DNA of 64,000 bases from Pilimelia terevasa (GTDB lineage: Bacteria; Actinomycetota; Actinomycetes; Mycobacteriales; Micromonosporaceae), in NCBI RefSeq assembly GCF_014647915.1, contig NZ_BMQC01000005.1, positions 1-64,000 on the forward strand. Reading direction: 5' to 3'. The notes beneath the pieces are model-generated. The model searched no databases and was not told the DNA's origin. It saw only the letters and a list, made by a program, of their open reading frames with translations. Of this stretch, positions 1 through 64,000 are shown piece after piece. The stretch's first letter is position 1. The number at the start of each line of letters is the position of its first letter. A program made the translations under genes and the position numbers.

Positions 1-15
1 AAACTCTCCAACAAA
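1..15 (-). rRNA. rrs: 16S rRNA gene, extreme 5' end (truncated by window edge)
   Basis: Read on the minus strand the first bases end in TTGTTGGAGAGTTT, the start of actinobacterial 16S rRNA just before the GATCCTGGCTCAG primer site. Only about 15 nt of the gene lie in the window. The assignment is supported by the rrn-type leader and promoters directly upstream. The exact mature 5' end is an estimate by alignment to the usual 16S start. Confidence 0.85.
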
Positions 16-140
16 ACTTGGAAAATCATCCCGACAACATGATGTTGCCAAAGGAATCACACCATCAAAACACCCACACACAGTGAATGCCGACGGGGTA
101 AAAAATAACTTGGCACTGGCATTACTTAAAGCACCCTGTT

Positions 141-158
141 GAGTTCTCAAAGAACAAG
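141..158 (-). promoter_or_regulatory. boxA-like antitermination element in the rrn leader
   Basis: The minus strand reads CTTGTTCTTTGAGAACTC, matching the boxA element found in actinobacterial 16S leaders. It would recruit the NusB-S10 antitermination complex; nusB itself lies at 41748-42182. It sits about 125 nt upstream of the 16S start and downstream of the nearest predicted promoter. Confidence 0.6.
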
Positions 159-215
159 CAGTCTCCGTGCGCCGCACCGGTATCTCGGTGCTTTACTCGG
201 GGCTGTCCCGTTTCT

Positions 216-244
216 AGCTTATCTTACCGCTTCTCCGTTGTCAA
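216..244 (-). promoter_or_regulatory. rrn promoter proximal to 16S
   Basis: On the minus strand there is TTGACA (239-244), a 17-bp spacer and TAAGCT (216-221). The -35 is a perfect consensus and the -10 is good. Transcription would start near 209, giving a leader of about 195 nt to 16S. This is the strongest promoter-like match I saw in the window. Confidence 0.7.
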
Positions 245-410
245 CCGGTGCGTCCCGGCTTGACAAGTTTGTTGCGGTTCGACCAGGCTTACGTTAGCGC
301 ATCCCCGGTCGGGCCTTACTCGCGGGGTCGCCCGGTTCCGGTCGACTTGGCCGCGTCGGCACGGTCTCGAGTGGGCTTCTTGGGCCTACCCGCTCTCGCG
401 CCGGTCGCAA

Positions 411-439
411 ACCTTACTCGGTCGGTTTCGCTGCGCCAA
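411..439 (-). promoter_or_regulatory. second rrn promoter candidate
   Basis: TTGGCG (434-439) is followed by a 17-bp spacer and TAAGGT (411-416) on the minus strand. The -10 lies in one of the three CGAGTAA-type repeats. Multiple tandem rrn promoters are usual in actinomycetes. Support is by motif only. Confidence 0.45.
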
Positions 440-581
440 ATCGGCCTCCTGTGCAAGGTGGCCGGGCGGCTCCGCCCGATCCGCGATACTGCCAAAGACC
501 TGATGGTTTCCGGTAGCTACCACTGTGGGTAGGTCGTACCGGTCACCACCGCTTTGTCTGGATCCTCGCGGGGCACGGAGA

Positions 582-611
582 AAATTACGCGCCCGGTCCA
601 CCCAACGTCAA
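582..611 (-). promoter_or_regulatory. distal rrn promoter candidate just after tyrS
   Basis: TTGACG (606-611) is followed by an 18-bp spacer and TAATTT (582-587) on the minus strand, starting about 20 bp beyond the tyrS stop codon. It would be the most upstream rrn promoter. Motif evidence only. Confidence 0.4.
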
Positions 612-632
612 ATCGGGGTCGAGGGTGACGGG

Positions 633-1892
633 CTAGGAGCGGACCTCCACGCCGGCCACCGTGCGCTTGCCGCGACGCAGCACCAGGTAGCGGCCGTGCA
701 GCAGGTCCGCGGCCGCCGGGACCGCCTCGGGGTCGGTCAGCCGCGTGTTGTTGAGGTAGGCGCCGCCGTCGGCGATGGCGCGCCGCGCCTCGTTCATGCT
801 CCCGACCACGCCCGCCTGCCTGAGCAGCGCCGCGACCGGCGGCGGCGGTCCGTCCACGCCGGTCAGGCCGGCCTCCCCCAGGGCCGCCCGGAGGGTGTCC
901 TCGTCCAGGTCCGCCAGCGCGCCCCGACCGAACAGCGCCTGACTCGCCGCCACCGCCTGGGCGCAGTCGCGGGCCGAGTGCACCAGCGTCGTCAGCTCCT
1001 GCGCGAGCGCCCGCTGCGCCGCGCGGGCGGCCGGCTGCTCCCGCACCCCGCGGGCCAGTTCGTCGATGTCGGCGGCGCTGCGGAAGCTGAAGTACCGCAG
1101 GTAGTCGACCACGTCCCGGTCGTCCGCCTGGATCCAGAACTGGTAGAAGGCGTACGGGCTGGTCATGGTCCGGTCGAGCCAGACCGCGCCGCCTTCGGAC
1201 TTGCCGAACTTCGTCCCGTCGGACCTGGTCACCAGCGGCGTCGTGAACGCGTGCACCGGGCCGCCGCCGCGGCGGCGCACGTAGTCCACCCCGGCGGTGA
1301 TGTTGCCCCACTGGTCGGATCCGCCGAACTGGAGGGTGCAGCCGCGCGCCCGGTGCAGGGCGAAGTAGTCGTGGGCCTGCAGGAGCTGGTAGCTGAACTC
1401 GGTGAAGCTGATGCCGCTCTCCAGCCGGGCCTTGACGACCTCGCGGGCCAGCATCCGGTTGACCGGGAAGTGCTTGCCGACGTCGCGGAGGAAGTCGACC
1501 GCCGTGAGGCGGGCCATCCAGTCGAGGTTGTTGACGACCGTGGCGCCCGCGGGGCCGTCGTAGCTGACGAACGGGCTGAGCTGCTGGCGGATCCGGTCCA
1601 CCCAGTCGGCGACGGTGTCCCGTGACTGCAGGGACCGCTCGCCGGCCTCCTTGGGGTCGCCGATCTGGCCGGTTGCCCCGCCGACGAGCAGCAGCGGCCG
1701 GTGACCCGCCAGTTGGAGGCGGCGGGCCATCAGTACCTGCATGAGGTTGCCCACGTGCAGGCTCGGGGCGGTCGGGTCGAAGCCGACGTAGAAGGTCACC
1801 GGGCCGGCCGCGAGGTGGGCGCGCAGCGCGTCGGGGTCGGTCGAGTCCTGGAGCAGGCCGCGCCAGGTGAGGTCATCGAGGAGATCGGTCAC
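633..1892 (-). CDS. tyrS: Tyrosine--tRNA ligase
   Basis: Class I aminoacyl-tRNA synthetase that charges tRNA-Tyr in the cytosol. The N-terminal Rossmann domain carries the HIGH-type signature as HVGN and the KMSKS loop as KFGKSEGG, followed by a C-terminal S4 RNA-binding domain near residues 350-415. Length of 419 aa is typical of bacterial TyrRS. I chose the GTG at 1892 (protein starting TDLLDDL) because GGTGGAG lies upstream; an in-frame GTG at 1907 has no ribosome-binding site. It lies downstream of mpg, as in mycobacteria, and upstream of the rrn operon. Confidence 0.95.
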   Translation of the reverse strand: MTDLLDDLTWRGLLQDSTDPDALRAHLAAGPVTFYVGFDPTAPSLHVGNLMQVLMARRLQLAGHRPLLLVGGATGQIGDPKEAGERSLQSRDTVADWVDRIRQQLSPFVSYDGPAGATVVNNLDWMARLTAVDFLRDVGKHFPVNRMLAREVVKARLESGISFTEFSYQLLQAHDYFALHRARGCTLQFGGSDQWGNITAGVDYVRRRGGGPVHAFTTPLVTRSDGTKFGKSEGGAVWLDRTMTSPYAFYQFWIQADDRDVVDYLRYFSFRSAADIDELARGVREQPAARAAQRALAQELTTLVHSARDCAQAVAASQALFGRGALADLDEDTLRAALGEAGLTGVDGPPPPVAALLRQAGVVGSMNEARRAIADGGAYLNNTRLTDPEAVPAAADLLHGRYLVLRRGKRTVAGVEVRS

Positions 1893-1959
1893 GGGTCGAT
1901 TCTCCACCAGGTCGGGGAGCCGGCGGGCGGCGCGGCGGCGGCACCGCGCCGGGATCGCG

Positions 1960-1991
1960 GAGCCCGCACGCGGCGCAGCGCGCGCGGGCTC
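1960..1991 (-). terminator. Hairpin at the end of mpg
   Basis: GAGCCCGC and GCGGGCTC form an 8-bp stem with a 16-nt GC-rich loop. The stem overlaps the mpg stop codon. There is no U-tract, which is common for actinobacterial terminators. It may separate mpg from tyrS. Confidence 0.35.
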
Positions 1992-2658
1992 ACCGGGTGC
2001 GGGGGCGGCCGCCGCGGCGGTACGCGCTGACGGTCGGGGCGTCCGCGACCCAGAACCGCCACGGCACGTCCGCGCCGCTGCTCACCCCCACCCGCGGCCC
2101 GGTACGCACCTCCCCCGCAGGCGCGGGCGCGGGCGCCAGCCGGATCGGCGCGGCGGGGTCCAGCAGGTCGACGCCGTTGCCGGTGCCGTCCACCCCCAGG
2201 GCCGCGCACAGCCGGGCAGGACCGCGGGCGAGATCCCGGTCGGCGCGGGCCGCCGGGCGGCGGGCGCGGGCCAGCTCGACCCCGCCGACCACCTCGCCGG
2301 CGCGCAGCAGGACGGCGGCCGCCGTGCCGGTCGGGCCGGTGACTACGTTGAGGCACCAGTGCACTCCGTAGGTGAAGTACACGTAGGCGCGCCCGGCCCG
2401 CCCGAACATCACCGCGTTGCGGGCGGTGGGGCCGCGGTGGGCGTGCGAGGGCGGGTCGGTGCCCTCGCCGCCGTACGCCTCCACCTCGGTCAGCGCGACG
2501 GTGACGCCGTGCGCGGCGAGGCGCGCGCCGAGCAGGCCGCGGGCCGCCACCTCGGGCGGCCCGGCCAGCAGCGCGGCCAGGGCGGCGCTCAGCGGGGCAC
2601 CACCGGCAGCGCCGCCCAGTCCCGCCAGTCGGTGAGCTTGTCGGCGACATCGCCCCAC
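1990..2658 (-). CDS. mpg: DNA-3-methyladenine glycosylase (AAG/MPG family)
   Basis: Base-excision repair glycosylase that removes alkylated purines. The AAG-family hallmarks are visible: the LTEVEAY segment containing the catalytic glutamate, the GRAGRAYVYFTYG substrate-pocket segment, NVV and the RAGE motif. The annotated GTG gives 222 aa but overlaps argH by 70 bp. The family fold begins around [11 protein letters not shown], where a CTG overlaps the argH stop, so the true start is unclear: either the overlapping GTG or a rare CTG. It is translationally coupled to argH and followed by tyrS. Confidence 0.85.
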   Translation of the reverse strand: MGRCRRQAHRLAGLGGAAGGAPLSAALAALLAGPPEVAARGLLGARLAAHGVTVALTEVEAYGGEGTDPPSHAHRGPTARNAVMFGRAGRAYVYFTYGVHWCLNVVTGPTGTAAAVLLRAGEVVGGVELARARRPAARADRDLARGPARLCAALGVDGTGNGVDLLDPAAPIRLAPAPAPAGEVRTGPRVGVSSGADVPWRFWVADAPTVSAYRRGGRPRTR

Positions 2659-4046
2659 TGGTCGGCGACCGCCTTCGGGCCGGTCGAGCCCGGGGTGGTG
2701 CGGGCGGCGAGCGCCGAGCGCACCGACAGCACCTCGCGGACCTCGGGCTCCAGGTGGGGGCTGATGGCGCGCAGGTCGTCGTCGGAGACCTCGGACAGCC
2801 GGCAGTCACGGCTGGCGCAGAGCGCGACGAGCTGGCCGGTGGCGTCGTGGGCCTCGCGGAAGGGGACGCCGCGGCGGACGAGCCAGTCGGCGACCTCGGT
2901 GGCGAGGGTGTAGCCGACCGGGGCGGCGGCGGCGAGCCGGTCCACCCGGACCGTCATGGTGGAGATCATGCCGGCGAGGGCGGGCAGCACGACGTCGAGG
3001 GTGTCGACGGCATCGAAGGCCGGCTCCTTGTCCTCCTGCATGTCCCGGTCGTAGGCCAGCGGGAGCCCCTTGAGCATCGTCAGGACGGTGACCAGCGCGC
3101 CGATCAGCCGGCCGCTCTTGCCGCGGGCCAGTTCGGCGATGTCGGCGTTCTTCTTCTGCGGCATGATCGAGGACCCGGTGGCGAAGGAGTCGTCCAGCTC
3201 CACCCAGCCGAACTCCTGCGAGGTCCACAGCACCACCTCCTCGCCGAGGCGGGACAGGTGCACGCCGGTCATCGCGGCCGCGAACAGGAACTCGGCCACG
3301 AAGTCCCGGTCGCTGACGGCGTCGATCGAGTTGGGGGCGGCGGAGGCGAAGCCCAGCTCCCTGGCGACCCGGACCGGGTCCAGCGGCAGGGACGAGCCGG
3401 CCAGCGCGCCGGAGCCCAGCGGGCAGACGGCGGCGCGGGCGTCCCAGTCGCGCAGCCGGTCGAGGTCGCGCAGCAGCGGGTGGACGTGGGCGAGGAGCTG
3501 GTGGCCGAAGGTGACCGGCTGGGCGTGCTGGAGGTGGGTCATGCCGGGGGCCGGGGTGTCGAGGTGGCGTTCGGCCTGCTCGACGAGGGCGTCGGCCAGC
3601 TCGACGAGGCGGGCGGCGATGCCGCGGGCCCGGTCGCGCAGGTACAGCCGCAGGTCGGTGGCGACCTGGTCGTTGCGGGACCGGCCGGCGCGCAGTTTGC
3701 CGCCGAGCGCGCCGAGCCGCTCCAGCAGGCCGCGCTCCAGCGCCGTGTGCACGTCCTCGTCCTCGACGGTGGGCCGGAACAGCCCGGCCGCGCAGGCCGC
3801 CTCCAGGTCGTCGAGCGCGGCCAGGGTGCGGCCGAGCTCGTCGTTGGTGAACAGGCCGGCGCGGGCCAGGACGCGCGCGTGGGCGCGGGAGGCGGCCAGG
3901 TCGTAGGGCGCGAGCCGCCAGTCGAACTGGACGCTGACGGAGAGCCGGGCGAGCGCCTCGGCGGGGCCGCCGGCGAACCGGCCGCCCCACAGTCGCGCGC
4001 CGCCGGCGGACAAGGATTGAGGATCCACGGAGTCCATTCTGCTCAT
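2589..4046 (-). CDS. argH: Argininosuccinate lyase
   Basis: Catalyses the last step of arginine biosynthesis, splitting argininosuccinate into arginine and fumarate. Fumarase/aspartase superfamily; 485 aa. It carries the LWGGRF N-terminal segment, the [11 protein letters not shown] signature loop and a full helical core. The ATG at 4046 overlaps the argG stop (ATGA), so translation is coupled to argG. Family members of this kind are homotetramers. No defects are seen. Confidence 0.96.
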
Positions 4047-5308
4047 GCGGGGGCGGCGGCGCAGGCTTGGCCGCCGGCGTGCCGCGGGTCGGTACCGGCG
4101 AGCCGGGCGTCGCGGGCGGCGGCGAGGCTGGCCGGCAGCCCCCAGAGGCTGACGAAGCCGCGGGCCAGGCTCTGGTCGAAGGTGTCGCCGGAGTCGTAGG
4201 TGGCGAGCCCGAAGTCGTACAGGCTGGCGGCGGAGCGGCGGCCGGTGACCACGGCGGCGCCCGCGTGCAGCCGCAGCCGGACCTCCCCGCTGACGCAGGT
4301 CTGGGTGTCGGCGAGGAACGCGTCCAGGGCGCGGCGCAGCGGGGAGTGCCAGAGGCCGTCGTAGACCAGCTCGGCCCAGCGCTGCTCGACGCCGCGCTTG
4401 TACCGGGCCAGGTCCCGTTCGAGGGTGACGCTCTCCAGCTCCTGGTGGGCGGCGATGAGGGCGAGCGCGGCGGGCGCCTCGTACACCTCGCGGCTCTTGA
4501 TGCCGACGAGCCGGTCCTCGACCATGTCGAGGCGGCCGACGCCCTGCGCGCCGGCCCGGGCGTTGAGCTGCCGGATCGCCTCGTACGGGGTGACCGCGGC
4601 GCCGTCGATCGCGACGGGGACGCCGGCCTCGAAGGCGAGGACGAGCTCGTCGGCGGGCCGCGGCGCGGCCGGGTCGGCGGTGTAGGCGTAGATGTCCTCG
4701 ACGGGGGCGTTCCAGATGTCCTCCAGGACGCCGGTCTCGACGGCGCGGCCCCACAGGTTCTGGTCGATCGAGTAGGGCGAGCGGCGGGTGACGTCGACCG
4801 GGAGTGCGTTGGCCTCGGCGTAGGCGATGGCGGCGTCCCGGGTCCAGGCGAAGTCCCGCGCCGGGGCGATGATCTTCAGGTCGGGCGCGAGGGCCGCGAG
4901 GCTCACCTCGAACCGGACCTGGTCGTTGCCCTTGCCGGTGCAGCCGTGCGCGACCGCGGTACCGCCGTGGCGGCGCGCCGCGGCGACCAGGTGCTCGGCG
5001 ATCAGCGGCCGGGACAGGGCGGAGACGAGCGGGTACCGGTCCATGTACCGGGCGTTGGCGCGCAGCGCCGGCAGGCAGTAGTCGGCGGCGAACTCGGCGC
5101 GGGCATCGACGACCTCGGCGGCGACCGCGCCGCAGTCCAGCGCGCGCTGGCGGATGGCGCCCAGGTCCTCGCCGTCCTGCCCGACGTCGATCGCCACGGC
5201 GACGACGTCGGCGCCGAGCTTGTCGGCGAGGTACGGGATGGCGACGGAGGTGTCCAGGCCGCCGGAGTAGGCGAGCACGACGCGCTCGCGGCTGTGGTCG
5301 GTGGGCAC
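4043..5308 (-). CDS. argG: Argininosuccinate synthase
   Basis: ATP-dependent condensation of citrulline and aspartate to argininosuccinate, the penultimate arginine step. 421 aa. The N-terminal ATP pyrophosphatase P-loop AYSGGLDTS starts at about residue 13, followed by typical [10 protein letters not shown] and [12 protein letters not shown] segments. It is preceded by a 92-bp gap after argR. This gap contains an 11-bp inverted repeat (5325-5335/5366-5376) that could terminate argR transcription or be regulatory. The citrulline-forming genes are not in this window. Confidence 0.96.
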
Positions 5309-5400
5309 GGTGGTACTCCCTTCACCGGCCGGCGGGAGCCGGCGCGCGTGGACCGGCAGGCGGGTCCGCCGGCCGGGTGGTACAGGGGGTGGGGGAAGGG

Positions 5401-5883
5401 TCAGCCGTCGGCGGGTCGCCGCAGCAGCGCGACGACGCCCGCGCCGCCGACGTCGTCGCGGGCGACCACGAGGATGGTGTCGTCGCCGGCGATGGTGCCG
5501 AGGATCTCGGCGAGGCCGGCGCGGTCGATGGCGCTGGCCAGGAACTGGGCGGCGCCGGGCGGGGTGCGCAGGACCGCGATGGTGCCGCTGGCGTCGGCGC
5601 CGGTGAGCAGGTCGCGCAGCAGCCGGTGCAGGCGGGCGGGGGCGCTCTCGGCGGGGACGAGCGGGTCGCTGTTGTCCTCGGGGATGACGTAGGCGCCCGC
5701 GCCGCCGCCGCGCGCCTTGACGGCGCCCAGCTCCTCCAGGTCGCGGGACAGGGTCGCCTGGGTGACCTGGATGCCCTCGCCGTCGAGGAGCGCCGCCAGC
5801 TCCGCCTGGGACCGGACCGGCCGCTGCCGGACCAACGTCGTGATGCGCGCGTGCCGCGCCGCCTTGCCCAACTGCATAGTCAC
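5401..5883 (-). CDS. argR: Arginine repressor
   Basis: Hexameric arginine-responsive repressor that binds ARG boxes. 160 aa. The N-terminal winged helix-turn-helix carries the [17 protein letters not shown] recognition segment (around residues 39-55). The C-terminal oligomerisation and arginine-binding domain carries GTIAGDDT. The GTG at 5883 has GCGGGG 6 nt upstream; an ATG two codons later is an alternative. A 14-bp ARG-box-like palindrome lies just upstream, which suggests autoregulation. Directly upstream is pheT rather than argD/argF, which is unusual. Confidence 0.93.
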
Positions 5884-5892
5884 ACGGTACCC

Positions 5893-5906
5893 CGCATAAT
5901 CATGCG
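5893..5906 (-). promoter_or_regulatory. ARG-box-like palindrome upstream of argR
   Basis: CGCATAATCATGCG is an imperfect 14-bp palindrome with the AT-rich centre typical of ArgR sites. It lies 10 bp upstream of the argR start. It probably mediates arginine-dependent repression of argR-argG-argH. It may be a relic of the argC promoter if the upstream arg genes were deleted (inference). Confidence 0.5.
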
Positions 5907-5998
5907 GCGCACCGGAAATGCGCGGGTGCCCCCGAACGGGCGACCGCGCCGGTCCCGACGGGCTGACCCGGGGACCGGCGCGGTCGTCGTCGACGCGC

Positions 5999-8509
5999 TC
6001 AGGCGCCGCGCAGGGTCGCCCCCGTCCGGGCCGCGGCCTCGGCGACGGCCGCGTCCCGCGCGGCGACCGCCTCCTCGGCGGTCAGCGTGCGGTCGGCGGC
6101 GCGGAACGTGAGCTTGTACGCCAGCGACTTGCGGCCGGCGCCGAGCTGGGCGTCGCCGCGGTACACGTCGAACAGCCGGATCGACTCCAGCAGCTTCCCC
6201 GCGCCAGCGGTCAGCGCCGCGTGCACCGCGCCCGCGGGGGTCTCCTCCGCCACGACGAGGGCGACGTCGATCAGCGCGGGCGGGAAGCCCGACAGCCGCG
6301 GCGCCAAGACGACCCCGGGCAGGGGCAGGCGGTCGAGGTTCAGCTCCGCCGCGCACGTGCGGGCCGGTACCTCCAGCGCCGCGCAGGCCGCCGGGTGCAG
6401 CTCCCCGGCGTGCCCGACCACCTCGCCGTCGACCAGCACCTCGGCGCACCGGCCGGGGTGCCACGGCGCGAACTCCGCCTGCCGCAGCGCGGTCCGCGCC
6501 GCCGGTACCCCCGCGGCGGCCAGCACCGTGCGGGCGGCGGCGGCGGCGTCCGCCCAGGACGCCGGCCGCCCGGCGCCCCACCAGCCGGCCGGCGCCACGT
6601 CCCCGGCGAGCACGACGGCGACGTGCTGCGGCTGCGCCGGCAGGAACCGGTCGGCGGCGGCCAGGTCCGCCGCCGCCGGCCGGTCGTCCACCCGCAGCGG
6701 CGGCGGCACCCCGGCGGCCGGCGGCGGGCCGAAGACCAGGCCCAGCTCGTACAGCGCCACATCGCGGTGCCCCCGGCCGACGTTGCGCCGCACCGCCGCC
6801 AGCAGGCCCGGCAGCAGCCGGGTCCGCAGCGCGGGCGCGACGTCCGACATCGGGTTGGCCAGCCGGAGCATCGCCCGCCGCGGGTCGTCGGCGGGCACGC
6901 CCAGGGCGTCCCACACCCCCGGGTCGAGGAACGGGAACGACAGGGTCTCACTCGCGCCGCCCTCGGCCAACGCGCGCGCCACGTCCCGGCGCCGCCGCTG
7001 CGCGTCGGTGAGGCCGCGGCCCGGCGGCGCGATCGGCAGCACGCTCGGGATGCGGTCGTACCCGTCCAGCCGCGCCACCTCCTCGACCAGGTCGGCCGGG
7101 TCCCGCAGGTCGGGGCGCCAGGCCGGCGGCAGGACCTCCCACCGGGCGTCCGGCCCGGATTCCGGCCCGGCGGCCGGGGCGACCGCGCAGCCGACCAGGG
7201 TCAGCAGCGCACGCACCCGGTCGGCGGGGTAGGGCACGCCCGTCGTCCGCGCCGGCAGGTCGACCGGCAGGAGCACCGGCTCCCGCGGCGGCACCGTGTC
7301 GATGTCCAGGACGTCGGCGCCGACCGCGCCGCCGCCGTGGGCGGCCAGCAGCTCGCCCGCCCGGCGCAGCGCCACGCCCGGCAGCGTCGGGTCCACCCCG
7401 CGCTCGTACCGGCGGCTCGCCTCGCTCGGCAGCTTGTGCCGCCGGGCGGTGCGGGCGACCGTCACCGGGTCCCAGTGGGCCGCCTCCAGCAGCAGGTCGG
7501 TCGTGGTGCCGGAGACCTCGGTACTCGCGCCGCCCATCACCGCCGCCAGCGAGACGACACCCGAGTCGTCGGCGATGACGACGTCCTCGGGGTGCAGCCC
7601 GCGCACGGCGCCGTCCAGGGTGGTCAGCTTCTCCCCCGGGTCGGCCCGCCGGATCACCAGCCCGCCGCGCAGCGCCGCCAGGTCGAACGCGTGCATCGGC
7701 TGGCCCAGCTCCAGCATCACGTAGTTGGTCACGTCGACGGGCAGACAGATGGGGCGCATCCCGGCCTGGGTCAGCCGCCGGGCCAGCCACGCCGGGCTCG
7801 GCGCCGCCGGGTCCAGCCCGCGGACGGCGACCGCCGCGAACCGGTCGCAGGCGCTCGGGTCCGCCACCCGCGCCGGGTACGCCGGGGTGGGCGTACCCGT
7901 CAGCGCGGCGGCTGCCGCCGGGTCGCGGAACGGCAGCCCGAGCGACGCGGCCAGCTCCCGGGCGATGCCGCGCACCGAGAAGCAGTACCCCCGGTCCGGC
8001 GTGACGTTGACCTCGACGACCACCTCGTCCAGCCCGACCAGGCCGCGCGCGTCGGCGCCCGGCTCCCCCGCCCCCGGCGGCAGCACCATGATGCCGTCGT
8101 GGTCGTCGCTGATCCCCAGCTCCCGGCCGGAGCAGATCATGCCGCGCGACATCCGCCCGTACGTGCGGCGCTCGCCGATACCGAACCCGCCGGGCAGCTC
8201 GCCGCCGGGCAGGATCACCACGACGAGGTCGCCCTCGCCGAAGTTGCGCGCCCCGCAGACGATCTCCTGCGGCGCGCCCGTGCCGTTGGCCCGGCCGACG
8301 TCGACCAGGCAGTACCGGATCGGCTTCTTGAACCCGGTCAGCTCCTCGACGGCGCTGACCCGGCCGACCACGAGCGACCCGGTGACCGCCGACCCCAGGT
8401 CGACGATCTCCTCGACCTCCAGGCCGACGCGCACCAGGGCGCGCTCCAGCTCGGCGGGGTCGGTCGGCGCGTCGACGTACTCGCGCAGCCACGAAACCGG
8501 CAGCCGCAT
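5999..8509 (-). CDS. pheT: Phenylalanine--tRNA ligase beta subunit
   Basis: Large subunit of the alpha2beta2 PheRS. 836 aa, normal length. Domains in order: an N-terminal EMAP-like tRNA-binding domain (residues about 40-160), B3/B4 editing domain, B5 domain, a catalytic-like core and a C-terminal ferredoxin-fold anticodon-binding domain beginning near the [15 protein letters not shown] segment. The start ATG is one base after the pheS stop (TGAGATG), so the subunits are coupled. In mycobacteria the next genes would be argCJBDF; here argR follows after 115 bp. Confidence 0.96.
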
Positions 8510-8510
8510 C

Positions 8511-9656
<1,146 letters not shown>

Positions 9657-9706
9657 TTACGGGCGCGCGTCCCGGCCGCGGCCCGCCGGTGCGGGGAGGC
9701 GGCCGG

Positions 9707-10249
9707 TCAGCAGCCGCCGCAGTTGAAGTACGTGACGTCCCAGTGGTCGCGCTCGCGGTAGTAGACGTTGCCCGACGCCGACCGCCACTGCATCCCGCCG
9801 ACGTAGGCGTAGGAGCGCTGGACGTAGCGGTTCAGGCAGGTCGAGGGGTCGTAGTCGAGCTTGTAGCCGTTCCAGTGGGTGTACCGGTACGGGTAGGGCA
9901 GTTCGTGGCCGACCTCGGTACCGCCGGTGACGGTCAGCGGACAGCCGGAGGCGCGGCGCAGCATCCGGGCGCCGAGGACGGTGACCCGGTTGACCTGGGC
10001 CAGCGACGTGCACGTCGGCCGGTTGCGGCGGGCGCAGCCGCCGGTGGAGACGACGCGGATGCCGGCGGCGCGCAGCAGCACGTACGCCTGGTAGTGGGTC
10101 AGCTTGGCCGGGGCGGCCAGCGGCGTGCCGGCCGCCGGCCGGAACACCGGTTCGGCCCGCGGCGCCGCCGCCGCGGTGCCGGCCGTCGCGGCCAGCAGTA
10201 TCGCCACGCCCGCCAGGGCCGCCCACCAGGATCTGATGCGACACGTCAT
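9707..10249 (-). CDS. Small secreted protein, putative M15-like metallopeptidase
   Basis: 180 aa with a clear signal peptide (TCRIRSWW, then an Ala/Leu/Val core ending near ATAGTAAAA). The mature part has conserved cysteines, a GTEVGHE segment and the motif THWNGYKLDYD, which resembles the M15 peptidase HxxGxxxD metal-binding motif, then DHWDVTY, which could give the third zinc ligand. Proteins with this pattern are common as actinobacterial secreted proteins; peptidoglycan hydrolysis is an inference. The ATG at 10249 has a strong GGGGAGGA site. The gene sits alone between tsnR and pheS. It could instead be a non-catalytic relative. Confidence 0.6.
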   Translation of the reverse strand: MTCRIRSWWAALAGVAILLAATAGTAAAAPRAEPVFRPAAGTPLAAPAKLTHYQAYVLLRAAGIRVVSTGGCARRNRPTCTSLAQVNRVTVLGARMLRRASGCPLTVTGGTEVGHELPYPYRYTHWNGYKLDYDPSTCLNRYVQRSYAYVGGMQWRSASGNVYYRERDHWDVTYFNCGGC

Positions 10250-10368
10250 CGGTCGTCCTCCCCGCCCGCGAGGATCGCGGCCGGGCCAGGCCCCGACGCT
10301 TCTGAACAATCTTCGCGATTTGCCCGAAGCTAACAAGCACCCGCGCGGCGGTCCGAGGTATGACGAAT

Positions 10369-11181
10369 TTACCGGGGAACAGGCGCGTGCCGGGCCGCCG
10401 CCGAGGCGTACAGGCACACCGCCGCCGCGGCCGCCAGGTTCAGGCTCTCCGCCGCCCCGTACAGCGGGACCCGCACCCGCTCGTCGGCGGCCGCCAGCAG
10501 GTCCGCGGGCAGGCCGTGGGCCTCACTGCCGAAGACCCACGCCGTGGGCCGGGCCAGGGCGCCGCCCAGCCGGTGCAGGTCGGTGTCGCCGCGGCCGGTC
10601 GCCGCGCGGATCACCAGGCCGGCCGCCCGCAGGTCGGCGACGGCCGCCGCCGGGTCGGCGGCCCGCGCGAGGGCGCCGTGGAACAGGCTGCCCGCGCTCG
10701 CCCGGACGCACTTGCCGTTGTAGGGGTCGACGGCCGCGCCCGCGAACACGACCGCGTCGGCCCCGGCCGCGTCGGCGGTGCGCAGGATGGTGCCCGCGTT
10801 GCCGGGGTCGCGGACGTCCACCAGGACCGCCACGAGCGCCGGCCGGGCGGCGAGCACGTCGGCCAGCGGCGCGTCCACCCGGGCGCAGACCGCGACGACG
10901 CCCTGCGGCCGGACCGTCTCCGCCAGTCCGGCCAGCGCCTCGTCGGTGACCGGGGACACCGGCACCGCCGCCGCCGCGGCCGCGGCGGCCAGGTCGGCGT
11001 GCCGCCGCAGCCCGTCCGCGGTACCGAACAGTTCGAGGACCGTGCCGGGGCGGCGCAGCGCCTCGCGGACCGCCTGCGGGCCCTCCGCCAGGAACTGGCC
11101 GGACCGGTCCCGGTCCCGGCGGCGGTGCAGCTTGCCGGCGGCGACGACCCGCGGCGTGCGCGGGGTGAACAGCGACGTCAT
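10369..11181 (-). CDS. tsnR: TrmH/SpoU-family RNA 2'-O-methyltransferase (TsnR-like)
   Basis: SAM-dependent methyltransferase with the SPOUT trefoil knot. 270 aa. An N-terminal substrate-binding domain (SGQFLAEGPQAVREAL) is followed by the three SpoU motifs: NAGTILRTADAAGADAV, WVFGSEAHGL and ESLNLAAAAAVCLY. The place after infC-rpmI-rplT and before pheS matches tsnR of mycobacteria. The rRNA or tRNA target cannot be read from sequence. I chose the ATG at 11181, where family similarity begins; upstream codons are a GC-rich repeat. Confidence 0.88.
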   Translation of the reverse strand: MTSLFTPRTPRVVAAGKLHRRRDRDRSGQFLAEGPQAVREALRRPGTVLELFGTADGLRRHADLAAAAAAAAVPVSPVTDEALAGLAETVRPQGVVAVCARVDAPLADVLAARPALVAVLVDVRDPGNAGTILRTADAAGADAVVFAGAAVDPYNGKCVRASAGSLFHGALARAADPAAAVADLRAAGLVIRAATGRGDTDLHRLGGALARPTAWVFGSEAHGLPADLLAAADERVRVPLYGAAESLNLAAAAAVCLYASAAARHAPVPR

Positions 11182-11230
11182 CGACGCCCTCCAGGCGACG
11201 GCGCCGGACCGGCGCGGCGGACGGCGGGTG

Positions 11231-11325
11231 GACCCACGCCGGGGCGGCGCGGCGCGCCCACGCCCGGGAGCGCGGGCCACCTACGCCGGAGGCGGCGCGG
11301 GGACCTACGCCGGGGCGGGGCATCC
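11231..11325. repeat. Degenerate 24-bp tandem repeat between rplT and tsnR
   Basis: Four imperfect copies of a unit like CCYACGCCGGGGCGGCGC, with the ACGCC core at 11236, 11260, 11283 and 11307 (spacing 24, 23, 24). It lies in the 5' untranslated region of tsnR and downstream of the rplT terminator. No function is assigned. Confidence 0.6.
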
Positions 11326-11340
11326 GCGCCGGAAACGGCC

Positions 11341-11372
11341 TGCGCCCCGCCCGCGGGAGCGGGCGGGGCGCA
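11341..11372 (-). terminator. Terminator of the infC-rpmI-rplT operon
   Basis: TGCGCCCCGCCCGC and its exact complement form a perfect 14-bp stem with a 4-nt loop, 19 nt beyond the rplT stop. There is no U-tract, as expected in this GC-rich background. Confidence 0.75.
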
Positions 11373-11390
11373 GGGCGGGGTGCGAAGCGG

Positions 11391-11780
11391 TCAGGCGGCC
11401 TTGGGAACGCCGCCGATGCCCTCGGCCTCCACGGCCTTGCGGGCCAGCTCGACCAGCGTGCCGAACGCCGCCGCGTCGACGACCGCGAGGTCCGCGAGGA
11501 TCTTGCGGTCGACCTCGATGCCGGCCAGGCGCAGGCCCTGGATGAACCGGTTGTAGGTCATTCCGTTGGCCCGGGCGCCCGCGTTGATCCGGGTGATCCA
11601 GAGCTGCCGGAAGTCGCCCTTGCGGTCGCGGCGGTCCCGGTAGGCGTACTGCATCGAGTGCAGCACCTGCTCCTTGGCCTTGCGGTACAGCCGGGAGCGC
11701 TGACCCCGGTAGCCGCTGGCGGTCTCCAGGATCTCGCGGCGCTTCTTCTGCGCGTTCACTGCGCGCTTGACGCGTGCCAT
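11391..11780 (-). CDS. rplT: 50S ribosomal protein L20
   Basis: Binds 23S rRNA early in 50S assembly. 129 aa. It begins [17 protein letters not shown] and contains the conserved [18 protein letters not shown] and [11 protein letters not shown] segments. It follows rpmI by 35 bp in the standard infC-rpmI-rplT operon. The C-terminus has a normal short extension. Confidence 0.98.
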
Positions 11781-11815
11781 GTCAGTAACCCCTTACGTCA
11801 GTGAGATGGCGCGCG

Positions 11816-12010
11816 TCAGCGGCCGAGCATTTTGTTGATGCGCTTGGTGTCGGCCTTGGCGACCTCGACCGTGCCGGTCAGCCGGCGGGTCCGGGTGGAG
11901 GACTTGCCCTCCAGCAGGTGGCGCTTGCCGGCCTGCTCGGTGCGCAGCTTGCCGCGCCCGGTGACCCGCACCCGCTTGCCCATACCCGTGTGGCTCTTCA
12001 TCTTCGGCAT
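11816..12010 (-). CDS. rpmI: 50S ribosomal protein L35
   Basis: 64 aa, basic. The sequence PKMKSHTGMGKRVRVTGRGK is the family signature. It is located between infC and rplT, 17 bp after infC, and is co-transcribed with both. Confidence 0.98.
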   Translation of the reverse strand: MPKMKSHTGMGKRVRVTGRGKLRTEQAGKRHLLEGKSSTRTRRLTGTVEVAKADTKRINKMLGR

Positions 12011-12027
12011 GTGAACGCTCTCCCCTG

Positions 12028-12642
12028 TTACTCGCCCGCGGCGGCGGTCGGCTCGGGCTCGGCCGGCACGTCCGCCGGTGCGCCCTCGCCGTGGGCGCCC
12101 TTGGCGCCCGCGGCCACTGCGGTGGCCTTGACGGCGCGGTGCGGCGCCAAAACCATGATCATGTTACGGCCGTCCTGCTTCGGTGCCGCCTCGACGTAGC
12201 CCAGCTCGGCGATCTCCTCCTCAAGCCGGCGCAGCAGCCGGTACCCGAGTTCGGGGCGGCTCTGCTCACGACCGCGGAACATGATCGTGACCTTGACCTT
12301 GTCGCCGCCCTTGAGGAACCGCATGACGTGACCCTTCTTGGTCGCGTAGTCATGCGGGTCGATCTTCGGTCGGAGCTTCATCTCCTTGATGACCGTCTGC
12401 TGCTGGTTACGCCGGGCCTCGCGGGCCTTCAGTGCGCTCTCGTACTTGAACTTGCCGAAGTCCATGAGCTTGCACACCGGCGGCCGCGCCATGGGCGCAA
12501 CCTCGACCAGGTCGAGGTCGACGTCGGCGGCCAACTGTAGGGCCCGCTCCACGGGAACGATCCCTACCTGCTCACCTTCCGGGCCGACCAGCCGGACCTC
12601 GCGGGCCCGGATCTGATCGTTGACGCGTGGTTCGACGCTGAT
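12028..12642 (-). CDS. infC: Translation initiation factor IF-3, probable AUC start
   Basis: Prevents premature 50S joining and checks start-codon pairing. About 204 aa: N-domain ([20 protein letters not shown]), a linker with [21 protein letters not shown], and a C-domain with [16 protein letters not shown]. The C-terminal tail is Ala/Glu-rich. No ATG/GTG/TTG start fits; an ATC at 12642 follows GAGGAGG with 4-nt spacing at the point where family homology begins. Rare start codons at infC are a known device for autoregulation. The only other in-frame start is 51 bp upstream, inside the leader. Confidence 0.93.
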
Positions 12643-12895
12643 GAGGCCTCCTCGGGTGGTATCCGTCCGCCGTCGATCTCCGGGACCACCCACCGGAGGT
12701 GGGCCGGAGAAGCAGAAAGCCCCGGCACATGCCGGGGCCCACTCGACCGGTCAGACGCACGCGAGGTGCGAGCCCAGCCACGACACCGCCGCGACGGGGA
12801 CCGGAACCTGGCCGCCGGACGGGCGACGCAGGTGGGAGCGGGCGCTCCGCTTCGAGACCGCGCGCAGGCGCAGTCTGGTCGACCTCGGCAGCTTA
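12643..12895 (-). promoter_or_regulatory. infC-rpmI-rplT leader with attenuator-like hairpin and promoter candidate
   Basis: On the minus strand GCCCCGGC-ATGT-GCCGGGGC (12719-12738) forms an 8-bp hairpin followed by TTTCTGCTTCT, a terminator-like element about 77 nt before infC. A second small stem (CCACC/GGTGG, near 12688-12704) follows. An extended -10 candidate, TGC-TAAGCT, is at 12890-12895. The layout resembles attenuated infC leaders. The remaining gap up to the PH-domain gene shows nothing else. Confidence 0.5.
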
Positions 12896-13007
12896 GCAGA
12901 GTGGTCGCGCCCGGCACGTCGCGCCCCACCCGGCGCAGGAACCGCCTTGAGCGGACCTTTCGACGGTGGCGGCCGAACGCGAAGCCGGGGCGGGAGAAGG
13001 CCGCGGG

Positions 13008-13463
13008 TCAGCGGGCGGTCGTGGCGGTCTCGTGCAGGGTCCGCAGGCGGCGCAGCCCGTCGACCGCGTACTGCTTGTCCACCGCCTGGATCGCCATCAT
13101 CGGCACCAGGTCGTCGTCGTGCAGCTCCAGGCTGGCCCACGGCGCCCCGGCCCGGAACCGGACCGCGCGGACCACCGACCACGACAGGGTGTACCCGCCC
13201 ACGAGATTGCGCACCCGGATGCCCGCGCCGTCGGCGACGACACGCGGCCGGGTCAGGCCGAGAATCGCCGCGGCACCGAGTGCCCCCAGCAGCACCATCG
13301 CCACCTGGTCGGCCACGCCGAACGTGGCCGGGCCCTCGTTGACCGGGGTACGCAGGACCGTGGCCACCCCCGCGAACACCGCGAAGACGGCGGCGGCGAG
13401 CAGCCGGCACACCAGGCGGGCGCGCTGGGGTCGCAGCCGCACCTGCTCCGGCGGCGCCGTCAC
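13008..13463 (-). CDS. PH domain-containing membrane protein
   Basis: 151 aa. Two hydrophobic segments (LVCRLLAAAVFAVFAGVAT, about residues 16-36, and AMVLLGALGAAAILGL, about 54-70) precede a bacterial PH-like domain with VVADGAGIRVRN and LSWSVVRAVRF. The GTG at 13463 overlaps the hisG stop (GTGA), so it is coupled to hisG. Such proteins follow hisG in related actinomycetes; no biochemical role is known. An in-frame GTG three codons further upstream is an alternative start. Confidence 0.75.
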   Translation of the reverse strand: MTAPPEQVRLRPQRARLVCRLLAAAVFAVFAGVATVLRTPVNEGPATFGVADQVAMVLLGALGAAAILGLTRPRVVADGAGIRVRNLVGGYTLSWSVVRAVRFRAGAPWASLELHDDDLVPMMAIQAVDKQYAVDGLRRLRTLHETATTAR

Positions 13464-14317
13464 AGCCGGCACGCGTGGATGTCGGTGACGAGGATGGCCC
13501 GGGCGCCCAGGTCGTACAGCTCGTCCATCACCCGGTGCATGGCCGCGCGCTGCACCATCGACTGGACCGCCACCCAGCCCTCGCGGTGCAACTGGGAGAC
13601 CGTCGGCGACTCGATGCCGGGGGTGAGCGCGCTGGCCCGGTCGAGCAGTTCGACGGGCACGTCGTAGACGACCATGACGTAGCGGCGGGCCACCAGCACC
13701 CCCTGCAACCGGTGCAGGAGCTGGGCCGCGGCCGGCTCCGCCGCGGGGTCGCCGCGGCCGATCAGCACCGCCGTCGACCGCAGGATCGGCTCGCCGACGG
13801 TCACCAGGCCGGCCTGCCGCAGCGTCGTGCCGGTCTGCACGACGTCGGCGATCACGTCGGCGACGCCGAGGCGCACGGCGTTCTCCACCGCGCCGTCAAG
13901 GCGGACCACCTCGGCGGTCAGCCCGCGCTCGGCCAGGTAGGCGCCCACGACACCGGCGTACGAGGTGGCGATGCGCCGGCCGGCGACGTCGCGCTCGTCG
14001 ACCAACACGCCCGGCCGGGCGGCGAACCGGAAGGTCGCCGGGGCGAAGCCCAGGTCCAGCACCTCGGTGGCCGGGCTGCCCGAGTCGACCAGCAGGTCGC
14101 GGCCGGTGACGCCGAGGTCCAGGTCGCCGGAGCCGACGTAGGTGGCGATGTCGCGGGGGCGCAGGTAGAAGAAGTCGACGCTGTTGGCCTGGTCGTGGCA
14201 GACCAGGTCCTTGGGGTCGGCGCGCTGGCGGTAGCCGGCCTCGGTGAGCATCTGGGCGGCGGCGGCGGCCAGGCTGCCCTTGTTCGGTACGGCGATGCGG
14301 AGTTTCGCGGGTTCCAT
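13460..14317 (-). CDS. hisG: ATP phosphoribosyltransferase (long form)
   Basis: First and feedback-controlled step of histidine synthesis: ATP plus PRPP to phosphoribosyl-ATP. 285 aa, HisG_L type: a bilobal catalytic part starting LRIAVPNKGSL with GVTGRDLLVDSG and VGVADVIADVVQTGTTLR, plus the C-terminal histidine-binding ACT-like domain (about residues 210-285). It lies downstream of hisE with a 42-bp gap. The C-terminal domain means no HisZ partner is needed. Confidence 0.96.
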   Translation of the reverse strand: MEPAKLRIAVPNKGSLAAAAAQMLTEAGYRQRADPKDLVCHDQANSVDFFYLRPRDIATYVGSGDLDLGVTGRDLLVDSGSPATEVLDLGFAPATFRFAARPGVLVDERDVAGRRIATSYAGVVGAYLAERGLTAEVVRLDGAVENAVRLGVADVIADVVQTGTTLRQAGLVTVGEPILRSTAVLIGRGDPAAEPAAAQLLHRLQGVLVARRYVMVVYDVPVELLDRASALTPGIESPTVSQLHREGWVAVQSMVQRAAMHRVMDELYDLGARAILVTDIHACRL

Positions 14318-14359
14318 GACGGGCGTGATCCTGTCGCTAGGCGGGCGGGCGGGGTCACG

Positions 14360-14623
14360 TCACAGATGTCGGTAGACGTCCTTCAGCTCCAGGCCGCTGG
14401 CGATCATGAGGACCTGCGCCTGGTACAGCAGTTGGGCGATCTCCTCGGCGGTGCGCTGCGGCCCCTCGTGCTCGGCGGCCATCCACGACTCGGCGGCCTC
14501 CTCGACCACCTTCTTGCCGATGAAGTGGACGCCGCGCTCCAGGGCGGCGACCGTACCCGAGCCGGGTGTCCGCGCCGCGGCCTTGGCCGTCAGTTCGGCG
14601 AACAGCTCCTCGAACGTCTTCAC
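14360..14623 (-). CDS. hisE: Phosphoribosyl-ATP pyrophosphatase
   Basis: Second step of histidine synthesis. 87 aa, all-helical MazG-like fold, with [14 protein letters not shown] at the start and the acidic [13 protein letters not shown] metal-binding helices. The GTG start at 14623 has no Shine-Dalgarno; a -10-like CACAAT (14631-14636) ends 7 nt upstream, so the mRNA may be leaderless. It is separated from ribH by a strong hairpin, so hisE-hisG-PH looks like its own transcription unit. Confidence 0.93.
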
Positions 14624-14659
14624 GGCGATGATTGTGCCAGCGCCCGGCCCGCCGCGTAC

Positions 14660-14681
14660 ACCTGCCCCTGTCGGGGCAGGT
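14660..14681 (-). terminator. Terminator of the rib operon
   Basis: ACCTGCCCC-TGTC-GGGGCAGGT is a perfect 9-bp hairpin with a tetraloop, 29 nt beyond the ribH stop. It separates ribE-ribBA-ribH from hisE-hisG. Confidence 0.7.
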
Positions 14682-14710
14682 TCGGGCGCCCGGCCGGCGG
14701 CCGCGGCGGG

Positions 14711-15184
14711 TCAGCCGGCCAGCGCGCGCAGGGTGACGGCGGCGTCCAGGGCGGCCACGGTGGCGGCGAAGCCCTTGTCCTCGACGGACTCGGGCCCGCC
14801 GGCCCGGTCCCGGGCCTGGCCCAGCGACTCGACGGTCAGGATGCCGTTGCCGACCGGCCGGCCGGCGTCCAGGGCGATCCGGGTGACCCCGGCGGTCACG
14901 GCGTCGCACACGTGGTCGAAGTGCGTCGTCTCGCCGCGGATGACCACGCCGAGCACGACGACGGCGTCGTAGGTGCGCAGCAGGGCCTGGGCGACGACGG
15001 GCAGCTCCAGCGACCCGGCGACGCGGTGGACGGCGACATCCTGCACGTGGCACTCCTTGGCCGCCACGAGCGCCCGGGAGATCATCGCCTCGACCAGGTG
15101 GTTGTGCCAGCGCGAGCCGACCACGGCCAGGCGCAGGCCGCTGGCGTTGACGGCTGTCAGGTGCGGATCTCCGAAACCGGCCAT
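14711..15184 (-). CDS. ribH: 6,7-dimethyl-8-ribityllumazine synthase
   Basis: Condenses the ribitylaminouracil with dihydroxybutanone phosphate to lumazine; forms icosahedral or pentameric shells. 157 aa with VVGSRWHNHLVEAM, VPGSLELP-like VAGSLELP, VVVLGVVIRGETTHFDHV and the PVGNGILTVE segment. The start ATG overlaps the ribBA stop (TGATG). The catalytic His in the THFDHV segment is present. Confidence 0.96.
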   Translation of the reverse strand: MAGFGDPHLTAVNASGLRLAVVGSRWHNHLVEAMISRALVAAKECHVQDVAVHRVAGSLELPVVAQALLRTYDAVVVLGVVIRGETTHFDHVCDAVTAGVTRIALDAGRPVGNGILTVESLGQARDRAGGPESVEDKGFAATVAALDAAVTLRALAG

Positions 15185-16425
15185 CAGGCGAGCCCTTCCA
15201 CTACCTCGTCCAGTTCTTCGAGAAGATGTCCCATACGATCCCGTTTGGTGCGCAGATAGCGCACATTCTCTGGATGGGGCCTAATCGGCAGTGGCTCGCG
15301 TCCGACCACGGTCAGACCATACCCCTCCAGACCCGCGCGCTTGGCCGGGTTGTTGGTCAGCAGCCGCATGGAGCGGACGCCGAGGTCGTAGAGGATCTGC
15401 GCGCCGGTGCCGTAGTCGCGGGCGTCGGCGGGCAGGCCCAGTTCGAGGTTGGCCTCGACGGTGTCCCGGCCGAGGTCCTGGAGCTGGTACGCCTGGAGCT
15501 TGTGCAGCAGGCCGATCCCGCGCCCCTCGTGCCCGCGGACGTACAGCACGACCCCGCGGCCGGCCCGGGCGACGGCGGCCAGGGCGGCGTCGAGCTGGGG
15601 GCCGCAGTCGCAGCGCAGCGAGGCGAAGACGTCGCCGGTGAGGCACTCGGAGTGGACCCGGACCAGGACGTCGGCGCCGTCGCCCAGGTCGCCGTGGACG
15701 AGGGCGATGTGCTCGGCGCTGTCGTAGGTGGCGCGGTAGCCGACGGCGCGGAACTCGCCGTGCGCGGTCGGGATCCGGGCGTCGGCCACCCGCTGCACGT
15801 GCTTCTCGGTGCGCCGCCGGTACGCGACGAGGTCGGCGATGGAGATCAGCGCGAGGTCGTGCGCGGCGGCGAACCGGCGCAGGTCGGGCAGCCGCTGCAT
15901 GGTGCCGTCGTCGTTGACCAGTTCGCACAGCGCGCCGGCCGGGTGCAGGCCGGCGAGGACCGCCAGGTCGACAGCCGCCTCGGTGTGGCCGGGCCGGCGC
16001 AGGACCCCGCCGGGCTTGGCCCGCAGGGGCAGGACGTGGCCGGGGCGGGTGAACTCCGTCGGGGCGGTGTCCGGGTCGCCGAGCAGGCGGATGGTGCGGG
16101 CCCGGTCGGCGGCGGAGATGCCGGTGCTGACGCCCTCGCGCGCGTCGACGGTGACGGTGTAGGCGGTACCGGTCCAGTCCTGGTTCTGCTGGACCATCTG
16201 CGGCAGGTGCAGCCGGTCGCAGTCCGCCTCGGTCAGCGGCGCGCAGATGTAGCCCGAGGTGTAGCGGATCATGAACGCCAGCAGCTCCGGCGTCGCCTTC
16301 TCCGCCGCGAAGATCAGGTCGCCCTCGTTCTCGCGGTCGGCGTCGTCGACCACGACGACCGCCCGGCCGGCGGCGATGTCGGCCACCGCCCGGTCGATCG
16401 TGGCGAATTGTCCGGTATCACTCAT
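15184..16425 (-). CDS. ribBA: Bifunctional DHBP synthase / GTP cyclohydrolase II
   Basis: Supplies both riboflavin precursors. 413 aa: the RibB domain (about 1-200) has [14 protein letters not shown] and [10 protein letters not shown]; the RibA domain (about 205-400) has [24 protein letters not shown] with the zinc cysteines, and GHEGRGIGL. It is coupled to ribE by ATGA and to ribH by TGATG. The last 40 codons use AT-richer codons (ATT, AAT, TAT, AAA, CTT) than the rest of the gene. Confidence 0.96.
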
Positions 16426-17015
16426 GCCCGCTCCCCCACCAGCTTCTCGACGTACTTGGCGATGATGTCCACCTCGATGTTGACCGCGTCCCCAGCCTGG
16501 CGGGCGCCCAGCGTGGTCAGCGCGAGCGTGGTCGGGATGAGGCTCACGGTGCAGACGTCGCCGGCCACCGCCGCGACCGTCAGCGACACCCCGTCGACCG
16601 TCAGCGAGCCCTTCTCGACCAGGTACCGGCCCAGGCCCAGCGGCACGGCAACGTCGATCTCGGTCCAGTGCGCCGCCGGGCGGCGCGCGGCGACCGTGCC
16701 GACGGCGTCCACGTGGCCCTGCACCAGGTGGCCGCCCAGGCGGGTGCCGAGCGTGGCGGCGCGCTCCAGGTTGACCGGGGCGCCGGGCGCCAGGGCGCCC
16801 AGCGTCGACCGGCGCAGCGTCTCGGCCATCACGTCGGCGGTGAAGACGTCGCCCTCGACGGCGACGACCGTGAGGCAGACCCCGTTGACGGCGACGGAGT
16901 CGCCGTGCCGGGCGTCGGCGGTGACGACCGCGCCGCGCAGCGACAGCACGGTGGAGTCGGACTGCGGACGCACGGCGACGACCTCGCCGCGCTCCTCCAC
17001 GATTCCGGTGAACAC
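16422..17015 (-). CDS. ribE: Riboflavin synthase alpha chain
   Basis: Dismutates two lumazine molecules to riboflavin. 197 aa, two lumazine-binding barrels: [11 protein letters not shown] with [27 protein letters not shown], and the second repeat [14 protein letters not shown] with [10 protein letters not shown]. The GTG start at 17015 is preceded by GAGAGGAC; longer in-frame starts fall in leader sequence. It is first in the ribE-ribBA-ribH operon and controlled by the FMN riboswitch upstream. Confidence 0.95.
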
Positions 17016-17148
17016 GCCAGTCCTCTCGCTCGGCACGCCGGCAGGGCGGTCGAGGGGACGGCGGCGCCGACCCGGTGCGGCGCCGCCCGCGGGCGCCCGA
17101 CGGCGCTCCCGGGACGCCGGCAGGGCCGTGCGTCCGACCGTCGCGCCG
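17016..17148 (-). promoter_or_regulatory. Candidate expression platform between FMN aptamer and ribE
   Basis: This GC-rich spacer contains CGGCGCCG twice (17062-17069 and 17078-17085), able to pair with each other, and further GGGCGCC-type stems. It may act as the switch that hides or frees the ribE ribosome-binding site or terminates transcription. Folding was not computed. Confidence 0.35.
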
Positions 17149-17299
17149 ACTCCCATCCGGACTGTCTGGCGTCGCGTCGCCGCGTCGCCAACCGTCGGCC
17201 CCGGACTCGCACCAGGTCCACCGGCCGGGGCCGGGTCACGGGCTTACCGGGAAAGATCGCCCGGATCACCGTCGGTTCGGAGTTACACCGAGTCCCGCC
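17149..17299 (-). ncRNA. FMN riboswitch (RFN element)
   Basis: On the minus strand the element opens with GGGACTCGGTGTAACTCCGAACC and closes with GACAGTCCGGATGGGAG, both diagnostic of the six-way-junction FMN aptamer, with the internal CCGGTGGACCTGGTGCGAGTCC arm between (each quoted in part). It lies about 130 nt upstream of ribE and should shut down the rib operon when FMN is high. Confidence 0.93.
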
Positions 17300-17386
17300 A
17301 GCGCGTGGTGGGTACCGGTGCAGTCTTGCACGTCGCGGGCGTCGGCGACCAACCGGCGACGCAGGTCACCGGCCGGGCGCCCGGGC

Positions 17387-18343
17387 TCAGTCGGCGCTCC
17401 GGCGCCGGTCGATGGCGATGTACGAGCCGGGCTGGCCCTTGGCCACGCTCTTCATCTCCGAGGCCACGGCGATGACCTGGCGGGCGTCCTGGTACCGCCC
17501 CGGGGCGGAGACCGCCACGCCGATGGAGAGCGTGGCCAGCGCCGCCCGGTGCCGCTGCCCCCGCCGGTCAGTCAGCTCCACGAACCCGCGGCGGGAGTCC
17601 CGCTCGTCGTAGAGGGCGTCCGCGGCGGCCTCGAAGTCGATGACGGCCTGGCGGAGCAGGGGCAGCACCTGGCCGGGGGTACAGATGATGACGAAGTCGT
17701 CGCCGCCGATGTGGCCGAGGAACGGCATCGGCGGCGCCGCCGCGGTCGCCGCCTCGTACACGGTGCGGGCGAGCGCCGAGATGAACTCGTCGCCGCGGAC
17801 GAACCCGTAGCTGTCGTTGACGCTCTTGAACCGGTCGATGTCGATGTACCCGACGGCGAAGTCGTCCCCGGCCCGGAAGCGGTCGGCGACCTCCCGCTGG
17901 ATCCGGTTGTTGCCGGGCAGCCCGGTGAGCGGCGAGACCTCGCGGAACTCCTGGTTGCGCCGCAGCGTGGAGCGCACGCGGGCGATGAGTTCGGAGGTGT
18001 CGAAGGGCTTGACCAGGTAGTCGTCGGCGCCGGCGGTGAGCCCGACGACCTTGTCGACCGTCATGCCCTTGGCGGTCAGCATGATGATCGGCAGCGCGGT
18101 GGTCAGCGGGTTGGCCCGCAGCCGGCGGGTCAGCTCCAGGCCGTCGAGGCGGGGCATCATGACGTCGACCAGCGCGAGGTCGGGGCGGTGCGCCTCGATC
18201 AGTTCGAGCGCCTCCTCGCCGTCGCGGGCCAGCAGCGCGGCGAAGCCGTGCAGGCGGAGGTTCACCTCGACGAACCGGGCGATGTCCACGTCGTCGTCCA
18301 CGACGAGGATCAGCTCCGGCCGCGGGGCCGCCCCGGCGCTCAC
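17387..18343 (-). CDS. Response regulator with GGDEF domain (diguanylate cyclase)
   Basis: 318 aa. The REC domain (about 10-125) has acidic D16/D17, the phospho-acceptor D60 in LALVDVMMP and KPF near the end. The GGDEF domain (about 140-310) has the SPLTGLPGNN entry, DIDRFKSVND and the active-site GGDDF, so cyclic-di-GMP synthesis is plausible. No RxxD inhibitory site is seen before GGDDF. No histidine kinase is adjacent. It follows rpe by 24 bp and precedes the FMN riboswitch. BldD, a c-di-GMP effector, is encoded at 41184. Confidence 0.88.
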   Translation of the reverse strand: MSAGAAPRPELILVVDDDVDIARFVEVNLRLHGFAALLARDGEEALELIEAHRPDLALVDVMMPRLDGLELTRRLRANPLTTALPIIMLTAKGMTVDKVVGLTAGADDYLVKPFDTSELIARVRSTLRRNQEFREVSPLTGLPGNNRIQREVADRFRAGDDFAVGYIDIDRFKSVNDSYGFVRGDEFISALARTVYEAATAAAPPMPFLGHIGGDDFVIICTPGQVLPLLRQAVIDFEAAADALYDERDSRRGFVELTDRRGQRHRAALATLSIGVAVSAPGRYQDARQVIAVASEMKSVAKGQPGSYIAIDRRRSAD

Positions 18344-18367
18344 GCCCGGTGTCCCCTCACCCCGGCG

Positions 18368-19060
18368 TCATCGCCGGGCCAGGGCGCGCAGCCGGTCGAC
18401 CGCCGCGGCCGGGTCGGCGGCGCCGTAGACCGCGGTGCCGGCGACGAACGCGTCCGCGCCGGCCTCCGCGGCCTGGGCGATGGTGTCCGCGGCGATGCCG
18501 CCGTCGACCTCGATGCGGATGCTCAGGGCCTGGGCGTCGGCCCGGGCCCGCGCGGCGCGCACCTTGGCCAGCAGCTCCGGCATGAACGCCTGGCCGCCGA
18601 AGCCGGCCTTGATGGTCATGACCAGCAGGGTGTCCAGGTGCGGCAGGAGATCCAGGTACGGCTCGATCGGCGTGTCCCGGTCGATCGCCAGGCCGGCGCG
18701 GCTGCCGGCGGCGCGCAGGTCCTTGGCCAGGGCCACCGGGTCCGCGCAGGCCTCGGCGTGGAAGGTGACGTTGTACACGCCCAGCTCGGCGTAGGCCGGC
18801 GCCCAGCGGGCCGGGTCCTCGATCATCAGGTGCACGTCGAACGGGATCGGGGTCGCCCGGGCGAGGCTGGCCACCACGGGCAGGCCGATGGTCAGGTTGG
18901 GCACGAAGTGGTTGTCCATGACGTCCACGTGCAGCCAGTCCGCGCTGCCCTCGACGGCGCGGGCGGCGTCGGCGAGGTGGGCGAAGTCCGCCGCCAGGAT
19001 GCTCGGCGCGATCGCCGTCGGCGGCGGGGCGGGTGCGGCGGTACCGCGGTCGTCAGTCAC
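18368..19060 (-). CDS. rpe: Ribulose-phosphate 3-epimerase
   Basis: Interconverts ribulose-5-P and xylulose-5-P in the pentose phosphate pathway. 230 aa TIM barrel with [13 protein letters not shown], the metal ligands in [13 protein letters not shown] and DVHLMIEDP, and a phosphate-binding loop EVDGGI...[15 protein letters not shown]. It starts with GTG and a weak ribosome-binding site. It precedes the GGDEF response regulator in a probable operon. In mycobacteria ribG/ribD follows rpe; here it does not. Confidence 0.95.
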
Positions 19061-19085
19061 GCCGCCAGTGTACGAAGCCGGCCGG

Positions 19086-19712
19086 TCAGCCGGCGCCGGG
19101 GAGGTCGAGGGCGTACGCCCCGTCCTGGCGGGTGAAGCCGAGGCCGGCGTAGTAGGGCGCGACCATGCCGGGCGGGGTCACCACGCGGCGGAAGCCCCGG
19201 TCGGTGAGCGCGCCGCTGCGCCGGAACACGAAGTAGCCGGGGGTGAAGTCGCGGTACCGCGGGGTCACGTAGTCGAGTTCGACCTGCGCGACCCGGTCGG
19301 GCAGCGCCCGGACGAGCACGATGCCGACGACCTCGTCGGCGCGCAGCACGAGGAAGGCGGTCCGGTCGGCGGCGTCGTACGGCCAGCGGAACCCGGGGTT
19401 GAACCGCGCGACGTCCGCCCCGTGCACGGTGAGCAGGTGCCGCAGGAACGGGTCGGCCACCGGCAGCTCCACCACGGCGTAGGCGCTCGTGTCGCGCCGG
19501 GTCCGCAGCAGGCGCCCGAGGTGGGCGACGTTGATCACGGTGAGGACGACGTTCAGCCCGACCATCGGCCAGACGCCCACGGCGGCGTTGTAGGCCACCA
19601 GGAGCACGCTGCCCAGCAGGTTCCAGCCCCGCAGCCGCAGGATCCGGGTCTGGAGCAGGGACCAGACGAGGACCGCGGAGCCGGTCCAACCGAGCATTTC
19701 CAGCCAGTTCAC
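19086..19712 (-). CDS. YgjV-like membrane domain fused to a GNAT-like domain
   Basis: 208 aa. The first 75 residues form three hydrophobic segments ([52 protein letters not shown]) like the YgjV/Imp inner-membrane family. The C-terminal 115 residues ([40 protein letters not shown]) look like a GNAT acyltransferase fold. Function is unknown. The GTG at 19712 lacks a clear ribosome-binding site; a longer start exists at 19802. It is divergent from the plus-strand gene at 19891. Confidence 0.65.
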
Positions 19713-19890
19713 CCCGCGAGCGTAGGCCGTGCCGGGTTCCGCTGGCGGCACCGTCGTCCGGTCGGCGGGCGGGAGCGCCGGACGGCCCGCCAGGTCCGCC
19801 AAAAAAGATGAATCTGTCTCTGTTTCAGAGCCGTACGCGCCGCCCTACCGTGGTTACGAACGTTGACCGCCGACACAGTGGGGAGCACGC

Positions 19891-20931
19891 GTGGGGGTAG
19901 GCAGGACCTGGCCGGTCGTCGTGGCGGCCGCTCTCCTGGCGGCGGCGGCACCCGCGCCGGCCGAGGCCGCCGCTCTCCGGGCCGGCGACCGGGTGCGCGT
20001 CACCGGCGCGCCCGGGACGCTGCGGGCCGGCGACGACGCGCGACTGACCAGCACCGTCCGGCAGCCCGGCGGGCTCAGCCTGGGGCGGCTGTTCTGCCAG
20101 CGGGTCCGGTGGGCGGTCCAGGCGACCGCCACCGGCGGGCTCGCCATCGACGACCTGCGCCTGACCCGGGACGAGAACGGCCGGGCGGTACCCGTGGACG
20201 AGACCCGCGACGGCAGGACGCTGAGCGTGGTCGACCGCCGCGACGACGAGGGGCGGCTGTGCCGCGGCGACCGCGTCACCACCCGGTACCGCCTGGCCGC
20301 GGACCGGGGCGCCGGCAGCGGCCGGGTGGCCCTCACCGTCACCGCGCTGGACGGCGGCGGGCGGCGCCTCGGCGACGCCAGCGTGACCGTGCGGGTCGCG
20401 GGCGCCGCGGCGCCGACACCCGCCCCGGACCCCGGCGACTCCGCACCACCCGACGCGGACGACACCGGCGGGGACGACTCCGGAACGGGCGACACCGGCG
20501 CGGACGACGGCGGCGCGGACGACACCGGCGCCGCGGATCCCGGCGCGGACGGCTCCGGCGCGGACGACGGCGCCACGATCACCCTGCCCTCCGGCCAGAC
20601 CGTACCGGCCAGCAGCAACACCGACCTGCCCGTCAGCGGGTTCGCGTTCGGCACGTTGATGCTGCTGGGCGGCGGCGGGTTCCTGCTCAACATGTACTAC
20701 CGCCGGCAGTACGGACCCGAGGGCGTCCGCGGGCGGCACGGGCGGCTGCCCCCACTGGTCGGTGCGGCGGCCCGGCTGCCCGCGCTGGCCCTCGCCGCCG
20801 GGCGGGACCGGCGCGCGCTGGCCGCGGAGCTGCGGTCGCGCTGGGTCGACCTGCGCGCCGAGGCGGCGTGGCGGTGGGCCGGCCTGCGCGCACGGCTGCG
20901 CCGCGCCTCCGTGCGCCGCGGGCGCCGGTAG
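19891..20931 (+). CDS. Secreted, membrane-anchored protein with acidic linker
   Basis: 346 aa; not recognised as a known family. It has a signal peptide (WPVVVAAALLAAAAPAPAEAA), an extracellular beta-rich domain of about 115 residues with two cysteines, and an Asp/Gly/Thr-rich linker (about residues 178-230). A transmembrane segment (GFAFGTLMLLGGGGFLLNMYY) and an Arg/Ala-rich cytoplasmic tail of about 80 residues follow. The GTG start at 19891 follows GGGGAG. It is a lone plus-strand gene between minus-strand genes, convergent with rsmB. Possibly a surface or sensor protein; no function is claimed. Confidence 0.6.
   Translation: MGVGRTWPVVVAAALLAAAAPAPAEAAALRAGDRVRVTGAPGTLRAGDDARLTSTVRQPGGLSLGRLFCQRVRWAVQATATGGLAIDDLRLTRDENGRAVPVDETRDGRTLSVVDRRDDEGRLCRGDRVTTRYRLAADRGAGSGRVALTVTALDGGGRRLGDASVTVRVAGAAAPTPAPDPGDSAPPDADDTGGDDSGTGDTGADDGGADDTGAADPGADGSGADDGATITLPSGQTVPASSNTDLPVSGFAFGTLMLLGGGGFLLNMYYRRQYGPEGVRGRHGRLPPLVGAAARLPALALAAGRDRRALAAELRSRWVDLRAEAAWRWAGLRARLRRASVRRGRR
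20452..20574 (+). repeat. In-frame low-complexity repeat encoding an Asp/Gly linker
   Basis: The segment repeats units such as GGCGCGGACGAC and GACACCGGCG and encodes an Asp-Gly-Thr-Ala run (DDTG, GADD) in the secreted protein. Such repeats vary in length between strains by slippage. Confidence 0.6.
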
Positions 20932-20960
20932 TCCGACGGCCGCCGCCGCCCGCGCCGGCG

Positions 20961-21024
20961 CGCGCGGCGCCCGGCGTCAGTCGTTGCGGCGTTCGCGCGG
21001 CGCCCGGCGTCAGTCGTTGCGGCG
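20961..21024. repeat. 33-bp tandem duplication at the 3' end of rsmB
   Basis: A 31-bp segment occurs twice exactly, at 20961-20991 and 20994-21024, separated by 2 bp. The right copy contains the real end of rsmB including the stop codon; the left copy repeats it beyond the stop. The period of 33 bp is a multiple of three. Confidence 0.9.
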
Positions 21025-22389
21025 CAGGACCGCCAGGTACATGGCGTCGGTCCCGTGCCGGTGCGGCCACAGCTGCACGCCCGGGCCGGTGCCCAGCCCG
21101 GGCATCCCCGGCGGCAGCAGCGGCCGGGCGTCCACCAGCTCGACCGGCACCTTCGCCCGCCGGGCGCTCTCGCTGACCGTCACCTGGGTCTCGACCACGT
21201 GCGGCGAGCAGGTCACGTAGGCCACCACGCCGCCCGGGCGGACCGCCCGCAGCCCGGCGTCCAGGAGCTGCCGCTGCAACTTCGTCAACGCGGGCAGGTC
21301 CGAGGGCTGCCGCCGCCAGCGCGACTCCGGCCGGCGGCGCAGCGCGCCCAGGCCCGAGCACGGCGCGTCGACCAGCACCCGGTCGAACCAGCCCTCGCGC
21401 AGGTCGCTGCCCGCCCCCACGTCCCGGCCGTCGGCCTGGCGCACCTCGACCGGCAGGCCGCGGACCGCGTACTCCACCAGCTCCGCCCGGTGCGGTGTCG
21501 GCTCGACGGCCGTGACGTGCGCGCCCCGCAGCGCCGCCAGCGCCCCCAGCAGGCTCGCCTTGCCGCCGGGGCCCGCGCACAGGTCCAGCCAGCGGGCGTC
21601 GGTACCGTCGACCGGGGCGTCGGCGAGCGCCGCCGCGACGAGCTGCGAGCCCTCGTCCTGCACGTGCGCCCGGCGGTCGTGGACCGCCCGCAGCGCGCCG
21701 GGGTCGCCGCCGGTCAGGTAGACCGCGTACGGCGAGAACGCGCCGGGCGACCCGCCCACCTCGTCGGCCAGCTCCGCGGCGTCGGCCAGGCCCGGCCGGG
21801 CGCACAGGTGGACCGGCGGCCGCTCGTTGTCCTCGGCCAGCAGCCGCTCGGTCTCGTCCAGGTCGCCGCCGAGCGCGTCGGCGAACGCGCGGACCACCCA
21901 CTCCGGGTGGCTGCGGGCCACCGCGAGGTGGCCGACCCGGTCGGCCTCGGCGGCGGGCGCGACGAGCGCCAGCCACGTGTCGAGGTCCTTCTCGGACACC
22001 TGGCGCATCACGGCGTTGGCGAAGCCGGTGGCGCCGGGCGCGACGTCGCGGACCAGGTCCACGGTCGCGGAGACGGCGGCGTGCGCGGGCACCCGGGTGT
22101 AGAGGACCTGGTAGGCGCCGATCCGCAGGGCGTCGCGGGCCTGCGGGTCGAACTGCGCCAGGGTCCGCTGGGAGGCCGAGGCCAGCACGGCGTCGACGGC
22201 GCCGCGCGCGCGCAGCGTGCCGTAGGTCAGCTCGGTGGCGAAGGCGGCGTCGCGGCCGTGCAGGTCGAAGTCGCGCTGGATCCGGGGCAGGACCAGGTTG
22301 GCGTACGCGTCGTCGCGGTGTACCGCGGCCACCGCCTCGTACGCCACGCGGCGGGCCAGGTCGACGGGCGGCCGGCGGTAGGTGTTCAT
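21010..22389 (-). CDS. rsmB: 16S rRNA (cytosine-5) methyltransferase RsmB/Sun
   Basis: SAM-dependent m5C methyltransferase acting on 16S rRNA C967. 459 aa: an N-terminal NusB-like RNA-binding domain (residues about 5-140), then the Nol1/Nop2/Sun domain with the SAM site [23 protein letters not shown] (catalytic Cys region) and [11 protein letters not shown] with the second cysteine. The ATG at 22389 overlaps the fmt stop (ATGA). The last codons are duplicated downstream (see repeat). Confidence 0.95.
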
Positions 22390-23321
22390 GACAGGTGCTC
22401 TCCCAGCTTGATCCGGCTGCCCCGGGCCCACTCCACGGCGGGCATGGCCCGCTTTCCGGCGGCCCGGACCTCGCCGAGCGCCACCGGCGCGGTGCCGGTG
22501 CCGACCAGCACCCGGGACTTCTCGGCGACCAGGTCGCCCGGCCGCAGCCGCGGACCGTCCGGCACGACGGCCACCGGTCCGAGCTTGACCCGATCCTCCC
22601 GGAAGCTCGCCCAGGCCCCGGGGGCGGGGGTGCAGGCGCGGATCCGCCGGTCGACGGCGAAGGCCGGTTCCGCCCAGCGCACCCGGGCGTCCTCGACGGT
22701 CACCTTCGGGGCGTGGCTGACCCCGTCGGCCGGCTGCGGTACCGCCCGGGCGGTGCCGTCGGCTAGCGCGTCCAGCACGGCCACCAGCAGCCCGGCGCCG
22801 CTGCCGGCGAGGCGTTCCAGCAGGTCGCCGGCGGTGTCGGCCGGCCCGATCGCGTCGGTCAGGGTGCCGTAGACCGGGCCGGTGTCCAGGCCGGCCTCCA
22901 GCGCGAAGACACTCGCGCCGGTGACCTCGTCGCCGTGCAGCACGGCGTACTGCACGGGGGCGGCGCCGCGCCAGGCCGGCAGGAGGGAGAAGTGCAGGTT
23001 CAGCCAGCCGAGCCGCGGGATCGCCAGCGCGGCCGGCGGTACCAGCGCCCCGTACGCCACCACCGGTACGCAGTCCGGCGCCAGCGTGGCCAGCCGGGCC
23101 TGGAACTGCGGCTCGGCCGGGCGGCGGGGGGTGAGGACCTCGATGCCGCGCGCGTCGGCCCAGGCGGCCGCGGGTGACCGGACCAGGCGCCGGCCCCGGC
23201 CGGCGGGCGCGTCGGGCCGGGTGACGACGGCGACGATCTCGTGCGCCGACGCGGCGATCGCGTCCAGGGCCGGCAGGGCGACGGCGGGGGTACCGGCGAA
23301 GGCCAGCCGCAGCCCGGTCAC
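22386..23321 (-). CDS. fmt: Methionyl-tRNA formyltransferase
   Basis: Formylates initiator Met-tRNA using 10-formyl-THF. 311 aa: a Rossmann formyltransferase domain with [16 protein letters not shown], the catalytic N-H-D set in [15 protein letters not shown], and a C-terminal barrel (about 205-311). The GTG start overlaps the def stop (GTGA) and its stop overlaps rsmB. This is the conserved def-fmt-rsmB cluster. Confidence 0.96.
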
Positions 23322-23893
23322 CGGCCCAGGCCGAACGGGTCCGCGGCGAGGAAGCCGCCCGCGGCGTGCGGGCTGACCTTCACCGTCGGCGGGGCGGCCG
23401 GGTCGTACCACGGGGCCTGCCGGATCGCCTTCATCGCCTCCCGCCGGGCGGCCGGGTCGAGCCGGTCGACGAACAGCACGCCGTCGAGGTGGTCGGTCTC
23501 GTGCTGGAGGCAGCGGGCCATCAGGCCGGCGCCGACCACCTGCACCGGGTCGCCGTACCCGTTGAAGCCGCGGGCCACCACGTTCATCCGGCGCCGGGTG
23601 TCGAAGTACAGGCCCGGCATCGACAGGCAGCCCTCCGGACCCTCCTGCTCCTGCGCGTCGCCGAAGTCCAGCACCGGGTTGACGATGTGGCCGTCGACCC
23701 CATCGACGTCGAAGGCGAAGACCCGCAGGCCCACCCCGAGCTGCGGGGCCGCGAGGCCGGCGCCGCCGGCCTCGCGCATGGTGTCGGTGAGGTTGGCGAC
23801 GAGCGCGCGCAGCTCCCGGTCGTAGGTGACGACGGGGTCGGCGGCGGTCCGCAGCACGGGGTCGCCGAACAGGCGGATGGACTGGACGGACAC
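23318..23893 (-). CDS. def: Peptide deformylase
   Basis: Metalloenzyme removing formyl from nascent Met. 191 aa. Motif [11 protein letters not shown], motif [10 protein letters not shown] and motif [12 protein letters not shown] are all intact. The C-terminus is extended by about 25 residues ([20 protein letters not shown]), common in actinomycetes. It is coupled to fmt and preceded by a 92-bp gap after priA. Confidence 0.96.
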
Positions 23894-23985
23894 GCGCGCT
23901 CCCGGGCCGGGCGAGGAGGACAGGGTGGACGCACCAGTCTACGACCGGTGCCGGCGCGCCGGCCGGGTACCGCCGCCGGCCCGGC

Positions 23986-26031
23986 TCACAGCAGCTCCAG
24001 CGCGTCGACCTGGACGCGGACCGGGTGTGGCGCCTTGTGCGCGCTGCGCACCCCGGCGGCGGCGTGCAGGGCGGCCGCCAGCGCCGGGCCCTCCGCGCGC
24101 CGGACCCGCACCAGCATCCGCTCGGCGGCACCGGCCGGCACCGGCCCGAGCAGCTCGGCGCTGCCGGGCAGCCGCGCCTGCGCCAGGAACTCCGCCAGCC
24201 CGGCCGGCGTGCCGGTGAGGCTGACCATCCGGGCGGCCGGGGGGAAGCCCAGCTCGCGGCGGTCGGCCAGCTCCCGGGCCGCGTAGCCGCCGGGGTCCCA
24301 CCGGACGAGCGCCTGGACCGGGGGGACCTGCGCGTCGGCCACGACCACCACCTGGCCGCCGTCGCGCGCCGGCCGCGCCAGCGCGGCGGCGGCCATCCAG
24401 CGCCGGACGGCCTCCTCCGCGGCGCGCAGGTCGGCCCGGGTCAGCATCGCCCAGGTGTCCAGCAGCAGCACGGCGCCGTACCCGCCGGGCGCGGCCGGCT
24501 CCGCGCCCGGGGTCGCCACCACCAGCGCCGCCCCCGGGTCGACCGCGCCCAGGATCTCGTCGCGGCCGGAGGTCCGGACCGGGACGTCGGGGAACGCCCG
24601 GCCCAGCTCCTCGGCCGTCCGCCGCGCGCCGACGACGGCCGCGCGCAGCCGGCGGCTGCCGCAGGCGGGGCAGGCGTAGCCGGCCGCGACGCGGGCGCAC
24701 CACCGGCACGCGGTGTGCCCGCCGGCCGCGGGCAGGCCCAGCGGCCCCTGGCAGTGCGGGCACCGGGCGGGGGTCCGGCAGTCCTGGCAGGACACCGAGG
24801 GCAGGTACCCGCGCCGCGGCACCTGGACCAGCACCGGCGCGTCGGCGCGCAGGGCCGCCCGGGCGGCGTCCCAGGCGAGGCTGGGCAGCCGGGCCGTCGC
24901 CGCGGCGGGGTCGCGGGCCAGTTGCGGGTCGGCGCCGATCGCCTCGACGCGGGGCGCCCGCCGGCGCAGCGTCGCCCGGTCGGCTACCAGTTCGCGGGCC
25001 CAGCCGGTCTCGACCAGTAGCTGCGCCTCGGCACTGCGGGCGTACCCGCCGACCAGGGCGGCGCAGTCGGCGAGCTGGGCGCGGGTGAGCAGGACCTCGC
25101 GGGCGTGCGGGTACGGCGCCCGCTGCTCGGCGTGCAGGTCGTCGCCGTCGTCCCAGACGGCCACGAGACCCGGGTCGGCGACCGGCGCGAAGGCGGCCGC
25201 ACGGGTGCCGATCGCCACCCGCACCGCGCCGCGGCGCAGGGCGAGGAACCGGCGGTACCGCTCGGCGGGTCCCAGAGCGGCGGTCAGGGCGACGTGGCGG
25301 CCGGGGCCCAGGGCGGCGGCGCAGGCGGCGTCCAGCAGGTCCAGGTCCCGGGCGTCGGGGACCACGAGGACGACGCCGCGGCCCGCGTCGGCGGTCGCGG
25401 CCGCGGCCTCGGCCAGGCGGTCCGGCCAGGACTCGCCGGGCAGCGCGGACCACACCGCCCGCGGCGCCCGGCCGTCGGCCAGCGCGCGCAGCAGCGCCGG
25501 CCCGGCCGGGTACGCCGACCAGCCCCCGTCCGGATCGGTGGGCCGCGGACCGCCGCGCGCGGCGGCGGCCGGCGCCGACCCGGGCTCCGGCGCGGCGCCG
25601 GCACCGCCCGGGGTCGCGGGGGCGGCACCGCCCGGGGTCGCGGCGGCCTCCTTCTCCACCCGCGCGTGGCGGGGCGGGACCGCCAGCCGGAGCACGTCGG
25701 CGAGGGTGCCGGCGTACCGGTCGGCGACCGCCCGGGCCAGCGCCCGCACCGCCGGGTCCAGGACCGGCTCGGGCGAGACGAGCCGGTCCAGGTACGCCAG
25801 TCGGCCCGGGTGGGCGGAGGAGGCGACCCGGTCGAGCAGCCAACCGTCCACGAGCTGGCCGGCGAAGCGCACCTTCACCCGCGTCCCGGGCACGGCCGTG
25901 TCGGCCCAGGCGGCCGGCACCAGGTAGTCGAACGGGCGGTCCAGGTGGGCCAGCGGCAGGTCGACGCAGACCCGCGCGACGGGCAGCACGTCCGCCGGCT
26001 GCCGGCGCGCGGGTTCAGCGGTGCGGGCCAC
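23986..26031 (-). CDS. priA: Probable primosomal protein N' (PriA), ATPase-deficient actinobacterial type
   Basis: Replication-restart protein homologue. 681 aa. The N-terminal 3'BD domain ([19 protein letters not shown]) is clear; the zinc-binding cysteines are present (CQDC, CPHC, CRWC, CPACGS). The helicase core has no Walker A GxGKT, and WDDGDD stands where DEEH is expected, so ATP-driven helicase activity is unlikely. This degeneration is known for actinobacterial PriA. A Gly/Pro/Ala insert near residues 135-165 carries a short DNA repeat. It follows metK by 3 bp. Confidence 0.9.
25609..25652. repeat. 24-bp in-frame duplication in priA
   Basis: A 20-bp sequence beginning GGCACCGCCCGG occurs twice, offset by 24 bp, in the part of priA that encodes the flexible TPGGA-rich linker. 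The reading frame is kept. Confidence 0.65.
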
Positions 26032-26034
26032 CCA

Positions 26035-27225
26035 CTAGGCGGCGGCGGACTTCAGGTCCGCGACGCGGTCCGTGCGCTCCCAGGTCAGCTCGGGCAGCTC
26101 GCGGCCGAAGTGCCCGTACGCGGCGGTCTGCCGGTAGATCGGGCGCAGCAGGTCCAGGTCGCGGATGATCGCGGCCGGGCGCAAATCGAACACGTCGCCG
26201 ACGGCCCGCTCGATCCGCTCCGGGGCGACGGTGGCGGTACCGAACGTCTCGACGAACAGGCTCACCGGGGCGGCCCGGCCGATGGCGTACGCCACCTGCA
26301 CCTCGCACCGCTCGGCGAGGCCCGCCGCCACGACGTTCTTGGCGACCCAGCGCGTCGCGTACGCGGCGGAGCGGTCGACCTTGGACGGGTCCTTGCCCGA
26401 GAAGGCGCCGCCGCCGTGCCGGGCGTACCCGCCGTACGTGTCGACGATGATCTTGCGTCCGGTGAGGCCGGCGTCGCCCATCGGGCCGCCGATCTCGAAC
26501 CGGCCGGTGGGGTTGACCAGCAGCCGGTAGCCGGCCGTGTCCAGTCCCAGGCCGTCGAGTTCGGGCAGGAGCACGTGCTCGCGCACGTCCGGCGTCAGCA
26601 GCGTCTCCAGCGAGATGTCGGCGGCGTGCTGGCTGGAGACCACGACGGTGTCGAGCCGCACCGGGCGTAGGCCGTCGTACTCGATCGTGACCTGGGTCTT
26701 GCCGTCCGGGCGCAGGTACGGCACGGTGCCGTCCTTGCGGACCGCGGCCAGCCGGCGGGCCAGCCGGTGCGCCAGCGCGATCGGCAGCGGCATCAGCTCG
26801 GGGGTCTCGGTGCAGGCGAAGCCGAACATCATGCCCTGGTCGCCGGCGCCCTGGTTGTCGAGCGTGTCGTCGGCGGCGCCGCTGCGGTACTCGATGGCGG
26901 CGTCGACGCCCTGGGCGATGTCGGGCGACTGGTTGCCGATGGAGACGCTGACGCCGCACGAGGCGCCGTCGAAGCCCTTCTTGGACGAGTCGTACCCGAT
27001 CCCGAGGATCGTCTCCCGGACGATGGTGGGGATGTCGGCGTAGGCCTGGGTGGTGACCTCGCCGGCCACGTGCACCTGGCCGGTGGTGATCATCGTCTCC
27101 ACGGCGACCCGGCTGCGGGGATCGGCACCCAGCAGGGCGTCGAGGATCCCGTCGCTGATCTGGTCAGCGATCTTGTCCGGGTGACCTTCCGTCACCGACT
27201 CCGAGGTAAAGACGCGGCGTGCCAC
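26035..27225 (-). CDS. metK: S-adenosylmethionine synthase
   Basis: Makes SAM from methionine and ATP. 396 aa with three repeated domains. Signatures [15 protein letters not shown] at the N-terminus, [10 protein letters not shown] and [19 protein letters not shown]. The GTG start at 27225 follows GGGAG. The 171-bp gap to coaBC showed no recognisable SAM riboswitch. Its product feeds many methyltransferases and BioA encoded nearby. Confidence 0.97.
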
Positions 27226-27396
27226 GAGTGCTCCCTAGACAGGTCCGGGTCCGCCGGCCCGGCGGCGATCGGCCGTGTTCGGCGGCGCCGCGCCCGGACA
27301 GGTGGGCCACCGTGCGGCCCGTGTCCGAATACGCGGCATTGTTCCGCGGAGTCTACGGCCCGCGGTCGATCGGACCGAGCGTACGCGGCCGGCAGG

Positions 27397-28632
27397 TCAT
27401 CCGGTAAGGCCCGTGCCGGGTAGCCTTGCGCGGATCACATCCCACACGGCGTCGGCCATGGCGCGCTTGGGCTGCTCCGGCAGGTCGCGCACCACGCCGT
27501 CGGCGTCCAGCACGGCGGCGGCGTTGACGTCGGCCCCGAAGCCCCGGTCGACGCCGACCTCGTTGACCACCACCAGGTCGGCGCCCTTGGCCCTGAGCTT
27601 GCGGCGGGCGTGGGCATGGGCGTCGCGGGTCTCGGCCGCGAAGACGACGAGGAGCTGGCCGGGGCGCTTGCCGGCGCCCAGCTCGGCGGCGATGTCGGGG
27701 TTGGCGACCAGCGCGATCGTCGGCGTGTCCCCGACATCCGCTTTCTTGATCTTGTCGGTGGCCACCTCGGCGGGCCGGAAGTCGGCCGGGGCGGCCGCCA
27801 TCACCACCACGTCGGCCTCGGCCGCGGCGGCCAGGGTCGCCGCGCGCAGCTCCGCGGTGGTGGAGACCGGCAGGACGCGGACGCCGGCCGGCGGCGGCAG
27901 CGCGACGTTCGCGGCCACGACGGTGACCGACGCGCCCCGGTCGACGGCGGCCGCGGCGAAGGCATAGCCCTGCTTGCCGGAGCTGCGGTTGCCCAGGTAC
28001 CGGACCGGGTCCAGCGGTTCGCGGGTGCCGCCGGCCGTCACCAGGACCCGGCGCCCGGCGAGGTCGCGCGGGCGTTCCGCCGCCGCGTCCGCGCCGTCGG
28101 TGGCGGCGAGCAGGGCGAGCGCGCGGGCGTGGATCGCGGCCGGGTCGGGCAGCCGGCCCTTGCCGGTGTCGGCACCGGTCAGCCGGCCGGTGGCCGGTTC
28201 GAGGACGTGGACGCCGCGGGCGCGCAGCGTGGCGACGTTGTGCCGGGTCGCGGGGTGCTCCCACATCTCGGTGTGCATCGCGGGGGCGAGCAGGACCGGG
28301 CAGCGCGCGGTCAGCAGGGTACTGGTCAGCAGGTCGTCGGCCAGGCCGTGCGCCGCGCGGGCGAGCAGGTCGGCGGTCGCCGGGGCGACGACCACGAGGT
28401 CGGCGGACTGCCCGAGCCGCACGTGCGGGACCTCGTGGACGTCGTCCCAGACGTCCGGGCTGACCGGGTGGCCCGACAGCGCCGCCCAGGTGGGGGCGCC
28501 GACGAACCGCAGGGCCGCGGCGGTCGGGACGACGCGGACGTCGTACCCGCCCTCGGTGAACAGCCGCAGCAGCTCACACGCCTTGTAGGCGGCGATGCCG
28601 CCGCCTACGCCGAGGATCACCCGGTCGGCCAT
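27397..28632 (-). CDS. coaBC: Bifunctional phosphopantothenoylcysteine decarboxylase / synthetase
   Basis: Two consecutive steps of coenzyme A synthesis. 411 aa: the FMN-dependent CoaC domain (about 1-185) with GVGGGIAAYKACELLR and LLAPAMHTEMWEHPA, and the CoaB domain (about 190-410) with VLVTAGGTREPLDPVRYLGN and SSGKQGYA. It follows rpoZ by 19 bp in the mihF-gmk-rpoZ-coaBC order known from mycobacteria. Confidence 0.96.
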   Translation of the reverse strand: MADRVILGVGGGIAAYKACELLRLFTEGGYDVRVVPTAAALRFVGAPTWAALSGHPVSPDVWDDVHEVPHVRLGQSADLVVVAPATADLLARAAHGLADDLLTSTLLTARCPVLLAPAMHTEMWEHPATRHNVATLRARGVHVLEPATGRLTGADTGKGRLPDPAAIHARALALLAATDGADAAAERPRDLAGRRVLVTAGGTREPLDPVRYLGNRSSGKQGYAFAAAAVDRGASVTVVAANVALPPPAGVRVLPVSTTAELRAATLAAAAEADVVVMAAAPADFRPAEVATDKIKKADVGDTPTIALVANPDIAAELGAGKRPGQLLVVFAAETRDAHAHARRKLRAKGADLVVVNEVGVDRGFGADVNAAAVLDADGVVRDLPEQPKRAMADAVWDVIRARLPGTGLTG

Positions 28633-28651
28633 CGGTACGGCGCGGCGTCGC

Positions 28652-28918
28652 TCAGGCGCCCTCGGGCGTGGGCTCGGAGGTCAGCAGGCCGCCGTTGATC
28701 TCGCGGAGCGCGATGGAGAGCGGCTTCTCCTGGGGGGTGGTCTCGACCAGCGGGCCGACGTACTCCAGCAGGCCCTCGCCGAGCTGGCTGTAGTAGGCGT
28801 TGACCTGGCGCGCGCGCTTGGCGGCGAAGATGACCAGCGCGTACTTGGAGGTGGTCTTCTCCAGCAGTTCGTCGATCGGCGGGAAGGTGATGCCTTCGGG
28901 GTTGGCGACAGTGGCCAC
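28652..28918 (-). CDS. rpoZ: RNA polymerase omega subunit
   Basis: Assembly and ppGpp-related subunit of RNA polymerase. 88 aa: [34 protein letters not shown] (quoted in part) and the C-terminal [12 protein letters not shown]. The GTG at 28918 follows GAGGACC; a longer in-frame reading upstream overlaps leader sequence and gmk and has no family similarity. Confidence 0.96.
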
Positions 28919-28970
28919 GAGGCGGTCCTCAGCTCTGAAGTCGTACGGACGAAGTACGCAGGCCCGCCCG

Positions 28971-29663
28971 TCAGGACGCCGGCCGGTGGACAGCAGCCCC
29001 ACCGGTGTGCGCCGCCCCGGCTTGCCGATCGACGGCCCCGGGCCGCCTGTCCTCGACCCTGTGGTCGTCAACCGTGGCGGCCGGCGGGTCGACCGCGGGC
29101 GAACCAAGCAATCCTAGCAGTTCGTCCGCGGCCCGCTCGACGTAGTCGTTGACGACGGTCTGGTCGAACTCCTTCTCGGCGGCCAGTTCGTCGTCGGCGT
29201 GGGCCAGGCGCCGGGCGATGGTCTCGGCGTCGTCGGTGCCGCGGCCGACCAGCCGGCGCTTGAGCTCCTCGACGCTGGGCGGGGCCAGGAAGACGAGCCG
29301 CGCCTGCGGCATCGAGGCCCGGACCTGGCGGGCGCCCTGGAGGTCGATCTTCAGCAGGGTGGGGATGCCGGCGGCCAGGTTCCCCTCGACCTGCGCGCGG
29401 GGGGTGCCGTAGAGGTTGCCGGCGAACTCGGCCCACTCCAGGAGCTGGTCGCCGGAGACCAGCCGGGCGAACTCGGCGCGGTCGACGAAGTGGTAGTGCA
29501 CGCCGTCGACCTCGTAGTCGCGCATCCGGCGGGTGGTGACCGAGACCGACAGGGCCACCCACGGCGCACGCGCCCGGATCAGCTCGATCACGCTGTCCTT
29601 GCCGACCCCCGAGGGGCCGGAGAGAACGGTGAGTCGGGCTGCCGGGCGCGCGTCGCGATGCAT
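28971..29663 (-). CDS. gmk: Guanylate kinase, with C-terminal extension
   Basis: Phosphorylates GMP to GDP. 230 aa. P-loop [14 protein letters not shown]-binding [19 protein letters not shown] and the [10 protein letters not shown] segment are intact. The fold ends near residue 190 (DELLGLLGS); about 40 further residues are Pro/Asp/Arg/Ala-rich and look like read-through of the former 3' untranslated region. It follows mihF by 27 bp. Confidence 0.95.
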
Positions 29664-29690
29664 GGAACGTTTATACGTGACCCGCCGCGG

Positions 29691-30008
29691 TCAGTTCGCA
29701 GCGAACTCCCCCAGCAGCGCGCGGCGCTGCTGGTCGCCCAGACCCCGCAGCCGGCGGCTGTCAGCGATCTTGAGCTTCTCCATGATCTGGGTGGCACGGA
29801 TCTTGCCGATGCCCGGCAGTGCCTGCAGCACGGCCGAGACCTTCAACTTGCCGACCACGTCGTCGGCCTCGGCCCGGGAGAGCACGTCGGCCAGGGTGGT
29901 CTTGCCCTGCTTGAGCTGTTCCTTCAGCTCGGCACGGGCCTTGCGGATCTCCGCGGCCTTCTCCAGCGCGGCAGCGCGCTGCTCGGGGCTCAGTGACGGG
30001 AGCGGCAC
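29691..30008 (-). CDS. mihF: Integration host factor, actinobacterial type (mIHF/sIHF)
   Basis: Nucleoid-associated DNA-binding protein of actinomycetes. 105 aa, helical, with LPSLSPEQRAAALEKA and the helix-two-turn-helix segment ALPGIGKIRATQIMEKL. The GTG at 30008 follows GAGGAGAAC. It is first in mihF-gmk-rpoZ-coaBC and has its own promoter candidate. In Streptomyces the homologue affects nucleoid compaction and development. Confidence 0.95.
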   Translation of the reverse strand: MPLPSLSPEQRAAALEKAAEIRKARAELKEQLKQGKTTLADVLSRAEADDVVGKLKVSAVLQALPGIGKIRATQIMEKLKIADSRRLRGLGDQQRRALLGEFAAN

Positions 30009-30110
30009 CAGTTCTCCTCAGGTCCCTAGCGCTCCGGCACGAGCCGGAACGAGGTCGGTTCGAAGGGTTGCGCGGGAACGCGTGGTGCTGGTGGTTCCCG
30101 GCGGGACGGA

Positions 30111-30139
30111 AAACTAGCGGTCAGCGGCGTTTTCGGCAA
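30111..30139 (-). promoter_or_regulatory. Promoter candidate for mihF-gmk-rpoZ-coaBC
   Basis: TTGCCG (30134-30139) is followed by a 17-bp spacer and TAGTTT (30111-30116) on the minus strand, about 100 bp upstream of mihF, in an AT-richer patch between pyrF and mihF. Motif evidence only. Confidence 0.45.
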
Positions 30140-30187
30140 CGTCGCGACGTCAAGATCACAGCCACATGGACGCAGCTCAACCCCTCG

Positions 30188-31021
30188 TCAGCCCCGCAGG
30201 ACCGCAGCGCAGTCGTCCCGGACGGACTCCGCGGCGGCGCGCAGCGCCGCCACCGAGGGGCCCGCGCCGAGCACCTGGCGGGAGTACGAAGGGAGCACCG
30301 CGGGCAGTGCGTCGCCGAACACCGCGCGCAGCCCGGCGGCCGTCCCGCCCTGCGCGCCCATCCCGGGCGCCAGGAGCGGGCCATTGACATTAGTCAATGT
30401 ATGACCGGTGTCCCCAATGGTGGCGCCGATCACCAGGCCGACGTCCCCCAAAGGCGTGGCCCCGGCATTGCGGCGGGCGGCGTCGTCGATCACGGCCTGG
30501 GCGACGGTACGGCCGTCGGCGGTCCGGGCGTGCTGCACCGAGGCACCCTCCGGGTTGGACGTCAGGGCCAGGACGAACACGCCCGCACTGTGGGCGTGAG
30601 CTGCGGCGAAGACCGGTTCGAGGGCGCCGGTGCCGAGGTACGGGGCGACCGTCAGCGCGTCGGCGGCCAGCGGCCGGGCCGGGTCCAGGTAGGCCGCCGC
30701 GTACGCCCGCACGGTCGAGCCGATATCACCCCGCTTGACATCGAGTAACACCAATGATCCGGCGGCCCGGCACTGCGCGACCGTCGACTCCAGGATTGCA
30801 ATTCCCCGCGACCCGTACTGCTCGTAGAACGCCGACTGCGGCTTGACCACCGCGACCCGGCCGGCCAGCGCGGCCACCACCGTCTCGCTGAACGAGGCCA
30901 GGCCCTCGACGCTGTCGGGCAGCCCCCAGGCGGCCAGCAGCCCGGGGTGCGGGTCGACGCCCACACACAGCGGACCGAGGCGGTCTGTGGCGGCGCGCAG
31001 CCGAGTGCCGAATGACTCCAC
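30188..31021 (-). CDS. pyrF: Orotidine 5'-phosphate decarboxylase (class with TIM barrel, type 2)
   Basis: Final step of UMP synthesis. 277 aa with LCVGVDPHPGLL, the catalytic LLDVKRGDIGST (Lys-Asp pair), VAPYLGTGALEPV and LTSNPEG, typical of the longer actinobacterial PyrF. The GTG at 31021 follows GAGGAGGAACACA; an ORF start at 31036 would contain that site. Codon 92 is TTA and nearby codons (ATT, TCA, TTG, ACT, AAT) are AT-rich, unlike neighbours. A CATTGAC/GTCAATG inverted repeat lies inside the gene at 30382-30399. Confidence 0.95.
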   Translation of the reverse strand: MESFGTRLRAATDRLGPLCVGVDPHPGLLAAWGLPDSVEGLASFSETVVAALAGRVAVVKPQSAFYEQYGSRGIAILESTVAQCRAAGSLVLLDVKRGDIGSTVRAYAAAYLDPARPLAADALTVAPYLGTGALEPVFAAAHAHSAGVFVLALTSNPEGASVQHARTADGRTVAQAVIDDAARRNAGATPLGDVGLVIGATIGDTGHTLTNVNGPLLAPGMGAQGGTAAGLRAVFGDALPAVLPSYSRQVLGAGPSVAALRAAAESVRDDCAAVLRG

Positions 31022-31032
31022 TGTGTTCCTCC

Positions 31033-32322
31033 TCACTGGTAAACCGACGCCTCCACCGCGGCGCCGACGCCGCGGCAGAGACGCGCGATGTCCGAATCAT
31101 CGGTGATGTACGGCGGCATGACATAGATCAGATCGCGGAACGGACGCAGCCAGACACCCTCCGCAATGGCCGCCGCGGCGGCGCGGTCGACCGGCACCGG
31201 CCCGGCCGTCTGGACCACGCCGATCGCGCCGAGGACCCGGACGTCGGCGACGCCCGGGACCGCGCGCAGGGGCGCCAGGCCGGCCGCCAGGCCGGCGGAG
31301 ATCCGGGCGACGTCGGCCCGCCAGGCGCCCGTGTCGAGCAGGTCCAGCGACGCGTTGGCCACGGCGCAGGCGAGCGGATTGCCCATGAAGGTCGGTCCGT
31401 GCGCGAGGACCGGCACAGCCCCCCGGGAGATGCCGCGGGCCACCCGCGGAGTGCACAGGGCGGCGGCCAGGGACAGGTACCCGCCGGTGAGCGCCTTGCC
31501 CACGCAGAGCACGTCCGGGGCGACCCCGGCGTGCGCCGCGGCGAAGAATTCACCCGTACGGCCGAAGCCCGTGGCGATCTCGTCGAAGATCAGCAGGATG
31601 TCGTGGGCGTCGCAGAGCTCGCGCAGGGCGCGCAGGTACCCGGGGTGGTGGAACCGCATCCCGCCCGCCCCCTGGACCACCGGCTCCACGATCACGGCCG
31701 CCAGCTCGGGGGCGTGGGCGGCGAGCGTGGTCTCCAGCGCGGCGACGTAGCCGGGGTCGACGGGGGCGTCCGCCCCGCCCGGCGGCGGCGGGGCGAAGAC
31801 CTGCGCCGGCAGGACGCCGCGCCAGAGCTGGTGCATCCCGCCCTCGGGGTCGCAGACGCTCATCGGGTGGAAGGTGTCGCCGTGGTACCCGCCCCGCCAG
31901 GTCGCCAGGCGGCGCTTGGCGGACCGGCCGGCGGAGCGCCAGTACTGGAGGGCCATCTTGACGGCCACCTCGACGGCCACCGAGCCGGAGTCGCAGAGGA
32001 ACACGTGCGCCAGCTCCCCCGGCGCCGCCTCGACGAGCCGCCGGGCCAGCGTGACGGCCGGGGCGTGGGTCAGCCCGCCGAACATGACGTGGCTCATCCG
32101 GCCGAGCTGGTCGGTGACGGCCGCGTCCAGGACCGGGTGCCGGTAGCCGTGGACCGCCGCCCACCAGGACGCCATCCCGTCGACCAGCTCCCGCCCGTCG
32201 GCCAGCCGCAGGCGCACGCCGGCCGCGGACTCCACGACGTAGGGGTCGGCGGTGCCGGGCATCGGGCCGTACGGGTGCCACACGTGCGCCCGGTCGAGCC
32301 GGAGCAGCTCCTGCGCGTTCAC
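31033..32322 (-). CDS. bioA: Adenosylmethionine-8-amino-7-oxononanoate aminotransferase
   Basis: PLP-dependent aminotransferase of biotin synthesis using SAM as amino donor. 429 aa: HVWHPYGPM near the N-terminus, [66 protein letters not shown] with the PLP-contact Asp, and [13 protein letters not shown] with the Schiff-base Lys. The GTG start overlaps the pyrD stop (GTGA), and pyrF follows after 11 bp, so bioA is embedded in the pyrimidine operon. No bioB, bioD or bioF is in the window. Confidence 0.94.
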
Positions 32323-33404
32323 CGCCGGTCCCGGGCCGCCCGCGCGACCGCGCGCACCAGCGGCGGGCCGTGGAAGATGAACCCGGAGTAGAGCTGGACC
32401 AGGGACGCGCCCGCGTCGAACAGCCGGGCGGCGTCGTCGGCCCCAGTGATGCCGCCGACCCCGACCACGGGCAGGCCGCCCCCGGTCTCGCGGTGGATGA
32501 ACGCGACGACCGCCCGGGTCCGGTCGGCCAGCGGGCGCCCGGACAGCCCGCCGGCCTCGGCGGCGCGGGCCTGGTCGGCGGGGGCCAGGTGGGCGCGGCC
32601 GAGGGTGGTGTTGGTGGCGATGACGCCCGCGGCCCCGCCGCGGACGCACACGTCGAGGGCCTCGGCGACCGCGCTGTCGGCGAGGTCCGGAGCGATCTTC
32701 ACCAGGACCGGCGGGGGCGGCCCGGACCGGCCGGGCGCTGGCCGGCCGGCCAGCGCCGCCACCAGCTCCTCCAGGCTCGCCCGGTCCTGCAGCGCCCGCA
32801 GCCCGGGGGTGTTCGGCGAGGAGACGTTGACCGCCACGTAGTCGGCGTACCGGGCCAGCGCGTCGTAGGAGTACAGGTAGTCCCCGACTGCCTCGGCCAG
32901 CGGGGTGGTCTTGGACTTGCCCAGCGAGATGCCCAGCGGCACCCCCAGCGGGCGGGGCCGGGCGGCGAGCCGGGCGGCGAGCGCGTCGGCCCCGGCGTTG
33001 TTGAAGCCCATCCGGTTGATCACGCCCTCGCTGGCGGGCAGGCGGAACAGGCGCGGGCGGGGGTTGCCGGGCTGGGCGTGCCGGGTGACGGTACCGACCT
33101 CGACGAAGCCGAAGCCCAGCGCCGGCCAGGCCGGCAGGGCGGCGCCGTCCTTGTCCATCCCGGCGGCCAGGCCCACCGGGTTCGGGAAGTCGATGCCGCA
33201 CACCGTCCGCGGCGCGCGCACGGCGTACCGCGCGGCGAGCGCCCGCAGCAGCGCCGGTCGGCCGGCCAGGCCGGCCAGCCGGGCCAGCGTCCACTCGTGG
33301 GCGCGCTCGGCGTCCCCGCCGCCGATGCGGAACAGCACCGGCCGCACGACCCGCTCGAACACCGCGCCCCGCCCCGGAGCCGGACCGCGGCCGCCCGCCG
33401 TCAC
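32319..33404 (-). CDS. pyrD: Dihydroorotate dehydrogenase (quinone), class 2
   Basis: Membrane-associated FMN enzyme oxidising dihydroorotate with quinone. 361 aa: an N-terminal amphipathic helix region ([20 protein letters not shown]), then the barrel with [41 protein letters not shown] and the catalytic-Ser segment [11 protein letters not shown]. It starts with GTG 43 bp after carB and is coupled to bioA. Confidence 0.95.
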
Positions 33405-33447
33405 CGGGTCGCCCGCCCGGCCGTAACCCGGCCGCCCGTCCGGGCCG

Positions 33448-36829
<3,382 letters not shown>

Positions 36830-36837
<8 letters not shown>

Positions 36838-37966
36838 TCCCGGCCCCCTTCGTACCCGCGCCCTCGATGAGGTCGCGGAAGCGGTCGAACAGGTAGTCGG
36901 CGTCGCGCGGACCAGCCGCGGCCTCCGGGTGGTACTGGACGGTGAAGGCCGGGGCGTCCAGCGCCCGCAGGCCCTCCACCACGCCGTCGTTGAGGCAGAC
37001 GTGGCTCACCTCGACCCGGCCGAACGCGGTGTCGGCGGCGGCGTCGGTCGGCGCGTCGACGGCGAAGCCGTGGTTGTGCGAGGTGACCTCCACCTTGCCG
37101 GTGGTGCGGTCCAGCACCGGCTGGTTGACGCCGCGGTGGCCGTACCCCAGCTTGTAGGTGCCGAACCCCAGCGCGCGGCCCAGGATCTGGCTGCCGAAGC
37201 AGATGCCGAACAGCGGGATCCCCCGCCGCAGCACCTCGGTGGCGAGCGCGACCGGGCCGTCGGCGGTCGCCGGGTCGCCCGGGCCGGGCGAGAGGAACAC
37301 GGCGTCCGCGCCGACGGCCAGCAGGCCGTCCAGCGTGGACGAGGCCGGCAGCACGTGGGTGGTGACGCCGCGGGCGGCCAGCCGCCGGGTCACGTTGCGC
37401 TTGATCCCCAGGTCCAGGGCCGCGACCGTGTACCGGTGGGTGCCCTGCGCGGCGACCGTGTAGGCCGCGGCGGTGCTCACCTCGGCCGACAGGTCCGCGC
37501 CGGCCATCGGCGCCGCGGCCAGCACCCGCTCGCGCAGCGACGCGGCGTCGGTGCCGTTGCTGGCCACCCCGGCCCGCATCGCGCCGCGCTCGCGCAGGTG
37601 CCGGGTGAGCGCCCGGGTGTCGATGCCGGAGATCCCGACCACGCCCTCGGCGGCCAGCCGGTCGCCCAGCTCGCCGGTGGACCGCCAGTTGGCGGCCCGC
37701 GGGCTGGGGTCGCGCACGACGTACCCGGCCACCCAGAACTGGTCGGACTCGTCGTCCTCGCCGTTGACCCCGGTGTTGCCCACGTGCGGCGCGGTCTGGA
37801 CCACCACCTGGCGGTGGTACGAGGGGTCGGTCAGGGTCTCCTGGTAGCCGGTCATCGCCGTGGTGAAGACCGCCTCGCCGACGGTCTCCCCCACCGCGCC
37901 GTACGCCTCGCCGACGAAGGTGCGTCCGTCCTCCAGGACCAGGATCGCTTCGTGGGTCACTGACAT
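36830..37966 (-). CDS. carA: Carbamoyl-phosphate synthase small (glutaminase) subunit
   Basis: Provides ammonia from glutamine to CarB. 378 aa: N-terminal CPSase_sm domain ([32 protein letters not shown]), then a class I glutamine amidotransferase with LSPGPGDP, the nucleophile in [15 protein letters not shown] and [10 protein letters not shown] plus [13 protein letters not shown] at 37966 overlaps pyrC by 10 bp. Confidence 0.97.
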
Positions 37967-39273
37967 GCCTTTCCGTCGAGGACCGTCGCGGTGCCGTGCA
38001 GGAACGTCGCGACCACCCGGCCGGGCAGCTCCAGTCCGGCGTAGGGGGTGTTGCGGCTGCGGCTGGCCAGCCCGCCCGCGTCGACCGTGCGGGTCGCGGC
38101 CGGGTCCACCAGCGTCAGGTTGGCCGGGCTGCCCGGCGCCGGGTCGTGGCCGTGGGCGTCGAGCCCGGCGATCCGGGCCGGCGTGCGCGACATCCGCCGG
38201 GCCACCAGCTCCCACACCGTCGCCTCGGGCAGGTCGGCCTCGCGCAGCACCTTGACCACGATGGACAGGGCCGTCTCCAGGCCGAGCATCCCCGGCCGGG
38301 CGTACGCCCACTCGCACTCCTTGTCGTGCCCGGCGTGCGGCGCGTGGTCGGTGGCGACCACGTCCACGACGCCCTCGACCAGCGCGGCCCGCAGGGCGGC
38401 GACGTCCTCGGCCGTCCGCAGCGGCGGGTTGACCTTGTAGACCGGGTCGTACCCGGCCGCCAGCTCGTGGGTGAGCAGCAGGTGGTGCGGGCACACCTCC
38501 GCCGTCAGCCGGGGCACCGGGCCGCGGTCGACCCACGGCCGCCGCTTGGCGTGCCGCAGGATCTCCACCGAACCGGCCGTCGAGACGTGGCAGACGTGCA
38601 GCCGCGAGTCGACGTGCTCGGCGAGCAGGACGTCCCGCGCGATGATCGCCTCCTCGGCGACCGCCGGCCAGCCGGCCAGGCCGATCCGGGCGGCGACCTC
38701 GCCCTCGTGCATCTGGGCGCCCTCGGTCAGCCGCGGCTCCTCGGCGTGCTGGGCGACGACCCCGTCGAACGCCTTCACGTACTCCAGCGCCCGCCGCATC
38801 AACCGCGGGTCGTGCACGCAGATCCCGTCGTCGGAGAAGATCCGCACCCGGGCCGCCGAGTCGGCCATGTCGCCGAGGGCGGCCAGGCGCTCGCCGGCCA
38901 GCCCGACGGTGACCGCCCCGACGGGCTGGACGTCCACCAGCCCGACCGCGCGGCCCCGGCGCCACACCTGCTCCACCAGGGCGGGGGTGTCGGCGACCGG
39001 GTCGGTGTTGGCCATCGCGCAGACGGCCGTGTACCCGCCGAGCGCCGCGGCCCGGGAGCCGGACTCGATGGTCTCGGCGTCCTCCCGGCCCGGCTCGCGC
39101 AGGTGGGTGTGCAGGTCCACCAGGCCGGGCAGGGCGACGAGGCCCTCGGCGTCGACGACCGCGGCGTCGGGCGCGGACAGGCCGGTGCCGACCTGCGCCA
39201 CCGCGCCGTCGCGCAGCAGCAGGTCCGCGCACTCGCCGCCGACCAGCCGGGCTCCCCTGATCAGGTACTTCAC
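37957..39273 (-). CDS. pyrC: Dihydroorotase, class I
   Basis: Cyclises carbamoyl aspartate. 438 aa amidohydrolase: metal ligands in [37 protein letters not shown] and ATDHAPHA. The GTG start overlaps the pyrB stop (GTGA). As in other actinobacterial pyr operons it lies between pyrB and carA. Confidence 0.96.
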
Positions 39274-40214
39274 TGACTCCGCCTCTCCGCACGGGTGCCG
39301 TTCTCCGCAAGGGTGCCGTCCAGCAGCAGGTGCAGGACGGCCATCCGGGTCCAGACGCCGTTGCTGACCTGGTCGACGATGGTGGACCGGGCCGAGTCGG
39401 CGACGCCGCCGTCGATCTCGACGCCGCGGTTCATCGGCCCGGGGTGCATCACGATCGCGTGCGGGGCCAGCCGCCCGGCCCGGTCGTCGTGCAGGCCGTA
39501 CCGCCGCGCGTACTCCCGGATCGACGGGAAGAACGAGGACGTCATCCGCTCGTGCTGGACCCGCAGCATCATCACCACGTCGACCTCGGGCAGGACCGCG
39601 TCCAGGTCGTAGCCGACCTCGACGCCGGCGCCGTAGACGTGGCCGGAGCGGGGTACCAGGGTCGGCGGGCCGACCAGGGTCACCTTGGCCCCGAGCGTGG
39701 TGAGCAGGATCGCGTTGGACCGGGCCACCCGCGAGTGCCGGACGTCGCCGACGATGGCCACCCGCAGGCCGGCGACGCGGCCGGTCCGCTGGCGGATCGT
39801 GTACGCGTCCAGCAGCGCCTGCGTCGGGTGCTCGTGGGTGCCGTCACCGGCGTTGACCACCGGCACGTCGACCCAGCCGGCCAGGCGGTGCGGCGCGCCG
39901 GAGGCCGGGTGCCGGATCACGACCGCGTCGGCGCCCATCGCCCGCAGGGTCAGCGCGGTGTCCTTGAGCGACTCGCCCTTGGCGACGCTGGAGCCCTTGA
40001 CGGCGAAGGCGACCACGCCGGCCCCCAGGCGCCGGGCGGCGGAGTCGAAGGAGAACCGGGTGCGGGTGGAGTCCTCGTAGAACAGGTTCACCACCGTCCG
40101 GCCGGCCAGCGGGCGGTCCGGCCCGGTGCCGGCGGCGAACGCGGCGGCGCGGTCCAGCAGCGCGGTCGCCGCGGCGGCGTCCAGGTCGGCGGCGGACAGC
40201 AGATGGGTGGTCAC
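39270..40214 (-). CDS. pyrB: Aspartate carbamoyltransferase catalytic subunit
   Basis: Committed pyrimidine step. 314 aa: carbamoyl-phosphate site [15 protein letters not shown], the [11 protein letters not shown] loop, [18 protein letters not shown] and [12 protein letters not shown]. No pyrI regulatory subunit gene is present. The GTG start overlaps the pyrR stop (GTGA). Confidence 0.97.
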
Positions 40215-40804
40215 TGTTCTCCTCCCTGCGGGGTATCCCCGTGCAGGCGGACCTCGTCGCGCGGGTCCACCTCCACCAGCGACACGCGCACGGTCTCGCG
40301 CAGCGCGGTCGGGATGTTCTTGCCGACGTAGTCGGCGCGGATGGGCAGCTCGCGGTGGCCGCGGTCGACCAGGACGGCCAACTGCACCGAGGCGGGGCGG
40401 CCGAGCTGGGCGAGCGCGTCGAGCGCGGCGCGGGCGGTCCGGCCGGAGCAGAGCACGTCGTCGACGAGGATCAGCCGCCGGCCGTCGACCCCGCCCGGGG
40501 GCAGGTCCGTCGGCAGCGCGCTGGTGGCCGCCCGCAGGCCGCGGTCGTCGCGGCAGGCGGTGACGTCGAGGACCCCGACCGGCACCCGCACGCCCTCGAA
40601 GGCGTGGATGCGGCCGGCGAGCCGGCGGGCCAGCGGCACCCCGCGGGTGGGGATGCCGAGCAGGACGGTGTCGCGGGCCCCGGCCGTCTTCTCCAGGATC
40701 TGGTGGGCGAGCCGGTCGACCACGCGCTGGATCTCCGGGGCGGCGAGGATGACCTTGCCGGCGCCGCGGGCGGCGGGGTCGCGGGCGAGTTCGGGGTACG
40801 CCAA
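40211..40804 (-). CDS. pyrR: Pyrimidine operon regulator PyrR / uracil phosphoribosyltransferase
   Basis: UMP-responsive RNA-binding regulator with PRTase fold. 197 aa. RIAHQILEK-like helix, [12 protein letters not shown] and the PRPP loop [21 protein letters not shown] are present. I chose the TTG at 40804, which has an excellent AAGGAGG site 6 nt upstream; upstream in-frame codons show no homology. It is the first gene of the pyr operon, with every junction down to carB overlapping. Confidence 0.94.
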
Positions 40805-40816
40805 GGCGGACCTCCT

Positions 40817-40842
40817 TCCCCGCCTCACGGGACGGGTCGTTA
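40817..40842 (-). promoter_or_regulatory. PyrR-binding-loop-like element at the pyrR ribosome-binding site
   Basis: The minus strand reads GACCCGTCCCGTGAGGCGGGG, a small stem (CCCG/CGGG) around the sequence TCCCGTGAGG. This resembles the PyrR-recognised loop (UCCxGxGAGGC). It ends directly at the AAGGAGG site, so PyrR-UMP binding could block translation, as proposed for mycobacterial pyr leaders. Not tested by folding. Confidence 0.5.
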
Positions 40843-41098
40843 AAGGATGTCGGTATGTCACCCCCGCGTACGCCCCGGGCGCGGTGCCCGGGTGTACGCG
40901 CGGTGACGCGGCGGCCGGCCCGGCGCCGGCCCGCCGACCGGGCACCTCCCCCGGGGGCGCCGGTGGCGGGTCGCGGTCGAAGCCGGGCACACGGTAGCAG
41001 CAGGCGATCATGGTCCCCGAACGGGCCTCCCCATGCCGGCCGGACGGCGGAGGCGGGGACGCGCGTCACGCGATATTGCATTGATCTGGCTCGCGCAC

Positions 41099-41140
41099 TT
41101 GACCTCCTGTGCTCCGGCCCGTACCGTCACGCTCCGTAGT
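41099..41140 (+). promoter_or_regulatory. bldD promoter and BldD-box-like operator
   Basis: TTGACC (41099-41104) is followed by a 17-bp spacer and TACCGT (41122-41127). GTCACGCTCCGTAGT (41126-41140) overlaps the -10 and start region and matches the BldD consensus with about two mismatches. This fits the known autorepression of bldD. The rest of the 379-bp gap to pyrR (40843-41098) showed nothing I could name apart from GC-rich sequence. Confidence 0.5.
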
Positions 41141-41183
41141 GATTAGCCGGGGTCCCACCCCGGGCAGCACTGGGAGTGACTCG

Positions 41184-41672
41184 ATGCCCTCTGAGTACGC
41201 CAAGTCCCTCGGCGCCCGACTGCGCTCGATCCGCCAGCAGCAGGGGTTGTCCCTGCAAGGCGTCGAGGAGAAGTCGAACGGGCGCTGGAAGGCCGTCGTC
41301 GTCGGCTCGTACGAGCGTGGCGACCGTGCGGTCACCGTCTCCCGCCTGGCCGAACTGGCCGACTTCTACCGGGTTCCGGTGGCGGAGCTGCTGCCCGACG
41401 GCAGCGGCGTCCGGCAGGAGGCCACCAACAAGATCGTGCTCGACCTGGAGAAGCTGTACGACCAGGCCTCCGACGACCTCGGCTACGTCGCGCGGTACGC
41501 CCGCGCGATCCAGCAGCAGCGGGGCGACTACAACGGCCGGGTCCTGTCGATCCGCGCCGACGACCTGCGCGCGCTGGCGATCGTGTACGACATCTCGCCG
41601 TCGGGTCTGATCGAGCGGCTGAGCGAGCAGGGCGTGCTGGTCGCCGATCCGCGGGCGTTCTTCGGTTCCTGA
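41184..41672 (+). CDS. bldD: BldD developmental master regulator
   Basis: DNA-binding repressor of sporulation genes in mycelial actinomycetes, activated by tetrameric c-di-GMP. 162 aa: an N-terminal Xre-type HTH (LGARLRSIRQQQGLSLQGVEEKS, quoted in part; VVVGSYERGDRAVTV) and a C-terminal effector domain with RGD (113-115) and RADD (124-127), matching the RxD-X8-RxxD ligand motif. The ATG follows GGGAGTG. It is the only plus-strand gene between nusB and pyrR. Confidence 0.96.
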   Translation: MPSEYAKSLGARLRSIRQQQGLSLQGVEEKSNGRWKAVVVGSYERGDRAVTVSRLAELADFYRVPVAELLPDGSGVRQEATNKIVLDLEKLYDQASDDLGYVARYARAIQQQRGDYNGRVLSIRADDLRALAIVYDISPSGLIERLSEQGVLVADPRAFFGS

Positions 41673-41689
41673 CGCCGCCCGGCATCGCC

Positions 41690-41727
41690 AGAACGGCCCG
41701 CACCGGCAAGCCGGTGCGGGCCGTTCT
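41690..41727. terminator. Bidirectional terminator between bldD and nusB
   Basis: A perfect 18-bp inverted repeat with a 2-nt loop (left arm begins AGAACGGCCCGC, right arm ends GGGCCGTTCT), 18 bp after the bldD stop and 21 bp after the nusB stop on the other strand. It serves both convergent genes. Confidence 0.9.
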
Positions 41728-41747
41728 GCTGTGCCGCCCTCGGGCCG

Positions 41748-42182
41748 TCAGCGGGTGGCGTACTCGGCGATCCGGCCGAGGACGCCGTTGAGGAAGCGCG
41801 GCGAGTCGTCGGTGGACATCTGCCGGGCCAGCTCGACGGCCTCGGTGATCGCCACGGCGTCGTCGATCTCGTCGACGTAGAGCAGCTCGTAGGTGGCGAT
41901 CCGGGCCAGGTTGCGGTCGACCACCGGCATCCGCTCCAGCGTCCACCCCTCGGCGTAGGTGGAGATCACCTCGTCGATCCGGTCGATCCGCTCCGCCACG
42001 CCCTCGACCAGCGCGGTCGCGTAGCCCAGGTGCTCCGGCAGCGGGCGCTCCAGCCGGGCGACGTAGTCGCCGAGGACGTCGGGGACCGGCTGGTCGCGCA
42101 GGTCCGCCTGGTAGAGCACGTCGAGCGCCCGCTTGCGCGCCTTGCGGCGGGCGGGCATCTGGACCCGGGGACCCTCGGCCAT
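41748..42182 (-). CDS. nusB: Transcription antitermination factor NusB
   Basis: Binds boxA RNA with S10 during rRNA transcription. About 144 aa, all-helical: PARRKARKRALDVLYQADLRD, RMPVVDRNLARIATYELLYVDEIDDAVAITEAVELAR (quoted in part), RFLNGVLGRIAEYA. The ATG at 42182 overlaps the efp stop (TGATG); an internal ATG at 42158 is also possible. A boxA-like site is present in the rrn leader at 141-158. Confidence 0.95.
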   Translation of the reverse strand: MAEGPRVQMPARRKARKRALDVLYQADLRDQPVPDVLGDYVARLERPLPEHLGYATALVEGVAERIDRIDEVISTYAEGWTLERMPVVDRNLARIATYELLYVDEIDDAVAITEAVELARQMSTDDSPRFLNGVLGRIAEYATR

Positions 42183-42739
42183 CAGGAGCGGCCGAGGTAA
42201 CGGCCGTCGCGGGTGTCCACCTTGACCTTCTCGCCGGTGGTGATGAACAGCGGCACCTGGATCTCGGCGCCGGTCTCCACCGTGGCCGGCTTGGTGCCGC
42301 CCGTCGAGCGGTCGCCCTGCAGGCCCGGCTCGGTGTAGGTGACCTCCAGCATGACGGAGGTGGGCAGCTCGACGTACAGCACGACGCCCTCGTGGGTGGC
42401 CACCGTGGCGTTGGCCTCCGGGAGCAGGTAGTTGCGCGCGTCGGCGACCGTGGCGCCCGGGATGTGGATCTGGTCGAAGGTGTCCAGGTCCATGAACACG
42501 AAGTCGTCGCCGTCGGCGTACAGGTACTGCATGGTCCGCTTGTCGACCGTCGCGGTCTCGACCTTGGTGCCGGCGTTGAACGTCTTGTCGACGACCTTGC
42601 CGCTCAGCACGTGCTTGAGCGTGGTGCGCACGAACGCGGGGCCCTTGCCCGGCTTGACGTGCTGGAACTCGACGACGGACCACAGCTCCTTGTCGAGGTT
42701 GAGCACCATGCCGTTCTTGAGGTCGTTGGTCGAAGCCAT
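42182..42739 (-). CDS. efp: Elongation factor P
   Basis: Relieves ribosome stalling at polyproline. 185 aa, three beta-barrel domains. The tip loop is [11 protein letters not shown] with Lys32 and a following proline, the actinobacterial type thought to work without lysylation. Targets are evident nearby: the proline-rich protein at 58180-60966 would depend on EF-P (inference). Confidence 0.97.
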
Positions 42740-42860
42740 GTCTGTGTGGGCCGTCCTGCTCGTGTGGGATGGGACCGGAGTCGTCGCTGGCCACGGTCTG
42801 ACGCTGCCCGTGAACGGCCCAAATTCTAGCCCCGCGGCGGCCGTCGCGCCGCACCGGCCT

Positions 42861-43301
42861 TCAGGCGTCGGCGAGCCGGTTGGCCAGGTGGGTGAGGGCC
42901 AGGACGTACCCGTCGGTGCCCAGCCCGCAGATGACCCCGGCGGCGACGGCCGAAACCACCGAGTGGTGCCGGAACGCCTCACGCGCATGGATGTTGGACA
43001 GGTGTACCTCGACCAGCGGCGCGGTCAGCATCGCGCAGGCGTCCCGGACGGCGACCGAGTAGTGCGACCAGGCGGCCGGGTTGAGCACCACCGGGACGGC
43101 GGCGTCGGCGGCCTCGTGCAGCCAGCCGACCAGCTCGTGCTCGGCGTCGGTCTGCCGCACCCGGACGGCCAGGCCGCGCGCGCGGCCGGCGGCCTCGCAC
43201 AGCGCCGCCAGTTCGGCGTACGAGGTGAGGCCGTAGATGTCGGTCTGCCGCGTCCCCAGCCGCCCGAGGTTGACCCCGTTGAGTACCCACACCTCGCGCA
43301 C
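42861..43301 (-). CDS. aroQ: 3-dehydroquinate dehydratase, type II
   Basis: Third shikimate step. 146 aa, dodecameric flavodoxin-like family: [46 protein letters not shown] and [18 protein letters not shown] with the catalytic His. Three GTG codons are close together; I use 43301, but 43310 is equally possible. It lies 110 bp downstream of aroB and 121 bp upstream of efp. Confidence 0.94.
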
Positions 43302-43411
43302 CGCGTCCACCCTTCGCCAGCCGGTCGCACCAGTACACCACCGCCGCACCCGCGCCCGCCCGCCCCGGCGCGCGGCGGGTCGCGGCGGGCGCCGGCCGAG
43401 CGGTCGCCGGC

Positions 43412-44482
43412 TCAGCCGGCGACAGCGGCGTAGGCCGCCGCCAGCGTCGACTCGGGCGGGGCGGTGAGGATCGTCGGCGCCGCCAGCGCGTCGAGGACGA
43501 CGAAGCGCAGCGCCCCGGCGCGGGCCTTCTTGTCGACCGCCATGACCTGCCGCAGCCGCGGCCAGGCGTCGGCGGCGTACGTCGTCGGCAGGTCCAGCAG
43601 GCGCAGGGTCCGGGCGTGCCGCGCGGCTGTTTCGGCGTCGAGCCTGCCGGCCAGGTGGCCGAGGGCGGCGGCGAAGACCAGGCCGACGGCGACGGCGTCG
43701 CCGTGCCGCCAGCGGTACCCCTGCACCTGCTCGATCGCGTGCGCGAGCGTGTGCCCGTAGTTGAGGATCTCCCGCCGCCCGGACTCGCGCAGGTCGCCGG
43801 CCACCACCTCGGCCTTGACCCGGACCGCCCGGACCACCAGCTCGTGCAGCGCCGCCGAGCGCGGGTCGACGGCGGCGGCCGGGTCGGCCTCCACCAGGTC
43901 CAGGATGGCCGGGTCGGCGATGAAGCCGCACTTGACGACCTCGGCCAGGCCGGCGCGCAGGTCCGCGGGCGGCAGCGTGTCCAGCAGGTCCACGTCGGCC
44001 AGGACCCCGGCCGGCGGGTGGAACGCGCCGACGAGGTTCTTGCCGGCGGCGGTGTTCACGCCCGTCTTGCCGCCGACCGCGGCGTCCACCATGCCCAGCA
44101 GGCTGGCCGACACCGGCACCCACCGCACGCCGCGCAGCCAGCTCGCCGCCGCGTACCCCGCCAGGTCCGTCACCGCGCCCCCGCCGACGCCGACGACGAC
44201 GTCGGTCCGGGTGAAGGCGGCCGCGCCGAGGGCGTCCCACACGTCGGCCGCCACCGCGACCGTCTTGCCCGCCTCGGCGTCGGGCACCTCGACCGGCAGC
44301 GGGCGCACGCCCGCCGCCCGCAGCCCGTCGGCCACCTCGGCCGCGCGCGCGGCCAGCGGCGCGGCGTACACCACCGCGGCCTGCGCCGCCCCCGGCACCA
44401 GCCCCGCGACGTCGGCCAGCAGGCCCCGGCCGACCACCACGTCGTACGGGCGCTCGCCGCCCACCTCGATCACGCTTCGCAC
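43412..44482 (-). CDS. aroB: 3-dehydroquinate synthase
   Basis: NAD-dependent cyclisation of DAHP. About 356 aa: [17 protein letters not shown], the PTSLL-type [37 protein letters not shown] and the metal His region [11 protein letters not shown]. The start is uncertain: GTG at 44482 or a TTG at 44494, both with weak ribosome-binding sites. It is normally adjacent to aroK; here about 5.8 kb of other genes separate them. Confidence 0.95.
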
Positions 44483-44566
44483 CGGTCCAGCCAACCATGC
44501 GGCCGGTCGGGCGATGCGGGCCGGGGCGACCGGTTTCGCCGGCCGGGACGGGGATATGCCGTGGAG

Positions 44567-45307
44567 ATGAGACCACTACGGGGGCGGGCGCCGGCCGGCG
44601 CCGCGCTGGCGGGGGCGGTTCTGGCGGGGACGGTCCTGGCGGGCGTGGCCGGCGGCGGTCCCGCGGCGGCGGCCGGGGCGCTGCGGGCGAGCTGGTCGTT
44701 CGACACGCCGGTGGGCGGCGGGTACCGCGACTCCTCCGGGGGCGGCCACGGCCTGCGCGCGGTCGCCCGGTACGGCGGCCGGGTCGCGGCGGTGAGCCGC
44801 CCGCCGGGTCGCGCCGTGGCGTTCCCCGCGCGCTGCCCCGGCGCCTGCGCCCGGGCGATTCTGCAGACCCCGCACGCGGCGTCCCTCAACCCCGGCACCG
44901 CGCGGATCCGCTGGGGCGGCCTCGTGCGGCTGGCCCGCGGCCAGGCCGGCGGGGGGCAGAACCTCGTCCAGAAGGGGTACGCCGACCGCGGCGGCCAGTA
45001 CAAGCTCCAGGTCGACGGCGCCGCGGGCCGGCCGAGCTGCGCGGTCGTCGGCACCGGGGCGGGCCGGACCCACCTGGCGCTGGCGGCGGTGTCGGTGGCC
45101 GACGGCGCGTGGCACGGGGTGCAGTGCGGCCGCTCGGGGACGGCGCTGGTGATCTGGGTCGACGGCGTGCCGCGGGGCCGGGCGCGGGTGCCGGCGGGGC
45201 TGGCCATCCGCCCCACCGCCCCCGTGCGCCTCGGCGGCAAGGGCGTGTCGCTCGGCAACGACCAGTTCCACGGCGCGCTCGACCACGTCTGGATCCGCAT
45301 CGGCTGA
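44567..45307 (+). CDS. Secreted LamG-like (concanavalin-type) protein, copy 1
   Basis: 246 aa: a signal peptide (Ala/Gly/Val-rich, ending near [10 protein letters not shown]), then a single jelly-roll domain. LWSFDT-type opening, [17 protein letters not shown], the [15 protein letters not shown] edge, [19 protein letters not shown] and the terminal [15 protein letters not shown] are typical LamG_3 features. No catalytic domain is attached. It is paralogous to the next gene. It is divergent from aroB with a 72-bp gap. Carbohydrate or surface binding is inferred only. Confidence 0.75.
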
Positions 45308-45327
45308 CGGGCGCGCACAATGTGCCT

Positions 45328-46107
45328 ATGCGTACATTCCAGACAGGCAAGGTGCTGACCCCGGGCGCTGCTTCGTCCCGCCGCGGTCGCGGCGCGGCCG
45401 CCGCCCTGCTGGCGTCCGCTCTCGCGGCCGTCGGCGTGCTGCCGGCCGGGCCCGCCCAGGCGGCGCCGCGCCAGGTGGCCCGCTGGTCGTTCGACTCCGC
45501 GGCCGCCCCGATGACCTACCGCGACTCCACGGGCAACGGCCACACCCTGCGCCCGCTGACCCGCCACGGCGGCCGCGCCGTGCCGGTGCTGCACGCGCCG
45601 GGCCGGGCGCTGCTCTTCCCGTGGCCGTGCGCCGGGGCCGGCGTCGAGTGCCCGAAGGCGGCGCTGACCACCGCCGGGACCGCGGACCTCAACCCGGGGA
45701 CGGCCGCGATCCGGTACAGCGCGCTGGTCAAGCTGCCGCTGTACCGGCGCGGTACGCCGCAGGTGGTGCTCACCAAGGGCTACGGCAACGCCGGCGGCTC
45801 GTACAAGATGCAGCTCGACCCCCGGGGGATCCCGGGCTGCATCCTGTTCCGCACCGGGACCGGCGAGGTCTACGGCGCGGGCGCCGGCCCGACCGTCGCC
45901 GACTCCGTCTGGCACCGGATCGAGTGCCTGCGGGACCGCACGGCGCTGGTGCTGCTCGTCGACGGGGTGCAGCGGCAGCGGTCGCCGATCCCGCGGGCGC
46001 TGTCGGTCGCCAACGCGGCGCCGCTGGTCGTCGGGGCGCGCAACACCCACGACCGCAACGACCAGTTCAACGGCTACCTGGACGACGTGCGGATCACGAT
46101 CGGCTGA
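45328..46107 (+). CDS. Secreted LamG-like (concanavalin-type) protein, copy 2
   Basis: 259 aa, starting 20 bp after copy 1. The signal peptide ends near GPAQAAPRQ. The domain aligns throughout with copy 1: WSFDS, YRDSTGNGHTLRPLTRHGG, DLNPGTAAIRYSALVKL, KGYGNAGGSYKMQL against [40 protein letters not shown]. Cysteine positions are shared. The pair probably arose by tandem duplication and forms one transcript. Confidence 0.75.
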   Translation: MRTFQTGKVLTPGAASSRRGRGAAAALLASALAAVGVLPAGPAQAAPRQVARWSFDSAAAPMTYRDSTGNGHTLRPLTRHGGRAVPVLHAPGRALLFPWPCAGAGVECPKAALTTAGTADLNPGTAAIRYSALVKLPLYRRGTPQVVLTKGYGNAGGSYKMQLDPRGIPGCILFRTGTGEVYGAGAGPTVADSVWHRIECLRDRTALVLLVDGVQRQRSPIPRALSVANAAPLVVGARNTHDRNDQFNGYLDDVRITIG

Positions 46108-46129
46108 CCGTCGGCGCCCAGGCGGCGGC

Positions 46130-46990
46130 TCACGGGGCGGCGGACCCCTGGGCGGCGGATTCCGCGGCGGGGGGTACCGCGGGGACGGACCCCGGGCCGG
46201 CGGCGCCCCGGGCGGCGATGAACGCGGCCATCCCGTCCAGCACGACCGCCAGGCCCTCGGTGAAGGTGTCGCGGGCCTGCTGTTCGAGGTACGGGGCGTC
46301 GGGGTCGGGGACGTCGTGGGCGGTCGGCTCGAAGCTGGTGATGGTCGGGTACCGGGCCCGGTACTCGGGGCTGGTGACCATGGACTCCAGGTAGCCGGCG
46401 CGGGTCGTCCACCAGTCGGTCTCGCTGATCCCGGTGACCCGCTCGGCGGCCCGCGCCTCGGCCATCGACGCGGCGGCGCCGCGGACGAACGTGTGCAGGG
46501 TGCCCACCAGCCGGGTGATGTCCAGGCCCGACAGGCCCAGCCCGGCGAAGACCCGCGACTGGGCCTCGTACGAGTCCAGCTCGTGCGGCCCGAGCACCGA
46601 CCGGGTGGCCGAGATCTGGAGCAGCCACGGGTGCCGGACGTGGAACTCCCACGAGGCGTGCGCGCCGGCCGTCGCGGCGGCCCGCCAGCCCTGCGCGTAG
46701 GGCAGGTCGCGGTCGGCGTCGGCGAGCACCCGGTCGACCATGAGGTCCAGCAGCTCCTCCTTGCCGGGGACGTACGTGTAGAGGGCCATCGCCGTGCGGC
46801 CGAACCGGGCGGCGACGGCCCGCATCGACACCTCGGCCAGCCCCTCGGCGTCGGCGATGTCGATGGCCGCCCGGACGATCTCCTCCAGCGACAGCCCGGG
46901 CCGGGGGCCGCGGCGCGGCGGGGCCGGCGCGCTCCCCCACAGCAGCGCCATCGTCCGGGCCGGATCGCCCTGGCCGACGTAGGTGACCAT
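46130..46990 (-). CDS. TetR-family transcriptional regulator
   Basis: 286 aa. The N-terminal HTH (about residues 35-80: LEEIVRAAIDIADAEGLAEVSMRAVAARFGRTAMALYTYV, quoted in part) is typical of the TetR_C_1-like group with a long C-terminal ligand domain. The tail is Ala/Pro-rich. The ATG at 46990 follows GGGAGGTCCGC. It is divergent from the UvrA-like gene, and two identical palindromes lie between them, so it most likely represses that operon. Confidence 0.9.
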   Translation of the reverse strand: MVTYVGQGDPARTMALLWGSAPAPPRRGPRPGLSLEEIVRAAIDIADAEGLAEVSMRAVAARFGRTAMALYTYVPGKEELLDLMVDRVLADADRDLPYAQGWRAAATAGAHASWEFHVRHPWLLQISATRSVLGPHELDSYEAQSRVFAGLGLSGLDITRLVGTLHTFVRGAAASMAEARAAERVTGISETDWWTTRAGYLESMVTSPEYRARYPTITSFEPTAHDVPDPDAPYLEQQARDTFTEGLAVVLDGMAAFIAARGAAGPGSVPAVPPAAESAAQGSAAP

Positions 46991-47095
46991 GCGGACCTCC
47001 CCTCTCCCGGCGGCCCACCGCGACCGCCCGCGCCCGGCCGCGTGCCGGGTGACCCGAGCTTTCCACACCGCGGGCACCGGCCGCGCCAGAGAACT

Positions 47096-47138
47096 CTTTA
47101 CAGCGTAAAGTAACGTGCTAACATATTACAGCGTAAAC
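47096..47138. promoter_or_regulatory. Paired TetR operators and promoter of the uvrA-like operon
   Basis: The palindrome TTACAGCGTAA occurs exactly twice, at 47098-47108 and 47126-47136, 28 bp apart. The first is extended to CTTTACAGCGTAAAG. A -35-like TTTACA (47097-47102) and a -10-like TAACAT (47119-47124) lie on the plus strand, so binding of the adjacent TetR protein would cover the promoter. The region is strikingly AT-rich. Confidence 0.7.
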
Positions 47139-47160
47139 AGTTTCCGGCGGAAGGTGCCCC

Positions 47161-49422
47161 GTGTCCACAGCGTCCCCGTACGGTCACATCGAGGTCCGCG
47201 GCGCCCGCGAGAACAACCTGCGCGGCGTCGACGTCGACATCCCCAAGCGCGCCCTCACCGTCTTCACCGGCGTGTCGGGCTCCGGCAAGTCCAGCCTCGT
47301 CTTCGGCACCATCGCCGCCGAGTCCCAGCGCCTGATCAACGAGACGTACACCGCGTTCATCCAGTCCTTCATGCCCCGGCAGGCCCGGCCCGAGGTCGAC
47401 TCGCTGCGCCACCTGGGCGCCGCCATCGTCGTGGACCAGGAGCGGATGGGCGCCAACTCCCGCAGTACCGTCGGCACCGCCACCGACGCCTACGCGCTGC
47501 TCCGGCTCGTGTTCAGCCGGGCCGGCGAGCCGCACCTGGGCGGCGCGCACCTGTTCTCGTTCAACGACCCGCAGGGCATGTGCCCGCGCTGCGCGGGCGG
47601 CGGGCAGGTGTCCGACGTCGACGTCGACGCGCTGGTCGACCGGCGGCTGTCGCTGAACGAGGGCGCCATCACCTACCCGGGCTTCGGCGTCGACTCGTGG
47701 TACTGGAAAATCTTCGCCGAGTCCGGCTACTTCGACCCCGACACCAGGCTGGACGACTACACCGGGGACCAGTGGGAGCGGCTGCTGCGCGGCCCGGAGA
47801 CCAAGCTCAGGATCGGCACGATGAACCTCACCTACGAGGGCCTCATCCCGAAGATCAGCCGGCTGCACCTGGGCAGGGACGTCGAGACCCTCCAGCCGCA
47901 CATCCGCGCCGCCGTCGCGCGGGCGGCCACGTTCGCCGCCTGCCCGGACTGCGCCGGCACCCGCCTGCACGCCGCCGCCCGGTCCTGCCGGATCGCCGGC
48001 CGCTCCATCGCCGACTGCGCCGCGATGCAGGTCAGCGACCTGGCGCAGTGGCTCGGCACGCTCTCCGACGCGCGGGTCGCGCCGCTGGTCGCCGCCCTGC
48101 GGGCCAGCCTGGACAACCTGACGGAGATCGGCCTGGGCTACCTGTCCCTGGACCGGCCCGCCGGCACGCTGTCCGGCGGCGAGGCGCAGCGGGTCAAGAT
48201 GGTCCGCCACCTCGGCTCGCCCCTGACCGACGTCACGTACGTCTTCGACGAGCCGACCGTCGGCCTGCACCCGCACGACATCGACCGGATGAACGGCCTG
48301 CTGCGCCAGCTCCGGGACAAGGGCAACACGGTGCTCGTGGTCGAGCACAAGCCCGAGGTGATCGCCATCGCCGACCACATCGTGGACCTCGGCCCCGGCG
48401 CGGGCGCCGCGGGCGGGCGCGTCGTCTACGCGGGAGACGCCGCGGGGCTGCGCGCGGCCGGCACCCGCACCGGCGACCACCTCGAACGGCACACCGAGGT
48501 GAAGGCGGCCGTCCGCCGGCCCACCGGCGCGGTCACCATCACCGGCGCGCGCCGGCACAACCTGCGCGACGTCACCGTGGACGTGCCCACCGGCGTCCTG
48601 ACCGCCGTCACCGGCGTCGCCGGGTCCGGCAAGAGCACCCTCGTCCACACCTACCTGCCCCGGGCCGCCGACGTCACCGTCGTGGACCAGTCGGCGATCC
48701 GCGGCTCCCGCCGGTCCAACCCGGCCACGTACACCGGACTGCTCGACGGCGTGCGCAAGGCGTTCGCCAAGGCCAACGGCGTACCGGCGGCCCTGTTCAG
48801 CGCCAACTCCGCCGGCGCCTGCCCCGAGTGCAAGGGCCTCGGGGTGATCTACACCGACCTGGCGTTCATGACCGGCGTGGCCAGCGTGTGCGAGGGGTGC
48901 GAGGGCCGGCGGTTCACCGCCGAGGTACTCGGCTACCCGCTGCGCGGGGCGACGATCACCGACGTCCTGGCCATGCCCGTGGCCGCCGCCCGGGACTTCT
49001 TCACCGAGCGGCCGGTCCGGGCGGCGCTGGACCGGCTCGTCGACGCCGGCCTGCCCTACCTGACCCTCGGACAGCCGCTGCACACGCTGTCCGGCGGCGA
49101 GCGCCAGCGGCTCAAGCTCGCGGTCCACCTGGCCGGCACCGCCGACACGTTCGTCCTGGACGAGCCCACCTCCGGCCTGCACATGGCCGACGTGGCCCAG
49201 CTCGTCGCGCTGCTGGACCGGATCGTCGACGGCGGCCGGACCGTGGTGGTCATCGAGCACCACCTCGACGTCGTCGCGCGCGCGGACTGGGTGATCGACC
49301 TCGGCCCCGGCGCCGGGCACGACGGCGGGTCGGTGGTGTTCGCCGGTACGCCCGCCGACCTCGCCGACGCCGACACCCCGACCGGCCGGCACCTGCGCAA
49401 GCGGCTCGGGGCGCGGGCATGA
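47161..49422 (+). CDS. UvrA-like ABC ATPase (drug-resistance / UvrA2 type)
   Basis: 753 aa, shorter than repair UvrA (about 950). Two ABC modules: Walker A GVSGSGKSS, signature LSGGEAQR, DEPTVGLHPHD; then GVAGSGKST, LSGGERQR, DEPTSGLH. Zinc-knuckle cysteines are kept (CPRC, CPDC, CPEC, CEGC). Shortened UvrA paralogues such as DrrC protect producers from DNA-binding drugs, but the substrate here is unknown. GTG start with GGAAGG upstream. Its stop overlaps the next gene. No membrane segments, so it is not a transporter by itself. Confidence 0.88.
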   Translation: MSTASPYGHIEVRGARENNLRGVDVDIPKRALTVFTGVSGSGKSSLVFGTIAAESQRLINETYTAFIQSFMPRQARPEVDSLRHLGAAIVVDQERMGANSRSTVGTATDAYALLRLVFSRAGEPHLGGAHLFSFNDPQGMCPRCAGGGQVSDVDVDALVDRRLSLNEGAITYPGFGVDSWYWKIFAESGYFDPDTRLDDYTGDQWERLLRGPETKLRIGTMNLTYEGLIPKISRLHLGRDVETLQPHIRAAVARAATFAACPDCAGTRLHAAARSCRIAGRSIADCAAMQVSDLAQWLGTLSDARVAPLVAALRASLDNLTEIGLGYLSLDRPAGTLSGGEAQRVKMVRHLGSPLTDVTYVFDEPTVGLHPHDIDRMNGLLRQLRDKGNTVLVVEHKPEVIAIADHIVDLGPGAGAAGGRVVYAGDAAGLRAAGTRTGDHLERHTEVKAAVRRPTGAVTITGARRHNLRDVTVDVPTGVLTAVTGVAGSGKSTLVHTYLPRAADVTVVDQSAIRGSRRSNPATYTGLLDGVRKAFAKANGVPAALFSANSAGACPECKGLGVIYTDLAFMTGVASVCEGCEGRRFTAEVLGYPLRGATITDVLAMPVAAARDFFTERPVRAALDRLVDAGLPYLTLGQPLHTLSGGERQRLKLAVHLAGTADTFVLDEPTSGLHMADVAQLVALLDRIVDGGRTVVVIEHHLDVVARADWVIDLGPGAGHDGGSVVFAGTPADLADADTPTGRHLRKRLGARA

Positions 49423-50237
49423 CCGTCCTGGTGACCGGCGCCACCGGCAGCGTCGGCCGGCTGGTGGTGGACGCCCTGCGCGCCCTCGGCGCCCCGGTGC
49501 GGGCGCTGACCCGGGACCCGGCCGCGGCGGCCCTGCCGCCGGAGGTCGAGGTGCTCCGCGGCCGGGTGACCGAGCCGGCGACACTGGGCCGGGCGCTGTC
49601 CGGCGTGGACGCGATGTACCTGGCGCCGCAGTCCGCCACGGCCGCGGCCACGGTGGCGGCGGCGCGCGCGGCCGGTGTCCGGCACGTGGTGGACCTGTCC
49701 GGCGAGCCCGGCAGCGAGTGGCACCCGGTGGCGCGGGCGGTCGAGGCCGGCGGCGGGTCCTGGACGCACCTGTGGCCGGGCGAGTTCATCGAGAACGTGG
49801 CGATGTGGGCGCCGCAGCTCCGCGGCGGGGACACGGTCCGCGACGCGCACCCCGAGGCCGTCAACTCCCCGGTCGCCATGGCCGACATTGCGGCGGTGGC
49901 CGCGCGGGTGCTCACCGAGCCGGGCCACGCCGGCCGGTCCCTGCTGCTGACCGGGCCGGCCGCGCTCAGCCGCCGGGACCGCCTGCGGGAGCTGGCCGGG
50001 GCGCTGGGCCGCCCGCTGGAGTACCGCGAGGTCGCCCCCGCCGAGGCGGCCGAGGTCCTGCGTCCGGTCATGGGACCCTACGCCGGCTGGTACGTGGCGA
50101 CCGTGGGCAGCCTGGTCGCGCATCCGCAGCCGGTGTCGCCGGTACTGGGCACGCTGGTGCCCGCGCCGACGACCCTGGCGGACTGGGCGCGGGCCCACGC
50201 GGCGGTCTTCGCCCGCGCGCCGGCCTCGGCGCGCTGA
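49419..50237 (+). CDS. NmrA-like NAD(P)-binding oxidoreductase
   Basis: 272 aa, atypical short-chain dehydrogenase of the NmrA/QorB type: Rossmann motif LVTGATGSVG, variable substrate half with HLWPGEFIENVAMW. It starts at an ATGA overlap with the UvrA-like gene, so both are co-translated under the TetR regulator. It could reduce or sense a quinone-like compound; this is inference from family and context. Confidence 0.8.
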   Translation: MTVLVTGATGSVGRLVVDALRALGAPVRALTRDPAAAALPPEVEVLRGRVTEPATLGRALSGVDAMYLAPQSATAAATVAAARAAGVRHVVDLSGEPGSEWHPVARAVEAGGGSWTHLWPGEFIENVAMWAPQLRGGDTVRDAHPEAVNSPVAMADIAAVAARVLTEPGHAGRSLLLTGPAALSRRDRLRELAGALGRPLEYREVAPAEAAEVLRPVMGPYAGWYVATVGSLVAHPQPVSPVLGTLVPAPTTLADWARAHAAVFARAPASAR

Positions 50238-50320
50238 CCGCCGCCGCGCACGCCGCCGGCCACGGGGCGGCGGTCTGCGCGGCGGCGGCACGCACCTGCT
50301 TTCTCCGGCCGCTGGCGGGC

Positions 50321-50827
50321 TCAGCGGCCGAGGTGGGCGCGGACCTCCGCCACGATCTGCTCGGGCGTGCGGCCGTCGGTGCGGACCGTGTGCGCGGCCA
50401 CCTCGGCGTACAGCGGCCGGCGCAGCTCCAGCAGGTGCCGCAGCGTGGCGCGCGGGTTGACGGCGAGCAGCGGGCGGCCCGACCCGAGGCCGATGCGGGA
50501 CATCGCGTCGGGCAGGTCCACCGACAGGTACACGACCGGGTGGCCGGCCAGCGCGGCCCGGGTCCGCGCGTCCAGCACCGCGCCGCCGCCCAGCGACAGG
50601 ACTCCCGCGTGCCCGGCCAGCGCCGCGGCCACCGCCGCCCGCTCCCGCTCCCGGAAGTACGCCTCGCCGTCGTCGACGAAGACCTCCGGGATCGGGCGGC
50701 CCTCGGCGGCCTCGACGTCGGCGTCGGTGTCCCGGTAGGGCAGTCCCAGCGCCGCGGCCAGCGCCGCCCCGACCGTCGACTTCCCGGCGCCGGGCGGCCC
50801 GACGAGCACGCAGACCGGGCCGCTCAC
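50321..50827 (-). CDS. aroK: Shikimate kinase
   Basis: Phosphorylates shikimate. 168 aa: Walker [37 protein letters not shown], the GGGAVLD segment and the lid RPLLA. The GTG start overlaps the aroC stop (GTGA). The next gene in the usual order, aroB, is displaced to 44482 by the inserted block. Confidence 0.95.
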
Positions 50828-51999
50828 GCGATGACCAGGTTCGCCCGGTACGCCGCCAGGTTGCGGCTGATCTCGGCCACCGAGTCGCCGCCGAACTTCT
50901 CCGTCGCCGCCTCCGCCAGGACCAGCGCCACCATCGACTCGGCGACCACCGCCGCGGCCGGTACCGCGCACACGTCCGAGCGCTGGTGGATGGCCGCGGC
51001 CGGCGCGCCCGTGGCGATGTCCACGGTGGCCAGAGCCCGGCTCAGCGAGGAGATCGGCTTCATCGCCGCCCGGACCCGCAGCCGCTGGCCCGTCGTCATC
51101 CCGCCCTCCAGCCCCCCGGCGCGGTCGGTGCGCCGCCGGACGCCCGCGGGCGAGGGCTCCATCTCGTCGTGCGCGGCCGACCCCCGGGACCGGGCCTGGG
51201 TGAACGCGTCGCCGATCTCCACGCCCTTGATCGCCTGGATGGACATCAGCGCCATCGCCAGCCGCGCGTCCAGCTTGCGGTCCCACTGGACGTGGCTGCC
51301 CAGACCCGGCGGCACCCCGTACGCCAGGACCTCCACGACGCCGCCGAGGGTGTCGGCGTCCTCCTTGGCGGCGTCGACCTCGGCGACCATGGCGGCGCTG
51401 GCCGCCGGGTCGGCGCAGCGCAGCGGGTCGGCGTCGACGCGCGCCCGGTCGCCGGGGCCGGGGGCCGCGCCGTCGGGGACGGCGACCGCGCCGAGCGCCA
51501 CCACGTGCGACACGATCTCGACGCCGAGCGCCTGGCGGAGCAGCGCCTTGGCGACGGTGCCGACGGCGACGCGCGCGGCGGTCTCGCGGGCGCTCGCCCG
51601 CTCCAGGATCGGCCGGGCGTCCGCGTGGCCGTACTTCTGCATCCCCGCCAGGTCGGCGTGGCCGGGGCGGGGGCGGGTCAGGGGCGCGTTGCGGGCGAGG
51701 CCGGCGAGGATCTCCGGGTCGACGGGGTCGGCCGCCATGACCGTCTCCCACTTCGGCCACTCGGAGTTGGCCACCCGGACGGCGACGGGGCTGCCCATGG
51801 TGCGCCCGTGCCGGACGCCGCCGACCATCTCGACGACGTCGCGCTCGAAGCTCATCCGCGAACCCCGGCCGTACCCGAGCCGGCGCCGGGCCAGCTCGTC
51901 GGCGATCTCGGTGCTGGTGATCTGCACCCCGGCCGGTACGGCGTCCAGGATCGCCACCAGCGCCGGTCCGTGCGACTCACCCGCGGTCATCCAACGCAT
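50824..51999 (-). CDS. aroC: Chorismate synthase
   Basis: FMN-dependent final step to chorismate. 391 aa: [63 protein letters not shown] (quoted in part) and GGMTTGQRL. The ATG at 51999 is preceded by AAGGGGTGGG. It is separated from aroE by 111 bp, a region without a visible gene. Confidence 0.96.
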
Positions 52000-52110
52000 G
52001 TCCCACCCCTTTCCCCCCAAGTCTCCCAGGCCACCCCGCGCCCGTGAGCCACCCCCCACCGCCTCCGCGCGGCAGCCGCCGCGGGCGCGCCGGCCCGGCG
52101 GCGTTCGAGG

Positions 52111-52980
52111 TCAGGAAGTGGCGGGCCAGGCGGGGCGGGCGGCGTGCAGGGCCGCGCGCATCGCGGCGGCCGGGGCCGGCAGGCCGGTGAAGTGGGCGAA
52201 CTGGTCGAGAGCCTGGGCGTAGAGCAGGTCCAGGCCGGAGAGCACCGCCAGCCCGGCGGCCGCCGCCGCGGCGGCCAGCGGCGTCGGCCACGGCGCGTAC
52301 AGCGCGTCGAGGTACGCCGCGCCCGGCCGCCACCGGGCGGCCGCGGCCAGCCCGTCGGCGGTACCGGCGGGGACCGTCGACACGACGACGTCGGCGCCGA
52401 GGTGGTCCGCGCCCTCGCCCCAGGCCACCGCCCGCAGCCGTACGCCCACGGCCTCGGCGACCGGCACCAGCGCCCGCACCGCCGCGGCGCGGCGGGCCAC
52501 CACGGCGACCTCGCCGACCCCCGCCCGGCCCAGCGCCACCAGCGCCGCCCGCGCCGTACCCCCCGCGCCCAGCACGGTGCCCGTCACCACCCCGGACCCG
52601 GCCACCGCCGGCCGCCCCCGCGGGGTCGACGCCGGGGCACCGGCGCCCAGCAGCGCCGTCATCCCCGTCACGTCGGTGTTGTCGGCGTACCAGCCCGCCC
52701 CCCGCCGGACCAGCGTGTTGGCCACCCCGGCCAGCCGGGCCGTCGCGCTGGCGCCGTCGGCGCAGGCCAGCGCCTCCTCCTTCAGCGGCATCGTCACCGA
52801 GAAGCCGGCCCACTCGCCGCCGCAGCGCCCGAGCAGGGCGGCCAGGCCGCCGGCGGGGCAGTCGACGGCGTCGTACGTCCAGCCGTCGAGCCCCGCCGCG
52901 GCGAACCCGGCACGGTGCAGCACCGGCGACAGCGAGTGGCCGACCGGATGGCCGAGCACCGCCGCGCGGCGCGCGGTCAC
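52111..52980 (-). CDS. aroE: Shikimate dehydrogenase
   Basis: NADPH-dependent reduction of 3-dehydroshikimate. 289 aa: GHPVGHSLSPVLHRAGF, FSVTMPLKEEALA with the catalytic Lys, ADNTDVTG and a Rossmann VLGAGGTARAALVAL. The GTG start overlaps the mltG stop (GTGA), so it is coupled to mltG. Confidence 0.94.
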   Translation of the reverse strand: MTARRAAVLGHPVGHSLSPVLHRAGFAAAGLDGWTYDAVDCPAGGLAALLGRCGGEWAGFSVTMPLKEEALACADGASATARLAGVANTLVRRGAGWYADNTDVTGMTALLGAGAPASTPRGRPAVAGSGVVTGTVLGAGGTARAALVALGRAGVGEVAVVARRAAAVRALVPVAEAVGVRLRAVAWGEGADHLGADVVVSTVPAGTADGLAAAARWRPGAAYLDALYAPWPTPLAAAAAAAGLAVLSGLDLLYAQALDQFAHFTGLPAPAAAMRAALHAARPAWPATS

Positions 52981-54152
52981 AGGACGCCGTTGGCGCGCGC
53001 CGTCGCCTGGTTCTTCTCGTGCTCGGCCAGGGTCGTGGCGAACGCCGAGTTGCCCTTCTTGTCGATGGCGACGAAGTACAGCCAGTCGCCCACGGGCGGG
53101 GACATCGCCGCCTGCAGCGCCGCGGCCCCCGGGTTGTCGATCGGGCTCGGCGGCAGGCCGCGCAGCTTCCGGTTGTACGGGTTGCGCGGGTCGTCGAGTT
53201 CGGCGACGGTCATGTCCTTGGACGCCTTGGTCGGCTTGCCGTTGAGTTCGAGCCAGTAGTTGACCGTGACGTCCATCTCCAGGCAGCCGCACGGGAACGA
53301 CCCGCCGTACGCCCGGTTGTAGGCGACCCGGGCGACCTTGCCCAGGTCTCCAGGCACGCCGGCCTCGACCTGGGCGAGCGAGGCGACGACCAGCGCCTCG
53401 TACGGGCTGATGCCCCCGCGCTCCTTCTCCACCGTCGTGACGAAGTCGATCGCCTCGGCCTCCTGGAGGAACTGGGCCACCATCGCCCGCAGGATGCTCT
53501 CGGCGGTGGCGTTGGGCGGGAACTCGTAGGTCTTCGGGAACAGGAAGCCCTCCAGCGAGGGCCGGGCCTTGGTCTTGTCTGTCCGGGTGAACCAGAAGTC
53601 CGGGACGCCGAGCTTCTTCGGGTCCTTGCCGGCGGCCTGGAACTTGGCCACCGGGATGCCGGTCGCCTTCGACAGCACCTGGTAGGTCTGCACGACCGAC
53701 AGGCCCTCCCGGACCGCGACGCCCTTGACCACGCGGTTGTCCAGGTTGACGAGCAGGGCCACGGCGTCCTTGGCGCGCATCTGGCGGCGCAGCGTGTAGA
53801 AGCCGGGCTGGATGTTCTCGCTGCGGGCGTTGTCCTCGGCCGCCTCGACGAACGCCTCGTCGCTCTTGACCACGTCGGCCTTGACCAGGGTGACGCCGAT
53901 CTGCCGTAGGGTGTCGCCGTCCCGGACCTCGACGACCACCTCGTCGGCGCCTCCGCCGGCGTAGTCGGGCGCGGAGAAGAAGCCGAGGGCGCGGTCCAGC
54001 CCCCAGTACGCCGCGCCGCCCAGGCCGGCCAGCAGCAGGACCGCCACGACCGCGGCGATCACCGTGCGCCCCCGGCGGCGCGGCGACTCCGCCGAGCGCC
54101 GGTGCCGGCCCCGGTCGCCGTCCTCGTACGCCAGTCCGAGTTCGTCGATCAT
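52977..54152 (-). CDS. mltG: Endolytic murein transglycosylase MltG (YceG-like)
   Basis: Membrane-bound lytic transglycosylase cutting nascent glycan strands. 391 aa: a short cytoplasmic head, one transmembrane helix ([21 protein letters not shown], about residues 30-50), a LysM-like domain (VRDGDTLRQIGVTL) and the YceG catalytic domain with the Glu in ASLAQVEAG, RVAYNRA and the ending LPPSPIDNPG. It is coupled to ruvX by ATGA and to aroE. Confidence 0.95.
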   Translation of the reverse strand: MIDELGLAYEDGDRGRHRRSAESPRRRGRTVIAAVVAVLLLAGLGGAAYWGLDRALGFFSAPDYAGGGADEVVVEVRDGDTLRQIGVTLVKADVVKSDEAFVEAAEDNARSENIQPGFYTLRRQMRAKDAVALLVNLDNRVVKGVAVREGLSVVQTYQVLSKATGIPVAKFQAAGKDPKKLGVPDFWFTRTDKTKARPSLEGFLFPKTYEFPPNATAESILRAMVAQFLQEAEAIDFVTTVEKERGGISPYEALVVASLAQVEAGVPGDLGKVARVAYNRAYGGSFPCGCLEMDVTVNYWLELNGKPTKASKDMTVAELDDPRNPYNRKLRGLPPSPIDNPGAAALQAAMSPPVGDWLYFVAIDKKGNSAFATTLAEHEKNQATARANGVL

Positions 54153-54610
54153 CGTGTCCGCCTCCGCTGGTTGTCGAGCCAGCCTTGCAGAATCTCCACC
54201 GCCGCGGCCTGGTCGACCACCGCGCGCTGCCGCCTGCCCCGCACGCCCCGCTCGGCCAGCCTACGAGTAGCGACGACGGTTGACATCCTCTCGTCGGACA
54301 TGCGGACCTCCACGGGAGAGATCACCTCAGCCAACCGGTGGGCGTACGCGGTGACCTCGTTCGCCGCCTGCCCGGGCCGCCCCGACAGGGCCACGGGCAG
54401 CCCGACGATCACGGCGACGGCCTCGTACTCCGCGACCAGGCACCCGATTTCCACCATATCGGCAGGCACTTTGTCCGGTGGCGGGGCGGTCTCCCGGGCG
54501 ACCGTGCGCACGGGCGTGGCCAGGATGCCGTCCGGGTCGCACGCGGCGACCCCGATCCGCACCCGGCCGACGTCCACGCCCAACCGGACTCCGCGCGATA
54601 AGCCAGACAT
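54149..54610 (-). CDS. ruvX: Putative pre-16S rRNA nuclease / Holliday junction resolvase YqgF
   Basis: RNase H-like fold. 153 aa: LGVDVGRVRIGVA with the first catalytic Asp, VIVGLPVALSG, DERMSTVVA and VDQAAAVEILQGWL with the last Asp. Codon 4 is TTA, very rare in this genome, if the ATG at 54610 is the true start; a TTG six codons later is an alternative. It lies between alaS and mltG, as in many bacteria. Confidence 0.92.
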   Translation of the reverse strand: MSGLSRGVRLGVDVGRVRIGVAACDPDGILATPVRTVARETAPPPDKVPADMVEIGCLVAEYEAVAVIVGLPVALSGRPGQAANEVTAYAHRLAEVISPVEVRMSDERMSTVVATRRLAERGVRGRRQRAVVDQAAAVEILQGWLDNQRRRTR

Positions 54611-54617
54611 CGAGGAA

Positions 54618-57299
54618 TCAGGCCCCGGCGAGTGCCTTCTCGACCGCGGACACCAGCGCGGTGGCCTCGGCCGCGGGCACCCCGCCGCCCTGGGCGAGGT
54701 CGGCGCTGCCGCCGCCGCGGCCCGACAGCACGGCCTTCACCAGGTCCGCCGCCGAGACGCCGCGGGACCGGGCGGCGGCGTTGACCGCCACGACCAGGGA
54801 CGCCTTCTCGCCCGCGCGGGCGACCACGGCGACCGTCGCGGGGCGCGACGCGTCGATCCGGCCGCGGATCTCCTGGGCCAGGGTCCGCACCTCGTTGGCC
54901 GCGGTGCCCTCGGGCGCCTCGGTGCCGACGAACGCCACCCCGTTGACGTCGCGGGCACCGGCGGCCACCGACGCCGCCGCGCCCAGCAGCTCCCGCGCGC
55001 GCAGCTCGGCCAGTTCCTTCTCGACCTGCTTCATCCGGGCCACCATGGCGGCGATCCGGTCCGGCAGCTCCTCGCGGGGGGCCCGGAGCTGCTCGGCGAT
55101 CCGCGCGACCAGGTCCCGCTCGCGGGCCAGGTACCGGTACGCCTCGATCCCGACGACCGCCTCGACCCGGCGCTGGCCGGCGCCGACCGACGCCTCGCCG
55201 GTGACCGCCAGCGGGCCGATCTGGGCGGCGTGCTGCACGTGGGTGCCGCCGCACAGCTCCCGCGACCACTCGCCGCCGATCTCCACCACGCGCACGGTCT
55301 CGTCGTACGTCTCGCCGAACAGCGCCAGCGCACCCAGTTCACGGGCCTCCGGCAGCGTCATGTACTTCACGGCCACCGGCAGGTCCCGCCGCACCGCGGC
55401 GTTGGCCGCCTCCTCCACCTCGGAGCGGGTCGCCTCCGACAGCGCGCCGCGCCAGGAGAAGTCCAGGCGCAGGTAGCCGGGCCGGTTGTACGAGCCGGAC
55501 TGCAGCGCCGCGGGGCCCAGCACGTGGCGCAGCGCCGCGTGCACGACGTGGGTGCCCGAGTGGGCCTGCCGCGCGCCGAGCCGCCACTCCGGGTCGACGC
55601 GCGCGTGCACCCGGTCGTCCAGCGCCAGCGTGCCGTCGAGGACCCGCACCTGGTGCACCACCAGGCCCTTGATGGGGCGCTGCACGTCGAGCACCTCGGC
55701 GCGCACGCCCGGGCCGGTCAGCTCCCCGGCGTCGGACTCCTGGCCGCCGGACTCGGCGTAGAACGGGCTGCGGTCCAGCGCCACCGACACGAGGTCGCCG
55801 GCCCGGGCAGCCGCCGCCGGCTGGCCGTCGGCCCACAGCGCGAGGATCCGCGACTCGGTCTCCAGGTCGGTGTAGGCCACCCAGTCGGTGGGGCCGTGCG
55901 CGTCCAGCGCCGCGCGGAACACCGACAGGTCGGCGTGCCCGGTCTTGCGCGCCTTCGCGTCCGCCTTCGCCCGCGCCCGCTGGTCGGCCATGAGCGCCCG
56001 GAAGCCCTCCTGGTCGACGCTCAGGCCCTGCTCGGCCGCGATCTCCAGGGTCAGGTCGATCGGGAAGCCGTAGGTGTCGTGTAGCTGGAACGCCTTCTGG
56101 CCCGGCAGCGCCGTACCGCCCGCGGCCCTGGTCTCGCCCAGCGCGACGTCCAGGATCGTGGTGCCGGCGCGCAGCGTGGACAGGAACGCATCCTCCTCGG
56201 CGTACGCGTAGCTGCTGATCCGGTCGAAGTCGCTGCGCAGCTCCGGGTAGGACGGCGCCATGCAGTCGCGGGCCAGCGGCAGCAGCTCCGGCAGCGCGCG
56301 GTCCTGCCAGCCCAGCAGCCGCATCGACCGGATCGCCCGGCGCATGATCCGGCGCAGGACGTAGCCGCGGCCCTCGTTGCCGGGGGTCACGCCGTCGCCG
56401 ATCAGCATCAGCGCGGTCCGCACGTGGTCGGCGATCACCCGCAGCCGCACGTCGTCGGGGTGGGACTCGTGCGCCGCCTGCCCCGAGCGGGTGCCGTAGC
56501 TGCGGCCGGTCAGCTCCGCGGCGCGGGCCAGGACCGGCCTGACCTCGTCGATCTCGTACATGTTGTCGACCCCCTGCAGGATCGACGCCATGCGCTCCAG
56601 GCCCATGCCGGTGTCGATGTTCTTCGCCGGCAGGTCGCCGAGGATGTCGAACGTCTCCTTGCTGGCGACGTTGGCGATCTCGACCTGCATGAAGACCAGG
56701 TTCCAGAACTCCAGGAACCGGTCCTCGTCGACCTCCGGGCCGCCGTCGGGGCCGTAGGCGGGGCCGCGGTCGTAGTACAGCTCCGAGCACGGGCCGGCCG
56801 GGCCGGGGATGCCCATGTGCCAGTAGTTGTCCTTCTTGCCCCGGCGCACGATCCGCTCCCGCGGCAGGCCGGTGGCGAGCCAGATGTCGACGGCCTCGTC
56901 GTCGTCGAGGTACACCGTCGCCCAGATCCGCTCCGGGTCCAGGCCGAAGCCGCCGTCGGCGACGGCGTTGGTCGACAGCTCCCAGGCCAGCGGGATCGCC
57001 CGCTCCTTGAAGTAGTCGCCGAACGAGAAGTTGCCGTTCATCTGGAAGAACGTGCCGTGCCGCGACGTCTTGCCGACCTCGTCGATGTCCGGCGTGCGGA
57101 TGCACTTCTGGACGCTGGCCGCCCGCTGCCACGGCGGGGCCTGCTGGCCGAGGAAGTACGGTACGAACTGGACCATGCCGGCGTTGATGAACAGCAGGTT
57201 CGGGTCCTCGATGGCCGGCAGCGGGGCACTGGGCACGGCAGTGTGCCCGTTGGCCTCGAAGTGCGCCAGGAACCGGCGCTTGATCTCCGCTGTCTTCAT
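54618..57299 (-). CDS. alaS: Alanine--tRNA ligase
   Basis: 893 aa class II synthetase with all domains: the catalytic core ([34 protein letters not shown]), a helical tRNA-recognition part, the editing domain with [12 protein letters not shown] and CGGTHV zinc ligands, and a C-terminal C-Ala/DHHA1 domain ([13 protein letters not shown]). The ATG at 57299 overlaps the preceding small gene (ATGA). No truncation is seen. Confidence 0.97.
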
Positions 57300-57565
57300 C
57301 GCTGCCCTTCCTCCGACCACGCCGGATCCGCGTCCGGCACGACGGTGCCCTCGGCGAACGCGGAGTGGATCTCCGCCTCCCGCTCCGCCATCGCGGCGCG
57401 GACATCGTCCACGAAGCTACGCACCGCGCCGACCGCGTTCTCCGCCGACCCCGCCACCGCGCCGGCGATCCCCTGCGGGGTGAAGGCCTGCGCCCTGCGG
57501 GTGACCTTGCGTACCACCAGCGCGCCGACCGCCAGGCCGATCCCCAGCCACAGCATCCGCTTCAC
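57296..57565 (-). CDS. DUF6167 family small membrane protein
   Basis: 89 aa: an N-terminal hydrophobic segment ([18 protein letters not shown]), then an amphipathic stretch with [23 protein letters not shown]. Actinobacterial proteins of this type sit between a DUF948 gene and alaS, as here. GTG start with GAGGAG upstream. Function unknown. Confidence 0.8.
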
Positions 57566-57623
57566 GGGTCACTCCTCGATCTGTTCGGGTCGCCGACGCC
57601 GGGCGCCGGGCGGGAGGCGGCGG

Positions 57624-58085
57624 TCAGACCTGGTGCCGGCCGCCGCGGCGGCGGTCCTTCATCGTCGCCCGCACCTCGCGCTCGGTGTCGGCGTGCCGGC
57701 GGGCCGACGCGGCCTTGCGCAGGCCGTAGCCGAACGACGCGACCTTCACCAGCGGGTTCGACGCCGCCGCGGCCACCACGGTAGCGAGGTTGGCGACGTT
57801 CCCGCTGACCTGCTGGGCGTGCGCGGTGATCGTGTCGATCCGGGCGAGCTGCGCATTGACCCCGTCGAGGGACACCTGCACCTGGCCCAGCGCGACGTTC
57901 ACACCCTCCACCGTGGCCGTGACGTTGCCGATCAGCGGCTCGGTGCGCGCGTTCAGGTCGGTGATCGCCTGGGTGGCCGCGTCGATCGTCCGGCGCAGCC
58001 GCAGGATCGGTACGGCCAGCACCAGTACCAGCATCAGGAAGGCACCGGCTGCCACCAGCCCCGCCACGTCCCCAGCAGCCCCCAA
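57624..58085 (-). CDS. DUF948 domain-containing protein
   Basis: 153 aa: one N-terminal transmembrane helix (VAGLVAAGAFLMLVLVLAVPIL), then a long heptad-like helical region (VTATVEGVNVALGQVQVSLDGVN, quoted in part) typical of DUF948, and a basic tail (DRRRGGRH). TTG start with GAGGAGG upstream. The neighbours are conserved, but the role is unknown. Confidence 0.82.
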   Translation of the reverse strand: MGAAGDVAGLVAAGAFLMLVLVLAVPILRLRRTIDAATQAITDLNARTEPLIGNVTATVEGVNVALGQVQVSLDGVNAQLARIDTITAHAQQVSGNVANLATVVAAAASNPLVKVASFGYGLRKAASARRHADTEREVRATMKDRRRGGRHQV

Positions 58086-58134
58086 CGCGTTGCCTCCTCA
58101 CTAGCGCGCGGGTGCGGTGACACCCACGCTCGTC

Positions 58135-58171
58135 CGCTCGACCCGGCTGACCTTACCGGCCGGGTCGAGCG
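58135..58171 (-). terminator. Hairpin after the proline-rich protein gene
   Basis: CGCTCGACCCGG and CCGGGTCGAGCG form a perfect 12-bp stem with a 13-nt loop, beginning 8 nt after the gene's stop codon. It likely separates it from the DUF948 gene. Confidence 0.7.
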
Positions 58172-58179
58172 GGCGGGCA

Positions 58180-60966
58180 TCACGACGGCGCGGATGTCGG
58201 CGGCGGCGCGTCCGTGAAGACCGGGTCGGGATCCTCGCCGGTCTCGTTCGGGTCCGTGCCGGGCGGGTCGGGGTCCAGCCGCTCGTCGGCCACCGCCTGG
58301 CGCACCTTCAGCGTGACGGCGGCGCCGGTGCACCCCGGGGCCTGCGGATTCTCGCACGCGGGCTTGCGCACCCACAGGTCCAGCGTGAACTCGTCGCGGC
58401 GCCAGCAGCTGTAGAACTCCTCCGGGCGCAGCGGCTGGCCCGGGCAGAGCTGCACCTGCCACGGGCGCCAGCCGTCGGCCGCGAGCCCGGCGGTGTACGC
58501 CCGGTTCGTCTCCTCCGGGGAGCGGTCGGCGGTCGCCCGGCGCTCCCGGAACCGGCACTCCTCCAGGCACCAACTGCTGCCGCCGCTCTCGTCGCGCGGC
58601 TGGCCGGCGGCCCACGCCGGTACCGCCAGGGCGTCCAGCGCACCGAAGACGGGGTCCTGGACGCTCGCCCGGATGCCGAAGAACAGCGGCACCGCGCCGA
58701 GGATCACGACGCAGCCGACGACCAGCGTCGCCAGCCGGAGGCGCTTGCGCTCCCGGAGCTGGCGGCGGATCTCGGCGGGGGTCAGGCGCAGCGGCGCCGC
58801 GCGTCCGTTCCCGGGTGGTGGCCCGTCGGCCCCGGCCGCGTGCGTCCGGTCGGCGTCGCCCCCGCGCGCCGGGGGGGCCGCGTCGTCGGCGTACGGCCGG
58901 CGCGGCGCGGCGTCCCGGCCGGCGAACGGCGGGACCGCGTCGTCGGACGGGGCGCCGAACGGAGCCGCGGCGCGGCCGCCGTACGGCGCGTCCCGATGCG
59001 GGTCGTCCCCCTGCGGGGCCGGCGCGGCCGGCAGGGGCGCGGTCCCCCGCGGGTGCGCCCGCGGTACGGAGGGCGGCACCTGGCGGGCCGGCAGCGCGGG
59101 CGGGATCGGGGACGTGTGCGGCGCCGCGGGCGGGTGCAGCGCCGCGGGCGGGTGCGGCAACGCAGGTGTGGGCGGCAACGCGGGCGTGTGCCGGGTCGCG
59201 GGCGGGGTCGGCGGTGCCGGGGGGCCGGCGAGGCTCGGCGGCGAGTCCGCGGCGCGGCCGGGCGCGCGGGGCGCCGCGGCCGGCGGTCGGACGGGCGGAG
59301 CGGTCGCCTCACCGGAGCGGGCCAGACTCGGCGGCGAGTCCGCCGGCCGGCCGGGGCGCCGGACGGACGCCGGAGCGCCGCGGTCGGCGGCCGGGGGCGG
59401 GGTCGCGCGGCCGGCGGTCGGCGGCGCACCGCGCCCGGCGGCGGCCGGCGGCGGTCCGTCGTCGCGGGTGGGTCCGGCGGGCAGCGCGCGGCCGGATCCG
59501 CGGGCGTCCACGACGTACCCGGTCGACGGGGCCGCGGGCGGTCGGGGCGCGGCCGGGCCGCCGCCGCGGGCGCCGCGCGGCGGGTTGGCGGGGCTGGTCC
59601 GGCCCGGGCTGACCGGCGGCGGGGCGGCGTGGGTGTCCGGGCGGCGCGGCTCCCGGGTGCGCCCGCCGGGCGGCGCGGCGCCGGGCGGGCCGGCCGGCGG
59701 CAGTCCGGTCGGGGGCAGGCCCGGCGACGCCGCGGCGGGCGGGGGCCGGTCGGCCGGCGGCGGTCCGGCCGCGCGGCGCGGGGCGCTCGTCGGCGGCAGC
59801 GGCGGGAAGTTCCGCGGATCACCGGTCGGGCGGGCGCCGGTCGGCGGCGCCGCGGCGCCGCGGCGCCGCGGCGGCTCGACCGCGGGCCGGCGCGGGTCGG
59901 CCCCGCCCCCGGGACCCGCCGTGTCCCGCCGGGACGCGCCAGGCTCGGCAGGACGCGGCTCGGACTGACGCAGCTCGGACTGACGCGACTCGGGCTGACG
60001 CAGCTCGGGCTGACGCGACTCGGACTGACGCAGCTCGGACTGACGCGACTCGGGCTGGTGCCTGCCTGGCTGGCGCGGCTCGCCGCGACGCAAGTCGGTG
60101 CGGTGCACCTCGGGTACCTCGGGCCGACGCGACCCGGGGTGACCGCTGTCGGCGGGGCTGGCCTCCGGGTGGCGCGCCCGGGCGGCGCGGGTGTCGGCGG
60201 GCTCCGGGCGGCGCGGCAGCGGCTCCGGGGCAGGCTGGCGCGCCTCCGGACCTTGCGCGGCGCGGGGCCGCGTCGGATCCGGGTCGGCCGGCCCCCGGTC
60301 CCGGCGGGGCGCGTCAGGATCGCGCCGGGGCAGGTCGGGGAGCCGCGGCGCGGCGGTGCCGTCCCGGTGCGGGGGGACGCCGGCGCGGGGCGGCTGGCCC
60401 GGATCGCGGCGCGGCTGCGGCCGCTGCGCCCGCTGGTCGACCGGCGGTACGGCCCGCGGGTCGACCGCCGGTACCGCGCCGGAGTGGGGCGGGGCGGCGG
60501 CGCGCGGCGGCGGTTCGGCGGCCGGCGCGCGGCGCGGCGGCTCCGTCGCCGGTCGGCGCGGCGGGGCGGTCGCGGGTCGGCGCTGCGGCTCCCCGCCCTG
60601 CTCCTGCGTACCCCGGCCCTGCTGGCCCCCTGTGCCCTGCTGGACACCCGGACCAGGCGGGGCAGCGGCCGGACGCTGCAGCGCACTCGGACGTTGCGGA
60701 GCACCCGGACGCTGCGGCGTACCGGGGCGCGGCTGGGTACCCGAGCGCGGCTCGGTGCCGGGGCGCTGCTCGGTGCCGGGGGCCAGGCTCGCCTTGGCCT
60801 CTTTGGCGTCCCGGAGGTCGGCGATCCAGCCCAGCTCCTCGCGGGGGACCTCCTCCTCGACCGGGACCTCGGTGGGCTTGCCCCGCCCCCAGCGACGGTT
60901 CCTGCCCCGGCCCTGCCGGCCCTCGTCGTCGCTGTCCTCGGGGCGATCGCCGCCGCGCGCTCTCAC
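58180..60966 (-). CDS. Long proline-rich membrane protein with cysteine-rich exterior domain
   Basis: 928 aa, not recognised as a named family. Residues 1-45 are charged ([16 protein letters not shown]), then about 680 residues rich in Pro, Arg, Gly and Ala with several internal repeats. A cytoplasmic basic segment (LRRQ-like [12 protein letters not shown]) precedes one transmembrane helix ([20 protein letters not shown], around residue 740), and a C-terminal domain of about 170 residues has paired cysteines ([27 protein letters not shown]). GTG overlaps the rarA stop. The tail likely faces outside. EF-P would be needed for the PPP runs. Confidence 0.7.
59952..60056 (-). repeat. Seven-copy 15-bp tandem repeat in the proline-rich gene
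   Basis: Seven contiguous 15-bp units (GACGCAGCTCGGACT and GACGCGACTCGGGCT types alternate) encode pentapeptides [20 protein letters not shown] and so on. There are no frame breaks. The units differ at two or three positions only, which points to recent expansion. Confidence 0.9.
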
Positions 60967-62390
60967 GTCGTCCTCTTTCCGTCGGTGGGTGCGCCGTCGG
61001 CGCCCCGGCGGGAACCCCCGGCGCGGACGATGCGGCGCAGCGCGGGCATCCGCGCGGCGACCGCCTCCTCCGCCCCGTGCCGGGTCGGCTGGTAGTAGTC
61101 CACACCGACCAGGGGGTCCGGTGCGTACTGCTGCGCGACGATCCCGCGGGAGTCGTCGTGCGGGTAGCGGTACCCCACCCCGTGGCCGAGGCCCCGGGCG
61201 CCGCCGTAGTGCCCGTCGCGCAGATGCGGCGGTACCGCGCCGCCCCGGCCCGCCCGGACGTCGGCGAGTGCCGCCGCCAGGGCCGCGGTCACGGCGTTGG
61301 ACTTGGGCGCGGTCGCCAGATGGATAACGGCGTGGGCGAGGTTGAGCTGCGCCTCGGGCAGGCCGACCCGGTCGACGGCGGCCGCGGCGGCGGTCGCCAC
61401 GCCGAGCGCGGCGGGGTCGGCGAGGCCCACGTCCTCGCTCGCGAAGATGACCAGCCGGCGGGCGACGAACCGGGCGTCCTCGCCGGCCGCGAGCATCCGG
61501 GCGAGCCAGTGCAGCGCGGCGTCGGGGTCGGAGCCGCGCATACTCTTGATCAGCGCGCTGGTGATGTCGTAGTGGGCGTCGCCGTCGCGGTCGTACCGGA
61601 CGGCGGCGGTGTCGATGGCGCGCTCGGCGGTGCTCAGGTCCACCGTGTCCAGGCCGGCCGCGAGGGCGGTGGCCGCGGCGGCCTCCAGCGCGGTGAGGGC
61701 CTTGCGGACGTCGCCGTCGCAGAGCCGCACCAGGTGGGCGCACGCGTCGTCGGTCAGCGTCACGGCGCCGCCGAGGCCGCGGGGGTCGACCAGGGCGCGC
61801 GCCAGCAGGGTCTGCACCGCGTCGGGCGTGAGCGGACGCAGTGTGAGCAGGACGCAGCGCGACAGCAGTGGGGCGATGACCGCGAAGTGCGGGTTCTCGG
61901 TGGTGGCCGCGAGCAGCGTGACGGTGCGGTCCTCGACGGCGGCCAGCAGCGAGTCCTGCTGGGTCTTGCTGAACCGGTGCACCTCGTCGATGAACAGCAC
62001 GGTCGCCGGCCCGCCGACCCCGCGCTGCCGGCGGGCCTCGTCGATAACGGCGCGCACGTCCCGGACCCCGGCGTTGAGCGCCGAGAGGGCGACGAACCGC
62101 CGGTCGGCGGCCCCGGCCACCAACCGTGCGACCGTCGTCTTTCCGCAGCCCGGCGGCCCCCAGAGGATGACCGACAGGAGCGCGCCGCCGGTGACGAGCT
62201 GGCGCAGCGGCGCCCCGGGGGCCAGCAGGTGGTCCTGGCCGACGAGATCGTCCAGGCGGGTCGGCCGCATCCGGGCGGGCAGGGGCGCGTCGGCGCGCTC
62301 ACCGGCGGCGCCCGGGCCGCGGGACGGGACGCCGGCCGCGCCGCCGGTCGACGCGGGCGGCGTCACCGGGAACAGTGCGTCGGACTCCAT
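60963..62390 (-). CDS. rarA: Replication-associated recombination protein A (MgsA family AAA+ ATPase)
   Basis: Acts at stalled replication forks. 475 aa: [15 protein letters not shown], Walker [15 protein letters not shown], Walker [17 protein letters not shown], sensor 1 ATTENPHF, then the tetramerisation domain with [20 protein letters not shown]. The ATG at 62390 is 6 nt inside a GTG alternative; neither has a strong ribosome-binding site. An unusual nested inverted repeat lies directly upstream. Confidence 0.95.
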
Positions 62391-62394
62391 CAGC

Positions 62395-62458
62395 ACCGAG
62401 AGTACCGGCCGCCGGTGATGGGCCGAAAATCACCGTTCAGCGGCCCATCACTCTCGGT
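62395..62458. repeat. Nested inverted repeat upstream of rarA
   Basis: The inner repeat GTGATGGGCCG (62415-62425) pairs with CGGCCCATCAC (62441-62451). The outer repeat ACCGAGAGT (62395-62403) pairs with ACTCTCGGT (62450-62458). The right arms overlap by 2 bp, so the two stems are mutually exclusive at their ends. The left outer arm ends 5 bp from the rarA ATG, where a ribosome-binding site would be. Confidence 0.75.
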
Positions 62459-62549
62459 AGCTGATCGAGATCGTTGTGCTAGGTCCACCTGCCAGGGCGG
62501 AGGCGGCGCGGTCGAAGCGGCCCGGGCGGAATCTGCGCGCGCCGGGTCG

Positions 62550-62573
62550 GCCCCGCCCCGGTCGGGGCGGGGC
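62550..62573 (-). terminator. Terminator of aspS
   Basis: GCCCCGCCCC-GGTC-GGGGCGGGGC forms a perfect 10-bp stem with a tetraloop, 6 nt beyond the aspS stop codon. Confidence 0.7.
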
Positions 62574-62579
62574 TCGCCG

Positions 62580-64000
62580 TCAGGCCGGTCCGGGCGCCGA
62601 CGCCGCGGCCGACGGGGCTTGGGCCGCCTGCTTGGGCTTCCCGTCGATGCCCGCCTCGGCGCGCTGCTGGCCGGTGATCGGGGTGGGCGCTCCGGTCAGC
62701 GGGTCGTACCCGCCGCCGGTCTTCGGGAAGGCGATGACCTCGCGGATCGAGTCCGCGCCGGTGAGCAGCATGCACACCCGGTCCCAGCCGAAGGCGATGC
62801 CGCCGTGCGGCGGCGGGCCGAACGTGAACGCCTCCAGCAGGAAGCCGAACTTGTCGGCCGCCTCCTGCGGGCTGATGCCGAGCAGGTCGAAGACGCGCTT
62901 CTGGACGTCCCCGCGGTGGATACGGATCGAGCCGCCGCCGATCTCGTTGCCGTTGCAGACGATGTCGTACGCGTAGGCCAGCGCCTGGTCCGGCGCCGTC
63001 TCGAAGCGGTCCGCCCACTCGGCGGTCGGCGAGGTGAACGGGTGGTGCACCGCCGTCCAGCCGTCGCCCTGGGCGCCCACGCCCTCGACCTTCTCGAACA
63101 TCGGCGCGTCGGTCACCCAGCAGAACATCCACGCGTCGGGGTCGATCAGCTTCGTCCGCCGCCCGATCTCCAGCCGGGCCGCGCCGAGCAGCTCCTGCGC
63201 CGTCCGCCGCTCCTCGTCGGCCGCGAAGAAGATCGCGTCGCCCGGCTTGGCGCCGGCCGCGTCGGCCAGGCCGGCCAGGTGCTCCGCGGACAGGTTCTTC
63301 GCCACCGGGCCGCGCGCCTCGCCGGTCTCGGCGTCGAGGACCACGTAGGCCAGGCCGCGGGCGCCGCGGGCCTTGGCCCAGTCCTGCCAGCCGTCCAGCT
63401 CCTTGCGGCTCTGGGCCGCGCCGCCGGGCATGACCACGGCGCCGACGTACCCGCCGGACTCGATCGCCCCGGCGAACACCCGAAACGTGGTGCCGCGCAG
63501 GTAGTCGGTGAGGTCGACCAGTTCGCAGCCGAAGCGCAGGTCGGGCTTGTCGGAGCCGTACCGCTCCAGCGCCTCGTGCCAGGTGATCCGCGGCAGCGGC
63601 GACGGAATCTCGTGCCCGGCCAGGTCGCGCCACAGCGCGCCGACGATCTCCTCGCCGAGGGCCATCACGTCGTCCTCGCCGACGAACGACATCTCGACGT
63701 CGAGCTGGGTGAACTCGGGCTGCCGGTCGGCGCGGGAGTCCTCGTCGCGGTAGCAGCGGGCGAGCTGGTAGTACCGCTCCATCCCGCCGACCATCAGGAG
63801 CTGCTTGAAAAGCTGCGGCGACTGCGGCAGCGCGTACCAGGTGCCGGGCTGCAGCCGGACGGGGACCAGGAAGTCCCGCGCGCCCTCGGGCGTCGAGCGG
63901 GTCAGCGTCGGGGTCTCGATCTCCACGAAGTCGTGCGCGTGCAGGACCCGGCGGGCGATCTGGTTGGCCTGCGAGCGCAGGCGCAGCGCCGCCGCGGGGC
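62580..64000 (-). CDS. aspS: Aspartate--tRNA ligase, C-terminal part (5' end outside window)
   Basis: Class II synthetase; about 473 codons are visible and the reading frame stays open to the window edge. The N-terminal anticodon-binding barrel is missing. Visible: [23 protein letters not shown], motif 2 ([25 protein letters not shown], quoted in part), the bacterial GAD insertion domain (about 63120-63460), [15 protein letters not shown] and motif 3 GIAFGWDRV. The C-terminal tail is Ala/Gln-rich. It could be the non-discriminating type; this cannot be told here. Confidence 0.95.

Follow-up and report, generated by a model that had tools for sequence, protein, structure and literature searches.

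Staphylococcus aureus makes arginine from proline via PutA, RocD, an ornithine carbamoyltransferase, ArgG and ArgH, as was seen with transposon mutants and by 13C-proline labelling (PMC3510247, PMC9239276), and its P5C may be turned into glutamate or proline with more ease than into ornithine (PMC9239276). One survey of gut bacteria divided their arginine variants into the full pathway, ArgG/ArgH only (251 genomes), the upstream half only (5), and none; its table has no ArgF-ArgG-ArgH category (PMC9026213). For control of the genes, the footprinted Streptomyces operator consists of two 18-nt ARG boxes separated by 2 bp (PMC3293853). Partial arginine pathways are already known, those catalogued so far mostly in host-associated bacteria; a loss of the ornithine half with argF-argR-argG-argH kept looks uncommon, and our literature search found no paper joining the terms Micromonosporaceae, auxotroph and arginine. 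Here we examined a 64-kb stretch of DNA from Pilimelia terevasa (the window) in which pheT and argR are close neighbours, and searched the whole genome, a draft of 42 contigs and 4,535,755 bases (4.54 Mb; 98.82% complete), with family profiles.

The pheT-argR junction and its putative operators

The order on the minus strand of the window is pheS-pheT, a gap, argR, argG and argH, and then a tyrS-like sequence (Table 1). The end of pheT (5999) and the start of argR (5883) leave 115 bp between them, the distance given in an earlier note on this DNA, and the junction sits inside a 323-kb contig. We judged pheT, argR, argG and argH by curated NCBIfam equivalog cut-offs, and all four were above them; the motifs sought in ArgR, ArgG, ArgH and ArgF were all kept, PheT was 65% identical to Micromonospora PheT, and argH and argG overlap by ATGA as read from the sequence. 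The description of argR, argG and argH as intact is upheld by these scores and motifs.

Table 1. Features of the window, with the evidence for each
Feature	Coordinates	Strand	Evidence
Deletion junction; argC, argJ, argB, argD and argF missing between pheT and argR	5884..5998		Gene order of relatives; genome-wide argCJBD searches
pheT, phenylalanyl-tRNA synthetase beta chain, upstream flank of deletion	5999..8509	-	TIGR00472, 538.7 bits (cut-off 402.65)
argR, arginine repressor	5401..5883	-	NF002880, 206.2 bits (cut-off 200); TIGR01529, 138.7 (cut-off 130.45)
argG, argininosuccinate synthase	4043..5308	-	TIGR00032, 480.5 bits (cut-off 268.2); two sequence motifs present
argH, argininosuccinate lyase	2589..4046	-	TIGR00838, 558.8 bits (cut-off 279.5); one sequence motif present
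Probable pheT terminator stem, without clear T run	5941..5986		16-bp perfect inverted repeat, 14-nt loop
Putative ARG box 1, CCGCATAATCATGCGG, just upstream of argR	5892..5907		24.0 bits, top of all positions in 210 kb scanned
Putative ARG box 2, CTGCATAGTCACACGG, overlapping argR start, 20 bp from box 1	5872..5887		19.9 bits, second-ranked distinct site
carB, carbamoyl-phosphate synthase large chain	33448..36837	-	NF003671, 1583 bits (cut-off 599)
carA, small chain, start approximate	36830..37960	-	3' part of ORF 36830-39310, with carB directly after it; assigned from sequence and position

The contiguous order pheT-argC-J-B-D-F-R-G-H was found in Micromonospora chalcea, M. sp. KC723 and Salinispora fenicalii, with argC within ~300 bp of pheT; in Catellatospora and one other genome (G022) the arg cluster begins 4-5 kb further from pheT. 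The ancestral order that had been given for mycobacteria is therefore valid for Micromonosporaceae, as Micromonospora and Salinispora show, and because relatives carry pheT-argCJBDF-argRGH, it is the argC-to-argF block that is missing at the junction. The locus of Corynebacterium sp. ES2730-CONJ (L046, 12400-16800) reads pheT-argF-argR-argG-argH and lacks argCJBD at the position where P. terevasa does; that strain keeps argF in the operon, whereas argF of P. terevasa sits elsewhere. Judged at this one locus, the Corynebacterium case represents a possible parallel, independent event, and if that genome is without argCJBD elsewhere too, the same cut would have been made twice, the lineage being distant.

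Two separate palindromes lie in the gap, a G+C-rich inverted repeat (arms 5941-5956 and 5971-5986) and an ARG box. A G+C-rich stem is located at the same place after pheT in M. chalcea too, and the 16-bp repeat is probably the pheT terminator. The ARG-box-like palindrome mentioned in the earlier note was recovered as box 1 of Table 1, with box 2 as its partner. Within it, GCATAATCATGC at 5894-5905 is the sole exact match to GCATNNNNATGC in the 64 kb (expected 0.29), a lone pattern match that is not significant by itself. When 210 kb of the genome was scanned with a matrix hand-built from eight argC-operator sites of other genomes, a ranking that is descriptive, the four boxes of the argR and argF operators were the top four distinct sites; the two at argF are 20 bp apart and just before its start, the same arrangement as at argR. 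The case for these boxes rests on their position, tandem spacing and similarity to the argC operators of the family. An ARG box stands just before argC in most Micromonosporaceae checked, and the seven clusters of relatives that were scanned had no such box ahead of argF, argR or argG. The tandem boxes by the first gene of the Streptomyces argCJBDR operator have the same 20-bp period (PMC3293853), but precede argC, whereas those of P. terevasa precede argR and the solitary argF. Each of these two genes is apparently under a tandem-ARG-box operator and so under ArgR control.

Genes lost from the genome and the moved argF

For argJ, there was no PF01960 match in the whole genome (controls matched in 10 of 14 genomes). 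No gene in the genome was over the argC cut-off, the best TIGR01850 score being 43.8 bits against 233.6, for an asd-like gene; likewise none of its seven class-III aminotransferases was over an argD cut-off (best TIGR00707 score 383.8, cut-off 410.05). A search of the whole genome with PF00696 (AA_kinase) gave two genes only, which read by sequence and position as lysC-like (aspartokinase) and pyrH-like (UMP kinase); argB is absent, and as there is no third AA_kinase gene, neither was a LysZ-type kinase of LysW-dependent ornithine synthesis found. The loss of argC, argJ, argB and argD from the genome is firm.

The fifth gene of the block was found alone on contig C9 at ~78.6-79.5 kb (TIGR00658, 337 bits, cut-off 281). 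Its product retains the SLRTR, HPCQ and HCLP motifs, is 71% identical to M. chalcea ArgF, and falls in the ArgF tree inside the Micromonosporaceae clade with the operon ArgFs of the family (support 98/96 including genome G014, 87/80 without it). Because of this grouping, the moved argF looks like the original family gene, and not an acquired one. An OTC-like gene on contig C25 was rejected as argF, at 192 bits against the cut-off of 281 and well away from the ArgF clade in the tree. On contig C9 (L126, 7280-14589), argF has three trypsin-like genes and one subtilisin-like gene (subtilase) no more than a few kb away.

The earlier note held that the citrulline-making half of the pathway had either moved or been lost, and both outcomes occurred: argC, argJ, argB and argD were lost, and argF was moved. 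The half that is missing is, however, the ornithine-making one (argCJBD), since argF, the citrulline-making gene, has merely changed place. Nor is this the simple relocation considered there, with a complete argCJBDF cluster elsewhere; relatives carry the block at the junction, and the genome-wide search for the five genes recovered argF alone from an assembly that is 98.8% complete.

ArgJ was present in 59 of 61 relatives in a first search and in 351 of 355 family genomes overall (334 of the 336 that are at least 90% complete); of the genomes more than 92% complete, P. terevasa alone lacks it. The other three absences are in G171 (92% complete), G185 (82%) and G025 (80%). G171 is without ArgJ, yet 21 of the 22 genomes of its genus (g12) keep it; G025 was rejected as a second loss, since its cluster is present and interrupted by an assembly gap, argD lying at a contig edge and argF-argR-argG coming after it. 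Among the genomes searched, Pilimelia is represented by one species, so the loss may be at the level of strain or genus. In a 4.5-Mb genome from a family nearly all of which keep the genes, the cut between the ornithine-making and ornithine-using halves is a clean one.

Proline and the supply of ornithine

The proline branch is also incomplete at its start: no gene in the whole genome was over the cut-off for proB (glutamate 5-kinase; best TIGR01027 score 31.5 bits against 186). A proB over cut-off was absent as well from 6 of the 61 relatives (G004, G007, G011, G013, G014 and G026), all of which keep ArgJ and because of this could in principle make ornithine; of the 61, P. terevasa alone was found without both. 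The proB absence in six ArgJ-keeping genomes suggests that parts of Micromonosporaceae use ornithine as their source of proline. We considered a proBA deletion beside obg, and found obg of P. terevasa without an adjacent proB, but the relatives fetched were likewise, and no claim of synteny is made.

To our knowledge, glutamate is converted to glutamate semialdehyde or ornithine only by routes whose first enzyme is an AA_kinase-family kinase (ArgB, ProB, the P5CS kinase domain or LysZ). As argB-, proB- and LysZ-type kinases were not found in this genome, no known glutamate route to ornithine or proline is open. What the genome does encode is proline dehydrogenase, P5C reductase (ProC) and, as one of the seven class-III aminotransferases, RocD (ornithine aminotransferase; TIGR01885, 487 bits, cut-off 378); with OTC, ArgG and ArgH, all the genes of a route from proline to arginine are present. 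RocD is ordinary in Micromonosporaceae, and G025, which keeps argD-argF-argR-argG, has a RocD-like gene; its presence, being common in the family, says nothing of use toward ornithine. A true arginase was not confirmed, as one arginase-family protein scored 81 bits against a cut-off of 228, and the other is an agmatinase. The carAB genes are part of the pyrimidine cluster of the window, and CarAB can supply carbamoyl phosphate to both ArgF and PyrB.

This set of genes is close to that of S. aureus (PMC3510247, PMC9239276), which likewise encodes proline dehydrogenase, RocD, an OTC, ArgG and ArgH, and in both organisms the arginine genes appear to be under ArgR/AhrC-type control. The difference is that S. 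aureus still has argJBCD and uses the catabolic ArcB1, whereas in P. terevasa argCJBD and proB are gone, the biosynthetic ArgF is retained, and the route is read from its genes. Compared with the ArgG-plus-ArgH variant A1 of gut bacteria, for which salvage of a precursor is predicted (PMC9026213), the loss of upstream genes and the keeping of terminal ones are alike; variant A1 is without ArgF, whereas P. terevasa keeps ArgF and ArgR, which moves the likely point of entry for salvage from citrulline to ornithine.

Readings of the arginine gene set

We consider it likely that P. terevasa is an auxotroph that makes arginine from ornithine under ArgR, the ornithine being taken up or else formed from proline by proline dehydrogenase and RocD. 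In the simplest history, an ancestor with the usual pheT-argCJBDFRGH order would have lost argC, argJ, argB and argD, the glutamate-to-ornithine half, with the argC operator retained in front of argR; argF would have left with a copy of the operator, or gained one, to become the single gene now found elsewhere. The ornithine-to-arginine half (argF, argG, argH) would have been kept, with carbamoyl phosphate from CarAB and control by ArgR. Ornithine could then not be made from glutamate, nor could proline, proB being gone, and ornithine would have to be acquired from outside or formed from imported proline via proline dehydrogenase and RocD run toward ornithine. We infer the direction of this flux, and with it the auxotrophy and the ornithine source, from gene content. 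The organism probably depends on an external supply of proline or of amino acids of the arginine family. As RocD is common in the family and P5C may be diverted to glutamate or proline, the possibility that ornithine, citrulline or arginine is taken up directly has to be weighed seriously against the proline route. The prediction is that cells would not grow without arginine, citrulline, ornithine or proline, and that ornithine or citrulline would restore growth, as probably would proline; ornithine should satisfy the organism, since the missing half makes ornithine and argF is kept. A more tentative proposal, possible but in our view somewhat doubtful, is that with ArgB and ProB both gone, the organism has a single closed pool of proline and arginine, connected through RocD, and would make arginine exclusively from dietary proline or ornithine, along an animal-like OAT-OTC-ASS-ASL route under ArgR. 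P. terevasa may be a natural case of proline-derived ornithine as the sole internal source. A genome with argF, argG, argH and argR should not be counted as arginine-prototrophic.

The retained genes bear upon other explanations of the locus. The strain could be a plain arginine auxotroph in decay, which gets its arginine from protein breakdown and has argF, argR, argG and argH as remnants not yet lost, or for salvage of citrulline and ornithine; the protease-rich neighbourhood of argF (one subtilase, three trypsins) would fit a protein-feeding life, and sets with ArgG/ArgH only are common in gut bacteria (251 genomes; PMC9026213). Decay would not, however, predict intact genes with their motifs, an ArgF still at family-level similarity (71% to M. 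chalcea) after its move, or tandem operators at both argR and argF, and we think it unlikely. Recycling of citrulline by ArgG and ArgH alone, which the earlier note suggested, is likewise made less likely by an ArgF retained with its own operator. The possibility that the pathway is complete, with argCJBD in an assembly gap or relocated, is raised by the 42-contig draft and by argF, which did turn up elsewhere. We regard this as very improbable: four genes were missing in separate profile searches at 98.8% completeness, the junction is within a 323-kb contig and has a well-formed operator, and the true gap in G025, where argD at a contig edge is followed by argF-argR-argG, looks quite different. 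That a gap of the draft holds the argCJBD cluster is a slight possibility, disfavoured since the genes normally form one contiguous ~4 kb block, the flanks of which are joined here.

It could also be that ArgF, ArgG and ArgH mainly recycle ornithine freed by a StrB1-like amidinotransferase, which is encoded on contig C25 in what is probably a secondary-metabolite cluster. That cluster does have the amidinotransferase (PDB 1bwd, 319 bits) along with a second OTC-like protein and an arginine-hydroxylase-like oxygenase; but the cluster contains an OTC-like gene of its own as well as a transposase, and such recycling needs arginine to start and leaves the argCJBD loss unexplained, so that we find it quite unlikely. 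Synthesis of arginine from ornithine under ArgR is the reading we prefer.

The region of contig C25 in question (L127, 6581-16948) is likely a biosynthetic cluster, in which the StrB1-like amidinotransferase, the divergent OTC-like protein and the arginine/enduracididine-hydroxylase-like oxygenase are accompanied by a radical SAM protein, a glycosyltransferase, an O-carbamoyltransferase and an IS transposase.
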